A stretch of DNA of 58,213 nt from Nanobdellati archaeon (lineage in GTDB: Archaea > B1Sed10-29 > JAGVWA01). Below, piece by piece: positions 1 to 58,213 of this stretch. Numbering within the stretch: the stretch's first letter is position 1; every line of letters begins with the position of its first letter. The position numbers were made by a program, and so were the translations under genes. The stretch covers positions 1 to 58,213 of the forward strand of contig JAGVWA010000003.1 of assembly GCA_018304505.1 (NCBI GenBank). The letters run 5' to 3'. The notes under the pieces are model-generated. The model was not told the DNA's origin, ran no database searches, and saw only the letters and a list, made by a program, of their open reading frames with translations.

Positions 1-1
1 C

Positions 2-103
2 GCCGCAATATACAAATACGAAGACCACGCCGGAGTACCCCCAGACGAAAAAAGAAACAACACCAAACGCGACGAAACAGAACTAGACATAATACTCGTG
101 TAA
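2..103 (+). CDS. 3' end of a CDS truncated by the window start; unknown product
   Basis: Open frame AAIYKYEDHAGVPPDEKRNNTKRDETELDIILV* from the window edge. Confidence 0.45.
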   Translation, partial: AAIYKYEDHAGVPPDEKRNNTKRDETELDIILV

Positions 104-122
104 AAAAACGCATACAAAGGCT

Positions 123-446
123 TTAGACGCCCCAAAAGTAGTCCTTCAAGTCTAGCTCAGAAAACATCAATCTATGGTTGCCCCAGAGCTCCCTGAGCTG
201 CTCTGTGGCCTGCTCGGCCTTCCACCTAGCGTTTTCATATCCCTCTGTGTCAGACTGAAATGAACCAAGGCCATACCTTTGCCTGACGCCAATGTCCAAA
301 AGCGCATCACTACCCAATGAAACTTCTTCAACAAGCCTTCCTTCAAGCGACCTCGCGAGTTCACGGCCCTTGCCAAAATCGCGCTCTGCACGGGCTGTGT
401 TGATTTCACCCATCTTCCGCTCAAAAACTTCTTGATCAAGCCACAT
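123..446 (-). CDS. Small hypothetical 'MW' protein (MWLDQEVFERKMGEIN...)
   Basis: ORF 123..455; ATGTGG start 5 nt after the stop of the upstream MW gene, giving operon-like spacing. Confidence 0.65.
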   Translation of the reverse strand: MWLDQEVFERKMGEINTARAERDFGKGRELARSLEGRLVEEVSLGSDALLDIGVRQRYGLGSFQSDTEGYENARWKAEQATEQLRELWGNHRLMFSELDLKDYFWGV

Positions 447-451
447 TTTTT

Positions 452-781
452 TCACTCGCCTGAAATCGCTTCTAAGAAAGCTCGGTCATTAACAGACACC
501 GGGTCGTCATTGCCAAGTGCCGCGATTCTTTTTTCAAGCTTTCCCATTAACTCATCTTTAAGTCCTTCTGCATCTCGGTTTTTTTCGCCGTCGGTAACGT
601 GCGTCCACTTCCCGTCCGCGTCATACGTCAGCAGCGACCCACCGTCAAGGGCGAAAATTTTGATGGCGCTTCTAAAGTCCCGCTTGATTTCAAGTGTGGC
701 TGTGTTTACGCACGCCAGGGACACGTCTTTCAGTTCCCTCAATTTCGGCGATCCTGACTCTACTGTTTCTCTGTCCCACAT
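452..781 (-). CDS. Small hypothetical 'MW' protein (MWDRETVESGSPKLREL...)
   Basis: ORF of 109 aa starting ATGTGG; divergent from the gene at 869. Confidence 0.65.
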   Translation of the reverse strand: MWDRETVESGSPKLRELKDVSLACVNTATLEIKRDFRSAIKIFALDGGSLLTYDADGKWTHVTDGEKNRDAEGLKDELMGKLEKRIAALGNDDPVSVNDRAFLEAISGE

Positions 782-868
782 ACTAACTTCACATTATGGT
801 TTTTCAATTCAGGGAAATAAAAACATTTGCATATATCTTTAAATACATCTCGTTGCATAAATGAACAT

Positions 869-1129
869 ATGTGGAACATAACGACCGCATATCGGGGAGA
901 TAACGACTTCGACACCATTATACAACGACTAGGCGGCTTAACGCGGCTGGAAGAAACAGTGATTCCAGCTATCTGTGACCCTATTCCAGAACGCTTCGCA
1001 CTAGTAAACGGCCAGAGGCGAGAGGTCGCAGACCTGGCAATCAACCAGCGCAGGGGCCAAATCCAAGAAATCGTTCTCTATACTGGCGAGGATTTCGAAA
1101 CCGGTCTGTTGAATACGGGGCAAGCATAA
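869..1129 (+). CDS. Small hypothetical 'MW' protein (MWNITTAYRGDNDF...)
   Basis: TATA-like ctttaaatac about 30 nt upstream of ATGTGG; the longer ORF start at 827 lies upstream of that TATA. Confidence 0.65.
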   Translation: MWNITTAYRGDNDFDTIIQRLGGLTRLEETVIPAICDPIPERFALVNGQRREVADLAINQRRGQIQEIVLYTGEDFETGLLNTGQA

Positions 1130-1174
1130 GCGCTACAAACAAAGATACTTATTCTCCAAGATCCTTGATAGTGC

Positions 1175-1363
1175 ATGGAAGTGGAATTCGACCCAAACTT
1201 AAAGTGCTACATGGACACCTTTGGGGGGAAAATCAATCACCTGAACCCTGAATTCATTGCAGAGCTAAAAAAACTCGACGCACAGGCTGAAGCAGGCATA
1301 AAAAGCGGCAAGCTCAAGCCCATGGCGCGCGCGGAACGCAGAAAGGCCTTCGGGTTGGAGTGA
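1175..1363 (+). CDS. Small hypothetical protein
   Basis: 62-aa ORF MEVEFDPNLKCYMDTFGGK... Confidence 0.5.
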   Translation: MEVEFDPNLKCYMDTFGGKINHLNPEFIAELKKLDAQAEAGIKSGKLKPMARAERRKAFGLE

Positions 1364-1381
1364 CTCGAAAAAGGGCCGCGC

Positions 1382-1417
1382 GTAGTGTAAGACGCTGCAG
1401 TGTGTAGTGTAAGACGG
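1382..1417 (+). promoter_or_regulatory. Two copies of GTAGTGTAAGACGS, 22 bp apart, upstream of the orc1 TATA
   Basis: 1382-1395 and 1404-1417. Confidence 0.6.
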
Positions 1418-1454
1418 CCCAAAAGCTTTATATTCTCGGAAAGCTTATGCTTCC

Positions 1455-2483
1455 ATGATTACAATGACGCAAAACTTGTTCTATCAGAAGGAAAAAATCG
1501 TTATCAAGAACGAGATGCCCCTGCTAGAGGCCTTCGTGCCCGAGGAAATCCAGCACCGGGACGGGCAAAAACAGTTTGTGGCCCAAGCGCTGCAGCCAGC
1601 GATACAGAACATGAAGACCAGGAACGTGTTTATACACGGGCCAACAGGCACTGGCAAGACCCTGCTGACGCAGTGGATCATGAATGAGCTGAAACAGCAC
1701 TGCGATGTAAAGACAGCATATGTCAATTGTTGGAAAAAGAACACGCCACACGCCGTGCTGCAAGATGTGTTTTCACAGATCAACATATTTACCAATTACA
1801 GGCACTCGATTTCAGAACTGATGGACAAGCTAGACAAGTTCCAGCAGGACAACCGCTTGATTCTGTGCCTTGACGAAGTAGACGCCATGACTGACGATTC
1901 CCTGCTGTACGACCTCGCGCGCTCGAAAACTGGGCTGATAATGATTTCCAACGACCAGTACGCACTCATGAATCTGGACTCGCGAATCAAGAGCTCGCTG
2001 GCCAGCGAGACTATCGAGTTTCCGGCATACAGGGCCTCAGAGATCGCGGACATACTAAAGCAGCGCATCGACTATGCCTTAATGCGGGGCGCGATAAAGC
2101 AAAAGGAAATCGACACGATTGCGCGAATCAGCAGCGGCGACGTCAGAATCGCTATAGAAACCCTAAGAAAGGCCGCGCTGTTCGCAGAACAACAGGATGT
2201 GGTACAGATCACGCAGGAGCACATCGAAAAGAGCTTCGGCACAACAAGGTACTACCGTAAAACCGAGGCCTTGAAGAGGCTGAATCCTCATGAGAAATCG
2301 CTTTACCTGATTTTGGAAAAGCACGGCGAGCTGAAGACGCAGGAGCTGTACGAACGGTACTTGGAAGACGTCGATAAACCCACAACTGACAGGTCATACC
2401 GGAATTACATGAACAACATGACAAAGTTAAACCTGGTTGAGGCAGAGGGCGAATTAACTGGGCGAAGGTACAGAATCATTTAA
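1455..2483 (+). CDS. cdc6: Orc1/Cdc6 family replication initiator (copy 1)
   Basis: AAA+ Walker A GPTGTGKT, Walker B LCLDEVDAM, C-terminal winged helix; TATA-like gctttatatt upstream. Confidence 0.9.
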   Translation: MITMTQNLFYQKEKIVIKNEMPLLEAFVPEEIQHRDGQKQFVAQALQPAIQNMKTRNVFIHGPTGTGKTLLTQWIMNELKQHCDVKTAYVNCWKKNTPHAVLQDVFSQINIFTNYRHSISELMDKLDKFQQDNRLILCLDEVDAMTDDSLLYDLARSKTGLIMISNDQYALMNLDSRIKSSLASETIEFPAYRASEIADILKQRIDYALMRGAIKQKEIDTIARISSGDVRIAIETLRKAALFAEQQDVVQITQEHIEKSFGTTRYYRKTEALKRLNPHEKSLYLILEKHGELKTQELYERYLEDVDKPTTDRSYRNYMNNMTKLNLVEAEGELTGRRYRII

Positions 2484-2509
2484 TACCCCAAAGTACACAA
2501 TGAAGATGC

Positions 2510-3706
2510 ATGGGTGCGCCGCGACTTATTGGGTCACTGTTTTTCACCTTACTCATAGTACTGACGCTGCCAACGCTTATTCTTATCGGGAGTGCAAAGC
2601 AAACCCTGCTAACGCCAGACATTTATGTGCAGACGATAGACCAGATAGAAATAACAACAATTCTCGAACAGGCAGTTGGCGCTTTTGAAGATGGGGAACC
2701 AGGGGCAGAAAAAGCGGGTCAACAACTCATAGATGCGATAAGCAACGAGCTAAAGAGCAATCCAGAAATTGAAACCGACCTGAAGGGCCAACTCAAAAAC
2801 ATCACCATTAACTTATTCTCATATGTTAACGGCGAAACGCAAGAGTTGAATACCAACATCTCACTAGTTGAAATAAAACCAGCTCTCTTGGACACCCTCA
2901 CAAATGTGATGATAGAATCAGTGCCTGATTGCGAACCAGGACAGGAACAGCAACAGGTGGAGGGTGAATCTGGTCCGTCGTGCATGACCCCTGAAGCAAA
3001 GGTGCTGTTGCCAAAAATACTGGCTGGCGAGGAAATCTCAAACGAGGACGTTGTAAGTGCCATTCCTGCGTGCGGTTTGTTCGAGCTACCTCAGCTCGAG
3101 GGGCCGTTGCCAAGCTGCGTGACCGAACAAAGCCGACAGAAGCTGCTGCAGCAACTAAATGAACAGGGCTTCGACATCCGGGAAATGATCAGTGGAACCG
3201 ATGGAATCGGCAGGCCAGGCGAAACTGCTGATCTCGGTAGCGGTTTCGGCCAGGGACTTCCGGATTCTGTTGAATTGATTCCCAATGGGCCCCAAATTCA
3301 GCAAGTAAGGGAAGTCGTTGCAATGATCAACACAGCCATAGTTGGCTCACTCATTACGATATTAGTATTGCTAGCATTACTCTTTTTCATCAACCGCAAG
3401 TCGAAGAAACTCAAGTTGCGCTGGGTAGGTTTACCCTTGCTGATTTCGTCATTGCTGCTCGGCGGTTTGTTGTTCAGCGCATCAATGCTCACCCCCCAGC
3501 TCTTCAGCCAACTCGAGAAACAGCTAAGCGGCGCGCCTGCCTTCGCAACCACCATGCTTACAGGAATTCTAAACTCGCTTATAACCCGGATCTTCATAAA
3601 CCTGGAAATTGCCGCCGGCGTGTTGTTCGTAATTGGGCTCGCGCTGGTTGCTTACTCATTCCTTGCTGCCAAAAAGGTGGGAAAGGAGGGGAACCGCGAC
3701 AAGTAA
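2510..3706 (+). CDS. Membrane protein, extracytoplasmic region flanked by N-terminal and C-terminal TM segments
   Basis: 398-aa ORF with hydrophobic N-terminus and three hydrophobic C-terminal segments. Confidence 0.7.
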   Translation: MGAPRLIGSLFFTLLIVLTLPTLILIGSAKQTLLTPDIYVQTIDQIEITTILEQAVGAFEDGEPGAEKAGQQLIDAISNELKSNPEIETDLKGQLKNITINLFSYVNGETQELNTNISLVEIKPALLDTLTNVMIESVPDCEPGQEQQQVEGESGPSCMTPEAKVLLPKILAGEEISNEDVVSAIPACGLFELPQLEGPLPSCVTEQSRQKLLQQLNEQGFDIREMISGTDGIGRPGETADLGSGFGQGLPDSVELIPNGPQIQQVREVVAMINTAIVGSLITILVLLALLFFINRKSKKLKLRWVGLPLLISSLLLGGLLFSASMLTPQLFSQLEKQLSGAPAFATTMLTGILNSLITRIFINLEIAAGVLFVIGLALVAYSFLAAKKVGKEGNRDK

Positions 3707-3904
3707 TTCCCATTGGCTGGGTGAGCCTGTTCCCCCTTATCCCTTTTTTACGAGATCGGGTTTTTCGTAGCCATTTGGTCTTCTCCTTCACTTAGGTTAC
3801 AATTAGTTTATACCACTGGTATATATATAACTTAGGTGTATTTAGATATCATAATATGATAGACAAAGGCATTTGGCTTAAATATTCTGACAATTGGTGC
3901 TCAA

Positions 3905-4498
3905 ATGGCGCAGAGGAAAAAAGTCGAAAAAAAACGGATTGACGACGATGTACGCCTTGACGTACTAGCGTGCCTGTTCGAAAAGGGCTGCCTTGTACCG
4001 AATTTGGAGAAAATACAGAAACTTACCGGGTACCATAAAAGCACGATCAAGGCCAGCATCAACTTCCTGGCTGAAAAGGAGGTCCTAACTAGCTTCCAGC
4101 CCATGATCAACCACAAAAAATACGGTTTAAACGTAATTGCCTATACCTTAATGAAGACCGACATGAGCCAAAAGGACACCATAAAAAAGATCGAGGAAAA
4201 CGTTGACAGGGACAAAAATTTAATTTTCCTGAGTTCCGTAATCGGTGGTGGCAACTGGAACATGATCTCAACGCATTTATACCCTAGTGTGGAGGAATTC
4301 AGCCTGGGCCTGCAAAACAGGTACTATGCAAAGATCCCAGAACTTAGCAATTTCATCCAAGACAGAATGATATTCTACAAGACGGCGCCGATTTTGCACA
4401 GCAAAACCTACTCAAAGGCCGCCATCGAGATACTGAAAAAACAGCGCGCTCCGGGGAAGTTAAATAAACGGGGCAAAGTCATGGCCCCACTGCTTTAG
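3905..4498 (+). CDS. HTH transcriptional regulator, Lrp/AsnC-like
   Basis: N-terminal HTH (LEKIQKLTGYHKSTIKASINFL) plus an alpha/beta RAM-like region. Confidence 0.6.
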   Translation: MAQRKKVEKKRIDDDVRLDVLACLFEKGCLVPNLEKIQKLTGYHKSTIKASINFLAEKEVLTSFQPMINHKKYGLNVIAYTLMKTDMSQKDTIKKIEENVDRDKNLIFLSSVIGGGNWNMISTHLYPSVEEFSLGLQNRYYAKIPELSNFIQDRMIFYKTAPILHSKTYSKAAIEILKKQRAPGKLNKRGKVMAPLL

Positions 4499-5416
4499 CA
4501 TTTCACTGTACACGAGTACAGACCGCGTTTTCTTTATGGCGTCGCATGTGTAAACATTGCGCATGAAATCATATGCCCCTGCAACGTCCTTGTGCCGAAG
4601 GATACCGAGCAAATCGTGGCCAGCGGAGATTGTTGTCACTAAATGAATGTCCGGAAACCCACTGAGGTATTCAGCCGCCTCTGCAGTCCTGCCGGTCTCG
4701 GCATCAATGAGCAAAACAAGGGATATGCCCGCATTCAACTGCGGCAGATAGACGGGGTTCACGTCAATGCCTTTCTTCATTATTACCCGCTCATCAAGCA
4801 GGCGGTTCCACCTTTGGGCCACGGTGTTCCGGTGCGCGCCTAGCATTTCAGAAATCTCCTTGAAATTCAGCAACGGCTTTTCGAACCGGGCCCTGATGAG
4901 GTCCTTATCGAGCTTGCTCAGCCTGGTTTTCGTGAAATACTTCTCATCATCCAACCGCGTGCGGTGCATCTTGTACCTGTCAAGCACTATGGACAAAGAC
5001 CTGTGGTCGATCTCCTTCTTGTACGTGGTTTCCATCCACAACAGGAAAGCCGACAGGGCCCTGTCATCCTCATAAAAGATCTTCACAAGCAAGTCATTGC
5101 CCCCGGCTATCGCTTTTATCGAAAAGACATTCCTATGTTCCAGCAGGCCTTTTTTCAGCACGCCGAAGTGCGCGTTCCGGTTCAACTTGATGAAGAGCCA
5201 CGCCATGCCAGGCAAGCCGAACTTCAAAGGATTGAGCCTATAATAAGTGCCAGTAATGACGTGCTTGTCCCACAAGTTCCTGAGCTTGTAATTGATCGTG
5301 GTCTGGTTCAACTTCAGCTTCTCGGCAATGTGGCTCTCAGACAAATGCGCGCCCTCTATCAACAATAAGTTAAGTATTCGACGATCAACGTCAGACAATG
5401 CATAATTTTCAGGCAT
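4460..5416 (-). CDS. Duplicated (two-domain) Lrp/AsnC-like HTH regulator
   Basis: Two HTH-plus-effector units: YALSDVDRRILNLLLIEGAHLSESHIAEKLKLNQTTINYKL and LSKLDKDLIRARFEKPLLNFKEISEMLGAHRNTVAQRWNRL; start set at MPENYALSD. Confidence 0.65.
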   Translation of the reverse strand: MPENYALSDVDRRILNLLLIEGAHLSESHIAEKLKLNQTTINYKLRNLWDKHVITGTYYRLNPLKFGLPGMAWLFIKLNRNAHFGVLKKGLLEHRNVFSIKAIAGGNDLLVKIFYEDDRALSAFLLWMETTYKKEIDHRSLSIVLDRYKMHRTRLDDEKYFTKTRLSKLDKDLIRARFEKPLLNFKEISEMLGAHRNTVAQRWNRLLDERVIMKKGIDVNPVYLPQLNAGISLVLLIDAETGRTAEAAEYLSGFPDIHLVTTISAGHDLLGILRHKDVAGAYDFMRNVYTCDAIKKTRSVLVYSEMLKQWGHDFAPFI

Positions 5417-5572
5417 GCATACATTATGTTCTAACAAATATTTATCGATTCCCGCGCAGATGTCCAAATCCCATGAATTTGGGCACAATTTTTCATGATT
5501 TTTTAGTGCATTTTCTAGCGAGATCTTAATAATCCGCGATGCGGAATACTATATATGAGAAGGTGATGCACA

Positions 5573-5800
5573 GTGTCGGTATCAGCGTCAGTATTCATGA
5601 GAAGGTTGCCGTGGGGCACAGGGGTCATTGAGTCAGTCGCCAGCCTGTACCTGATGCTGCGCAGCGGCCTGCAGGTCATGGACATAGTTGTACTGGCAAT
5701 CCTGTCAGCCATCCTCCTCTCTGCAGGACTGAGAATACAACGCGTCAGGAAGAGATGCTCATCAATCAAGAACAAATTCAAAAAAAATCCCCACACATAA
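5573..5800 (+). CDS. Small putative membrane protein
   Basis: 75-aa ORF with hydrophobic VMDIVVLAILSAILLSAGL and basic tail. Confidence 0.35.
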   Translation: MSVSASVFMRRLPWGTGVIESVASLYLMLRSGLQVMDIVVLAILSAILLSAGLRIQRVRKRCSSIKNKFKKNPHT

Positions 5801-6082
5801 CATACGGGTGAGTCAGTCCACACATATCCAAGAGGGAGGGGCCAACAAAACCGCATGTGGGAAAGGCACTAATGCATTAAACGCAAGCCCCCTCCCCCAA
5901 CAAAAAAAACACACAAGGCATTCGCGGCCGGGCCACTTAGACCCGGAAAGAGAACCGCTAGAGGACAGGGAGTTCACAGAACGCCACCTTGGCGACTAAG
6001 AAAAAAACTAATCAAACAAACTCAAATTAACCCGGCCGGGTTCTGTACATTTTATATAAAACAACGTCTACAAAAAGCAAAC

Positions 6083-7456
6083 ATGAAAATAATGGAATCC
6101 GAAACAACAGAATTGAAAAAATCAACATCCGAACTAAAAGAAGCAATAATTTCCATCACATCCATACTAAACAAACACCCCTCAGGAGAAATCTATTTTG
6201 GCATTAAAAATGACGGTGGGGTAATTGGACAGCAATTTAGTGGAAAAACAATACGAAACATAAGCAAGTCTATTTCTGACCACATAGAACCCAAAATATT
6301 CCCAGAAATCCAAGAGATATGTACAAACAACAAGAAATGTATCCGCATCAGATTTTCGGGAACTGACTCCCCATACTATGCTTACGGCAGGCCTTATATC
6401 CGTGTTGGAGACGAAGACAGACAACTTAGTGCAAAGGAACTTGAGAACATTATCCTAGAGAAAAACATGCACAGAATGCAATGGGACAATGAACCCCATA
6501 AAAACGCAACAGTGAAAGATATAAGTACAATAAAACTAAAAAAATTCCTTAAAAAGGCAGGTTTAAAATACACTTCAACATATACCTCCCTTGAAAAACT
6601 AGGTCTCCTAAAAGGCAAGAAATTACGAAACGCGTCCCTTGCTCTATTTGCCAAAAAACCAGAAAGATTCTTTTCAAACACAAGCTTGCAGTGTGCTGTT
6701 TTTGCTACCGAAACAACCTCCGTAATTATTGACCGGCAAGAATTCACAGGCGATCTCTTTCAACTCATAGATAAAGCGGAGGAGTACATCTTAAAAAACA
6801 CTCATATTGGAATGAAAATCAGTGGCCTTCGCAGAATAGATATACCTGAAATCAATCAAGAAGCCTTTAGGGAGGCAATCATCAATGCATTTTACCACAG
6901 GGATTATAGAGAGAATGGCGGCGTTAGCATCGCTGTTTTCATGGATAGATTAGAAATACGGAGTCCGGGGGGTCTTTATGGCGGACTAACAATAGAAAAG
7001 ATCAGAGAAGAGATGGTCTCGCGAAGAAGAAACGAACTCCTTGCTGATATGTTCCGTAATGTGCATTACGTGGAAAAATGGGGTCGCGGCATTAGCCTAA
7101 TGCTTTCAAAAGAACCAAAAACACGATTCAAGGAAGTTGCCAACACTTTCATCACAATTTTCCCGAGAAAGCACGCAGCGAAAACTAGGGTAAAAACTAG
7201 GATAAAAACTAGGGTAAACGCCAAAGAGAAAATAATTGCACTCATGGAGAAACACCCCTCAATAACACGAAAAGAATTAGCCCAACGTATGGGTTTAACG
7301 ATTAAAGGCATCGATTGGAACATAAAAAATCTAAAAGGAGGAGGAATCTTAAAAAGAATCGGTTCCAGAAAAATCGGTCACTGGCATGTTATAAAACGCA
7401 AAAGCAAACAATCAACAAAATCGAAAACCCCACCTAAGAAAAAAATTCCTCGTTGA
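6083..7456 (+). CDS. AlbA_2/Schlafen-type DNA-binding domain regulator with ATP-binding domain and C-terminal wHTH
   Basis: ETTELKKSTSELKEAIISITSILNKHPSGEIYFGIKNDGGVIG; EAFREAIINAFYHRDY; C-terminal wHTH; TATA-like ttttatataaaa upstream. Confidence 0.8.
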   Translation: MKIMESETTELKKSTSELKEAIISITSILNKHPSGEIYFGIKNDGGVIGQQFSGKTIRNISKSISDHIEPKIFPEIQEICTNNKKCIRIRFSGTDSPYYAYGRPYIRVGDEDRQLSAKELENIILEKNMHRMQWDNEPHKNATVKDISTIKLKKFLKKAGLKYTSTYTSLEKLGLLKGKKLRNASLALFAKKPERFFSNTSLQCAVFATETTSVIIDRQEFTGDLFQLIDKAEEYILKNTHIGMKISGLRRIDIPEINQEAFREAIINAFYHRDYRENGGVSIAVFMDRLEIRSPGGLYGGLTIEKIREEMVSRRRNELLADMFRNVHYVEKWGRGISLMLSKEPKTRFKEVANTFITIFPRKHAAKTRVKTRIKTRVNAKEKIIALMEKHPSITRKELAQRMGLTIKGIDWNIKNLKGGGILKRIGSRKIGHWHVIKRKSKQSTKSKTPPKKKIPR

Positions 7457-8183
7457 CTACTGTCACGTTGGGGTCGACTTCTATGCCCTCAAGGTAATCA
7501 TACCAGTAAACCACTATGCCTCTGCCGAACAAATTGACGTAGGGCTGCAGCTGCTTCTTGTAGTGCTTCCGCAACTCATCCCTATCGCCGAAACTCGCCT
7601 TGCTCTCGATCCAATTCGCGGTAATGCCATTGATCCTCTCAGGCTTCTGGAAAAGAAAATCAGGGGTTTTCTCATGCAGACCGCGCTCGATAATCTGCGC
7701 CTGTGTCAAAAACCGATAGCCTCTGCGGGTTAGCCACTGCTCAAGCCGGTGCTCTGCGTTCTCGCCGTTCTTTGTCTGAATATCGGCAGCCCACGGCGCA
7801 TACACAAAATCAGTATCCACAACTTCCTTGATCTCCTTCTTGAGGCTCGAATCCTTAATTGAATCCGGGTTCAGCAGAAGCCCCCTGACCTCCGTTTTCG
7901 TGAACCCCTCATGCAGTAAAATGAAACCCGCCATCAGCACTGGCGAGAATTTTTCCTTCTCCGCGATCTTCTTAATCGTCATGCCACGCTTCCATTCCTT
8001 ATAGAAATACTCGCTCTTTTTCTTAAGCCTGTGAAAATTCTTTAGCACAAGCTTTACCTGCTTTCTCCCCAGAATGTTGTAAAGCATGTCTTTTCGATAG
8101 CCTGCACGCTTGTGCAAATCCTCAAGATCCTTCAAAGAATTCAAGCGGTCGAGAATAAATTGGTATTCCTCTTGCTGCATCAC
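7434..8183 (-). CDS. TPD-motif nuclease-like protein, C15orf41/CDIN1-like
   Basis: EKTPDFLFQKPERINGITANWIESKASFGD: TPD motif plus PD-(D/E)xK-like ExK. Confidence 0.7.
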   Translation of the reverse strand: MMQQEEYQFILDRLNSLKDLEDLHKRAGYRKDMLYNILGRKQVKLVLKNFHRLKKKSEYFYKEWKRGMTIKKIAEKEKFSPVLMAGFILLHEGFTKTEVRGLLLNPDSIKDSSLKKEIKEVVDTDFVYAPWAADIQTKNGENAEHRLEQWLTRRGYRFLTQAQIIERGLHEKTPDFLFQKPERINGITANWIESKASFGDRDELRKHYKKQLQPYVNLFGRGIVVYWYDYLEGIEVDPNVTVVNEEFFS

Positions 8184-8235
8184 CAGAGTTTAGCAGTCAC
8201 AAGGTATAATAACATATGCGTCCCAAAATTAAAAC

Positions 8236-8838
8236 ATGAAACAAGCCGGGTTAATGTACCGGGGCGCTGAAGCAGAGCTATACAAAACTTCATACATGGG
8301 CATTGAATGCGTTTTGAAAAAGCGTGTTCCTAAAAGCTTTCGCCTAAAGGATATTGACGAAAAAATCAGGCAGCAGCGCACACGCACAGAGATAAAGAGC
8401 CTCATCAGCGCGAGAAAAATCGTGAATGCGCCACGCGTTCTGCAAGTTGATCTGAATAATGCTGCCTTCACAATTGAGTACATCGACGGGGAGAAACTAA
8501 AAGACATCATAGATGAAAAACAAATTGACGTTGAGGCTATCGAAAAAACGGCTGAGGCCATAAAGGCGATGCACGACAACAACCTGATCCACGGCGACCT
8601 GACGACTTCCAACATCATCAGGAAGGGCAATGAGATTTACTTCATTGATTTCGGCCTTTCAACCAACTCAGACAAAAATGAAGACCAGGCTGTCGATTTG
8701 CTTGTGTTGAAGAAAATGCTGAGGACGTCCCACCCCCGCCAGTTTGAAGAAATCTGGGGCCTCATCGAAAAAACATACGGCTCAAAACCAATATCAGAAA
8801 AGATAATCGAGATAGAAAAACGCGCCCGATATTTCTAA
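8236..8838 (+). CDS. bud32: Kae1-associated serine/threonine kinase Bud32
   Basis: Small kinase, MHDNNLIHGDLTTSNIIRKGNEIYFIDFGLS. Confidence 0.9.
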   Translation: MKQAGLMYRGAEAELYKTSYMGIECVLKKRVPKSFRLKDIDEKIRQQRTRTEIKSLISARKIVNAPRVLQVDLNNAAFTIEYIDGEKLKDIIDEKQIDVEAIEKTAEAIKAMHDNNLIHGDLTTSNIIRKGNEIYFIDFGLSTNSDKNEDQAVDLLVLKKMLRTSHPRQFEEIWGLIEKTYGSKPISEKIIEIEKRARYF

Positions 8839-8888
8839 AAACAAAACATTTATAAACCAAAGGCGGTTTCCTTTTCGTAGTGATCGTT

Positions 8889-9032
8889 ATGGTGGCAAGA
8901 AAAAAACCAACTACCAAAAGGAAAGCAACAACAGCAAAGAGAAAACCTGCAGCAAAGAAAAAAACAACAGCAAAGAGAAAACCTGCAGCAAAGAAAAAAA
9001 CAACAGCAAAGAGAAAGACTGCCAAGAAATAA
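8889..9032 (+). CDS. Small Lys/Ala/Thr-rich histone H1-like protein (47 aa)
   Basis: Manual translation MVARKKPTTKRKATTAKRKPAAKKKTTAKRKPAAKKKTTAKRKTAKK*; absent from the ORF track because it is under 60 aa. Confidence 0.7.
   Translation: MVARKKPTTKRKATTAKRKPAAKKKTTAKRKPAAKKKTTAKRKTAKK
8928..9014 (+). repeat. 36-bp in-frame tandem repeat, about 2.4 copies
   Basis: acaacagcaaagagaaaacctgcagcaaagaaaaaa repeated at 8928-8963 and 8964-8999, partial from 9000. Confidence 0.85.
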
Positions 9033-9143
9033 GGCGTCTTTCACACAATCAACTAGAACGTTGCGAAACCTTTTTAAACCCTTTAATTTACAATTATCAA
9101 CAACCTGATAATTCAACTAGTTTTCAGGCCAAATACAAAGGAG

Positions 9144-9205
9144 AATGTTTCGAATTGCTTGTCGAACATTGCTTATGAGGTAGAACCAGAAACAGGTTCT
9201 AACCT
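9144..9205 (+). promoter_or_regulatory. Two consecutive stem-loops in the rpsO (S15) 5' leader
   Basis: AATGTT(t)CGA-attgcttg-TCGAACATT at 9144-9170; AGGTAGAACC-agaaaca-GGTTCTAACCT at 9178-9205. Confidence 0.4.
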
Positions 9206-9224
9206 GTCGTAATGAGGAACGAGT

Positions 9225-9683
9225 ATGGCAAGAATGCATACATCTAGAAAAGGAAAGTCTGGATCAGCCAGGCCAATTAAAAAGGAAATTCCAAAGTGGG
9301 TGCAGTACTCTAAAGAGGAAGTTGAAGAGCTAGTCACACAACTCCACAAAAACGGGCACCAGCCAAGCATAATCGGCATAACCCTGAGGGACCAGCACGG
9401 AATCCCGAGCGTTAAAAACATTACTGGTGAGTCCATTTCCCAAATTCTAAAAAGAAACCAGCTTTACCCACAGTATCCTGAAGACTTAATGAACCTCATG
9501 AGGAAAGCTGTGCGCCTCAGGAAGCACCAAGGCAACAATAAAATGGACGTGCACAACAAACGCTCACTCCACTTGACAGAATCAAAAATCAGGCGGCTCG
9601 TGAGGTATTACAAAACCACAAACTTGCTCGCAGGCAACTGGTACTACCAACCAGAAGACGCCGCATTAATAATAAAGGGATAA
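9225..9683 (+). CDS. rps15: 30S ribosomal protein S15
   Basis: MARMHTSRKGKSGSARP...GIPSVKNITGESISQIL...GNWYYQPEDAALIIKG. Confidence 0.97.
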   Translation: MARMHTSRKGKSGSARPIKKEIPKWVQYSKEEVEELVTQLHKNGHQPSIIGITLRDQHGIPSVKNITGESISQILKRNQLYPQYPEDLMNLMRKAVRLRKHQGNNKMDVHNKRSLHLTESKIRRLVRYYKTTNLLAGNWYYQPEDAALIIKG

Positions 9684-9684
9684 C

Positions 9685-10386
9685 ATGGCAAACGCTAAAA
9701 TCAAAAGGAAAAAAACCACCGACATGTGGAAGAAAAAGGAATGGTACGCCATAAAGTCCCCACGCGAGTTTGAAGAAAAAACCGTTGCAAGCACGCCCAC
9801 CGACAACCCGAAGAAGCTCGTAAACAGGATCGTCACCATTCCGTTGAGCGACATAACAGGCAATCTGAGACACCAGCCGTTAAAACTCTCGTTTAAGATC
9901 AGGGACGTGCGCGGAAAAACTGCAACTACAAAATTCCACATGTTCGAACTGGCGAGGGAATTCCTAAGAAGAAACGTTGCAAGAAACAGGTCAATGATAA
10001 CCGCAATTGAAAACCTCAGGACAAAGGATAATATCCGTGTGCAAGTGAGCGCGTATGCCTTCACTTATTCGAAGATTGACACATCAAAAAAGAACGACAT
10101 AAGAAAATTAATGATTACGAAACTCAACGAGCTGGCGTCTGAAAACAACCTAAACGCATTCATAGAGAAATCACTGCAGGGGGGAATCGCGAGCGAACTT
10201 TTCAAGGAAGCCAAAACCGTTGCACGCTTAAGGCGGCTGGAAATCGGAAAGCTTGAACTTGTTCCTGAAAAGGCAAAGAAGGAAGAAGAATTTACCGTAC
10301 ACGCAGAAGAGGAAAACCCCCCGGAGACTTCGGACGAAGCACAAGAAACACAAGAAGAGCAAGACGTAACCGCTGAGGCACAATAA
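9685..10386 (+). CDS. rps3ae: 30S ribosomal protein S3Ae
   Basis: KKEWYAIKSPREFEEK...VNRIVTIPLSDITGN... Confidence 0.92.
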   Translation: MANAKIKRKKTTDMWKKKEWYAIKSPREFEEKTVASTPTDNPKKLVNRIVTIPLSDITGNLRHQPLKLSFKIRDVRGKTATTKFHMFELAREFLRRNVARNRSMITAIENLRTKDNIRVQVSAYAFTYSKIDTSKKNDIRKLMITKLNELASENNLNAFIEKSLQGGIASELFKEAKTVARLRRLEIGKLELVPEKAKKEEEFTVHAEEENPPETSDEAQETQEEQDVTAEAQ

Positions 10387-11039
10387 TGATCGAGTTATTG
10401 TTACCAATAGCACTTGCAGGCATAATTCTAAAAGTACGGGCACTGGACCTAAGCGGCGCGATAGGCGTCATCATCCTTTCTTACTTAGTGATTGTGCCAC
10501 AAAACGTGACGTGGCTCTATCCCATCTTGTTCAGCTTCCTTATTATCACAATAGCCACAAAAATCAGGTACCGCGGGCAAGAACGGCACGAAGTAAGGAC
10601 TATAGAGAACGTTCTGGCCAACGGCGGCGTTGCAGTGGCCATGGCCTTTTTCGGGCACTTCTACGGTTTCCTCGGTGCATTATCAACGGCGACCGCAGAC
10701 TCAATAAGCAGCGAAGTCGGCAAACTCGGGAAGGAAAAGCCGCGCATGATAACAGACCTCCGCAAGTTCGTACAAAAAGGAACCAACGGCGGCGTCACCT
10801 TCTTCGGTACAACAGTGGGCTTAATAGCAGCAGGCCTCATAGGCATCATGGCAACCATTATCCTAAACGAGCCCAAGACCATCATTATAGCTGCACTCGC
10901 CGGGACCCTCGGAAACCTCGCTGATTCCTGGTTCGGCGCGGTGTTTGAAAACAAGCGATACCTAGACAACGCGGGCACGAACTTCCTCGCAACAAGCGCA
11001 GGAAGCCTTGCTGGCATCATATTGGGAAGCTTTTTATAA
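10386..11039 (+). CDS. DUF92/TMEM19 family membrane protein
   Basis: ATADSISSEVGKLGKEKPRMIT...NGGVTFFGTTVGLIAAG...GNLADSWFGAVFE. Confidence 0.85.
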   Translation: MIELLLPIALAGIILKVRALDLSGAIGVIILSYLVIVPQNVTWLYPILFSFLIITIATKIRYRGQERHEVRTIENVLANGGVAVAMAFFGHFYGFLGALSTATADSISSEVGKLGKEKPRMITDLRKFVQKGTNGGVTFFGTTVGLIAAGLIGIMATIILNEPKTIIIAALAGTLGNLADSWFGAVFENKRYLDNAGTNFLATSAGSLAGIILGSFL

Positions 11040-11087
11040 ACCAAACTACACATTCAATAACGCAAACAAAAAACGCCAAATAAACGC

Positions 11088-11338
11088 AGTGCCGTAGTCT
11101 AGTGGCCATATTGCCATCGCAAGATGCAATGCCATAAAAGGATGCGGGGCTTTGAACCCCGTGACGGCGGTTCGAAACAAGGGACTTCGCCTACAACAAA
11201 ACATGATTTTGTTGAGGCCTCAAAGAACTACGTTCTTTGCAGACCCTCTTGACACCTGAAGCACTGCACTCGCCTTCGGCGAGGCAGAGCAAAAGCAAGA
11301 ACAAGACGGGGTCTTTTGCGAATGTCCGCCCGGCACTA
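11088..11338 (+). tRNA. tRNA-Gln (anticodon TTG, 11152-11154) with two non-canonical introns: 11109-11136 (D-loop, 28 nt) and 11177-11324 (T-loop 59/60, 148 nt)
   Basis: Spliced 75 nt: AGTGCCGTAGTCTAGTGGCCAAAAGGATGCGGGGCTTTGAACCCCGTGACGGCGGTTCGAATCCGCCCGGCACTA; 7-bp acceptor, 5-bp anticodon and T stems; BHB motifs at both junctions; CCA not directly encoded; T-run follows. Confidence 0.9.
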
Positions 11339-11364
11339 TGCCATTTTTTTTGCTTGTGGCCTTT

Positions 11365-11736
11365 TTATTCTAGCCCTTTTAAAAATGTGCTTAGGGCATC
11401 GCGGCTTTCTGCTTCGTGCCGCGCGACAGACGCGGCAAAGTCCATGCTCAAACACGAAACCACAGGCGTGTCCCTGAGCGCGCTTATCACTGCCCGATTT
11501 GCATCTAAACCGGTGTGCCTCAACATCCTGCAATTGGGGAATAACTCAAAGGCCACCATACCAGGGACATGACACCTTCCTTCAACTGCCCCTCTCGTGG
11601 CGACAACTAACCTCTTAGAATCGACACTCGCGTCCGCGTGCAGTACGGTGAGCTCCTTGCTCGAAACACCCATGCGTATTTCATTAGCAATCTCCATGCG
11701 CGCATTGCTCGACTCTGCTTCTATCGTTTTCCACAC
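11365..11736 (-). CDS. Small hypothetical protein, candidate 'MW' protein if the GTG start is used (MWKTIEAESSNARMEIA...)
   Basis: In-frame GTGTGG at 11736 preceded by aaggggga; alternative ATG at 11766 gives MTEINKGEWNVWKT... Confidence 0.55.
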   Translation of the reverse strand: MWKTIEAESSNARMEIANEIRMGVSSKELTVLHADASVDSKRLVVATRGAVEGRCHVPGMVAFELFPNCRMLRHTGLDANRAVISALRDTPVVSCLSMDFAASVARHEAESRDALSTFLKGLE

Positions 11737-11751
11737 ATTCCATTCCCCCTT

Positions 11752-11799
11752 ATTGATTTCAGTCATTGATTTCAGTCATTAATTTCAATCATTGATTTC
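11752..11799. repeat. 13-bp tandem repeat, about 3.7 copies of agtcattgatttc
   Basis: attgatttc / agtcattgatttc / agtcattaatttc / aatcattgatttc. Confidence 0.85.
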
Positions 11800-12487
11800 A
11801 GTAGTAATACGGCAGCACCCGCACCCCTGATTTTCCAACCTCAAGCCGATGCAACTTCGCGGAGTGGCTTGTGCCAAGCATTTTCTTTACCCGCAGTGAT
11901 GGCTTGTTTTCGCTGTCCTCTTTTTCAAAGAAGGTCTCAATGATGCCGTCCATGACGAACTCTTCGACGTGTTCAACAATTTTTTCGTCTGATTCCTCGG
12001 CAATAAACAACGTCGTGACGCCTTTTTCTTTCATGAGTTTTGAAATGGTAAACATGATGGTTCTGAATTCACTCTGGTCCTTGATCTCTAGCGCTATCGG
12101 GGTTATTGCGTCAAAAACAACGCGCTTGATTCCAGTCGAGTCAATGAGCTTTATCAGGTTTATGACGATGTCGCTTCGCAGCGTTTTCATTGCAAACTTG
12201 GGCAGCTCAACAGGGTCGTACACCGTGAAAAGAAGCTTGTCCTGGTCCTGCAAGGCCTGGATGTCCCACCCGAACTTCTCAGCATCCCACTGCAGTTCAG
12301 TGTCAAAGGCCTCGATTGAAATGTACAGCCCCGGCTGGTCGTGCTCTGCGCCGTAAACCAGGTACTGCAGGCCTATGAGGCTCTTCATGGCACCAGCTGG
12401 CCCACTAATGAGTATTGACGCGGATTCAGGAAATCCACCCTCAACTAATTCGTCTAGGCCTTCAATGCCTGTGCTAATGCGTTCCAT
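11798..12487 (-). CDS. KaiC-like/RadA-paralog ATPase
   Basis: MERISTGIEGLDELVEGGFPESASILISGPAGAMKSLIGLQYL. Confidence 0.85.
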   Translation of the reverse strand: MERISTGIEGLDELVEGGFPESASILISGPAGAMKSLIGLQYLVYGAEHDQPGLYISIEAFDTELQWDAEKFGWDIQALQDQDKLLFTVYDPVELPKFAMKTLRSDIVINLIKLIDSTGIKRVVFDAITPIALEIKDQSEFRTIMFTISKLMKEKGVTTLFIAEESDEKIVEHVEEFVMDGIIETFFEKEDSENKPSLRVKKMLGTSHSAKLHRLEVGKSGVRVLPYYY

Positions 12488-12562
12488 TGTTATGAAATAA
12501 CGAATCCGGGGTTTTTAAACTCTTTCCAAGAATTCACAGGAGGCTCTTCCAGAATTCAGAAT

Positions 12563-14104
12563 TCAGAGCAGCTTGTTTATCACTTGGCCGTAAGCCGGCC
12601 GCGCGATGCCGACACCGATTAAGGATCCGATGATGGTAGTGATGGCAAAGCCTTTCAAGACGCCAAGGCCCACAAACAAGAGGGGAAGCATAGCGAAAAT
12701 AGTTGTTGCGGCCGCCATCATGATGACGCCGAATGCCTTCTTGATCTTCCCTACAAGCGAGACGCCGGTTGCTTCGCCCTCTTTTCTAAGCGCCTCGTCA
12801 GTAATCAAAATCAGGTGGTCAACGCCAGTACCGACAGCAGCAATGATTCCAGCTACCGCAGCCAGGTCAATTTGCCACCGTATCAGCGACGCAAGGCCCA
12901 AAATTAGGATTAACTCTGACACCACAGTGGCTATAATCGGGACCGTCAAAACAAGGCGCCTGTACCTAAGGAATATCACCAACGCGACTGCAACAATAGC
13001 TGCCAGGCCCGCCAACAGGGAATAGTACAAGAATTCGCCGCCAAGGATTGGGGAAATGGTTGAAACGCCGCCGACCGCTACTGAAACCGGCAGCTTTCCT
13101 GACTTGAGGAGGATCGCGACCTTTTCAAGTTCCTGCTGTGCCTCTTTCTGCGTTGGCGCGCTGCCTGTTATGGTTGGCTCGAGAACCGGTGTTCCTGCCG
13201 TAATGCTCGGCGTAACGTGAACAATGTTCTCGATGTTCAAGGCCCCAGTTATCCAATACGGCCCTATCTGGTCTTTCTCAATGACCTTGGCTGCCGATTC
13301 CGCAAGGAGGGTTGCGTTAAAAGTGCCTGGCTTTACGACGACAGTCTTGTTCGCGACCCTGTCGATTACCGAGGCGTCTATCAAATCTGTCACGATGAGT
13401 TCGGCTTGCGAAAACTGCACCAGTTCTTCAAGCGAAATTAATGTTGACGAGAAGGCAAAGTCCTCGGGTATCTGCGACTCATTTTGCGCCATCTCGCTTG
13501 TCATAATAACTACGGCGTCTTCTGGCCTGTCGATGAACATGTACAGCTGCTCTTGGCACGTCTGCCCGCCGATGCTCAGGGTGCACTGCCCCTCGATGGC
13601 GTCTGCGAACTTGTCTGCCGCGCCAGTGGAAAGCAGGAACGGGACGACCCATTCTGCGTAGCCGCCGCCAACACTGCCGCGGACTCCGTAGCCCCTCTGC
13701 GGGTTCGTTGTCACTGAAACAATTCCAGACCCAGTGAGCACTATGTTGCCCTTGAACAGGGTCTCGAATTTACCCTGCTGGCTCAGGATGTTCTGAAGCT
13801 GGTTTATCGCTTCCTGGTCCGTCTCGGCTATCTCTATTAAAACAAAATCCTTGCCAAAAGGCACTACGCGGACGTCTTTCAGGCCAAACGTGTTGAGCCT
13901 TGACTGCATTACATTAATGACAGATTGCTGTTCTTCAACAGTCAGCTGCCGTTCCAGCTTAACGCTAAGAACCGTGCCACCTGTGAAGTCCCTGCCGAAT
14001 TCTAAGCCGAAGAAAACCAAGGGCAGGATGCCGAAAACCAAGATTGCTACTGCGAGCAACTGCACGCGACGTATCTTCATTATCCCATTAATGTCCACTA
14101 CCAT
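12563..14104 (-). CDS. secD: Preprotein translocase subunit SecD
   Basis: GRDFTGGTVLSVKLE; PVSVAVGGVSTISP; GVDHLILITDEALR. Confidence 0.93.
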   Translation of the reverse strand: MVVDINGIMKIRRVQLLAVAILVFGILPLVFFGLEFGRDFTGGTVLSVKLERQLTVEEQQSVINVMQSRLNTFGLKDVRVVPFGKDFVLIEIAETDQEAINQLQNILSQQGKFETLFKGNIVLTGSGIVSVTTNPQRGYGVRGSVGGGYAEWVVPFLLSTGAADKFADAIEGQCTLSIGGQTCQEQLYMFIDRPEDAVVIMTSEMAQNESQIPEDFAFSSTLISLEELVQFSQAELIVTDLIDASVIDRVANKTVVVKPGTFNATLLAESAAKVIEKDQIGPYWITGALNIENIVHVTPSITAGTPVLEPTITGSAPTQKEAQQELEKVAILLKSGKLPVSVAVGGVSTISPILGGEFLYYSLLAGLAAIVAVALVIFLRYRRLVLTVPIIATVVSELILILGLASLIRWQIDLAAVAGIIAAVGTGVDHLILITDEALRKEGEATGVSLVGKIKKAFGVIMMAAATTIFAMLPLLFVGLGVLKGFAITTIIGSLIGVGIARPAYGQVINKLL

Positions 14105-14105
14105 T

Positions 14106-15101
14106 TCAAATCACTTTCCTCGTTTTCTTTTCCGACAGCCAGATGACTATCGGTGCGTTCACTAGCCACGTCGCCAGCAGGTCGCCGATGAGGCCTATAA
14201 ATATTATTAGTGAAATGTTCGCCAGCACCGCGATGCTCGTCAGCGATGACACAACATACATCGCGAGGACTGCTGCCAGCGTCGTTCCAGTCATTGTTAA
14301 ACCAGTGTGCATTGCCCACATGGCCCGCTCGCTGGCCTTTCCGGCCTTTCTCTTCATCACCCTCTCAGTTAGCATTATGTCCGTGTCTACTGAATAACCG
14401 ATCAGCATCAACAGAGGCGCGATGGTCGGCAGTGATAGAGGAATGCCCAGGATGCTCATTGCCCCCAGGGAGAATAGAACGTCGAAAAACGCGGCCTGGA
14501 TCACCGCAAACGAAACCATGATGCGCCTAAAGAAGATGAATACCAGGAGGATTATAAGTATGAATGAGAAAATAAGCGCGTTCTGCCCCTGCTGCCAAAA
14601 GAAGCTCCCAAGGCTCGGCCCTACGTCCTGGACGCTGAAATCAGTCTTGCCGACACCGGTTCTTGAGGCAATTGACGCTATGAGCTTGTTCTTGAAGCCC
14701 TCCCTCGCCTGGCTGTAGTAGGCTTCCGCATTCTCCTTTTTGTCTCCAGTTTCGACTATAGTAGTTGTGGGCCGCAGGGTTTCTATTACAGCGTCATAGT
14801 TCTCCGAATTTATGAAGCCCTCTGCCTTGAGCAGCGTCGATTCGCCGAGGAACTGGATCTGTATTCCGGGCGACACACCGCTCGTGGTGCGTACTTCGAG
14901 CTCTTCAATGGCGAATTCACTTAAGAGGGCTTGCGACAATTCATTCTGGTCAACTGGCTGATTCAGGGGCGCGTTAATCAAGACGCCTCCGCGCAGGTCG
15001 ATGCCGAGCTTCAGGCCGGGCAGCAAAAGCGCGCTGATTATGGCCACCACGAGAGGGATAATAATCAGCTTTTTATAATGCTTGTTATCATAAATGTTCA
15101 T
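14106..15101 (-). CDS. secF: Preprotein translocase subunit SecF
   Basis: LGIDLRGGVLI; LMLIGYSVDTDIMLTERV; six-TM layout; adjacent to secD. Confidence 0.93.
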   Translation of the reverse strand: MNIYDNKHYKKLIIIPLVVAIISALLLPGLKLGIDLRGGVLINAPLNQPVDQNELSQALLSEFAIEELEVRTTSGVSPGIQIQFLGESTLLKAEGFINSENYDAVIETLRPTTTIVETGDKKENAEAYYSQAREGFKNKLIASIASRTGVGKTDFSVQDVGPSLGSFFWQQGQNALIFSFILIILLVFIFFRRIMVSFAVIQAAFFDVLFSLGAMSILGIPLSLPTIAPLLMLIGYSVDTDIMLTERVMKRKAGKASERAMWAMHTGLTMTGTTLAAVLAMYVVSSLTSIAVLANISLIIFIGLIGDLLATWLVNAPIVIWLSEKKTRKVI

Positions 15102-15202
15102 AGGTACTTCACAAGCCGTTCATGTCGTGTTTCGTCGTTCAGGTTCCGGGTTTGGATTCCGTTGTTTGGATTCCGTTGTTCGATCTGTCCTAGGTGTCTT
15201 TC

Positions 15203-15919
15203 ATGAAATTAATGCTGCTCCATTCGTCTGGAAACAAGGTCCTGTATGACCTAGATAAAGAGCAAATCCACACCAAATACGGCATACTTCTGAAAAGTGA
15301 GGTTAATAAACCTTATGGGTCTATCCTAAAAGCCCCTAATGGGGGCGAATTCGTTGTCCTTGAACCGAGCATCCTCGACTTGGTAGAGGGCATGAAGATG
15401 TCATCTAAGCCCATCTTTCCCTACGACTCAGGCATCATGGCGTCGCTGTTGAATATAAAGCCCGGTAAGCGCGTCCTGGAATCGGGTACGGGCTCTGGGG
15501 GCTTCACAACTTACCTCGCAGAACTCGGGGCAGTCGTTGTTACATACGAAAAGAACCCCGACTTTTTCAAGACCGCACAACTCAACCTACGCCAGTACAA
15601 GAACGTGAAGCTCCTCAATGATGACGTTTACAATGCACAGGAAAGCGGCTTTGATTCCATATTTCTCGACTTACAATACCCTGGCAAGGCCATCGAGGCA
15701 CTGCACTTGAAATTGAACCCTGGCGGCTTCCTTGGAGTATTTACCCCCATTTTGGATGACGTAAAACCCGTGTGGGAAACGCTTGCTGAACTTGGCTTCA
15801 GCGAAATCAGGGCCCTTCAATTTGATGTCAAGGAACTGCAGGTGAAAAAGTACCTGCGCGTCAAAGGCCCGCTGGGCTTCCCGGGCTTTTTCATCTGGGC
15901 CAGGAAGATCAAGAAATAA
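15203..15919 (+). CDS. trmI: tRNA (adenine-N1-)-methyltransferase TrmI
   Basis: PYDSGIMASLLNIKPGKRVLESGTGSGGFTTYLA; FDSIFLDLQYP. Confidence 0.88.
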   Translation: MKLMLLHSSGNKVLYDLDKEQIHTKYGILLKSEVNKPYGSILKAPNGGEFVVLEPSILDLVEGMKMSSKPIFPYDSGIMASLLNIKPGKRVLESGTGSGGFTTYLAELGAVVVTYEKNPDFFKTAQLNLRQYKNVKLLNDDVYNAQESGFDSIFLDLQYPGKAIEALHLKLNPGGFLGVFTPILDDVKPVWETLAELGFSEIRALQFDVKELQVKKYLRVKGPLGFPGFFIWARKIKK

Positions 15920-15944
15920 AAACCCCAAGCGCATAGGAATAAAC

Positions 15945-16289
15945 ATGGCACGCTACGGAGTCGGCATCATTGAACAGCTCATCATTCTGGCGAGCGTCAT
16001 CGCGATAGTCAGCATGGTCATCCTTACTGCGCTTAGCATTTTCCTTCCAGCGAATTCGCTAAGCACTTACGACAGGTGCATTCTCAGCGCAACAAAGTGC
16101 GCGTCAAACCTCGCGAAAAACCGCAGCTATGAATGCGCGCCCGCGTGCGCAGAGGCTTGTACTGATCAGGGAACAGGAAGGGACTACTGGAACAACAACG
16201 AAAAAACGTATGACGTACCTTCAGCTGGATTCATAGACTGCCCGCCTGGAACGGCGTGCTACGCGTGCAGCAGAGGGACATTCAGGTAA
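15945..16289 (+). CDS. Small Cys-rich secreted or pilin-like membrane-anchored protein
   Basis: MARYGVGIIEQLIILASVIAIVSMVILTALSIF N-terminal TM, then a Cys-rich domain. Confidence 0.6.
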   Translation: MARYGVGIIEQLIILASVIAIVSMVILTALSIFLPANSLSTYDRCILSATKCASNLAKNRSYECAPACAEACTDQGTGRDYWNNNEKTYDVPSAGFIDCPPGTACYACSRGTFR

Positions 16290-16315
16290 AGGTTGTTGTG
16301 GTTTGGTGAAACGCA

Positions 16316-16951
16316 ATGGTTGAAAAAGTGTTCTGGCAGGACCCATACAAAACTGAACTTGACGCCGTTGTGACAAGGGCGCACGGCAACTCGATTTGGG
16401 TAGACAAGACAATCTTCTTCGCCTTCTCTGGGGGCCAGGCAAGCGACAAGGGCACGTTTAACAACATCAACGTTGTCGAGGCAGTAAAAGAGGAAGACAC
16501 GGACGATATTCATTATGTGCTCGAGAGCAACCCATTCAAACCAGGAGACAGGATACACATGACCATCGATGCAGAGCACAGAATGAGGATCATGCGGCTG
16601 CACGGTGCGGCGCATGTTGTCGATTATTTTGTCCTGCCAAAACTCGGAAATCCAGAAACCATTGGAAGCAACGTGCATGAAGACAAGGCCCGGCTGGACT
16701 TTGCGTACCCTGAAAGCATCGCGCCGATGATGGCAGAGCTCCAAAAGGAAATCGACGTGTTTTTGTCAGAACCGCATGCCATCAGTGTCAGGGAAGGTAC
16801 TGATGACCTGCGTCATTGGATTTGCGAAGAAATCGACCTGCCCTGTGGAGGAACCCACTTGAAAAACACAGCCGAGATCGGCGAAATCAAACTCAGGCGG
16901 AAGAACATCGGCGCGGGCAAGGAACGAATCGAGATTACCTTGCTGGCCTAG
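16316..16951 (+). CDS. alaX: Alanyl-tRNA editing protein AlaX
   Basis: FFAFSGGQASDKGTF; RLHGAAHVVDYF; LPCGGTHLKNTAEIGEIKL. Confidence 0.88.
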   Translation: MVEKVFWQDPYKTELDAVVTRAHGNSIWVDKTIFFAFSGGQASDKGTFNNINVVEAVKEEDTDDIHYVLESNPFKPGDRIHMTIDAEHRMRIMRLHGAAHVVDYFVLPKLGNPETIGSNVHEDKARLDFAYPESIAPMMAELQKEIDVFLSEPHAISVREGTDDLRHWICEEIDLPCGGTHLKNTAEIGEIKLRRKNIGAGKERIEITLLA

Positions 16952-17006
16952 CCCCTGCGGGTTAACAAAAGCTTTTTATTCTAGAAGTGTATAATATTGT
17001 ATAAAT

Positions 17007-17489
17007 ATGTTGACGATTGTGTTTGATGCGGACGGTCTCATCAAGCTTGCACGGGCAGGCATCCTAGAGCGAGTTGCTTCACTTATACATTGTATCACGT
17101 CACAACAGGTATATAATGAAACAATGCGAGGAAAGGAAAAAATGTATGAAGATGCATTCATCATAGACGCGCTTGTAGAAAAAGGCTCGATTGAAGTTAA
17201 AAGGATCAAGCCAACTGAAGGGCTTCTGGGCCTTGGATTAGGGGAAAGGTCGGCACTTGCCCTGTTCAATAAAATACAGGGTGATGCTATCATCAGCGAT
17301 GACCGAAAATTCCTTGCAGTTTTAGAAACCGTTGATATTCCCTTCATCATCCCTACAGATTTGATTGCAATGCTTGCAGTACATAAAAAGCTTCAAAAAA
17401 CAGAAGCCATAAAAGCACTTGAAGTACTGCGGCCTTTTGTGCGCGAGGAGAATTATACGGCTGCTAGTGAACTTATTGGAGGTGACTAA
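17007..17489 (+). CDS. PIN-domain toxin-like protein
   Basis: VFDADGLIKLARAG; LGLGLGERSALALFNK; DAIISDDRKFL. Confidence 0.75.
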   Translation: MLTIVFDADGLIKLARAGILERVASLIHCITSQQVYNETMRGKEKMYEDAFIIDALVEKGSIEVKRIKPTEGLLGLGLGERSALALFNKIQGDAIISDDRKFLAVLETVDIPFIIPTDLIAMLAVHKKLQKTEAIKALEVLRPFVREENYTAASELIGGD

Positions 17490-17492
17490 AAT

Positions 17493-17807
17493 ATGGAAAC
17501 CGTTGCATATCCACTACGTGTACCAACAGAAATCATTGCTCTAGCTAAACTCCGGGCCAAAGAGGAATACGTGGACCAGTCTACTGCTCTGCGACAGCTA
17601 CTCTACCTTGGGGCAGAAGAATACATCCTAAGCCTCACAGAGACAGGACGGATCTCTGTTGGAAGGGGCGCTGAACTACTCAAGACCTCTGTACAGGACA
17701 TTTACAGACTTGCAGAAAAACATGGGGTACGGCTTGGCGCCACTCAAGAACAGCGCAAAAAGAGCTTAGCAACAACAAAAAAAATCGGTGAAAAACCACT
17801 GCCTTAA
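17493..17807 (+). CDS. UPF0175-like antitoxin
   Basis: TGRISVGRGAELLKTSVQDIYRLAEKHGVRLG; immediately downstream of the PIN gene. Confidence 0.7.
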   Translation: METVAYPLRVPTEIIALAKLRAKEEYVDQSTALRQLLYLGAEEYILSLTETGRISVGRGAELLKTSVQDIYRLAEKHGVRLGATQEQRKKSLATTKKIGEKPLP

Positions 17808-17819
17808 GTAACACCTGCT

Positions 17820-18135
17820 GGTTAAGAGCTAACGTTTTAACCCCCTTATCGTTAGTAAAAATCGGCATTGACCTGCTCTTAGCAACCGCAACAATACGCC
17901 GGTCTGGAATGTCTAATCTCTTGCCATAATCATCAAGGAAATTCTCCCACTGCCTAGCCATCTGCTTTTCTTGAACGGTTGTGATAATTCTTTCATAAGC
18001 CCCATAATGACCCTCAAGCTCAGAGAGCAGTGGCAAGATTTTATAAAATCGATAGTCTCTTTTACATTCTAAGAAAACTTCCCCAAGCACCCCGATCTTT
18101 AAATCACTGTTTTTGATGTCCCGAAAAAAGCGCAC
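17820..18135 (-). pseudogene. Probable decayed PIN-like gene, lacking the usual N-terminal Asp strand
   Basis: ORF 17680..18135 has PIN-like C-terminal IPDRRIVAVAKSRSMPIFTNDKGVKTLAL, then reads antisense through the antitoxin gene; 17820 is an approximate 3' boundary. Confidence 0.4.
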
Positions 18136-18180
18136 AGCATACTGCTTTCCTTCAGCACACTGGTTTAAACCCGCTGACGG

Positions 18181-19956
18181 TTAATTAACTCGCTGCTTGT
18201 ACCCACTGGTTTGGCTGCTCCTTTGCGCGGTTTTGCTTGTTTCCCTGTTCTCCCCGCTGGGGTTTGCCCAGCGAGTGTCCACGGCGACACCTGAATCAAA
18301 GTCGCGCATTTCCTTGCTGCTCATCTTGGCTTCCCCGGACGCAAGCAGCCTGTTGTTTTCGTCTACAACAAGAACCGGCATGCCATAAACGATTTTGTCG
18401 TCAACTTTCTTGACGTGCTTTGCAAACACCGATTTCCCTTCAAGAATGAATTCTGACACCTCGGTGTCTATCATGACCCGGGGGTACTTGGTCTTGTGCA
18501 GTTCAATTGAAGCAGCATGCGGCAGCATTAAATAATCAGTAGCCCGTACTGTCGCAAGGAGAGCATTGTTTTCATCCCTGACCTCGCGGATCTTCTTCGT
18601 TTTCGGCGAGAGTATTATGCTGATCTTTTTTGGAAAAACGTCAATGCCGAACCAGTACCTTGACACGTCCCTGATCATCTTTTCCTTGTCGCGTTCCCTT
18701 TCCAGTTTGAAATCTTCAGTTGTCACAAACTGCTGGAACGGAAAGCAGTTTGCTAAGGTTCTTGGAACCTCGCCGAGTTTTGGAATGAACGTCATTACGC
18801 CTTTTATGCTTTCAATTCTGGCCTTGGCGCGCTTTGCCTGCGGGGTGTATTGGGTAGATCGTGACAAGTCGAAGAAGTGCCGCTTCGTGTAGGGATCATA
18901 GTCGTCCATGTAATCCATTCTTCTCTCCATGGTGTTCTTCGCGGCATACAAGCTCGGGTGCGCCTTGGCCCTTTGCTCTATCAGCTCCCAGAGTGTCCCG
19001 TCAACAATGGCCTGTTTTATAGCGTTTATTTCGCCGAATGTGACGTAGAGGTTGTGTTCAGATAAGGCCAATTCGCGCTCCTTGTCCGGGAGCTGCCTGA
19101 GTTCCTTGGCGGTTGTTGAGACACAAACTGGACAGCTGCATGGCAGGTACTCAATATCGTGAATCTTCAGGGTTCCCTGCACCGTGATGTACCTGTCCTG
19201 TTTTGCGAACAGGGCATAAGCAGCTGAGTCAAACAGATCTATTCCCAAGCCCACGGCGAAGGCAAAGAACATCGGGTGGCCTGCCCCAAACAAGTGCACT
19301 GGCCGGTCGGCTGGCAAAATTCGCTTGGCCTCAATAATGAGGTTGACGTGCTCCTTGTACTTGTACCTCATCAGGTACGGAACCACGCTGCCCAGGGGAT
19401 GGATGTCGAAATTCAGTTTGCTCATTTCTGCTGCTGATTCTTTCAGCAAGTCAGTGTAAATTGACCCCTGCACTGGTCCGCACCAGAGCCGCTTATCGTT
19501 GATGTATTGCTGGGCTTCCTTGGCGCGTTCCGTCGTCAGTGCAACGTTTTGCCTTACCTTGTCGTAGTCCTCCTCCGCGGTTGGAATGTCCAAGATAACA
19601 CCGATGTCCACATCGATACTGTCCTGGAACTCGATAATCTCCTTGTTCGACACGTCAATGTCGCCGTAGCCCATCAACTGGAACGCTCCAGAGTCGGTCA
19701 TTATGGGGCCGTCGAAGCCAAGGAGTTTGTGTACCCCTTTTTTCAACACCTCGTCGCGGTAGTTCTTGTAAAGTATGTACGAGTTTGTAATGAGCTGCTG
19801 CGCCCCGTATTTCTGCAGGTTCTTTGGCTTGATTGTCTGAATATTGGGATTCACAACTGGAAATAATGTGGGGGTCTCGATCTTGCCGTGGTTTGTCTTT
19901 ATTGTCCCAATGCGCGCCGCTAGGTCCCTGTGCTTTATTTGAAAAACCGATGCCAT
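18181..19956 (-). CDS. tgtA: Archaeal tRNA-guanine transglycosylase (archaeosine), with PUA-like C-terminus
   Basis: IMTDSGAFQLMGYGDIDVSNKEIIEFQ; LFGAGHPMFFAFAVGLGIDLFDSAAYALFAK; CSCPVC. Confidence 0.93.
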   Translation of the reverse strand: MASVFQIKHRDLAARIGTIKTNHGKIETPTLFPVVNPNIQTIKPKNLQKYGAQQLITNSYILYKNYRDEVLKKGVHKLLGFDGPIMTDSGAFQLMGYGDIDVSNKEIIEFQDSIDVDIGVILDIPTAEEDYDKVRQNVALTTERAKEAQQYINDKRLWCGPVQGSIYTDLLKESAAEMSKLNFDIHPLGSVVPYLMRYKYKEHVNLIIEAKRILPADRPVHLFGAGHPMFFAFAVGLGIDLFDSAAYALFAKQDRYITVQGTLKIHDIEYLPCSCPVCVSTTAKELRQLPDKERELALSEHNLYVTFGEINAIKQAIVDGTLWELIEQRAKAHPSLYAAKNTMERRMDYMDDYDPYTKRHFFDLSRSTQYTPQAKRAKARIESIKGVMTFIPKLGEVPRTLANCFPFQQFVTTEDFKLERERDKEKMIRDVSRYWFGIDVFPKKISIILSPKTKKIREVRDENNALLATVRATDYLMLPHAASIELHKTKYPRVMIDTEVSEFILEGKSVFAKHVKKVDDKIVYGMPVLVVDENNRLLASGEAKMSSKEMRDFDSGVAVDTRWANPSGENRETSKTAQRSSQTSGYKQRVN

Positions 19957-20093
19957 TAGAAAACACTTTTAAGAATCGTTGTTTGGTTTCTTTTGCTTTT
20001 TATTTTTCTCTTTTTTTTTTTGTTTTTTGGTTTGTTGTTATTTGTTGTTGTTTGTTTTGCGTTGTGCGTTTTATGTTATTATGATTTTGGTTA

Positions 20094-20936
20094 TTAGGGC
20101 CTGTATTTGCCCCTGAGCTTCTTCGCCATTTTTTCGCGCGCCATTACAGAGCGGTCTACCTTGGGTTTCGCTTGCGGTGCTGGCCGCGGTCGCTCCATTG
20201 CCTTGGGGGCAAAGACTTCCGTTGTGTGTCTGTGTTTTCTGATTTCTGGCATCCTGGGCATACTCGGGCGCCCCTGCTTTCCTTTTTCCAGGAAAAACAC
20301 TATCAGGAATATGATTGGAACGATTGCTAAGATGCCGAGTATTACAATGAAGTTGGTTGCTGTTTCTTCCTTCATTGGCACAGGTGCTTGCGTCATTGCC
20401 GACAGCTTGCCCCGAACCCTGTTCTTGGCGTCCTGCGATTCATAATTTTCAATGGCGGTTTGGTAGAGGCTTACTGCGGTTTCCTGATCAAGGCCCCGAA
20501 TGGTGTCTGCAGCTTGCTCTGCCAGTTCTGCTTTTTGCTGCGTTGCGCCGATGACATTCAGGTTGTCTATTGCGCGGTTGTAATACTGCGCTGCCAGTTC
20601 TGTTTTTCCAAGTTTGGTGTTGGCAATTGCTGCCTGTTCATACGTCTGGGCTTTGAGACTGTAGTCTGTGCCTTCCGCGAGTGCATTGAGCGCGACTAAG
20701 TAGTGGTTGCTTGCGAGCTCGTAATTTATTGTAGCCACAGTTGATCCTGCTTTTTCAAAGCACTCTGCTCCGTGGAAGTATTCCTGGCCAATGGCAAAGT
20801 CGATCGGATACGGCAATTTCGCACGCATCGCGGGGTCTGTAATATATTGTTCGGCCTTGTCAACAAAGGCCTGGCACTCTGCCTGCGCCACTACGGTGAC
20901 CGAGAGCAGAATCAGCAATAAGATGAATTTCTTCAT
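20094..20936 (-). CDS. Secreted/membrane-anchored TPR-like protein with basic cytoplasmic tail
   Basis: Signal peptide, TPR-like helices, C-terminal TM IVILGILAIVPIIFLIVFFLEKG. Confidence 0.7.
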   Translation of the reverse strand: MKKFILLLILLSVTVVAQAECQAFVDKAEQYITDPAMRAKLPYPIDFAIGQEYFHGAECFEKAGSTVATINYELASNHYLVALNALAEGTDYSLKAQTYEQAAIANTKLGKTELAAQYYNRAIDNLNVIGATQQKAELAEQAADTIRGLDQETAVSLYQTAIENYESQDAKNRVRGKLSAMTQAPVPMKEETATNFIVILGILAIVPIIFLIVFFLEKGKQGRPSMPRMPEIRKHRHTTEVFAPKAMERPRPAPQAKPKVDRSVMAREKMAKKLRGKYRP

Positions 20937-21036
20937 GTGTTTTAATTATGATGGCAAGGCGTTTATAATGGTTTCTTCCATATCTAGTCCATGGCTTACT
21001 ATTATGGCAACATCTGCAAAAAGTATGATGGACAGC

Positions 21037-21119
21037 CTAAATCATAGTGGCGTTCCGGAAGTTCTTGAAGTGTTTGTCACCTGTCACGATTTTGGCCTTC
21101 AGCTTGTCAGCCGTGATTA
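21037..21119 (-). pseudogene. Remnant C-terminus of a PIN-domain toxin
   Basis: Reverse strand reads LITADKLKAKIVTGDKHFKNFRNATMI*, PIN-like, with an in-frame stop directly upstream. Confidence 0.5.
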
Positions 21120-21288
21120 GTCATGCGTATCTAACGTATCTCGCGCGAAGCTCTCGGAAAGCCATATCCCTGATGTTTTAAAAGCATTGGAAATGACAGC
21201 TTACGATGAGTTTAGCTATCATAACATGATAGATACATTTATATATACGTATAGACATATCCATATAAAACAGTATATACGTGTATAT

Positions 21289-21573
21289 ATGACTTTGATG
21301 GTTTCGCTGCTAAAAGACAAGGAAATAATTCACTATCCAAACCTAAAGACAGTCTTAATAGTAGAGGAAATCCTGAAAAAGCACGGCGGGCCAATCACGA
21401 GAGCTGAACTCAAAAGACGCTTGCGGGTCAGCATTATGCACCAGACACTAAACGTCATCATCCGGTACCTAGTGGAGAAAGGGATGGTTTACGACAGCAG
21501 AAAAGGCATAATCTGGCTAGAGCCACCAAGCAGAAAACTCAAAAAGCTCATGGATGAAGGCCTTGAAGTATGA
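21289..21573 (+). CDS. Small wHTH protein, likely antitoxin
   Basis: ILKKHGGPITRAELKRRLRVSIMHQTLNVIIRYLVEKGMVY; overlaps the downstream RelE-like gene. Confidence 0.6.
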   Translation: MTLMVSLLKDKEIIHYPNLKTVLIVEEILKKHGGPITRAELKRRLRVSIMHQTLNVIIRYLVEKGMVYDSRKGIIWLEPPSRKLKKLMDEGLEV

Positions 21574-21944
21574 CCAAAGAAAAGAGACTCAAATATGTTG
21601 GAGACGCGCTCGACGCTTATCTAAAATTAAACAAAGTCGTTACTGGGGAGAAAGAAAACGGCATCGAAAACTCGGACAACCAACGCTTACTAAAGTCGCT
21701 CAGAAACAAGGAGCAATTACTCAAAGCAAACCCCGAATCTGGGGACCACATACCTCGAAAGTACATAACCAAAAAAACCATTGAACGATATGGCACACAT
21801 CTATTATGGAGAATCGACCTGCAGGGATACTGGAGAGCTATCTACACAATAGTCGGAAACGAAATCGAAATACTAACCCTGATCCTCGACATCGTAGATC
21901 ACAAAAAGTACAACAAACTCTTTGTAAACTACAAAAAGAAGTGA
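21570..21944 (+). CDS. RelE/YoeB-like toxin
   Basis: YGTHLLWRIDLQGYWRAIYTIVGNEIEILTLILDIVDHKKYNKLF. Confidence 0.65.
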   Translation: MTKEKRLKYVGDALDAYLKLNKVVTGEKENGIENSDNQRLLKSLRNKEQLLKANPESGDHIPRKYITKKTIERYGTHLLWRIDLQGYWRAIYTIVGNEIEILTLILDIVDHKKYNKLFVNYKKK

Positions 21945-21958
21945 TGCAACATACTAAC

Positions 21959-23035
21959 TTACTTTTTCTTCTTTCCCTTTGAAGCCTCGTACAAAACGCG
22001 TTTCGGGTAAGGTATCTCGATGCCTGACTTGGCGAACTCTTTCAAAATGAGCTTCCTGGCCTCGCTCTGGCCAGCAAATGGGCTTCCCTGCTTGGTGTCT
22101 ACCCAGAACTTCAATGACAAGTCGACTGATGAGTCGCCAAAGTTCTGCACAATCACTTGCACCGATTTCTTCTCACTGCCGATAATCGCGCCCTTGATTT
22201 TCTTTGGAACATCGCTGAGGATTTTTATAGCCTTGTCTAAATCTGATTCATAAGCAATGCCCACATTAACCTCAGCCCTGCGCGTGCCTTTGATTGAATG
22301 ATTAATGACGACGGTGTTGCTGATTTTCGAGTTTGGCATTATGATCCGCTTGTTATCGAAAGTCTTAAGCTTCGTGAGCCTGAAACCGATCTCTTCTACC
22401 ACACCAATTTTACCATCGATTTCGACAACCTGGCCTAGCCTGAACGGCCTGTCGAACGTCATGAAAATACCGGAGATCATGTTGCTGAATGTGTCCTTGG
22501 CCGCGAAACCGACAGCGATACCGAATATTCCTGCGCCAGCAAGCGCTGCCGTGAAGACTTCGGTGTACCCCAGCACGCCGAGCGCGATCACGATCGTGGC
22601 GACGTACGTTGAATAAGTAATCCCGTTCTCAATCAGCTTGTGCGTGTCTTCTGAAAAATCAAATGAATCCATCCTGTCATCAAGCCTTCTAATGCTAGGC
22701 CGGACTATAGACAGGAAAACCTTCATGCCATAGAACAGTAACACGAGTTCATACACCTGGTTACCAAGTGGATCGTGCCCGAAAATTATGAACGCAATAC
22801 CAATAGACGCGGACCATATGAAGAAACGTATGATGTTGGCGATTTCCATGTGCGCTGTTTCCGGGAGATCCCAGCGCTTGATCGCATCGTCAATCCTGCG
22901 CGGAATAAATGGCAAGGTCTTCAGACCCAGGAAGGTGAAGAAAACCAAGACTAGGAGTTCTGTTATCTGCATTGTCAATAGCGCGTAATCAATTCTTGCC
23001 AAAAACTGCACGTCAAGCAATTGTTCAAGGCCCAT
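21959..23035 (-). CDS. mscS: MscS family mechanosensitive channel
   Basis: AALAGAGIFGIAVGFAAKDTFSNMISGIFMTFDRPFRLGQVVEIDGKIGVVEEIGFRLTKL. Confidence 0.93.
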   Translation of the reverse strand: MGLEQLLDVQFLARIDYALLTMQITELLVLVFFTFLGLKTLPFIPRRIDDAIKRWDLPETAHMEIANIIRFFIWSASIGIAFIIFGHDPLGNQVYELVLLFYGMKVFLSIVRPSIRRLDDRMDSFDFSEDTHKLIENGITYSTYVATIVIALGVLGYTEVFTAALAGAGIFGIAVGFAAKDTFSNMISGIFMTFDRPFRLGQVVEIDGKIGVVEEIGFRLTKLKTFDNKRIIMPNSKISNTVVINHSIKGTRRAEVNVGIAYESDLDKAIKILSDVPKKIKGAIIGSEKKSVQVIVQNFGDSSVDLSLKFWVDTKQGSPFAGQSEARKLILKEFAKSGIEIPYPKRVLYEASKGKKKK

Positions 23036-23095
23036 AGCATACCTTTCCCGGCCATACTATATATAGTTTTATACTCCGTCGCTCAATACAGTACC

Positions 23096-24034
23096 ATGAA
23101 GCCGGAAAAACTCCTCGACATAGCATTCAGGCAGGCCAACAGGTCTGGGCAACAAACCAAAAAATCGATGGCGGTGAGGAAGGAAAAACGCCACATATAC
23201 GCGGATTTAGAACGCCTCAAGGTAGCCTACGGCACGATCAACAGCTTCTTGATGAACCAGCTGGAGTCCTCAAATCTCGACAACCTGACAGAGTTCAACA
23301 AATCGCTAATGGAAACGCTCGTCGACAGTCCCAAGATGGAACGCGACAAGAAGAAAATCATGAACAGCATGCAGATAATCAAGCGGCTCAAAAACGAATT
23401 CGAAATGAAGATCAAGTTCTCAGACAACAAAATGCAGAGCAACGAATATAGAAAGGAGTTTTACGGCCGCCTCAGTTCGGTTGTGAAAAAACTAGACTTC
23501 GATACCATCGAGGGTTACACAAAGGAACTGCAGACCCTACCGAAAATCAAGCACATGGACACAATTCTCGTTGCGGGCTACCCGAACGTCGGCAAGTCAT
23601 ATCTTGTGAAGAACCTCTCGGGACACAAGATCAACATCCAGCCGTACCCGTTCACGACCAAGGAATTACTCATTGGATACATGCCGCACAGATTCGACAC
23701 AGTCCAGCTAATTGACACGCCCGGAATCCTCGACAGGCCGCTGGAAAAGCGAAACAAGATCGAACTCAAGGCGATGCTTGCGTTGAAGCACATTACGCGC
23801 AACGTGATCTTTATAATTGATCCAAGCGAAACATGTGGTTACTCATTAGAGGCGCAGGAAAACCTCCTAAAAGAAATCAAGCAAACCTTCAAGCCAAAAA
23901 TCATGGTGATCGCTACAAAGAAAGACATTCCTTCAGAAAAGAAAACTGAAAGCGACTTGAGCATTTCAAACCAATCCAAGGAAGACATCGAACTGGTACA
24001 TGATGAAATCATAAAATTCTTCTTCAAAGGGTAA
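23096..24034 (+). CDS. NOG1-family GTPase
   Basis: VAGYPNVGKSYLVKNLSGHKINIQPYPFTTKELLIGYM; DTPGILDRPLEKRN. Confidence 0.88.
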   Translation: MKPEKLLDIAFRQANRSGQQTKKSMAVRKEKRHIYADLERLKVAYGTINSFLMNQLESSNLDNLTEFNKSLMETLVDSPKMERDKKKIMNSMQIIKRLKNEFEMKIKFSDNKMQSNEYRKEFYGRLSSVVKKLDFDTIEGYTKELQTLPKIKHMDTILVAGYPNVGKSYLVKNLSGHKINIQPYPFTTKELLIGYMPHRFDTVQLIDTPGILDRPLEKRNKIELKAMLALKHITRNVIFIIDPSETCGYSLEAQENLLKEIKQTFKPKIMVIATKKDIPSEKKTESDLSISNQSKEDIELVHDEIIKFFFKG

Positions 24035-24087
24035 AACCATTATAAAGACTAAAAGAGCACAGATATCAAGAGCAAGGTGAAAAACCT

Positions 24088-24363
24088 ATGAACGAACAAG
24101 AAATAAAGCAGAAGCTCGAGGACATAAAATACATGATTGAACCAATCCTGGACGACAACGCCATACCACGAAACATCCGGCGCGCGGTCGACGAGGCCAA
24201 AAACAAAATATCAGAAATCAACGGTGACCTAGACGTGAAAATCGCCAGCGCAATATACTCGCTAGACGAGGTGGCGAATGACATCAACATGCCGTTCCAC
24301 GCCAGGACAGACATTTGGAACCTAGTCAAAGAACTCGAGAAACTCAAAGAGGAATTAAAGTAG
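24088..24363 (+). CDS. UPF0147 family protein
   Basis: LEDIKYMIEPILDDNAIPRNIRRAVDEAKNKI...SAIYSLDEVANDINMPFHART. Confidence 0.9.
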   Translation: MNEQEIKQKLEDIKYMIEPILDDNAIPRNIRRAVDEAKNKISEINGDLDVKIASAIYSLDEVANDINMPFHARTDIWNLVKELEKLKEELK

Positions 24364-24376
24364 GTACTGAGTTAAA

Positions 24377-25441
24377 ATGGACGTTGAGACCAAAGTTGAC
24401 CTTTTACTAAAAAGACCGACCGAAGAACTCATTACAGTAGCGGATGCTCGCTCACTTTTTGAAACAAAACAACATCCAAACCATTACATAGGTTATGAGA
24501 TTTCCGGAAAGCTGCACATGGGCAGCTTGATCATGGCAAGCTTCAAAATAAAAGACCTCATTGAAGCAGGTTGCAACACGTCCGTGTTCCTGGCAGACTG
24601 GCACGCGTGGATCAACAACAAGTTTGAAGGCGACATGGACAAGATGAAGTTGGCGGGAGAATATTACAGGGAAGCATTCCAGTTGATTGACAAAAAAGTG
24701 AAAATCGATCTAGGCAGCGACATTTATCACGACAACGACGAGTACTGGAAGCAAGTAATTCAAGTGTCAATGAACATGTCGCTTGGAAGAGCAGCAAAAT
24801 CAGTAACGATCATGGGCAGAAAAGAAGGCGAAGCAACTAATCTTGCCCAATACATTTATGCACCAATGCAAGCAGCAGACATCAAGGCAATGGACATTGA
24901 CATCGCACATGCTGGCATGGACCAGAGAAAAGTTCACATGCTCGCTCGCGACGTGTTTCCAAAACTAAATTGGCAAGCCCCAGTGGTGATGCACCACAAC
25001 CTGCTTCCGGGCTTGATAAAACCAGAAGGCCAAACCCAAGAAGAAATCGAAGAAAGCGCGAAGATGAGCAAATCTAAACCGTGGACCGCAATCTTCATTC
25101 ACGATTCACTCGACGAGATTAAGAAAAAACTAAACAAGGCGTGGTGCCCAGAAAAACAGGTCGAGACAAACGGCGTCCTGCAATACGTCCGAGACTTGGT
25201 GTTTCACGAGTTCAAGAGCTTCGACATCGAGCGCCCTGAAAAGTTCGGGGGCAATGCATCCTACGAGAATTACGAGGAAGTCGAGAAAGACTTTGTAAAC
25301 GGAAAAATACACCCTGCGGACTTGAAGAACAGCGTTGCAGGTTACCTGGACAAAATCATTGCGCCATACCGTGACCATTTTGAAAAACCAAAATACGCCA
25401 AGCTGCTTGACGTGTATAAGGACGTTGAAATCACGCGCTAG
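24377..25441 (+). CDS. tyrS: Tyrosyl-tRNA synthetase
   Basis: HYIGYEISGKLHMGSLIMASFKIKDL; DIAHAGMDQRKVHMLARD; KMSKSKP. Confidence 0.93.
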   Translation: MDVETKVDLLLKRPTEELITVADARSLFETKQHPNHYIGYEISGKLHMGSLIMASFKIKDLIEAGCNTSVFLADWHAWINNKFEGDMDKMKLAGEYYREAFQLIDKKVKIDLGSDIYHDNDEYWKQVIQVSMNMSLGRAAKSVTIMGRKEGEATNLAQYIYAPMQAADIKAMDIDIAHAGMDQRKVHMLARDVFPKLNWQAPVVMHHNLLPGLIKPEGQTQEEIEESAKMSKSKPWTAIFIHDSLDEIKKKLNKAWCPEKQVETNGVLQYVRDLVFHEFKSFDIERPEKFGGNASYENYEEVEKDFVNGKIHPADLKNSVAGYLDKIIAPYRDHFEKPKYAKLLDVYKDVEITR

Positions 25442-25615
25442 AGAAAAACCAGAAATAACCCCGCGTTGCCCGTGGGCACTCGCTCCTAAGGCGAGCCCAA
25501 TACCTGACTATGGCACCTATACACTATCTTCTGTTTCTCGACAAATATAAGCGTTCCTTAACTCGATTTAGTGAATTTAAGTTTAAACCCGTTAAGGTTA
25601 ATAAGTTCACGCGTG

Positions 25616-25633
25616 GTGTAAGACGCACCTATT
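25616..25633 (+). repeat. 18-bp direct repeat, left copy (GTGTAAGACGCACCTATT)
   Basis: Identical to 26293-26310; brackets the divergent TA pair. Confidence 0.75.
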
Positions 25634-25877
25634 TCAAAAGCTTATCCAGTTCGCTGATTTTGTAACGATGTCTCTTAATGGCTTTACGATCCTGCTTTTC
25701 AATTTCGGCTAGCTTTTTCAGATACTCTGGCCTCACATACCTGGCTTCTTCTAGCAACTCAAGTTCCTCTAAAAACTGCGCCGCGCTCTTCCTGAAATAA
25801 GCAGACCAATTTACTTCATCATGCTCTTGCATCCTTTCCCTAAGTTTTTCCGGCAGTGTTATTGTAATTGTCCTCAT
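25629..25877 (-). CDS. Putative RHH-type antitoxin
   Basis: MRTITITLPEKLRERMQEHDEVNWSAYFRKSAAQFLEE. Confidence 0.6.
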   Translation of the reverse strand: MRTITITLPEKLRERMQEHDEVNWSAYFRKSAAQFLEELELLEEARYVRPEYLKKLAEIEKQDRKAIKRHRYKISELDKLLK

Positions 25878-25981
25878 TTAAATTCACCATTTTTGTTAAT
25901 GTATGCTAACACATCAGTACACATTATTATTAATGTGGACTTTATTTAAATAGTTTGCCTAAAAAATAAAGCGAAGCTATA

Positions 25982-26254
25982 ATGACGAAAATAGAATACG
26001 TACTCGACATCTCAGATGAAAGGCAGAAAATGATCAGAAAATTTGTTAAACAGGACCCCCAAAGAAAAATCGCTGTTGATAAAGCCTTAAGAAAGATACT
26101 CCAAAATCCTTATGGCCCTAAACCATTACGGTATGACATGAAAAACAAACGCAGAATCCATCTTTTAGAGCATTTCGTCATGGTTTACAAAATAGACGGT
26201 AACTTAGTTATTCCCCTCGATATCGACCACCACGACAAAATTTATGGGCGATAA
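25982..26254 (+). CDS. RelE/YafQ-like toxin
   Basis: DKALRKILQNPYGPKPLRYDMKNKRRIHLLEHFVMVYKIDGNLVIPLDIDHHDKIYGR. Confidence 0.7.
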   Translation: MTKIEYVLDISDERQKMIRKFVKQDPQRKIAVDKALRKILQNPYGPKPLRYDMKNKRRIHLLEHFVMVYKIDGNLVIPLDIDHHDKIYGR

Positions 26255-26292
26255 AATTTGAATCGGTGATATAAGAACCCCCCCTGCTTGTA

Positions 26293-26310
26293 GTGTAAGA
26301 CGCACCTATT
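26293..26310 (+). repeat. 18-bp direct repeat, right copy, upstream of DP1
   Basis: Identical to 25616-25633. Confidence 0.75.
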
Positions 26311-26385
26311 TATTGAACATCTGCGTAATGAACATGGCTCTTTCTATCTAGAGCTTCCATCACTTCAACCCATGGTTGGTTAAAG

Positions 26386-27990
26386 ATGCTGGGGGATGAA
26401 TCAATGAGCGCAGACGCGGTAATACACAGGCTACAGGAGAAAAACTACATTCTGACAAGCGAAGCCGTCAAATACATCCTTGATTCCATGAACCCGGAGG
26501 CACTCGAAAACAACGTTCTGACGCACTTCAAGGGCAACGTGTTCATTACGCCAAAAGAACTCAAAATACAAACGCCCAAATCAACAGCGCCACAACCAAT
26601 AACACTGCAACCAACAACACCACAACCAACAGCACCACAACCAACAACACCACAACCAACGGCACTAGAACCAACAACGCCGCAAGTAATCATTGAAGGA
26701 ACCAGGTTCAAGCCGCTTGCAAAAGAATACCCAAAACAGATAAAGGTCAAGAAAAGCCTGGAACAGACAAAATCCATATCCACAGGCACTGTACAGGACT
26801 TCACAGACTACTTCCTAAACAGATACGAGCAACTTTCGGCATTCCTCAAAACCAGGGGCAAATCGACACACTTGCCGATTTCCGAGGCAAGGAAACGACA
26901 GTACCAGGAATGCAAAATCATCGGCATGGTCACGGAGAAAAAAACAACAAAGAACGGGCATAAGCTCATCCATGTTGAAGACCCCAGTGCCTCAGCGCTC
27001 GTTTTCATTGGCAAGGACAACGAGGCCCTGGGAAAAATGATGGACCACATCATCCTTGATGAAGTTATTGCCATTGAGGGCAAGCAATCCAAGGACCTGT
27101 TCATTGCAAACAGCATCTTCCAGCCGGACATGCCCCAACGAGACGTTAAGACAATAGAAGACGACATCGCGATTGCAATGCTTTCAGACATTCACATCGG
27201 CTCAAAACTTTTTATGGGGCAACAGTTCGAGCATTTTATCAAGACGCTGAGGGGTGAAATCGGGACTGAAAAACAGCAACAACTCCTTGGCAAAGTCAAG
27301 TACATAACGATATGCGGCGACGCGGTAGACGGCGTCGGAGTCTATCCAACACAGGAAACCGAACTGGCGATTACAGACATCTACGAGCAATACGACAAGC
27401 TGCACAGCTACATCGAGATGCTGCCTGACTACATCCACGTGGTCATCGTGCCAGGAAACCACGACACGGTCGTAAAAGTCGCAGACCCACAGCCGAGGAT
27501 TCCTGAAAAAGCCATGCCCAAGACCTACAAAATGAGCAACGTCACCCTAACGAGCTCTCCGGCAATCTTAGACATACACGGGGTCAACACGCTGCTCTAT
27601 CATGGCTTCGCATTTGATGATGTCATTGCAGACCTGCCTAGCGCATCTTACGCGAAATCAGAGTCCCCGATGACAGAAATGCTCAAACGCCGCCACTTAC
27701 ACCCAAGGTACGGCGGTAAACCGATTACGCCTGAGAAACATGACCACCTAGTAATAAGCGAATCCCCGGATCTGTTCCACGGCGGACACCTCCATAATAA
27801 CGGCTATGCGAACTACAAGGGCACGCTAGTCGTCAATTCCGGAACATGGCAATCAATAACAGAGTTCCAGGCCAAAATGGGGCACAAACCGACGCCCTGC
27901 ATTCTACCGATATTCGAAGCCAAGCACGGCAGGGTAAACGCAATGCACTTTGACAGGAAAGATTACTATGAATATGAAAGAGTACTATGA
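26386..27990 (+). CDS. polB: DNA polymerase D small subunit DP1
   Basis: OB fold plus phosphoesterase: LSDIHIGSKLF, CGDAVDGVGVYP, VPGNHDTV, GGHLHNNGY. Confidence 0.92.
   Translation: MLGDESMSADAVIHRLQEKNYILTSEAVKYILDSMNPEALENNVLTHFKGNVFITPKELKIQTPKSTAPQPITLQPTTPQPTAPQPTTPQPTALEPTTPQVIIEGTRFKPLAKEYPKQIKVKKSLEQTKSISTGTVQDFTDYFLNRYEQLSAFLKTRGKSTHLPISEARKRQYQECKIIGMVTEKKTTKNGHKLIHVEDPSASALVFIGKDNEALGKMMDHIILDEVIAIEGKQSKDLFIANSIFQPDMPQRDVKTIEDDIAIAMLSDIHIGSKLFMGQQFEHFIKTLRGEIGTEKQQQLLGKVKYITICGDAVDGVGVYPTQETELAITDIYEQYDKLHSYIEMLPDYIHVVIVPGNHDTVVKVADPQPRIPEKAMPKTYKMSNVTLTSSPAILDIHGVNTLLYHGFAFDDVIADLPSASYAKSESPMTEMLKRRHLHPRYGGKPITPEKHDHLVISESPDLFHGGHLHNNGYANYKGTLVVNSGTWQSITEFQAKMGHKPTPCILPIFEAKHGRVNAMHFDRKDYYEYERVL
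26575..26688 (+). repeat. In-frame low-complexity linker repeat (A/T-P-Q-P-T)n within DP1
   Basis: APQPITLQPTTPQPTAPQPTTPQPTALEPTTPQ. Confidence 0.85.
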
Positions 27991-30900
27991 GCACTTGCAG
28001 ATCAAGGCAGACGAGGCCTACGAAATTGCAGCCGGGGCGCGCTCACTTGGAAAAGACCCCATAATGAAAATCGAAGCGCCGCAAGCCAAGGACCTTGCAG
28101 ACCGAGTTGAAGGAATCAGCGGCCCTGTTGGTGTTTCAGCCAGGCTCAGGGAATTAATAGAGCAGATGGACAGGGAGGCCTCAACAAAGCTTATCATGCA
28201 GGAAATCATCGACGGGAAGTTCGGGAAATTAAATACAGAGCAAGAAAAAATCGAGCAGGCAGTGCGAACTGGACTGACGATTTTGACAGAAGCAATCGTT
28301 GTTGCGGGCACAGAAGGCATTGACAGAATCACCATTAATGAAAACCCGGACAAGTCAAAGTATCTGACAATGTACTTCGCAGGCCCAATCAGAAGCGCAG
28401 GCGGCGGCGGCCAAGCGCAAGCGGTGATACTATGCGACTATGCCAGAACCCTCATGAACATAGGCCCATACAAACCAACAAATGATGAGATCGAGCGGTG
28501 TGTAGAAGAAATGGGAATTTATCACAACGCGGTGTCCAGACTACAATACTTTCCGCCAGACGATGACACAAGATACATTCTAAAACACTGCCCAATCTGC
28601 ATAAGCGGGGACCAAACAACAGATGTTGAAGTGGCTGTAAACAAAAACATACCAAGGGTAGAGACAAACCGCATACGCGGGGGCATGTGCCTCGTTGTCG
28701 GCGAAGGAATAGCCCAAAAAGCGGCGAAGGAGGTCAAGTTCGCCAAAAAATTCGGGTTGGATTGGTCGTGGCTCGGGAAGCTCGTGAAAACCGTAAAGAA
28801 AGATGACGCGGACGAAAAAACCGAGGTCGAGATAAAGCCCCTGCCAAAATACCTCGACGACATTGTTGGCGGCCGCCCGATTTTCGCGTACCCGATGAGG
28901 AAAGGCGCCTTCCGGTTGCGATACGGCAGGGCACGCAACACGGGCATCGCGGCAAAGGCCATTCATCCGGCCACAATGATCCTGCTCGATGAGTTTCCAG
29001 CAGTCGGCACACAACTGCGCGTCGAGCGGCCGGGAAAGGGAACCGTGTGCTGCCCATGCGATTCGATAGAAGGCCCCATCGTGAAACTGAAAAACGGCAC
29101 GGTAGTCCGGGTAGAGAGTGCTGCAAAAGCAGAAGACATCAAACACGACATCGGCGAAATCCTGTTCCTCGGGGACATGCTAATAAGCTACGGCGATTTT
29201 TCAAAAGCAAACCACCCATTAGTACCGCCCGGTTTTTGCGAAGAATGGTGGAGCCTCATCCTGGAAAACAAGGACATCAAAGTCGGCGATGCGTACAAAA
29301 TAACTTCAGAGCAGGCACTCGAACTCTCGGAGAAACACAAAGTGCCCCTGCATCCGAAATACACGTACTACTACAATGACATAACAAGAGAAGAACTGAT
29401 AAAAATCATCATGTCCCTATCAGAGGCCACTATTGTGGAAAACAAAACCCTTGGTGGGGAGACAGCGCACATAATTGAAATGCCGCTGACGAAAGACAAA
29501 CGGATTCTCGAAATGCTCGGAATACTGCACAGGGTTGAGGAAGACCGAGTCATAATTCAAGACGCCCTGCCGCTAATCAGGACACTTGGCTTGCCAAACA
29601 AGGACATCGGTGAGAGCTTCGGTGAGGGGCAATCGGTGTTGCAGATCATCAATTCTATCGCGCCTTTCCCGATTTACGACAAATCAGGAACGTACATTGG
29701 CGCAAGAATGGGCCGGCCTGAAAAGGCAAAGGAAAGGGCAATGGCCCGCTCTCCGAACGGCCTGTTTCCAATTGGCGAATCGGGAGGCAGAATGACATTG
29801 GTTGACAAGGCGCGCGAGGCAAACAAAATCGAGATACAAAAAATCCGCTTGGTCTGCCCACAATGCAAACAGGAAAAGCTCAACTATACGTGTGAAAAAT
29901 GCGGGCAGAGAAACGTAATCATGAGATCCTGCGTCAAATGCGGAAAAAACACCATGAATGAGAAATGCGACCGCTGCAACAATTACACCTCCCCGTATCA
30001 TTCCACAACTGTTGACTTCAGGCAATTCATGAACGACACCGAGGCGCAGTTAAAAGAGCGCGCCCCGGATAAATTCAAGGCCATTGTTGGCACAATTAAC
30101 AAGGACAAGTACTTTGAGCCGATGGAAAAAGGCCTCCTTAGGGCGAAACACGGCGTGTACCCGTACCGCGACGGCACAATCCGATTCGACAGCACAGACA
30201 TGCCGCTGACTTACTTCAAGCCAAAGGAAATCGGCGTCAGCTTGTCAATGCTCAAAGACCTAGGATACGAAAAAGATTATCAAGGCAATGAAATCACAAG
30301 CAACACGCAGATATGCGAACTGAAACCACAGGACTTGCTGCTGTCAGAATTCGGCGTTGACTACATGCTTTCAGTCACGCGATTTCTTGATGACTTGCTG
30401 GAAAAGTTCTACGGTTTACCGAGGTACTACAACGCCACGAAACGTGAAGACCTGCTTGGGCACCTCGTAGTTGGTTTGGCGCCGCACATCTCAGCCGCGA
30501 CAATGGCGCGCATAATCGGCTTCACTAAAGCCCGCGTTGGATATGCACACCCGTATTTCCACTGCGCGAAGAGAAGAAATTGCTTCAGCGGTGACACAAA
30601 AACATTCCTTTGGGACGACAACAAAAAGAAAACCATCCGTGAACCAATCGGGGACATAGTTGATGATCTTGAAAAAAAATATCCGAACAACAAAAAACCG
30701 ATAGACGGCTTTGGCACTATAAAAATCGATAATCCATATAATTGGTATGCATACTCAATTGACAAGAATTCCGGGAAGTTTGTAAAAAAGAAGGTTAAGA
30801 CTTTCGTTAAAGGTAAACATCAAAACTGGGTCGCGTTAAAAACATCAACTGGAAAAGAAATGTGCGTCACGGCTGACCATGACATTTTAACAAATAGCGG

Positions 30901-31888
30901 CACTAACAGATTCTCCCATAAGAAAGCAGAAGACGTCAAGGTTGGAGAAAAGATCCCATATGCAACAAGGTTCCCTGGAACCAACCAACAAAACGTGAAC
31001 CAGGACTACACCTTCGATACCATTACAGAACTAAAAACAATAACGCAGGAAAAAAATTCTTACTGCCTCGATATAGATATCGACTCAGACGACCTGACAG
31101 AAAAAAATGTCTTGTGGGATAACCAACTAATCCAAATCAGGTGCGACTCCGACGAGGATGCGATAATGCTTTTACTCGACGTGCTTTTGAACTTCTCCAG
31201 GAAGTACCTGCCGGCGTCGCACGGCGGCACCATGGACTCGCCGCTGGTTGTCACGACAAAAATCAATCCGCAGGAAATCGACGATGAAGTTCACGAAATG
31301 GAAACCGTTTTCAGATTCCCGCTATCCTTCTACGAGGCCGCAGTGCAGAAAAAGAGCCCTGGGGAAGTTGACGTGGAGACCGTTGCTGACAGGCTTGGCA
31401 AAGATGAGCAATACGAAAACCTCGGATTCATGTTTGACTGCACAAGCATTGACGAGGGCCCCATCATTACACAGTACGCAAAGATCACTAAGATGGCGGA
31501 CAAGGTAAACCACCAGCTAGAACTGGGCAAGCGCATCAGGGCTGTTGACGAAAAGGACGTTGCCGAGCGCGTATTATCATCACACTTCCTAAGGGACATT
31601 TACGGAAACCTCAGGGCATTCGGGCAACAGATAATGCGCTGCGTTGACTGCAACGAGAAATACCGCAGGGTTCCGCTTGTTGGAAAATGCACGAAGTGCG
31701 GGGGCAAGCTGCTTTTGACAATAAACCGCGGCGGCATAGAAAAGTACTTGAAGATTTCGATGGACATCGCCAACAATTATGGCCTGAGCGATTACATGAA
31801 GCAGCGCCTAAGCCTGGTTAAAGAGGACATTGACACCATTTTCGAAAGTGAGGCGGTGAGGCAGAGTTCCTTAGCCGACTTTATCTAG
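27968..31888 (+). CDS. polC: DNA polymerase D large subunit DP2, intein-containing
   Basis: TMYFAGPIRSAGGGGQAQAVILCDYAR; Zn-finger CPQCKQEKLNYTCEKCGQ; HPYFHCAKRRN...CDSDEDAIMLLLDVLLNFSRKYLP; start overlaps the DP1 end. Confidence 0.95.
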   Translation: MNMKEYYEHLQIKADEAYEIAAGARSLGKDPIMKIEAPQAKDLADRVEGISGPVGVSARLRELIEQMDREASTKLIMQEIIDGKFGKLNTEQEKIEQAVRTGLTILTEAIVVAGTEGIDRITINENPDKSKYLTMYFAGPIRSAGGGGQAQAVILCDYARTLMNIGPYKPTNDEIERCVEEMGIYHNAVSRLQYFPPDDDTRYILKHCPICISGDQTTDVEVAVNKNIPRVETNRIRGGMCLVVGEGIAQKAAKEVKFAKKFGLDWSWLGKLVKTVKKDDADEKTEVEIKPLPKYLDDIVGGRPIFAYPMRKGAFRLRYGRARNTGIAAKAIHPATMILLDEFPAVGTQLRVERPGKGTVCCPCDSIEGPIVKLKNGTVVRVESAAKAEDIKHDIGEILFLGDMLISYGDFSKANHPLVPPGFCEEWWSLILENKDIKVGDAYKITSEQALELSEKHKVPLHPKYTYYYNDITREELIKIIMSLSEATIVENKTLGGETAHIIEMPLTKDKRILEMLGILHRVEEDRVIIQDALPLIRTLGLPNKDIGESFGEGQSVLQIINSIAPFPIYDKSGTYIGARMGRPEKAKERAMARSPNGLFPIGESGGRMTLVDKAREANKIEIQKIRLVCPQCKQEKLNYTCEKCGQRNVIMRSCVKCGKNTMNEKCDRCNNYTSPYHSTTVDFRQFMNDTEAQLKERAPDKFKAIVGTINKDKYFEPMEKGLLRAKHGVYPYRDGTIRFDSTDMPLTYFKPKEIGVSLSMLKDLGYEKDYQGNEITSNTQICELKPQDLLLSEFGVDYMLSVTRFLDDLLEKFYGLPRYYNATKREDLLGHLVVGLAPHISAATMARIIGFTKARVGYAHPYFHCAKRRNCFSGDTKTFLWDDNKKKTIREPIGDIVDDLEKKYPNNKKPIDGFGTIKIDNPYNWYAYSIDKNSGKFVKKKVKTFVKGKHQNWVALKTSTGKEMCVTADHDILTNSGTNRFSHKKAEDVKVGEKIPYATRFPGTNQQNVNQDYTFDTITELKTITQEKNSYCLDIDIDSDDLTEKNVLWDNQLIQIRCDSDEDAIMLLLDVLLNFSRKYLPASHGGTMDSPLVVTTKINPQEIDDEVHEMETVFRFPLSFYEAAVQKKSPGEVDVETVADRLGKDEQYENLGFMFDCTSIDEGPIITQYAKITKMADKVNHQLELGKRIRAVDEKDVAERVLSSHFLRDIYGNLRAFGQQIMRCVDCNEKYRRVPLVGKCTKCGGKLLLTINRGGIEKYLKISMDIANNYGLSDYMKQRLSLVKEDIDTIFESEAVRQSSLADFI
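30581..31141 (+). mobile_element. Mini-intein (187 aa, no homing endonuclease) in the DP2 catalytic region
   Basis: Block A CFSGDTKTFLWDD; block B GKEMCVTADHDILT; block F-like SYCLDIDIDSDDLTEKNVLWDNQLIQIR; C-extein CDSDED. Confidence 0.85.
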
Positions 31889-31902
31889 GCCCAGTGTAAA
31901 AT

Positions 31903-32094
31903 TTAGGCCCTGCGTAAAATATCCAGGGTTTCCTCGATGCTCGGCACCGGCGAATCATTTACCCTGTTAGGACTATCTAATGATTCAAGAAACATTAGGT
32001 CCGAAGATAGCTTTTCTGCTTCGGTTACACTATTCGTTTTGTCAGCCGCGCCTGCGCCTTCCGTCCTGCAATATGTCCCGTTCGTATTCGTCAT
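31903..32094 (-). CDS. Small hypothetical protein overlapping the upstream MW gene
   Basis: 63-aa ORF MTNTNGTYCRTEGAG... Confidence 0.35.
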   Translation of the reverse strand: MTNTNGTYCRTEGAGAADKTNSVTEAEKLSSDLMFLESLDSPNRVNDSPVPSIEETLDILRRA

Positions 32095-32341
32095 CTATAT
32101 CACTCAGGGATTCCGCAAGTTTATGGTTAATTCTGTAGTTATCGCCGCGTGACCTGATCCTGTCCGGGTCTTCGCCCAGCTCCCTGAGTGCGTCCATAGC
32201 ATCCCTTTCCCTGCGCAATGCTACCTCCTCTTCTGGCGAACCAGCTTCCGAATTTACGAACTTGTCGTATGCCCATACCAATCGCCTTGAGGCATTATCC
32301 ACATCGTCTCTATGTTTAGCGCTTCCTTGCCTTGACCACAT
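32042..32341 (-). CDS. Small hypothetical 'MW' protein (MWSRQGSAKHRDDVDNAS...)
   Basis: 99-aa ORF starting ATGTGG. Confidence 0.6.
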   Translation of the reverse strand: MWSRQGSAKHRDDVDNASRRLVWAYDKFVNSEAGSPEEEVALRRERDAMDALRELGEDPDRIRSRGDNYRINHKLAESLSDIDDEYERDILQDGRRRRG

Positions 32342-32427
32342 TATAATTTCATCCCCAATTAATTATGCAATTCTTTTGCAAGCCAATGAATATAATGCTT
32401 TCGCTAGTTTAATTCTTTTGGCGCGAA

Positions 32428-33207
32428 TTATGTAAGCAGCAAGAATAAAATCAGGATAAGGATTGCGATGAGAACGTACTGCCCTGTCTTGGTCTTGAGC
32501 AGCCAGTCGAGGCTGGCTCCAGAAGTGGCCTTTGCTTCGCCTGTTTTTGCCTTGGCCTTGCCGCTTAGGCGCGAAAACGCATTGCTCAGGACCTTCATGA
32601 AGCCTGACGGCGTCATCATTTGGTGCAGCGTCTCGCTGAAAGACTCATTCCAGTTTTTTTCCCGGGTAGGCACTTCGTCCATGTTCAGGGTGATTCCGAC
32701 AACAGCGTCGACATTCATTTTTTGTACCTGCCTGCCAAGTTGAACAAACACGCGCCAGATGGGCCAGTAGATCTGCCTGAAGCCCGACACATTGACGGCC
32801 TTTGATGCGATGCCGAACTGGCTGGCGATTTTTACCTGCGCTGTCCTTTTGATTTCCTCGAGGCTGAATGACGGCTTAAGAAGATCGTAGCTGATGTCGT
32901 GTTTGATTTCGCGCTGGTAGTTGATGGGCTGCTGTTCAAGGACGCCTGACAGGGTTTGTTCAAGTTCGCCGGAAACCCCGTTGATCATCATCTGGCCCCC
33001 GCCAAAACCCTGACTCATCGCCTGGCCCTCGACTTCATGCTCTACCAGCGTGTCGTACGTAAAAACAAAATACGGAACGTACAATAGCTTTAGGTTGGCG
33101 ATCTCGAACTCGTGCCAGTTTTTTTCCTTGAGGGTGTCTTCAAGAACTTCCAGAATGTCTTCTACGCCAATGTTTAAAGCTACTGCCGGATTTTCTAAGA
33201 GGACCAT
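32428..33207 (-). CDS. Conserved hypothetical protein with C-terminal TM anchor
   Basis: 259-aa ORF ending TGQYVLIAILILILFLLLT. Confidence 0.7.
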   Translation of the reverse strand: MVLLENPAVALNIGVEDILEVLEDTLKEKNWHEFEIANLKLLYVPYFVFTYDTLVEHEVEGQAMSQGFGGGQMMINGVSGELEQTLSGVLEQQPINYQREIKHDISYDLLKPSFSLEEIKRTAQVKIASQFGIASKAVNVSGFRQIYWPIWRVFVQLGRQVQKMNVDAVVGITLNMDEVPTREKNWNESFSETLHQMMTPSGFMKVLSNAFSRLSGKAKAKTGEAKATSGASLDWLLKTKTGQYVLIAILILILFLLLT

Positions 33208-33220
33208 GCCCTAAACACTT

Positions 33221-33577
33221 TTACTGTCGTCTTACCTTGACGTTTGATGGCGTTAGGATTACCTGCTCCTGATTTAGCGCAACAATGTCCCCGTTCAGGT
33301 CGTGCACAGCGCCCTTTAGCTCTGAAATCGCCTGCCTGACCTTGACCTTGTTTTTCTTCTTTAACGGCTCGATGTTCAACACCACTTGGTTGCCTTTCTT
33401 CAATTCGCCAAGAATGCCGTCAATGTCGCTCAAATCCTCAAGAGTCTGTGATATGACCCACATGTCCGCTTGTTCTTCGAGCAAGTCGCCCTCTTCGAGG
33501 CCCAGCTGTTCCAGGTATTCCTCGATCTCCATGTGCTCGTCTTTTCTCCCACTTAATTTGCCCAAAAGTCCTGCCAT
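33221..33577 (-). CDS. sepF: SepF-like cell division protein
   Basis: DLSDIDGILGELKKGNQVVLNIEPLKKKNKVKVRQAISELKGAVHDLNGDIVALNQEQVILTPSNVKV. Confidence 0.85.
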   Translation of the reverse strand: MAGLLGKLSGRKDEHMEIEEYLEQLGLEEGDLLEEQADMWVISQTLEDLSDIDGILGELKKGNQVVLNIEPLKKKNKVKVRQAISELKGAVHDLNGDIVALNQEQVILTPSNVKVRRQ

Positions 33578-33693
33578 TGTTATACCTCCAAAAACATCTT
33601 CATTCGCTATTATCTTATTATCCTATGGGTGATATAATTATAAGGGAAGTTGAATAAAAAGATATCCTCTGAAAGCGCTGTGAAAGTGATTGC

Positions 33694-34899
33694 ATGGACG
33701 ATATTTTCGAATCTGAGCTTAAAAAGGCTACTGTTTTTCAGGACCGCAATGTATTGTCGCAGTCATACATCCCGGAGACCTTGCCTCATCGCGAGAAGGA
33801 AATCGAGCGAATGATGAAGACCCTGGCCCCAATGCTCAGCAAGAAGATAATCCACAACCTTTTCATTTATGGGAAAACCGGCACGGGGAAGTCCAGCAGC
33901 ACGCGGCACATCCTGAACCGCCTCGGGGACGTGAGGGAAAAATACGATGCGTCTGTCGATTTTATTTATGTAAATTGCCATAACTGCAACACGAAGTATC
34001 AGGTGATGCTGAAGTGCGCGGAGTACTGTGCCCCGGGCAAGCCGTTTATTGGGTATCCGTTTTCGCACCTGTTTGAAGAAGTGAAGAAGAAGGTCCAGGA
34101 CAATGACACAAGTTTCCTGATTGTTCTCGATGAGGTGGACAAGGTCAAGGACATCGACGAGTTAATGTACACGCTGACAAGGGCCAATGATGAATTAGAC
34201 CATGGCCGCATATCGCTGATAGGGATCACGAATTCTGTGGGATTTAAAGAACAGCTGGATCCGCGGTCTAAGTCAACGCTCTGCGAGGAGGAAATGGTTT
34301 TTCCGCCATACAACGCAACTGAACTTGAGAGCATTCTGCGCCAACGCGGAGAATTAGGCTTCAAGCAGGGGGCGATTGATGAGTCTGCAATCAACCTCGC
34401 GGCAGCACTGGCTGCCCAGGAATCAGGAGACGCAAGGTATGCCCTGAAGCTCATTCTCAAGGCAGGGCAGATCGCAGATGATCTGAAGGAAAAACGCGTT
34501 ACAGATTCGCATGTGCAAATTGCCTCAGAGGGTGTCGAGGAGGAAATTGTTTACGAAATCATCAACACGTTGCCTGAGCACCAAAAAATAGTGCTTTACG
34601 CCATCACGCTTTTGACAGAAGATGGCTCCCGGATGTCGAAACTTGACGGCTCCATGGATGAAGACGCGGTGCTTTATTCTGGGGAGGTGTACGACAAATA
34701 CCGCGGCTTGTGCAAGGTGTACGGGAAAAAAGCGAGAACGGCGCGCTGGTGCCGCGATTACTTGAACGACCTGGACATGATGGGCTTAATTACCACAAGC
34801 ATTTCTGGAAAAGGAATTCGCGGCAACACAACACTAATTCAGTTGGCATATCCGCAAGAAAAGGTAAAACGCGTTTTAGAGAAACACTTTAATGCGTAG
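33694..34899 (+). CDS. cdc6: Orc1/Cdc6 family replication initiator (copy 2)
   Basis: IPETLPHREKEIERM; YGKTGTGKSSSTRHIL; IVLDEVDKV. Confidence 0.95.
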   Translation: MDDIFESELKKATVFQDRNVLSQSYIPETLPHREKEIERMMKTLAPMLSKKIIHNLFIYGKTGTGKSSSTRHILNRLGDVREKYDASVDFIYVNCHNCNTKYQVMLKCAEYCAPGKPFIGYPFSHLFEEVKKKVQDNDTSFLIVLDEVDKVKDIDELMYTLTRANDELDHGRISLIGITNSVGFKEQLDPRSKSTLCEEEMVFPPYNATELESILRQRGELGFKQGAIDESAINLAAALAAQESGDARYALKLILKAGQIADDLKEKRVTDSHVQIASEGVEEEIVYEIINTLPEHQKIVLYAITLLTEDGSRMSKLDGSMDEDAVLYSGEVYDKYRGLCKVYGKKARTARWCRDYLNDLDMMGLITTSISGKGIRGNTTLIQLAYPQEKVKRVLEKHFNA

Positions 34900-34969
34900 T
34901 TTCAGTTCGTCGATCCTTCGAACTTCCTCATGGCTTTTGGTTCGGCTTTTGGTTTTCCAGTACATCAGA

Positions 34970-35236
34970 TTATCGCCTGTTGATTTCGCTCCAGACGTCT
35001 GCGAGGTGCTGCGTGATTTCTTTTCCTGTTTTAAATTCGCCGTTGCGTATTCGATCCCTCTCGCGGGCTGCATCTGCGGGGAGGAGGTACTTTAATGTGC
35101 GCGTCTCGTGTTTTGATAGTAAAACGGCACGGGGAATGTCCATTACAGGTATGACCTCCTGCCCTGCAAGGTGCTGATAACTGCGTGGGTCTGATGGATC
35201 CTTGTTACTTAAACATTGTATGTACGTCGCCCACAT
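34970..35236 (-). CDS. Small hypothetical 'MWATY' protein 3
   Basis: MWATYIQCLSNKDPSDPRSYQ... Confidence 0.65.
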   Translation of the reverse strand: MWATYIQCLSNKDPSDPRSYQHLAGQEVIPVMDIPRAVLLSKHETRTLKYLLPADAARERDRIRNGEFKTGKEITQHLADVWSEINRR

Positions 35237-35241
35237 GGTCC

Positions 35242-35601
35242 TCAGTTGCTCCTTGTTCTGTCATTAAGCTGCATCGCATACGAGTCTGGAATTTTTTCCC
35301 CTGACTCCCACAGCACTGTCGCCAGATCCTTTAACATTTTAGTCACTGTCTCCGCGCCCTTTTCGCTTGGCGCCTGTGATTTCACTGCCAAACGAACGTT
35401 GTCTGCCATTTCATCAGGCAATGAGTCTATCAAATCGACTTCCGGTTTCCAGAGCTTGAATGCACCATGGCCATTGCCTAATCGATACACTGCTTGGCCT
35501 TTCTTCATGTTATATCCATTCATGATGGGCGTTGGGCTGCCGTAATGTGCATCAGCACGCCCATTTTCCAGTTTCTCTTGTGGAATATACGTTGCCCACA
35601 T
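35242..35601 (-). CDS. Small hypothetical 'MWATY' protein 2
   Basis: MWATYIPQEKLENGRADAHYG...; its ATG overlaps the upstream gene's TAA (taATG). Confidence 0.7.
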   Translation of the reverse strand: MWATYIPQEKLENGRADAHYGSPTPIMNGYNMKKGQAVYRLGNGHGAFKLWKPEVDLIDSLPDEMADNVRLAVKSQAPSEKGAETVTKMLKDLATVLWESGEKIPDSYAMQLNDRTRSN

Positions 35602-35966
35602 TATTTCATGCCCCCATTTTCAATAGGTTCATGTCTAACAAATTCATTCTGGTACTGTGTCGGGAGCTGATCAAAGTGGCCGTGTGCTATTGATTTAATT
35701 GCCATGTTGCGGAGGTCCTTTGTTAGTGCCGTGGCGCCCTCGTCGCTGGCATCGAATCTTCCTGAGCGTATCCGATTGATAAGGCCCCTTTCTGCCCTGT
35801 CATTAACTAAGTCTGATTCAATGAAATCGACTTCATGTTTCCATAGGCGCATTGCGCCCTGCGAGCCCCGTATTGAAATCATCATCTGCCCTGTTGCTTT
35901 TCGATAGCCGCCAGGGGTATTTTTTCCAACGTCGAGCTTTTCCTGCGGTACGTATGTCGCCCACAT
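35601..35966 (-). CDS. Small hypothetical 'MWATY' protein 1
   Basis: MWATYVPQEKLDVGKNTPGGYR...; internal start of ORF 35601..36155, matching its neighbour's N-terminus. Confidence 0.7.
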   Translation of the reverse strand: MWATYVPQEKLDVGKNTPGGYRKATGQMMISIRGSQGAMRLWKHEVDFIESDLVNDRAERGLINRIRSGRFDASDEGATALTKDLRNMAIKSIAHGHFDQLPTQYQNEFVRHEPIENGGMK

Positions 35967-36112
35967 AGTCACACCAACAAGATTTTGCACTATTCTGATA
36001 TTTAAAGGCCTCTGATAGTTGCCTGTCGAAAAAAATAAGGGGTTGTGGGGACTTAGGCCCCCACCTTGTTGTTTTTGGACGTGATTAATAATGTGGTTTA
36101 ATTTGTTTTGGT

Positions 36113-36907
36113 TTACGCGCCTAGCTGTGACAGAACTTGTTCGAATGCGCTCCACGGCTGTGCTCCAACTAAGACCTTGTCGTTGATGACGAATGTCGGT
36201 GTGCCTTCTACGCCTAACTGGACGCCGGCGTTGAAGTCATCCCTTACCTCATCTTGGTGCTTTCCTGAGTCGAGGCATTGGTCAAAGGTCTCTTGGTTTA
36301 GTCCGATGCTGCCCGCGTACTGCTTCAAACTCGATATTCCCATGCTTTGCTGGTTCTCGAATATCTTGTCATGCATGTCCCAGAACTTGCCCTGATCGTT
36401 TGCACATTGCCCTGCTTCTGCTGCTTTCTGCGCGTTCGGGTGTATGCTCAGCGGGAAGTCCCTGTACACTAACTTGATTCTGCCTTGCTCTGCGTATTCC
36501 CTCAGCTTAGGTATTGCGGCCTCCCAGTTCGGATCTTGGCTCTGGAACCTGTCGATTAGCGCCTGGTTTGTTCCTGCTGATGCGCCACAGAACGGGCACT
36601 CAAAGTCGCTGAACTCAATTACAACGATTTCAGCGTCTGCTGGTCCTAGGAATGGGTCGTCATCTACTAGGTCTGCTGCGTTTATTGTACTCCCGGATGT
36701 TGGCGTTGGTGCGGTTGCTGTGCTGCCTGATCCTGTTGAACCAGAACCAGAGCCTGAACCGCTGCCTGTAGTGGCTATTGCGGCCCCTGTCAGTTTTGAG
36801 CTTATGTTGCCGCCCACGTGCAACACTGACAAAGACATTATTAGCGCGGCTACCAATATTGCTACCGGCACGTACAAGTGCTGGTTGCTATTTCCTTCTT
36901 TAGTCAT
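36113..36907 (-). CDS. DsbA-like thiol oxidoreductase, membrane anchored, with Gly-Ser linker
   Basis: FSDFECPFCGASAGT; GTPTFVINDKVLVGAQPW. Confidence 0.88.
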   Translation of the reverse strand: MTKEGNSNQHLYVPVAILVAALIMSLSVLHVGGNISSKLTGAAIATTGSGSGSGSGSTGSGSTATAPTPTSGSTINAADLVDDDPFLGPADAEIVVIEFSDFECPFCGASAGTNQALIDRFQSQDPNWEAAIPKLREYAEQGRIKLVYRDFPLSIHPNAQKAAEAGQCANDQGKFWDMHDKIFENQQSMGISSLKQYAGSIGLNQETFDQCLDSGKHQDEVRDDFNAGVQLGVEGTPTFVINDKVLVGAQPWSAFEQVLSQLGA

Positions 36908-36922
36908 ATTCCATAACCTCCT

Positions 36923-38113
36923 TTAATTACCCTTAGTGGTATTGCTTTTATTGCTTTTTAATCCAAGTAAATTTTCGATAGCAATCGCGATGGTTTCATA
37001 TTCATAGTTTGCCAGCTTCTTGTTTCCGACAACGAATGTCGGTGTGCCGGCGATGCCAAAATCTCTGGCTTCATCGTTGAGCCTTTCGATTTTCGCTGTG
37101 TACTTGCCTGATTCGAGGCACTGCTCAAACTCGTCTTGCGGAATGCCAACTTGCTGCGCGTACTTAATTAGGGCTTCCTTAGACAGGTCATTCTGGTTCG
37201 TGAATAGCACGTCGTGGTACGGCAGGAACTTGTCCTGCTCTGCTGCGCACTCTGCAGCTGTTGCCGCGTTTAACGAATTCTGGTGGCCGAGGATGTGGTA
37301 ATATCCGACCTTCACTTCAGGGTAAACCCCCAGGATCCGCTTCACTGTGGCTGTGGCTTGCGCGCAAAACGGGCACTCAAAGTCGCTGAACTCATACAAT
37401 GTGACGGTCGCATTTGAAACATTGAGGCCGAAGAACAGTAACTCATCGTGGCGCGGCAACTCGATGTAATCAACAGCCTCGCTCACCTGCGGATTTAGCT
37501 GGTACAATTCCTGCCTTTTCAAAAGTATGCTTCCCTTTAACGTGGCATTGAAATTCAGCTCCTGCTCGATTTGGCTTGTAAAGAAATATGCCGGCAGGAC
37601 TTTTACATTATTATCCCTGATGATGCCCTTGCCTTCTTTGGAATTTGAGTCAACGTACCTCGGCATGGTGTTGAAAAAGAACTTCTGCATGATAATGTTC
37701 TTAACCCTGTCCGCGTCGCATTCGGCGCACGCAAAGTCCGTCAAAATAAGGAAGTCTGATTGCTCAACTGACTGCACAACGTCTCCTGATATTTCGAGGT
37801 CCTGCACAATTGAGCCTGTCGAATTTGAGTTGTTGCCTAGGAGATACATGACTCCAGCTAGCGAAATTACTGCTGCTATGATAATGTACCACATGTAATC
37901 CCGGCCTGCAAGCGGTTGCTGCTGTTGTGGTTGCTGTTGCACTTGTTTCTGTTCTTGCTGTTGCGCTTGCCGCTGTGCTTCTTGTGCCTGCTGCAGGCTG
38001 TGATACTGCTGCGCTTCGCCAATCTTTGTTTCTGCCGTTTCTGATTTTGGTTTTGTTTCTTTTGTACGCTTGGCTGTCTTTCTACCTGCGCTTTTCTTAA
38101 CTTTTTTAGCCAC
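36923..38113 (-). CDS. DsbA-like thiol oxidoreductase, membrane anchored, tandem paralog
   Basis: FSDFECPFCAQATAT; GTPTFVVGNKKL; Q-rich N-terminus followed by TM. Confidence 0.85.
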   Translation of the reverse strand: MAKKVKKSAGRKTAKRTKETKPKSETAETKIGEAQQYHSLQQAQEAQRQAQQQEQKQVQQQPQQQQPLAGRDYMWYIIIAAVISLAGVMYLLGNNSNSTGSIVQDLEISGDVVQSVEQSDFLILTDFACAECDADRVKNIIMQKFFFNTMPRYVDSNSKEGKGIIRDNNVKVLPAYFFTSQIEQELNFNATLKGSILLKRQELYQLNPQVSEAVDYIELPRHDELLFFGLNVSNATVTLYEFSDFECPFCAQATATVKRILGVYPEVKVGYYHILGHQNSLNAATAAECAAEQDKFLPYHDVLFTNQNDLSKEALIKYAQQVGIPQDEFEQCLESGKYTAKIERLNDEARDFGIAGTPTFVVGNKKLANYEYETIAIAIENLLGLKSNKSNTTKGN

Positions 38114-38203
38114 CTATATTCACCCAATGGTTGCGTTTCCTATTATGCATATTTTGTAGTATATAAAGGTTATTGTAATTACTTTATAAAGCCTGCGCGT
38201 TTT

Positions 38204-40357
38204 TTAGTAATCTGCCAAGGATTTCTGGGGGACTGATTCATTTTCAAAAATCTCGGAATCGCTGCTGAAGGCAGATACGTCCTGCCCAAGGTCTTTCTTT
38301 ATCTTGACTGCGGTTTTAGAACCAACAAGCTTTGCCAAGTCAACATATGATACCTTCATCAAGTCGGCCTGTGTTTTTAGGCCGTCATTGTAGATCCTGC
38401 GCGCCCTGATTCTGCCAATGAATTTGACTTCGGTTAACAGGAACAGCTCTTCCTTAATGCCATCATGGAGACGCTTCCTCATCTTCTGCAGCTCAGTAAC
38501 GCGGTTTTTGCTCACGATTTTTGCCAGCTCAACCGCTGAATAGGAAATCCAGTCCGCGTTTGACAGGTAGCTCCTTAAAATGCCGGGCTGCACGTTGAAT
38601 TCCTCCATAAGCTGCTGCTCTGTTTTCTCATTGATCCAAGCTTGCAGCATCAGAGACTGCCGATATTTATTTAGGAATGAGTAGTCGTCAAAGTCCCACG
38701 ATGTGATGCTGTGAAAGAATTCATCCTGGCGCTCGTACGCCTCGCTCCACAGTTGCCCCTCCTGATCGCGCTTTACGCTAAGGTACGGCCTCATTTCGAT
38801 GGTGTCATTAATCAGATACAGGTATGACATATCCGTGGCGCGCTTGTCTGATTCGAGAGCCCCGATGATCTTGTACGCACTGAACGGATCAATGTACAAA
38901 TCAGAGACCCGTATGCCAAGCTGCGTCGGAACCAGTGCGCTTGGTTGCTTTTTTACGAAGCCCCAGCTTTCTAGATCTGTGATGACCTCGTGGAGCAGCG
39001 ATTCGAGCTGCTCTATCGAGCCATATTGGGTTGCGTAGAAGGTTTTCGAGAAGAACTCCTTCAGCGATTCAAAGTCGCGCGTGAATGCAACGATGCTTGA
39101 CAGCACATGTGTCCTGAGCACTGCGGCGTTTCCAAGTTGAGAATAAACTGGCTCGATTTGCCCGTTGATGTACATGTCGGTGTACATCGCCTTTTCCGAG
39201 AGGTCCTTTGCAAGGATGATCCCTTCGCCAAAATCGTCATACTGTGGACGCCCCGCGCGACCGATTCGCTGCTTGTAATTCCGCACCTGAATCAATTCAG
39301 AACCGGCGCCTGTGTAATAGTACATCGAATTCATGACTACCCTGGTTGCGGGCAGGTTGACGCCAGCTGCCAGTGTAGGGGTTGCTGCTATCACTTTTAT
39401 GACTCCATTTCTGAAACCATCTTCTATTGCCTGCCTCTGCTTATTCACTAAACCAGAGTGATGAAACGCAATGCCCTGTTTCGCTAGGTCTGCGAGGCGC
39501 TTACATTGCTCCGTCGGTATTTCCAGCGCGTCGAGGATTTTGCTTGCAACCGCATTAGTGCGGCGCTCTTGAATCGCCACCTTGGTCAACATTGAAAGTT
39601 TTAGCGCCGCGGACTCTGCACTCCTCTTGGTATTGACGAACACGATGGCCTGCTTGTCGCCCTTCAACGTATCCTCAATAACTGCTGAGAGTGGGTCTTT
39701 CCTATCTGATTTAAGTTCATAAATTCCAGCATCGCCGTTGCTGAACTCGATTTTATTATCCAGCAGGGTGCCCTCGTGCAGCGGCACTGGTCTATAGTCA
39801 GATGATACAACCCTGGCGTTCAGCCATTTCGCGATTTCAATTGTGTTGGGAATCGTTGCGCTCAAGCCAAGGATTTGCACTTCCGGGAGAAAATGCTTAA
39901 TGCGTGAGATCATGACCTCCAAGGTCGGGCCGCGGTCGGAATCAATTTCGTGGATCTCGTCAACAATCAGCAAGCCACATTGCTTGATCCACGGCTCCTT
40001 TTTCCGCAGCATGGAATCGAGCTTTTCAAAGGTCGTGCAGACCCAGTCATACCTTCCAAGCTGCGAGTCGTGTGAGTCAAAGTCACCAATGCTGAGCGCG
40101 GTGCTTTCATGGCTGCTCTTGAAATTGTTGTACTGTTCGGTTGCCAGTGCCCTCAGTGGGCAGGTGTATATTACCTTCTTGCCCTGCCTAATGGTGTTCA
40201 GGGCTGCGATTTCAGCAATGAGGGTCTTGCCCGATCCTGTTGGAGAACTCACGACAATGTTGGCTCCATCAAGAAGCCCCTGCGACAATGCCTCCTCCTG
40301 CACCGGGTTCAGCTTGCCAAGACCCTTGCCCTTGAGATACTCGGACACGTGCTTCAT
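38204..40357 (-). CDS. hel308: Hel308 (Hjm) DNA helicase
   Basis: SSPTGSGKTLIAEIAAL; IVDEIHEI; ATPTLAAGVNLPATRVV; QRIGRAGRPQYDDFGEG. Confidence 0.95.
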   Translation of the reverse strand: MKHVSEYLKGKGLGKLNPVQEEALSQGLLDGANIVVSSPTGSGKTLIAEIAALNTIRQGKKVIYTCPLRALATEQYNNFKSSHESTALSIGDFDSHDSQLGRYDWVCTTFEKLDSMLRKKEPWIKQCGLLIVDEIHEIDSDRGPTLEVMISRIKHFLPEVQILGLSATIPNTIEIAKWLNARVVSSDYRPVPLHEGTLLDNKIEFSNGDAGIYELKSDRKDPLSAVIEDTLKGDKQAIVFVNTKRSAESAALKLSMLTKVAIQERRTNAVASKILDALEIPTEQCKRLADLAKQGIAFHHSGLVNKQRQAIEDGFRNGVIKVIAATPTLAAGVNLPATRVVMNSMYYYTGAGSELIQVRNYKQRIGRAGRPQYDDFGEGIILAKDLSEKAMYTDMYINGQIEPVYSQLGNAAVLRTHVLSSIVAFTRDFESLKEFFSKTFYATQYGSIEQLESLLHEVITDLESWGFVKKQPSALVPTQLGIRVSDLYIDPFSAYKIIGALESDKRATDMSYLYLINDTIEMRPYLSVKRDQEGQLWSEAYERQDEFFHSITSWDFDDYSFLNKYRQSLMLQAWINEKTEQQLMEEFNVQPGILRSYLSNADWISYSAVELAKIVSKNRVTELQKMRKRLHDGIKEELFLLTEVKFIGRIRARRIYNDGLKTQADLMKVSYVDLAKLVGSKTAVKIKKDLGQDVSAFSSDSEIFENESVPQKSLADY

Positions 40358-40421
40358 TGCACAATTTCTGTGCTTTGGTGTACTTAAAGCTATTTAAACC
40401 AGAAGTAACCCAGTTAAGTTT

Positions 40422-41531
40422 ATGCAGGAAATGAAATTCAAAGCGGCTATCGATTTCTTGAAAAGCCTTGGCGAGAATGACACGATTGTCAACGCAATGG
40501 ACAGCGACGCCGATGGCGTAAGCGCAGGCACGCTGATTTCGCTGTACCTCGACGAGAAAAGCGTGCCGCACATAAATCATTTTCTCGGAGCCATCAGAAG
40601 GGGATACGACTGGCAGATTAAAAACGCTGTCGGGGCTGAGAATGCACCCCAAAATGTAACGCACATCATCGTGTCAGATGCAACGCTGGACAAGGGCACA
40701 TATGACTGGCTGGCTGAAAAGCACATTAAGATACTGACGATAGACCATCACGTGAGCAAGGCAGATCCAGCTACTGAGGGCAGCGTTTACGTGAACTTTC
40801 CCAAAAACCACAATGAAGGCATAACGACACCGTCTAGTTCTGCACTAGCATACTACCTCACGAGCAATGCGGGCTTAACCGGAAATGCCAAGTGGGTCGG
40901 CCTTATCGGCGCCTATTCAGACCTATGCCTTGAGGCGTCATTGAAATACTTAAACATGGATAAAGACGAAGAGGACTCATACTTGCCGAACAAGCAGCTT
41001 GCCTTCCCGATAGCGGAAATCGAGAGCATGATGTCGACAACGTACGTTGACCCAAATGTTTCTGAAACATTTCTCGGGATTCTGAAAGACTCTGTAAAGC
41101 AAAACAACCCGTTCCTCCTGGTGCTGGAAAAGGAAGGCCGTGCGAAGAAAATTTTCGAAACAGAGGCGGCTGCGACAGGGGAGCTGCGCGGGTGGACCAA
41201 AAAAATCGTTGCCCGTAAAGACCTTGACATCAACACAGAAAAGAAATTCGTCATGTTCAAGTTCAATCCAAAATTGAACATTAAGCGGTGGCTAGTCGGG
41301 CAGCTCAGAATGCTCTACCCCGGATACACGATTTGCGTCGCGCTTGACTCAGAAAAATACTGGAGCCTGAGTTTCCGCGGCGGGCGGGATCGCGACCTCT
41401 CAGTGCTTGTGCCGAAATCGATTGAGGGAATTCCTGATTCGCGCGGCGGGGGGCACCCTAAGGCCAGCGGCGCCACAGTGCCAAAGGAATACCTTGACAA
41501 GGTGATCGAGAACTTCCTGGCCTTAATTTAA
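40422..41531 (+). CDS. DHH-family phosphoesterase, RecJ/GAN-like
   Basis: MDSDADGVSAG; TIDHHVSKADP; DSRGGGHPKASGATVP. Confidence 0.88.
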   Translation: MQEMKFKAAIDFLKSLGENDTIVNAMDSDADGVSAGTLISLYLDEKSVPHINHFLGAIRRGYDWQIKNAVGAENAPQNVTHIIVSDATLDKGTYDWLAEKHIKILTIDHHVSKADPATEGSVYVNFPKNHNEGITTPSSSALAYYLTSNAGLTGNAKWVGLIGAYSDLCLEASLKYLNMDKDEEDSYLPNKQLAFPIAEIESMMSTTYVDPNVSETFLGILKDSVKQNNPFLLVLEKEGRAKKIFETEAAATGELRGWTKKIVARKDLDINTEKKFVMFKFNPKLNIKRWLVGQLRMLYPGYTICVALDSEKYWSLSFRGGRDRDLSVLVPKSIEGIPDSRGGGHPKASGATVPKEYLDKVIENFLALI

Positions 41532-41540
41532 GACACATAC

Positions 41541-41583
41541 ACATCGGGCACTACACATCGAGCACTACACATCTGGCACACGC
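41541..41583. repeat. About 14-bp tandem repeat, 3 copies (cacatcgggcacta-like)
   Basis: cacatcgggcacta cacatcgagcacta cacatctggcaca. Confidence 0.8.
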
Positions 41584-41619
41584 ATAACTATTTATCACAG
41601 TAAAGCCTAACTTACTCAC

Positions 41620-42174
41620 ATGGAAATCCACGAACTCAAAAACTTCTACAAACTCATGTCACCAAAACTCACGGTCCTAGTTACAACCATGGACCGATCT
41701 GGCAAGGTCGACGTTTCGCCATTCAGCTTCGTTACACCACTGAGTTTCGATCCGCCGCTACTTGGCATAAGCGTGGGGCCAAACAAGCATAGTTACTGGA
41801 GCATCACGCAGAAAAAGGAATTTGTTGTCCATGTCCCGACAGAAGAGCTGGTCGAAAAAATCGTCATCGCTGGCCAGAACTGGGACCCGGAAACCTCAAA
41901 GCTGGAACGCGCTGGGCTTGAAACAATCCCCGGAACGAAGGTCGGGCCTCCGATTTTGAAAGATTGCCCTGTCTCGATTGAGTGCTATCTCGAGGACACA
42001 AAGAAAGTCGGGGATCATGTTTTAATAATCGGAAGGGTTGTTGCTATCAACGTCAAGGATGAGGGAATGCTGGACGACGAGGGCCGCCTCAAGGTTGACC
42101 TAGTTAGGCCGCCGCTGCACGTTTCAGAAAACGTCTTTGCGTTCCCGTACGTGACAAAGAACATTGGCGAATAG
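41620..42174 (+). CDS. Flavin reductase-like FMN-binding protein
   Basis: KLTVLVTTMDRSGKVDVSPFSFVTPLSFDPPLLGISV. Confidence 0.88.
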   Translation: MEIHELKNFYKLMSPKLTVLVTTMDRSGKVDVSPFSFVTPLSFDPPLLGISVGPNKHSYWSITQKKEFVVHVPTEELVEKIVIAGQNWDPETSKLERAGLETIPGTKVGPPILKDCPVSIECYLEDTKKVGDHVLIIGRVVAINVKDEGMLDDEGRLKVDLVRPPLHVSENVFAFPYVTKNIGE

Positions 42175-42185
42175 GAAGAATAATA

Positions 42186-42464
42186 ATGAGCGCTGCAAAT
42201 TACATCATCAGTTTCCTGGCCAACATGGTCTTCCTAAGCCTGGTTTTGGTTTGGCTTGAAGGAAGGTTTAGAAAAAAATACGGCTTCAGGATTGAGGACC
42301 ACCCTGCTATTGCAGCCACTTACGTGTTGCTGCTGCCGTTTTTAACTGAACTGTTCTCATGGGCCTTCAACAAAGAAGCCTTCTTCTTCAGCATGGTGCA
42401 AGCTGAACTGTTTTCGCTGAGCACTGAAGAAATATTAAATCTGGTCTCACTGATGCTGATCTGA
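42186..42464 (+). CDS. Small membrane protein
   Basis: 92-aa hydrophobic ORF. Confidence 0.5.
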   Translation: MSAANYIISFLANMVFLSLVLVWLEGRFRKKYGFRIEDHPAIAATYVLLLPFLTELFSWAFNKEAFFFSMVQAELFSLSTEEILNLVSLMLI

Positions 42465-43097
42465 CTTTGCACCATCGCCGTTGAGCAAAATACTGAGGGC
42501 CCGCTGCCTGATTTCGAAAAACTTCTTCTCGCTCTTGAGCTTACTGATCCTGTTTTCTATCACGTTGGCCCTGAAGTTCGCCCTGCTGTCGGCCTCTGCC
42601 TTCATCGGTTCCCTGCGCTTGCCTAGGTCGCTCGTCCTGGCCTCAATCAGCCGCTCCCTGTACTCTGCATCATGAAGAAACAACTCGATCATTCGCCTAT
42701 ACTTCTTGTCCTTGACCCTCTCAATTGGCAAATCAACAATCTCAAAGGCGTCCTTGTAGGCCTTGTCAACCATCATCTTGTACTGATGCTCCCACAGCAG
42801 CGGGTCTGTGAACGACTTGGCTTTTTCCAGAATCGGGTTAGCGACGTTGCGCCTGTGCGTGTTTTCCCAGTACTTGATCTGATCGCCGAGGTATGCCGTC
42901 CTCTTGGTTGCCTCGCCCAGCTGGGCTGAAAGGCTTTTCTCTGTCGGATACACAAGGTGCTTTGCAGACTTCCCGCCATCGAATTTAACAAGTCCGCCAG
43001 TGGCTTCGTAAACCCCAATCGCGTCCTTGAACGTCAAGTCAGCCCCGGTTGGGGGAAGTTTCTCGAGCTCCTTTGAATAGTCCTTCATCATTCCCAT
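42447..43097 (-). CDS. Hypothetical helical protein
   Basis: 216-aa ORF, compositionally plausible. Confidence 0.6.
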   Translation of the reverse strand: MGMMKDYSKELEKLPPTGADLTFKDAIGVYEATGGLVKFDGGKSAKHLVYPTEKSLSAQLGEATKRTAYLGDQIKYWENTHRRNVANPILEKAKSFTDPLLWEHQYKMMVDKAYKDAFEIVDLPIERVKDKKYRRMIELFLHDAEYRERLIEARTSDLGKRREPMKAEADSRANFRANVIENRISKLKSEKKFFEIRQRALSILLNGDGAKSDQHQ

Positions 43098-43178
43098 AAA
43101 CTAGGTAAAACAACGGGAATTAAAAAGCGTTTGTACGCAAGCATTAAAAAGCAAAACAGCCAAATGAGAAATGATCAC

Positions 43179-43517
43179 ATGATACCAGGTGGCATGAACC
43201 CAGCGCAGATCAGCAGGATGATGAAGCAGCTCGGCATAAAACAGGAAGAGGTCGACGCAACAGAGGTCATCATCAAGACTCCGCAGGGGAATATCGTAGT
43301 CCGGCAGCCCTCTGTCATGGTCATTGAAGCGCAGGGCAAGAAGACGTTTCAGGTCATGGGCAACGTTACGGAAGAATCAGCAGAAGCTGGGCCACAATTT
43401 ACTGACGACGACGTGAAGCTCGTTATGGAGAAAACCGGAAAGTCAGAAACCGAGGCACGCAACGCCCTGGAATCAACCAACGGCGACCTGACCGAAGCCA
43501 TCATGAAGCTGACTTGA
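43179..43517 (+). CDS. nac: Nascent polypeptide-associated complex protein
   Basis: MIPGGMNPAQISRMMKQLGIKQEEVDATEVIIKTPQGNIVV; C-terminal UBA. Confidence 0.95.
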   Translation: MIPGGMNPAQISRMMKQLGIKQEEVDATEVIIKTPQGNIVVRQPSVMVIEAQGKKTFQVMGNVTEESAEAGPQFTDDDVKLVMEKTGKSETEARNALESTNGDLTEAIMKLT

Positions 43518-43564
43518 GTTCGTTGACCCTTAGCCCGGGCCCAACAGGATGAAAATGCTCATTC

Positions 43565-45022
43565 TCATTGAGAGCCGATAACCAGCGGAACAGCGCCCTC
43601 GGGTATTATTGATGCCTGCGATTCGCCCTGGAATTCGCCTTCAGCAGCCGCCGCGTCCGCGTTGTTGAGCTCATCAACTTCTGAAACAGGGATCTGCTCA
43701 AAGCCGACGATTTCCTTGTATTTCGTGAACACGCTCAACGCAACCTGTTTTTCTCCAGTGCCCTCAGAGAAATCGAATGAAAATGTGAAGATTCTGAAGC
43801 GCTCTGTCAGCGTGTAATTGACCCCCGCGACTTCCAAAACCCCCGGCAGCTTGTGGGCATACAGCTTTTCACGCGCCTCTACGTTGAAGCTGTTGTTCAA
43901 CAGGTACTCTTCGTACAACGCGAGGCCTGTGTCATTAACGGCGCCGATGGTGATTTCGAACGTACCGTTTTCAAAATAATACTCTGTACCAGAGAGTTGC
44001 TGCTCGATTTCTTCAACAGCCAGTGACTTGTTGCTGAAAGAAACAACCGTGTCATTTCCGGCTTGCGCAGCCCTGGCCTCTGTGAAATTCAGCGTGCTGG
44101 CGTTGGCGCCTGGAATTGTAACGCGGTTGTCAGGCTCCATGATCTCGATTTCAGGATGCCTCTGGATCAGCTGCAGCAGATCGCCCCTGATTTCCGAAAC
44201 TGGTTTTATTTCAATGCCGCCCGGATAGGTGCCGGAGAACTTGAACTGCGTGAAGTTCAGCACATCGATATCCAACTTCTTTGAAATCGGTTGTATGAAA
44301 ATCACATCCCCTAGCTGCAGGCCGAGGTACTGCTGCGGCTCTGTTAATGACTTGTCGATGCACTTGCCCTGTATGTTCTGCAGAATGCTGCGGTTGTCCG
44401 TAACAACAACAGGACAGACTATTGTAATGCGGGTGCCGTTTATCTTTGAGTACAACAGGGTTACTGGCAGCGTTTCTGCCTTTGTGACGATTGTCTCGTT
44501 GCCGATGGTGATGTTCTGCAGCAGCTTCACCGACCCATCACTGATTGGATAGCCAGAGGACTTGTTGAAGAACCCCAGGAGGTTGTAGGCAAGCCGAAAA
44601 CCAGACTCGGTCAAGGTCGTGTTTGGCTGCTGCGGCAGGTTTATGTTGTACGCGTAAGTGCCGCTGCGCTGGCCAAGGCTCAGCCTGACGCTGTGATTTG
44701 AATAACCAAGGCTGTCAATGATGCCCACAACCTGGGCCTGGTCGTTCGTGCTTGATTCACCAATAAAGTTTATAAATGGCTTTATGTCCAATATGTCTGC
44801 AGAAATCTCCGCATTGGTGAATGTCTTGATGTTCGACACGGGTTCTGTGGCCTCAAGTTCATTAGACCCAATATCAAGTTGCGAGGAGCCCGTGAAAAAA
44901 TAACTCATAGGCCCAAGGGTCAGCACTAGAACAAACAACGCGACAAGGACTCCGAACTTGTTGACGCCCTTGGATACGCCCTTGGATTTTTCTGCCATAC
45001 AACATATTCGAAACAAAGTCAT
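43565..45022 (-). CDS. Membrane-anchored extracytoplasmic hypothetical protein
   Basis: Single N-terminal TM (FGVLVALFVLVLTLGPMSYFF) and a large extracellular domain. Confidence 0.65.
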   Translation of the reverse strand: MTLFRICCMAEKSKGVSKGVNKFGVLVALFVLVLTLGPMSYFFTGSSQLDIGSNELEATEPVSNIKTFTNAEISADILDIKPFINFIGESSTNDQAQVVGIIDSLGYSNHSVRLSLGQRSGTYAYNINLPQQPNTTLTESGFRLAYNLLGFFNKSSGYPISDGSVKLLQNITIGNETIVTKAETLPVTLLYSKINGTRITIVCPVVVTDNRSILQNIQGKCIDKSLTEPQQYLGLQLGDVIFIQPISKKLDIDVLNFTQFKFSGTYPGGIEIKPVSEIRGDLLQLIQRHPEIEIMEPDNRVTIPGANASTLNFTEARAAQAGNDTVVSFSNKSLAVEEIEQQLSGTEYYFENGTFEITIGAVNDTGLALYEEYLLNNSFNVEAREKLYAHKLPGVLEVAGVNYTLTERFRIFTFSFDFSEGTGEKQVALSVFTKYKEIVGFEQIPVSEVDELNNADAAAAEGEFQGESQASIIPEGAVPLVIGSQ

Positions 45023-45078
45023 ATTAAAAGCATACGGTGAAAACTAAAAGCATACAGTGAAATCAACACGGTGATTCA

Positions 45079-45819
45079 ATGAGCAAGATAATACGCGTAA
45101 ACTACACAGGCACGATAAAGGGCACTGGCGAAATATTCGACACCACGTACGAGGAAGTTGCGAAGAAAAACAACATGCACTCCATGCACCGGACTTACAA
45201 GCCCATGGTAATGATCCTTGGCGAAAACCGCATCATACAAGGCCTGGAGCACGAGCTGGAAAAAATGAAGCAAGGTGACGAGAAGACCATCGAGCTAAGC
45301 AAAGCAGATGCCTATGGCGAGCGCAAACAGGACCTCATACAGCTGGTTCCGCTGCAGACCTTCAGGAAGAACAACGTCAACCCAGTACCGGGCATGGTGC
45401 TGAACCTCGACAATGGCCTGCGCGCAAAGGTGCAGTCGGTGTCGGGCGGCAGGGTTAGGCTGGACATGAACCACGAACTCGCGGGCAAGGACCTGGTGTT
45501 CGAAGTCAGAATAGAGGAAATCCCGGAAACTGACGAGCAAAAAGCGCGTGCGGTGTTTGACTTGACCTTTCCAGGCATAGACAAGTCAGATCTCAAAATC
45601 AGCATCGGCGGTGCCAAAAAACCAGCAAAGCAGCAGGTAATGACCCCAGAACAGGCTGTAAAGGCCGAGGACAAAACCAACAAGGGCACATTCATAACGA
45701 TCAGGATGCCAAAATCCGCCCTGGGCTTGAACGACTACCAGGCGCGCAAGCTGGTGCTGTCCCAAGATTTAAAGAAATACCTCGAAGCCGACTCAGTCAA
45801 GATTGAGGAAGAGTACTGA
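45079..45819 (+). CDS. FKBP-type (SlyD-like) peptidyl-prolyl isomerase
   Basis: IIQGLEHELEKMKQGDEKTIELSKADAYGERKQDLIQLVPL. Confidence 0.9.
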   Translation: MSKIIRVNYTGTIKGTGEIFDTTYEEVAKKNNMHSMHRTYKPMVMILGENRIIQGLEHELEKMKQGDEKTIELSKADAYGERKQDLIQLVPLQTFRKNNVNPVPGMVLNLDNGLRAKVQSVSGGRVRLDMNHELAGKDLVFEVRIEEIPETDEQKARAVFDLTFPGIDKSDLKISIGGAKKPAKQQVMTPEQAVKAEDKTNKGTFITIRMPKSALGLNDYQARKLVLSQDLKKYLEADSVKIEEEY

Positions 45820-46033
45820 CACCGGCACATAGACTGACACCGGCACGCAAAACCCGCACAGGGGAAAACTTTAAATACAACAATTGGGCAAATAAGTACA
45901 GCGGCATACTAATTATGCGAACTTCTCAAAACCTGACTTAAGCAAATTAGAAAACTCAATTAGAACTCAATAAAAAACTGAGTTAAAAAAATTAAAAAAA
46001 CTAAGTTACGGAAGGCATAAGGGGATATCCAGC

Positions 46034-46681
46034 ATGACACAACCACAAGACATAAAGACAACAGACACTGGTACAACAACACTCGGCATAAAGTGCTCCG
46101 ACGGCGTCATCCTCGGCGCGGACAACAGAACCACAATGGGCAACTTCGTTGCTGGAAAGGACAAACAAAAAGTCCGCCCTATTAATGACTACATCGGCTT
46201 CACGTGGGCCGGCGCAGTAGGCGACGCGCAAATGCTTGAACGCACAATCAAGGCTAACGTTGCCCTGTACGAAACACAGAGAAACAAGCGCATCAAACTG
46301 AGGTCATTGACAACGTTTCTGGCCAACATCTTCCAGGAGCGCTCGTACTTCCCGTACTGGGTACAAACCATCATCGGCGGATACGACTCAGAACCGCGCC
46401 TAATAGACATCGACGCCATCGGCGGATACAAGGAATTCACGGACTTCACCGTGTCAGGATCAGGGTCCATGATGGCAATTGGCGTGCTCGAGGCAGAATA
46501 TACAAAAGAAAAAACCATGAAGGAAAATGAACTCCTCGCGTTGCGCGCAATTCACGCGGCCATAGAGCGCGACATATACTCTGGAAACGGCGTCGACCTG
46601 CTCTTCATCGACAAACACAAATCAGAACTCAAACACTACACCCTTGATGAAGTAAAACAAATCATAGGCGCAAAGAAATAA
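46034..46681 (+). CDS. psmB: Proteasome beta subunit
   Basis: TTTLGIKCSDGVILGADNRTTMGNFVAGKDKQKV. Confidence 0.93.
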   Translation: MTQPQDIKTTDTGTTTLGIKCSDGVILGADNRTTMGNFVAGKDKQKVRPINDYIGFTWAGAVGDAQMLERTIKANVALYETQRNKRIKLRSLTTFLANIFQERSYFPYWVQTIIGGYDSEPRLIDIDAIGGYKEFTDFTVSGSGSMMAIGVLEAEYTKEKTMKENELLALRAIHAAIERDIYSGNGVDLLFIDKHKSELKHYTLDEVKQIIGAKK

Positions 46682-46797
46682 ATCCAATTAAAAAACGGGA
46701 TCGCGGCACAACGATCTACAAGACAACATATAACAGCATAGCAACAGTGCTATAATAATTAGAATAATGATTAGAAAACACGGAGTGTGAACAGCCA

Positions 46798-48693
46798 ATG
46801 GCAGACTTTATCAAAGAACTAGCAAAGCAAGTGCATGAAATCCTGCCTAGCGAAGCAGAGATCACTAGTATTGAGGCAGAGGGACCAGAAATCGTAATTT
46901 ATACGAAGAACCTGAAACTTTTCCAGGATCAGGAGCGACTCATCAAAGGCCTTGCAGGACAACTCAAGAAGCGCTTCGTCGTCAGGAGCGACGCATCTCA
47001 ATTAATGACGCCAGAGGAAGCTGAAAAGAAAATCCGCGAAATACTGCCAGAAGAAGCAGGGCTAGAAACCATAATGTTTGACCCGGAATTCCACCAAGTG
47101 AACATCGAGGCACGCAAAATCGGCCTCGTCATCGGCCACCACGGGGACACGCTAAAGGAAATCGCGCGCCAGACCAACTGGGTTGCAAAGCCCCTGAGAA
47201 TGCCAACAATGCCAACCACAATGCTCAAGTCGATAAGACAGCTTCTAGTCAAAGAAGCAAAGACCAGGAAGGCACTGCTCAAGAAAGTCGGGAAACAGAT
47301 CTACAGGGAACAGACAAAACCGACCGACTGGATTCGATTCACGACACTCGGCGCCAGCAGGCAAGTCGGCAGGTCATGTTTCTTACTCGAAACCCCAGAG
47401 TCCAAGGTCTTCCTTGATTGCGGCCTCGGCACAGGCCCTGGGGACCAGAGGTTCCCATACCTATCCTCAGTAGACTTCTCGCTCGACGAACTCGACGCAG
47501 TAATACTAAGCCACGGCCACTTAGACCACAGCGGCATGATTCCATACCTCTTTGAATACGGCTATGATGGGCCACTTTACTGCACAACCCCAACACGGGA
47601 TGTGATTGCGCTGCTGCAGAAGGACATGCTCAACGTCTTCGTCAAAAACAACGAGGTGCCGCCATACGACGAAAAGGCCATCAAGAAGCAGATCCTACAC
47701 TGCATCACCCGAGAATATGGCGAAGTCACAGACATCTCTCCGGACATGAGAATGACATTCCAAAACGCAGGACACATTCTTGGCAGCGCCTTAACGCATT
47801 TGCACATCGGCGATGGCGCACACAACCTAGTTTACACGGGCGACCTGAAGTTCGGTTTCTCAGAACTTTTCGACCCCGCAGAATCACGATTTCCAAGGGT
47901 TGAGACGCTGGTAATAGAATCCACTTACGGGGGCAACGTCCACACTACGGCTCCAAGGTTCATGGCAGAGAAACAGTTAATGGACTACATCATCAACACC
48001 GTCGAGAAGAACAACGGAATCGTCCTTATTCCGAGTTTCGCAGTTGAAAGGGCACAAGAGGCGATGCTCGTCATTGAAGCCTACGCGCGGCAGCACCCTG
48101 AGTGGGACATACCAGTATACTTGGACGGAATGATAAAGGAAGCCTGTGCCATTCATACAGCGTATCCTGAGTATCTGAAACGCAATGTCCAGCGCCGGAT
48201 CTTGCACAACGACTCGCCGTTCAGCTCCCATATTTTCCAGTCAGTGGATCCTGTAAAAAGAGAGGAAATCGTGAACCAGGGACGCTGCGTTATTATAGCA
48301 CCCGCGGGCATGATGAACGGCGGCCCCGTGCTCGACTACTTCAAACGCACATGCGAAGACCCAAAGAACCAACTGATTTTCATGTCTTTCCAAGCAGAAG
48401 GAACGCTTGGCCAAAAAATCAAGGGCGGCGCCAGAAAAGTAGTCTTAGAAGACAAAGCAGGGGCAAGGGAATACGAAATCAAAATGAAGGTCAACGAAAT
48501 CCCGGGCTTCAGTGGGCACGCCGATTTCAACCAGCTCCTGGGCTTCTACAAAAAACTCTCGCCAAAACCAGAACGCGTCTTGACGATTCACGGCGAGGAA
48601 AAATCCTGTGTCAACCTTGCAAGGACGCTGGGATACAAATTCCGTGTAGAGGCCAGCGCGCCGCGTAACCTCGACGCGATACGGCTGAAGTAG
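46798..48693 (+). CDS. KH-domain metallo-beta-lactamase/beta-CASP ribonuclease, aCPSF1/FttA-like
   Basis: ILSHGHLDHSGMIPYLFEYGYDGPLYCTTPTRDV; STYGGNVHTTAPRF; FSGHADFNQLLGFYKKL. Confidence 0.95.
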   Translation: MADFIKELAKQVHEILPSEAEITSIEAEGPEIVIYTKNLKLFQDQERLIKGLAGQLKKRFVVRSDASQLMTPEEAEKKIREILPEEAGLETIMFDPEFHQVNIEARKIGLVIGHHGDTLKEIARQTNWVAKPLRMPTMPTTMLKSIRQLLVKEAKTRKALLKKVGKQIYREQTKPTDWIRFTTLGASRQVGRSCFLLETPESKVFLDCGLGTGPGDQRFPYLSSVDFSLDELDAVILSHGHLDHSGMIPYLFEYGYDGPLYCTTPTRDVIALLQKDMLNVFVKNNEVPPYDEKAIKKQILHCITREYGEVTDISPDMRMTFQNAGHILGSALTHLHIGDGAHNLVYTGDLKFGFSELFDPAESRFPRVETLVIESTYGGNVHTTAPRFMAEKQLMDYIINTVEKNNGIVLIPSFAVERAQEAMLVIEAYARQHPEWDIPVYLDGMIKEACAIHTAYPEYLKRNVQRRILHNDSPFSSHIFQSVDPVKREEIVNQGRCVIIAPAGMMNGGPVLDYFKRTCEDPKNQLIFMSFQAEGTLGQKIKGGARKVVLEDKAGAREYEIKMKVNEIPGFSGHADFNQLLGFYKKLSPKPERVLTIHGEEKSCVNLARTLGYKFRVEASAPRNLDAIRLK

Positions 48694-48770
48694 CGCTTGG
48701 TGTAATTCTTGGTGCATCGTAGGCCCATTAAACAAATAGCCTTAAATATGTGGTCACCTATAATTTATGC

Positions 48771-49721
48771 ATGTTTATAGAAACGCGCAGGGTGGGCAAG
48801 AAACAGAAATTTTATCTCGTTCACTCCTTCCGGCGTGCGGGCAAAGTAGAAAAACTTCGCAGGTACTTGGGGGCAGACTTAACAAAAAAAGAGATTGAGG
48901 GGGCCAAAGAAATTGCGGAAAGGCAGCTTCTGCAACGGGCTGCAGTGTACAAAAAAATCCGGGATCCGCTAATGACGACCTTGTCGCAAGAGGAACTTGA
49001 ACAACTCAAATATCTTGAGAAAAAATCGCACTTCAAAATATTCCACTTGTCTGAAAAAGAATGGAAGGAATTTGCTGAAACCTTCACATACAACACCAAT
49101 GCAATCGAGGGTTCAGAACTGACAGAAAAAGAAGTAAAACAAATCGTCGAAAAAAATGAGTGGCCGGCATTCAAATCAAAAGAAGATATTTCTGAAGCAT
49201 ATGGGGTTATGGAAGCGATAGCCCACACTAGAAAAACAAAAACACACATCTCATTAGACTTACTCAAAGAGCTGCACAAGCTCGCCTTCAAGAACTCAAA
49301 AAGTTTTGCGGGGCAACTAAGAAAAAAAGGAATCGAGGTAGTCATTAGAGACGGGTTTGGAAACGTTGTCCATCAAGGGGCCCCTGCAGAAACCGTCCCG
49401 GGCCTGCTAAAAGAACTAGCGTCCTGGTACAACAAATACCGAAACAAATACCCCCCATTAGTATTAGCGTCTGTTGTTCACAATCAATTTGAAAATATCC
49501 ACCCATTCCAAGACGGCAACGGCAGAGTTGGCAGGTTGCTATTAAACAACATCCTGATAAAACACGGTTTGCCTCCTGTTAACATAGAGTTCACAAGAAG
49601 AAGAGAATACTACGCAGCATTACAAGCTTACGAGAACAACCACGACCTTAGACCAACGATAGAGCTTCTCCTCTCAGAATACAAAACCCTCAAAAAGAAA
49701 GGTGACCACAAAACTAGCTGA
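48771..49721 (+). CDS. Fic/DOC family protein
   Basis: Fic motif HPFQDGNGRVGRLL. Confidence 0.93.
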   Translation: MFIETRRVGKKQKFYLVHSFRRAGKVEKLRRYLGADLTKKEIEGAKEIAERQLLQRAAVYKKIRDPLMTTLSQEELEQLKYLEKKSHFKIFHLSEKEWKEFAETFTYNTNAIEGSELTEKEVKQIVEKNEWPAFKSKEDISEAYGVMEAIAHTRKTKTHISLDLLKELHKLAFKNSKSFAGQLRKKGIEVVIRDGFGNVVHQGAPAETVPGLLKELASWYNKYRNKYPPLVLASVVHNQFENIHPFQDGNGRVGRLLLNNILIKHGLPPVNIEFTRRREYYAALQAYENNHDLRPTIELLLSEYKTLKKKGDHKTS

Positions 49722-49862
49722 GTACCAGGGGAACGTGGTCACCCAAATAGTTACTGCTCAACATTTGCACTGCGCATGCAAAAGCTTAAAAAACAAGCAG
49801 CGGGCCTACGAAGCAACGCCCCTGGGCAATTCTATTTATAGTATCTCGTCGTTTCGATAATC

Positions 49863-51116
49863 ATGCCGAACACCCATGGCCTTTCTGAGCTTGCGGACCA
49901 GATGCTCCATGAACCGAGGAAGCAAAAGGAACTGTTCCTAAAAGCCCCAGCTAACGAGCAAGGAGACCTGCTTCTGATGCTGCCTTCCAGGGTTCAGAAG
50001 GAGGTTTTGGACAAACTAGATGACGGCACAATCATAAGTATCTGCCACTATCTTGACCCCGACGACACAACAGACGTGATACAGAAACTCAACAAAGAAA
50101 AAAGAAAACCCATTACGGAAAGCCTAAACAAGGAAACCAAGGAAAAGGTGGACTTCCTGCTGCGCTTTAATCCGCGGACAGCAGCAGGCCTGATGAACCT
50201 CGACTTCATCATTGTAGATACGGAAAAAACCGTCGATGAAGTATCAGAGCTTATAAGGCGGCACGAAAAACGCACGGGGAAGGCTCCTGCAGTTCTAGTA
50301 ACCGAAAGTGGCATTCTGGCAGGCGAAGTGCCGGGCTATCAGCTAGTAATACACAAGCAGGGCGCGAAAATCGGGACAATCATGAAAAAAATCCCTAGCA
50401 TTGCGTATAACAGTAAACAGAATGAGGTCATCCACAAATTCAAAAGGCACAGACACGACAAGATCGCGGTGCTGGATAATGACAAAAGCATCATGGGAAT
50501 CATTTACTCCGATGACGTTCTCCAGCTGATGGAAGACCAGTCCACCAAGTCATTGTTCTCATTTGCTGGCGTCAGCAGGGAAGAAAGCGCACTAGACTCG
50601 ACAATGACCAAGGTCAAATACAGGTACAAGTGGCTCATTCTCAATCTTTTTACAGCGTTTATGGCAGCAGCCGTTGTAAGCCTTTTCGAAAAAACCATCT
50701 CATCATTTGTGCTCCTGGCTGTTTACATGCCCATTGTCGCAGGCATGGGCGGAAACGCGGGCACCCAGGCCCTTGCAGTCGCGGTGCGCGGCCTGACCCT
50801 GAAGGAAATCGATCTATCGACAGCCAAAAAAACAATAATAAACGAGGTGCTTGCCGGCCTTACTAATGGAGTAATTGTTGGCGTCATCATTACGTTTATT
50901 GCCGCGGCCCTGCACCAAAACCCCTTGTTCGGATTTATTGTCGGGGCATCAATGATAATAACGCTGATGGTCGCCGGTTTTTTCGGGGCACTGACCCCCC
51001 TGCTGATGAGCCGTCTTGGCAAGGACCCAGCATCGTCGTCAAGCATATTCATCACCACCGCGACGGACATGTTCGGCTTCTTCACATTCCTCGGTCTGGC
51101 AAGCGTTCTTCTCTGA
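49863..51116 (+). CDS. mgtE: Magnesium transporter MgtE
   Basis: MgtE N-domain, CBS pair, PIVAGMGGNAGTQALAVAVRGL. Confidence 0.93.
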   Translation: MPNTHGLSELADQMLHEPRKQKELFLKAPANEQGDLLLMLPSRVQKEVLDKLDDGTIISICHYLDPDDTTDVIQKLNKEKRKPITESLNKETKEKVDFLLRFNPRTAAGLMNLDFIIVDTEKTVDEVSELIRRHEKRTGKAPAVLVTESGILAGEVPGYQLVIHKQGAKIGTIMKKIPSIAYNSKQNEVIHKFKRHRHDKIAVLDNDKSIMGIIYSDDVLQLMEDQSTKSLFSFAGVSREESALDSTMTKVKYRYKWLILNLFTAFMAAAVVSLFEKTISSFVLLAVYMPIVAGMGGNAGTQALAVAVRGLTLKEIDLSTAKKTIINEVLAGLTNGVIVGVIITFIAAALHQNPLFGFIVGASMIITLMVAGFFGALTPLLMSRLGKDPASSSSIFITTATDMFGFFTFLGLASVLL

Positions 51117-51497
51117 AGCAAAGGACCTAATTTTTTATAAATACGGTTATCTGCAAACCGCTAGGAAAAAAAGTCGATTAGTAATAAACTACGAAAAAAA
51201 AGCGAGATAAATGGGCCTTGCTGTTTACGCAACGTCGTGGGTAATTTTTCGGTGCTTCACTGCTTTTTCAATGTCTTTTAAATCCCCACAGTGCACTTTC
51301 CTATCCTCGAATTTATTGATTTTTTTCTTGAAGGATTTCGCGAATATCACATAATAGTCGCTTCTTTTAGCGTTTTTCCATATAGAATTTCATATATACC
51401 TAATAGGTATAATCCCTAACAGGTATATAAATTTTTTGTGTTGCCGCGTGTTGTTCAACACCAAACGCTTTTAAACCACGTTTTCCCCAATCACATC

Positions 51498-52778
51498 ATG
51501 CAGTACAAACAAATCGCTGACGCTGAAACGCACGAAGGCAAGGCACTCAGGTTACGGGGCTGGATCCACAGAACCAGGCACAGCAACAAGCTCGGGTTTA
51601 TCGTGCTCAGGGACTCAAGCGGAATAATACAATGCGTCATCAATTCTGACCATCCAAAATTCCGGGAAGCAGTAAGCCTCGGAATCGAAAGCGCAATATC
51701 CCTTTCCGGAAAGGTGAAAAAAGATGAACGCGCACCCGGCGGATATGAACTCGCTGTTGAAGAATTCGAGACAATTCACCGCGCTGAAGTTTTCCCGATA
51801 ACAAAAGACCAGAGCGACGAGTTCTTGCTGGACATAAGGCACTTGACTGTGCGGAGCCAAAAAGTCACGAACGCGCTAAAGGTCCGTAGCACGGTTTTCG
51901 AAGCCATACACGAATACTTCAGGAAACTTGGGTACTTCGAGGTGCAGAGCCCGATCATCACGCCGACTGCCGGCGAATCAGGAAGTGACCAATTCAACGT
52001 CAAGTACTTTGATGAAGAAGCGTACCTGGCACAGACGTGGCAGCTGTACGCCGAAGCAGTCGTATTGGCCCTAGAAAAGATCTACTGCATCGCGCCGAGT
52101 TTCAGGGCCGAGAAGTCAAGAACAACAAGGCACTTGACAGAGTACTGGCACGCCGAAGTCGAAACGGCATGGCAGGATCTTGAGGGGCTCATTGCATTGG
52201 CAGAAGGCCTTATAGTTCACATCATCAAAACCGTTATACGTGAAAGAAAGCGCGAACTCGAATTCTTCGAGATCAACGTGAAGAAACTCCAAGAAATAAA
52301 GGCGCCGTTTAAGCGCATCACATACGACGAGGCCCTGATGATACTGAAAAAACGTGGCGTGGAAACCGCATGGGGCAAGGACCTCAGGACACTCGAGGAA
52401 AGGGAAATCCTCGACGAATTCGGAAACAAACCGGTCTTTGTTACGCATTTCCCAAAGCAAATCAAGGCATTCTACATGCCGCGAGACCCAGAAAAACCAG
52501 AGACTGCGCGCTGTTTCGACTTACTTGCCCCGGGTGTCGGCGAGATCATTGGAGCAAGCGAACGCGATCTCGACATTGATGAGATGAAGAAATCGCTAAC
52601 TGCTGCTGGCGAAAAGGTCGAGACGTACGACTGGTACTTCGACACCAGGCGCTATGGTTCAGTGCCGCACGCTGGTTTTGGCCTTGGCGTTGAGCGGGTT
52701 GTGCAGTGGCTAACTGGGCTGGAACACATAAGGGACACAATTGCCTTCCCAAGGACCTTGAACAGGTTCAGGCCATAG
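51498..52778 (+). CDS. aspS: Aspartyl-tRNA synthetase
   Basis: GWIHRTRHSNKLGFIVLRDSSG; SPIITPTAGESGSDQF; PHAGFGLGVERVVQWLTG. Confidence 0.95.
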   Translation: MQYKQIADAETHEGKALRLRGWIHRTRHSNKLGFIVLRDSSGIIQCVINSDHPKFREAVSLGIESAISLSGKVKKDERAPGGYELAVEEFETIHRAEVFPITKDQSDEFLLDIRHLTVRSQKVTNALKVRSTVFEAIHEYFRKLGYFEVQSPIITPTAGESGSDQFNVKYFDEEAYLAQTWQLYAEAVVLALEKIYCIAPSFRAEKSRTTRHLTEYWHAEVETAWQDLEGLIALAEGLIVHIIKTVIRERKRELEFFEINVKKLQEIKAPFKRITYDEALMILKKRGVETAWGKDLRTLEEREILDEFGNKPVFVTHFPKQIKAFYMPRDPEKPETARCFDLLAPGVGEIIGASERDLDIDEMKKSLTAAGEKVETYDWYFDTRRYGSVPHAGFGLGVERVVQWLTGLEHIRDTIAFPRTLNRFRP

Positions 52779-52821
52779 TTCTAGAGAAAATGATAAATTC
52801 ACCCTGCACGCCAATACACGT

Positions 52822-53127
52822 GTGTGGGACACAACAGAAGACGACTTGGGTTTTACGCCGAATGATGAGGAGATTGCTGCTACAAGACAGGCCGCGACCG
52901 AGTTCATTGACGGAAAACAGCGCGAACTCATTGAAGCAATGCAGCTGGCACGCGGGCTCTCATTTGGTGGCCGATTTCATGAAGAAAGGAATTTCGCCAC
53001 TTATGATGCAGAGAAAGATTTTTCTGGTCGCATAGCATTCACTGTTGACGATCATCTGCACGTCTCTGCTGCCGATGAGAATGAAGGCCCACAAACAACC
53101 CGGGAAGGGGCGCCAAAGGTAGAGTAA
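52822..53127 (+). CDS. Small hypothetical 'MW' protein (GTG start, MWDTTEDDLGFTPNDEE...)
   Basis: 101-aa ORF starting GTGTGG; first of three tandem MW ORFs. Confidence 0.6.
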   Translation: MWDTTEDDLGFTPNDEEIAATRQAATEFIDGKQRELIEAMQLARGLSFGGRFHEERNFATYDAEKDFSGRIAFTVDDHLHVSAADENEGPQTTREGAPKVE

Positions 53128-53179
53128 CACACCAAAAGGTATAAATATCACTTTTTTGCAGAATTTTATGTGTTTTTAC

Positions 53180-53443
53180 ATGTGGGAAAACAACTTGAGT
53201 ACAGAGGACGTTGCATCCTGGGCTGAACGGCAGCGCGAACTTAAACGGGCCAAAGCGGCACTGGGAGAGCCAGGGATGACTGGCTGGACCGTTGGTGAAT
53301 TCAACACGTATTTTGCAGGCGTTGATACAGCTGGTGTGCTACACTTTCATGTTGGACACGAGGCGCTGAAGAAGATAAGCCAAGTCAAAAGCGCTCTTGG
53401 CGAAGATGATACAATCGCCATCGGTGATAACAATGTGGAATAA
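53180..53443 (+). CDS. Small hypothetical 'MW' protein (MWENNLSTEDVASWAERQ...)
   Basis: TATA-like tataaata at about 53139 upstream; alternative starts at 53156 and 53168. Confidence 0.65.
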   Translation: MWENNLSTEDVASWAERQRELKRAKAALGEPGMTGWTVGEFNTYFAGVDTAGVLHFHVGHEALKKISQVKSALGEDDTIAIGDNNVE

Positions 53444-53723
53444 GGCAGAACAGCAATTGGCAGAGGCAGAAGCCACCAAGTTCGTTGACAACATGCAAAG
53501 AAGCGTAGCCTTGGCAGTTAAATTTGGCGGGACGCTGAGGCCTGGTGAATCTGTCCGAGGGAAAATTGGTGCTGTGCATGCATTCATTGAGCGCGGTTTT
53601 GATGGCAAGGTTGATGTATTAACAGCGCCCACGCCAAACGAATTGGAAAGCCAACTTAAAGATCGCGAAGATCAAACGTGGCTAAAAAGAACGTACCGCG
53701 ATACCTACGGCAGAGAGTACTGA
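53433..53723 (+). CDS. Small hypothetical 'MW' protein (MWNKAEQQLAEAEATKF...)
   Basis: ATGTGG embedded in the last codons of the previous MW gene (aATGTGGaataa). Confidence 0.65.
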   Translation: MWNKAEQQLAEAEATKFVDNMQRSVALAVKFGGTLRPGESVRGKIGAVHAFIERGFDGKVDVLTAPTPNELESQLKDREDQTWLKRTYRDTYGREY

Positions 53724-54220
53724 TTTATCTGCTGCAACTCATTTTCACTCAACTTGTGGCAAATCGTGCTGCAGTGCACCAGAACCTTGTCATGCAGGTT
53801 TAGGCCATGCATCGCGATGTGCGGGAACACCTCAAGGCTCGATTTTTCAGTCTCGCCATTTCCATACTTAACCATCGCGGTCATCATCTTCTCCCCCTTA
53901 ATGCGTTCCGCCTTGAAACCAATGACTGAGGCAAGCATTATGGGGCAGCCCGCGCCGTTCTTGTTGTGCCCATTAAAAAAGTAATCCAAAACGTAATTCC
54001 TCCTCGACAGGAAGCCAAGAAACGGCTTCTCCTGAATTTTTTCCAAAACCCCGGCATACTCCTTGGGAAACGCGGCCTCAAGATCCTTCTCGCCCGGCCC
54101 GCCGTGCTTCAGGGCATAGTAAAGCCTGCCTTTTATGTCCTCACCCGCACTGGTTTTTATCATCGGCAGACACAGGCTCAAAAACAGGCTTGTTTCCTTT
54201 TTGTTTAGTTTCTTCATCAT
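53705..54220 (-). CDS. Hypothetical protein
   Basis: ORF trimmed to MMKKLNKKETSLFLSLCLPMIK... Confidence 0.6.
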   Translation of the reverse strand: MMKKLNKKETSLFLSLCLPMIKTSAGEDIKGRLYYALKHGGPGEKDLEAAFPKEYAGVLEKIQEKPFLGFLSRRNYVLDYFFNGHNKNGAGCPIMLASVIGFKAERIKGEKMMTAMVKYGNGETEKSSLEVFPHIAMHGLNLHDKVLVHCSTICHKLSENELQQINQYSLP

Positions 54221-54263
54221 CCCAGTATTATGCCTTAAATAGAATAAAAAGCATAACCCTTCC

Positions 54264-55025
54264 ATGGATTTTTCACAGGCCCAACAAAGCATCTGCAGGG
54301 CTCTCGACAACAACGAAATGCTGCTCATCGCCGGAAACTGCAACGTGAAATACGACGGCCGCGCAGGCTCGCGATTAGACGAGGGTGAACGCCTCATCAT
54401 TGTCAAGGGCGACAAGAGCTTCGCCGTGCACCAGAACCAGAAGCTGACACCGGTGAATTACCAAAGCCCGGGATGCACCATAACAACCGAGATAACAGGC
54501 AACGACACACTCCTAATAAAATCGCTGCGTAGAAAGCCTGTAAAGGAACTGATACAAGTCGACTTTTCAGACATCTCGTTCCTTACCTCATTATCGCTCC
54601 AGGACAAGAACAAGCTCCGTTTGGGGGGCATGGAAACCGACATACACAAAGAGCTTGTTAAGGACTTGGGCGTTGTCGAGCAAGGGCTGGTGCCGGTTAA
54701 ACGCGAAAGCCACATGACGAGGGGCAGCATTGACATATACGCCATGGACAAAAACAGGATTCCAGTAGTCATTGAAGTAAAACGGCGCAAGGCGGGCCTG
54801 CTTGAGGCAACACAATTGAAGCGCTACGTCACTGAATTGCGGAAGCAGAAAAACCAGCGCATACGCGGCATCCTTCTTGCGCCGGACATCACCGACAAAG
54901 CCAAAGCAATGCTGGAAAACGATGGGCTTGAGTTCCGCAAATTGAATTACGAGATGCAGGAAACCGATGTGAAGTTAAAGGGCCTGCAGGCGAAACAAAG
55001 GGGCCTGGCCGAGTTTTTCAATTAA
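54264..55025 (+). CDS. nucS: Endonuclease NucS
   Basis: GRAGSRLDEGERLIIVKGDKSFAVHQ; RGSIDIYAMDKNRIPVVIEVKRRKAGLLEATQLKRYV. Confidence 0.95.
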   Translation: MDFSQAQQSICRALDNNEMLLIAGNCNVKYDGRAGSRLDEGERLIIVKGDKSFAVHQNQKLTPVNYQSPGCTITTEITGNDTLLIKSLRRKPVKELIQVDFSDISFLTSLSLQDKNKLRLGGMETDIHKELVKDLGVVEQGLVPVKRESHMTRGSIDIYAMDKNRIPVVIEVKRRKAGLLEATQLKRYVTELRKQKNQRIRGILLAPDITDKAKAMLENDGLEFRKLNYEMQETDVKLKGLQAKQRGLAEFFN

Positions 55026-55101
55026 CTTGGCGCGGTTTAAACCAGTTTAAACTAACTTCAGTGGCAAAATCGTTATAAGGAAAGCCGGCCACAACCATCG
55101 C

Positions 55102-55512
55102 ATGGTGAGGTACTACCTCGACAGTGATGTATGGATTTGTTATATGGATGAAACCGATGCGCGGCACGATGAAGCCTGCACGTTGTTCAGAAAGGTGTTG
55201 GGTGACAGGGGAGTTATTTTGGTTTCGCGTAGGCATGTTATGGAAATGAAGAGTACTGGTTATCTGAATGAATTCAAGCTATTGCGTGATGGGATGTGGA
55301 GAATTTGGGAGTGTGTGCAGGTGGCGGATGAAGAATTAGATAGACAGCTTGCCCTAAGGCACCAGGAATATTTCCAAGTTGGCTTTGGAGACTGCTTGCA
55401 TTTGGTCTTAGCAATGAAGAATGGGGCGACAGCGTGCTCTTATGATGGGCATTGGCACGTTGTTGGAAGAGAACTTGGAACTAGGGTGTGTTATCCAAGA
55501 GATCTTCTTTAG
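55102..55512 (+). CDS. PIN-domain protein, copy A
   Basis: MVRYYLDSDVWICYMDETDARHDEACTLF...FGDCLHLVLAMKNGATACSYDGHWH. Confidence 0.8.
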   Translation: MVRYYLDSDVWICYMDETDARHDEACTLFRKVLGDRGVILVSRRHVMEMKSTGYLNEFKLLRDGMWRIWECVQVADEELDRQLALRHQEYFQVGFGDCLHLVLAMKNGATACSYDGHWHVVGRELGTRVCYPRDLL

Positions 55513-55741
55513 TCGGGGGCTTAAAGTACTTTTTGTCCTCTTCTTGTTCTTTTAAAATGTCATCGAACATCAGGTTGAAGGCCTTTACGTGATCGCCGTT
55601 TGCCTTCCGTAGATATCCATCATCGATTTTTTTCTTTGCACGCCGCGCAATTAGGGTGCATTGTTCTACGTGCTCAATGTCATACAGTGGCGTGCCGTGA
55701 TTCCGTGTGCTGGCCGTGACTGCGTTGCCAATAACTCCCAT
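55481..55741 (-). CDS. Small hypothetical protein convergent with PIN copy A, possible antitoxin
   Basis: 86-aa ORF; 3' end overlaps the PIN gene. Confidence 0.45.
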   Translation of the reverse strand: MGVIGNAVTASTRNHGTPLYDIEHVEQCTLIARRAKKKIDDGYLRKANGDHVKAFNLMFDDILKEQEEDKKYFKPPTKEDLLDNTP

Positions 55742-55875
55742 TATCTATAATAGTGAAGCAAAGTATTTAATGATTTTGTAAACTAGGTATAGTTAAAACC
55801 AGGCAATGGAATAAACGGGGTTAAACCAGCATCGGTTGCAAAAACATTATTAATACCGTTGTCCATAACATTGGC

Positions 55876-56289
55876 ATGGTGAAATACTACCTCGACACCT
55901 GCGTCTGGATTGCTTATTTCAATAAACATGAGAAACAACACGCTGAAGCAGCTGAATTATTTAGAAAGATTATTGAAACACCTGGAATGCAAATCATCAT
56001 AAGCCGGCGACATACGCACGAGATGGCAAACAAAAACTTCTTGGACAAATTCAACCGATTAAAAAATTTGCTTTACAAACGTGGGAAATGCCGTGGTGTT
56101 CAAACTACTGAATTTGACAGGCAGATCGCGCTGTACCATAATCAGTACTTCAGGCTAGGTTATGGAGATTGCCTGCATTTGCAAGTTGCCAAAAAGGGGA
56201 AAGCATTGCCTATAAGCTACGACAATGACTGGCATGAGATAGGTTCACGGATCCAAATTAGAGTATACCTACCAGAAGAATTACTATAA
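55876..56289 (+). CDS. PIN-domain protein, copy B
   Basis: MVKYYLDTCVWIAYFNKHEKQHAEAAELF...YGDCLHLQVAKKGKALPISYDNDWH. Confidence 0.82.
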   Translation: MVKYYLDTCVWIAYFNKHEKQHAEAAELFRKIIETPGMQIIISRRHTHEMANKNFLDKFNRLKNLLYKRGKCRGVQTTEFDRQIALYHNQYFRLGYGDCLHLQVAKKGKALPISYDNDWHEIGSRIQIRVYLPEELL

Positions 56290-56592
56290 TACATAAAACC
56301 AGGGTTCTTCGGCTTCGCCTTTCTTAATGTCTGCTAATTCAAGCTTTGTGGCCAATTCAAGATCACCCTTCGCCAGCTTCATATAGTGTTCCCAGATGTC
56401 GCGCTTCGCCTCTCTCGATTGCGTTACTGCATCCTTATTTGACTCACGGATTTCAAGCCGAAGCCCAGATATTAAGAGGTCTGACATGTTTTTATAATGC
56501 CCACTCTTAATCATCTTGTCCGCGTCTTTCTTCAACGCCACTGGAATTCTGACGGTGGCAGTCACAGTTGCCGCAGTTTTCCCATTCGCCAT
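56284..56592 (-). CDS. RHH-type protein convergent with PIN copy B, possible antitoxin
   Basis: ATVTATVRIPVALKKDADKMIKSGHYKNMSDLLISGLRLEI; start trimmed to MANGKT. Confidence 0.6.
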   Translation of the reverse strand: MANGKTAATVTATVRIPVALKKDADKMIKSGHYKNMSDLLISGLRLEIRESNKDAVTQSREAKRDIWEHYMKLAKGDLELATKLELADIKKGEAEEPWFYVL

Positions 56593-56738
56593 GCTAATAC
56601 ACCTGTAATACAAGTGTATTTTGTCATATTTATAACTTTGCCCCAGCTTTGCCCGCACCTTGCCCCTGCCAACGCGGCGGGTTGAAATCCACTGAAATCG
56701 TTGAAATCATTATATACCCGCGTGACTTATGCTAAGGC

Positions 56739-57728
56739 ATGCATTTGCGGAAACTCCTGCCTGTGCTTGCGCTGGCTGCGTTTTTATACCTCACATTGCC
56801 CCTGATAGATGGAATCATGCTGGGCGTTGCCCTGGCGTACATCAGCAGGCCTGCCTATGACAAGCTAAAAACCAGTGCCGGCAAGACGTTTACAGCAGCG
56901 GCCTTGATGACCATCATTGTCCTGCTGACGATCGTCATCACGCTCTTCACCGTGTCCAGCATCTCGACCGAGGTGAGGAACCTGGCACAGGTCGACTTCT
57001 TCCAAACACAAGTAGTGCGGGACGCGCAGGTGTTCCTCGACGAGAATCCAGTGCTCTTGAGCTATGTGAATGCAGCAATCCAAAACATAGACAGCGCCAT
57101 ATCAAACAAGCTCACAAACATAATCAATGAGCTCTACACGTACCTTGTCGCCGCCTCGGGGATCTTCTTCACCATGTTCATGGCCATCATCACCGGCTTC
57201 TATGCCCTTAGGGATTACGACAAAATCGAAAACGGGGTCAAAAAACTCGCAGGCAGGGGAGACAAGAAGTTCAACCGGGTGGTACATAATATAGTGCAGC
57301 GCGTCGACGGCATCCTATACTTCATGTTCGTAGGCTCTGGCATTACAGCCATCATTGTCGGCGTTGTCGTGACACTCACACTGTGGCTAATGAACATCCC
57401 ATACGCCGCACTAATAGGAATCCTGTCAGCGATAATTCAATTCTTGCCGCTGATCGGGCCCCCGGTGGTACTGCTGCCCATTGTGGTGTTTTTCTGGGCA
57501 ACCGGCAGCCTGGCAAACGCGGCCATCATGCTCGCCGTCACTATAATATTGTCAACAGTCCCAGACACGTACCTCAAGCCGAAAATCATCAGCTACAAGA
57601 CCACGCTGCACCCGTTTTTCGTCATCATCGCGTTCCTCGGGGGCACATTACTGTTTGGGTTACGCGGCTTTGTCCTAGGCCCAATTATCACAGCCCTGTT
57701 CGTGGCCATTGCTGAAGAACACGAATAG
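56739..57728 (+). CDS. AI-2E family transporter
   Basis: IMLGVALAYISRPAYDKL; PYAALIGILSAIIQFLPLIGPPVVLLP; FLGGTLLFGLRGFVLGPIITAL. Confidence 0.9.
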   Translation: MHLRKLLPVLALAAFLYLTLPLIDGIMLGVALAYISRPAYDKLKTSAGKTFTAAALMTIIVLLTIVITLFTVSSISTEVRNLAQVDFFQTQVVRDAQVFLDENPVLLSYVNAAIQNIDSAISNKLTNIINELYTYLVAASGIFFTMFMAIITGFYALRDYDKIENGVKKLAGRGDKKFNRVVHNIVQRVDGILYFMFVGSGITAIIVGVVVTLTLWLMNIPYAALIGILSAIIQFLPLIGPPVVLLPIVVFFWATGSLANAAIMLAVTIILSTVPDTYLKPKIISYKTTLHPFFVIIAFLGGTLLFGLRGFVLGPIITALFVAIAEEHE

Positions 57729-57771
57729 AAAACCTCAAAAACCTTATAAACACACACTGATTTTGTAAAAC

Positions 57772-58213
57772 ATGGCAGCAGCAAAAGAGCTCCTAGACTG
57801 GATCCGGAAAAACCTTGACCAAGGTAAGGATCCAGACGTGATAATTCAGGAGCTCAAGGACACGGGTTATACTACAGAGCAGGTCATCGAGGCCTTTGAA
57901 CAAGTAACGCAAGAAGAAGGCGTAGAAGAGCCTGCTGCAGCGCCAGAAGAGGCACCGGAAATCGGGTTCGCTGAAGAAATCATTGCAGCAGAACCCCTGC
58001 CCCAAATGCCGCAAGCACAGGCAGGCGGAATGATGCCAAGCCCAATGTCATTTGAGCCGCAGCCCTTTGGCGGCGAAGAAACAACAGCAGGGGAAGGCGC
58101 GTCAACCATGACGTACCTCATCATTGCTGCTGCGGTAATCATCATCGGCGCTGCCTTGTGGTTCTTTTTCCTTCAGCCAAAACCCGCAGAAGTTGGGCCA
58201 ATAATTGAAGAGG
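57772..58213 (+). CDS. Membrane protein, truncated by the window end
   Basis: Open frame MAAAKELLDWIRKNLDQGKDPDVIIQELKDTGY...STMTYLIIAAAVIIIGAALWFFFL. Confidence 0.75.
   Translation, partial: MAAAKELLDWIRKNLDQGKDPDVIIQELKDTGYTTEQVIEAFEQVTQEEGVEEPAAAPEEAPEIGFAEEIIAAEPLPQMPQAQAGGMMPSPMSFEPQPFGGEETTAGEGASTMTYLIIAAAVIIIGAALWFFFLQPKPAEVGPIIEE

What the first reader, a model, noticed from the sequence alone, without database searches (positions are those of the whole stretch)
30581..31141. DP2 mini-intein ending in Arg instead of Asn/Gln before the +1 Cys
The insertion at KRRN^C...^CDSDED has clear block A (CFSGDTKTF) and block B (TADHDIL) and no endonuclease domain. Its end reads ...KNVLWDNQLIQIR|C (aac caa cta atc caa atc agg tgc). 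Established: splicing normally requires a C-terminal Asn that cyclises, and as I recall some Pyrococcus PolII inteins use Gln. Arg cannot cyclise. Either the splice point is WDN|Q, leaving QLIQIR in the mature polymerase with a non-nucleophilic +1 residue, or release uses a variant mechanism, or the intein is inactive inside an essential polymerase.
Basis: partly seen in the sequence, partly recalled or inferred. Interest (0 to 1): 0.68.

Follow-up and report, generated by a model that had tools for sequence, protein, structure and literature searches.

The report
Archaeal polymerase intein ending in arginine
A self-removing protein insert in the active site of an archaeal DNA polymerase ends in arginine instead of the asparagine, glutamine or aspartate that known inteins use to free themselves, and 22 related inserts from at least three archaeal groups all share this ending, so these inserts probably carry out their last cutting step in a way not yet described.

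Summary
Window 30581-31141 is a 187-residue mini-intein inserted exactly before Cys955/Asp956/Asp958 (P. abyssi numbering) of DP2, the large subunit of DNA polymerase D. It ends in Arg (agg 31139-31141) before Cys+1. It is neither a sequencing error nor a decayed relic. I found 21 more DP2 inteins at the same site that end in Arg, in at least three archaeal phyla; 17 of them carry an endonuclease-size region. A search with the N-terminal half only gave six unseen members, and all six end in Arg. Across the 22, sequences as low as 28% identical, these are invariant: Cys1, TxxH, Ser-Tyr-Cys in block F, Lys/Arg where the block F His normally sits, Trp(-9), Asn/Gln(-3), Arg(-1), Cys(+1). They form one clade (support 86/82) next to Asn/Gln-ended DP2 inteins, in register with their cyclising residue. 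AlphaFold2 gives a confident Hint fold. Reviews list only Asn, Gln and Asp here. Best reading: a functional intein clade in which Arg replaces Asn/Gln at the C-terminal cleavage step. The chemistry is unproven; a six-membered lactam, the same ring size as Gln, is the simplest proposal.

The parts
27968..31888 (+). DP2, large subunit of DNA polymerase D, intein-containing precursor (1306 aa)
   Evidence: Pfam PolC_DP2_N, central and cat domains E 1e-94 to 1e-125; best PDB match 6hms DP2
27968..30580 (+). N-extein, ends ...HCAKRRN
   Evidence: aligned to DP2 of known structure up to the insertion
30581..31141 (+). mini-intein, 187 aa, no endonuclease region
30581..30607 (+). block A, Cys1 nucleophile (CFSGDTKTF)
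   Evidence: Cys1 kept in all 22 Arg-type inteins
30869..30880 (+). block B TxxH motif (TADH)
   Evidence: 22 of 22 have TxxH
31058..31066 (+). block F Ser-Tyr-Cys; Cys lies at position F:4 by alignment
   Evidence: 22 of 22
31103..31105 (+). Lys175, at the place of the block F His (F:13) that assists cyclisation in other inteins
   Evidence: Lys or Arg in 22 of 22; His there in every Gln-ended DP2 intein read
31115..31117 (+). Trp179 (-9), invariant in Arg-type inteins
   Evidence: 22 of 22
31133..31135 (+). Gln185 (-3); Asn or Gln in all Arg-type inteins
   Evidence: Asn 19, Gln 3
31139..31141 (+). Arg187, intein C-terminal residue (position G:7)
   Evidence: 22 of 22 Arg; codons AGA, AGG, CGA, CGT, CGG
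31142..31888 (+). C-extein, begins Cys+1-Asp-Ser-Asp-Glu-Asp, the DP2 catalytic loop
   Evidence: aligned to Cys955 onward of 6hms; D956 and D958 catalytic (PMC4996933)

Best explanation
This is a mini-intein belonging to a distinct, conserved clade of DP2 inteins in DPANN-type archaea in which the C-terminal Asn/Gln has been replaced by an invariant Arg. It probably still removes itself at N|C1 and R|C+1: Cys1 (helped by TxxH) makes the thioester and Cys+1 takes over the N-extein, as in class 1 inteins. The step that frees the intein then depends on Arg in place of a cyclising Asn or Gln, with the other clade-specific residues (Lys/Arg at the old block F His, Trp at -9, Asn/Gln at -3) forming a rebuilt C-terminal active site. 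The simplest chemistry is attack by the Arg N-epsilon on its own carbonyl, closing a six-membered delta-lactam. That nitrogen is attached to C-delta just as the Gln side-chain nitrogen is, so the ring size equals the glutarimide of Gln-ended inteins. Shown: sequence, site, clade, invariance, predicted fold. Inferred: that it splices (about 0.85). Inferred: that Arg is the reacting residue rather than a helper (about 0.5). Inferred: the lactam itself (about 0.4).
For: 22 DP2 inteins at the same site end in Arg. An N-half profile with no C-terminal information returned exactly the 13 Arg-ended inteins in 371 genomes at 157-204 bits, with the next hit at 68 bits. Over the order, the same profile gave six unseen members, all Arg-ended. 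Arg codons vary over AGA, AGG, CGA, CGT, CGG while pairwise identity of the splicing domains falls to 28%, so Arg is held at the protein level. The 16 members in the tree form one clade (86/82), sister to Asn/Gln-ended DP2 inteins (94/92), in a tree built without the last six residues. From the F:13 place to the end both groups count 13 residues, so Arg sits on the cyclising position. DP2 is found once in G000, and the intein lies beside D956/D958, so polymerase activity should need its removal (PMC4996933). 17 of 22 keep an endonuclease-size region, many with LAGLIDADG-like motifs. Activated Arg closes a delta-lactam in peptide synthesis (PMC7352207).
Against: No splicing was measured. Delta-lactam formation by Arg is documented for activated carboxyl groups, not for amide bonds, and guanidine is protonated at neutral pH, so the lactam step is chemically demanding. 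Lys/Arg at F:13 is an unusual neighbour for a reacting Arg, although it could lower its pKa. The conserved Asn/Gln at -3 is itself able to cyclise and might be the reacting group. All sequences are taken from assemblies, mostly metagenomic. The window DP2 also has Ser in place of the conserved Gly of the CDGDED loop.
Confidence: 0.5

Rival explanations
1. The intein splices at the same junctions, but Arg does not cyclise. Arg (with Lys/Arg at F:13 and Asn/Gln at -3) polarises the scissile carbonyl so that water, or the Cys+1 thiol by an N-to-S shift at the C-terminal junction, breaks the bond; the intein leaves with a free C-terminal Arg.
For: Arg, Lys/Arg(-13) and Asn/Gln(-3) are conserved together, which suits an electrophilic pocket as well as a nucleophile. 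Guanidine is a poor nucleophile at neutral pH. The +1 Cys is invariant.
Against: The reviews read describe no intein that resolves the branched intermediate without side-chain cyclisation (PMC4031507, PMC10663303). Hydrolysis of an amide would compete with hydrolysis of the branched thioester.
Confidence: 0.3
2. The conserved Asn/Gln at -3 is the residue that cyclises, so the intein really ends two residues earlier and xArg stays in the mature polymerase or is trimmed later.
For: Position -3 is Asn (19) or Gln (3) in all 22, exactly the residues able to cyclise.
Against: This would leave a variable dipeptide (IR, TR, FR, LR, PR, AR) in a catalytic loop that is otherwise nearly fixed as RR[DN]-CDGD. 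The new +1 residue would mostly lack a nucleophile. The spacing from F:13 would be 11 instead of the 12-13 seen in Asn/Gln-ended DP2 inteins. It does not explain why Arg(-1) is invariant.
Confidence: 0.1
3. A host protease or another trans factor cuts the Arg-Cys bond after the intein has made the branched intermediate.
For: Arg at the cut position is a common protease specificity; the penultimate residue is free.
Against: It needs a dedicated factor in hosts from several phyla. No factor was sought or found. A newly arrived intein could not rely on it.
Confidence: 0.08
4. The intein is dead, and DP2 is non-functional or works with the insert in place or in pieces.
For: The block F His, the penultimate His and the terminal Asn are all missing; the window DP2 has CDSDED instead of CDGDED.
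Against: 22 of 22 keep Cys1, TxxH, block F Cys and Cys+1 in open frames at down to 28% identity; 17 of 22 keep an endonuclease-size region; the site is the catalytic loop (PMC4996933); DP2 is found once in G000.
Confidence: 0.05

Closest known systems
Pyrococcus Pol II (DP2) mini-inteins, Pab and Pho PolII
   Same: Same gene and same RRN|CDGDED insertion site, Cys1, Cys+1, Hint fold (2lcj matched at TM 0.76), no endonuclease
   Different: They end in Gln, which forms a glutarimide, and have the block F His (PMC8175363, PMC4031507). The window intein ends in Arg, with Lys at that His position, Trp(-9) and Gln(-3).
Asn/Gln-ended DP2 inteins of G146, G382 and G332 (loci L076, L078, L079)
   Same: Nearest relatives in the tree (94/92), same site, same N-terminal layout, block F S/T-Y-C, same 13-residue spacing
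   Different: They end TAN, TGQ and TSN; two of three keep the block F His; none has the Trp at -9 or the Arg.
Class 1 inteins with Gln or Asp at the C-terminus (for example CIV RNR)
   Same: A precedent for replacing the terminal Asn (PMC4031507)
   Different: Gln and Asp are direct Asn analogues; Arg is not.
Bacterial intein-like domains type B
   Same: Lack the His-Asn of block G
   Different: Type B domains cleave without coupled ligation (PMC4031507); the Arg-type keeps Cys+1 and sits inside an enzyme active site.

Membership tests
Intein (class 1) | In-frame insertion in a conserved motif of a host protein, with intact host on both sides | tested here: met
Intein (class 1) | Hint fold with blocks A, B, F, G | tested here: met
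   Pfam E 3e-7; AlphaFold2 pLDDT 92, Foldseek to 4e2u TM 0.87. Block G is present by position but lacks its usual residues.
Intein (class 1) | Cys1/Ser1 nucleophile and TxxH | tested here: met
Intein (class 1) | +1 Cys/Ser/Thr | tested here: met
   Cys 31142-31144; all 22 Cys
Intein (class 1) | C-terminal residue known to cyclise: Asn, or Gln/Asp | tested here: not met
   Arg in 22 of 22
Intein (class 1) | Block F His (F:13) and penultimate His | tested here: not met
   Lys/Arg at F:13 in 22 of 22; penultimate I, T, F, L, P or A. About 5% of functional inteins lack the penultimate His (PMC4031507).
Intein (class 1) | Excision and ligation of exteins | not testable with these tools
   needs expression and mass spectrometry
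Class 3 inteins | No nucleophile at position 1; block F Cys starts the reaction | tested here: not met
   Cys1 present in all 22, although a block F Cys is also present
Arg-type DP2 intein clade (defined here) | Arg(-1), Trp(-9), Lys/Arg(-13), Asn/Gln(-3), DP2 site, single clade | tested here: met
   clade support 86/82 is below the strict threshold

The most novel reading that the evidence does not exclude
A further class of intein whose C-terminal cleavage runs through Arg, by delta-lactam closure or by non-cyclising Arg-assisted cleavage, maintained as a mobile element in the replicative polymerase of DPANN archaea.
Probability: 0.6. Interest if true: 0.87.

Novelty: new variant of a known kind. 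Interest (0 to 1): 0.77.

Why it matters
Step 3 of protein splicing is described as cyclisation of Asn, with Gln and Asp as the only natural substitutes (PMC10663303, PMC4031507). A whole clade with invariant Arg, inside the catalytic loop of the replicative polymerase, means either a new side-chain cyclisation or release without cyclisation. Both are directly testable with 169-191 residue mini-inteins. If it works, it offers a new C-terminal cleavage chemistry for intein tools and shows that the step can be rebuilt in evolution: Gln/Asn and His lost, and Arg, Lys/Arg, Trp and Asn/Gln gained together.

Tried and rejected
Sequencing error at agg: rejected by 21 relatives with several Arg codons. 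Splice at WDN|Q: rejected, because -7 is Glu 15, Asn 4, Asp 3. Organism-wide oddity: rejected, since two other inteins of the same genome, in a topoisomerase-like and a release-factor-like gene (my reading of the translations), end VHN|S. Search bias from selecting on Arg: addressed by the N-half profile and six held-out members; the held-out set comes from the same order as many training members, so it is not fully independent. Other unusual end residues at this site: among 388 archaea, the DP2 loci read with a codon of form VNR before CDGDE encode only Gln or Arg; the scan does not see codons ending in C/T or starting with T, it misses the window itself because of its tcc Ser, and not every hit was read. 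Viral carriers: none found in IMG/VR or in phage records. First tree with L043 and L095: long branches (3.9, 1.7) split the clade; rebuilt without them. Literature: no report of an Arg-ended intein in the open papers searched. Closed-access papers were not seen, so earlier notice cannot be excluded.

Full report
What is there. The window codes for the DP2 subunit of DNA polymerase D at 27968-31888 (Pfam E 1e-94 to 1e-125), directly after and overlapping a DP1-like exonuclease subunit (26386-27990; Pfam DNA_pol_E_B and Metallophos). An in-frame insert at 30581-31141 interrupts it. Aligned with P. abyssi DP2 (6hms), window Cys872 and Cys1059 both fall on Cys955, so the insert is exactly 187 residues. 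It lies just before Cys955, D956 and D958; the two aspartates are needed for polymerase activity, and this catalytic loop is a known intein site in P. abyssi (PMC4996933). The insert has Cys1, TADH and the block F SYCLDI, and it ends KNVLWDNQLIQIR before Cys+1. The last codon is agg at 31139-31141.

Is it an intein? Pfam Intein_splicing matches at E 3e-7. AlphaFold2, with an alignment of relatives, gives pLDDT 92 and pTM 0.87. The model matches solved inteins: Pho RadA 4e2u (TM 0.87 by target) and Pab PolII 2lcj (0.76).

Is the Arg real? A relative in the same order (G002, which matches the record PWFL01000023.1 of a Candidatus Diapherotrites MAG) has a 511-residue intein at the same site, with a LAGLIDADG-like motif, ending NVLWGNQLFQIR|C. 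A mini-intein in another phylum (G078) ends IILWGNKLLQPR|C. A Pacearchaeota MAG (L074) ends NVLWGEQVINTR|C. A DNA pattern for Arg-Cys-Asp-Gly/Ser-Asp-Glu/Gln, which an intein-free DP2 of the usual RR[DN]-CDGD form cannot match, gave 16 hits in 371 genomes of the phylum of L074; 13 are DP2 inteins and 3 are chance. The phylum of G078 held only G078.

Is the Arg invariant, or did I select for it? I built a profile from the N-terminal halves only (19 rows, of which 3 are Asn/Gln-ended). Over the same 371 genomes it gave 13 strong hits (157-204 bits), exactly the 13 Arg-ended ones, then a gap to 68 bits. Over 200 genomes of the order of L074 it gave 12 hits. Six of these had not been seen before, and all six end in Arg. 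The total is 22. Arg codons are AGA 11, CGA 4, AGG 4, CGT 2, CGG 1. Pairwise identity of the splicing domains runs from 28% to 68%.

What else is fixed. In all 22: Cys1, TxxH, Ser-Tyr-Cys, Lys or Arg at -13, Trp at -9, Asn or Gln at -3, Arg at -1, Cys at +1; the penultimate residue is free (T, F, L, A, I, P). The Gln-ended DP2 inteins read at the same site, including those in the same phylum, carry His at the -13 or -12 place. The Arg-type has therefore lost both histidines that assist step 3 elsewhere (PMC4031507), and four clade-specific positions have appeared together.

Origin. In a tree built without the last six residues, the 16 Arg-type members available at that time are one side of a branch (86/82; not at the strict support level). 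Their neighbours are Asn/Gln-ended DP2 inteins from G146, G382 and G332 (94/92). These neighbours have the same 13-residue spacing to the end (HNILLSNGLFTGQ against KNVLWGNQLFQIR), so Arg stands on the cyclising position. Within the window's own phylum, 17 of 19 genomes gave a DP2 match and 5 of the 17 have an insert at this site: two Arg-, two Gln- and one Asn-ended.

Why it probably works. DP2 is found once in the window genome. The insert breaks the catalytic loop. Frames are open in all 22, and 17 of 22 are full-length with an endonuclease-size region. A homing element that kills its host's polymerase would not spread or persist. Other inteins of the same genome end in ordinary VHN|S.

How it might work. 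Steps 1 and 2 can proceed as in class 1. For step 3, cyclisation of Asn, or of Gln/Asp, is the only route in the reviews read. Arg N-epsilon is attached to C-delta exactly as the Gln amide nitrogen is, so attack on its own carbonyl closes a six-membered ring. This delta-lactam is described as the most severe side reaction when activated Arg is incorporated in peptide synthesis (PMC7352207). In an intein the leaving group is an amide, so strong catalysis is needed. The Lys/Arg at -13 and the Trp at -9 could lower the pKa of Arg; this is inference. Non-cyclising alternatives (water, or an N-S shift on Cys+1) are nearly as likely. In an extended strand, Asn/Gln(-3) would face the same side as Arg(-1) and may position it.

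Limits. All sequences are from assemblies. No reaction was measured. The held-out members come from the same order as many training members. Only open papers were searched.

Noticed in passing
31148-31150: The window DP2 reads CDSDED where every other DP2 read here has CDGD: Ser (tcc) replaces the glycine between the two catalytic aspartates.
   Followed up: partly
26386-27990: DP1-like exonuclease subunit gene ends 23 bases inside the DP2 frame, so the two PolD subunits form an overlapping pair; an Orc1/Cdc6 gene follows at 33694-34899.
   Followed up: partly
L017 (G000 contig C21) and L018 (G000 contig C3): Two other inteins in the same genome, in what read as topoisomerase I and release factor aRF1 genes, both end VHN|S in the ordinary way.
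   Followed up: partly
L143, L144, L145, L147, L149, L154 against L117-L128: Two unlike intein families, Gln-ended and Arg-ended, occupy the same DP2 site in different species of one phylum.
   Followed up: partly
L122, L123, L117, L077, window: Mini-inteins without endonuclease occur in scattered places of the Arg-type tree, which suggests repeated loss of the endonuclease.
   Followed up: no
L074, L117-L128 C-exteins: In the phylum of L074 the DP2 loop reads CDGDEA in Arg-type and Gln-type intein carriers alike, instead of CDGDED.
   Followed up: no
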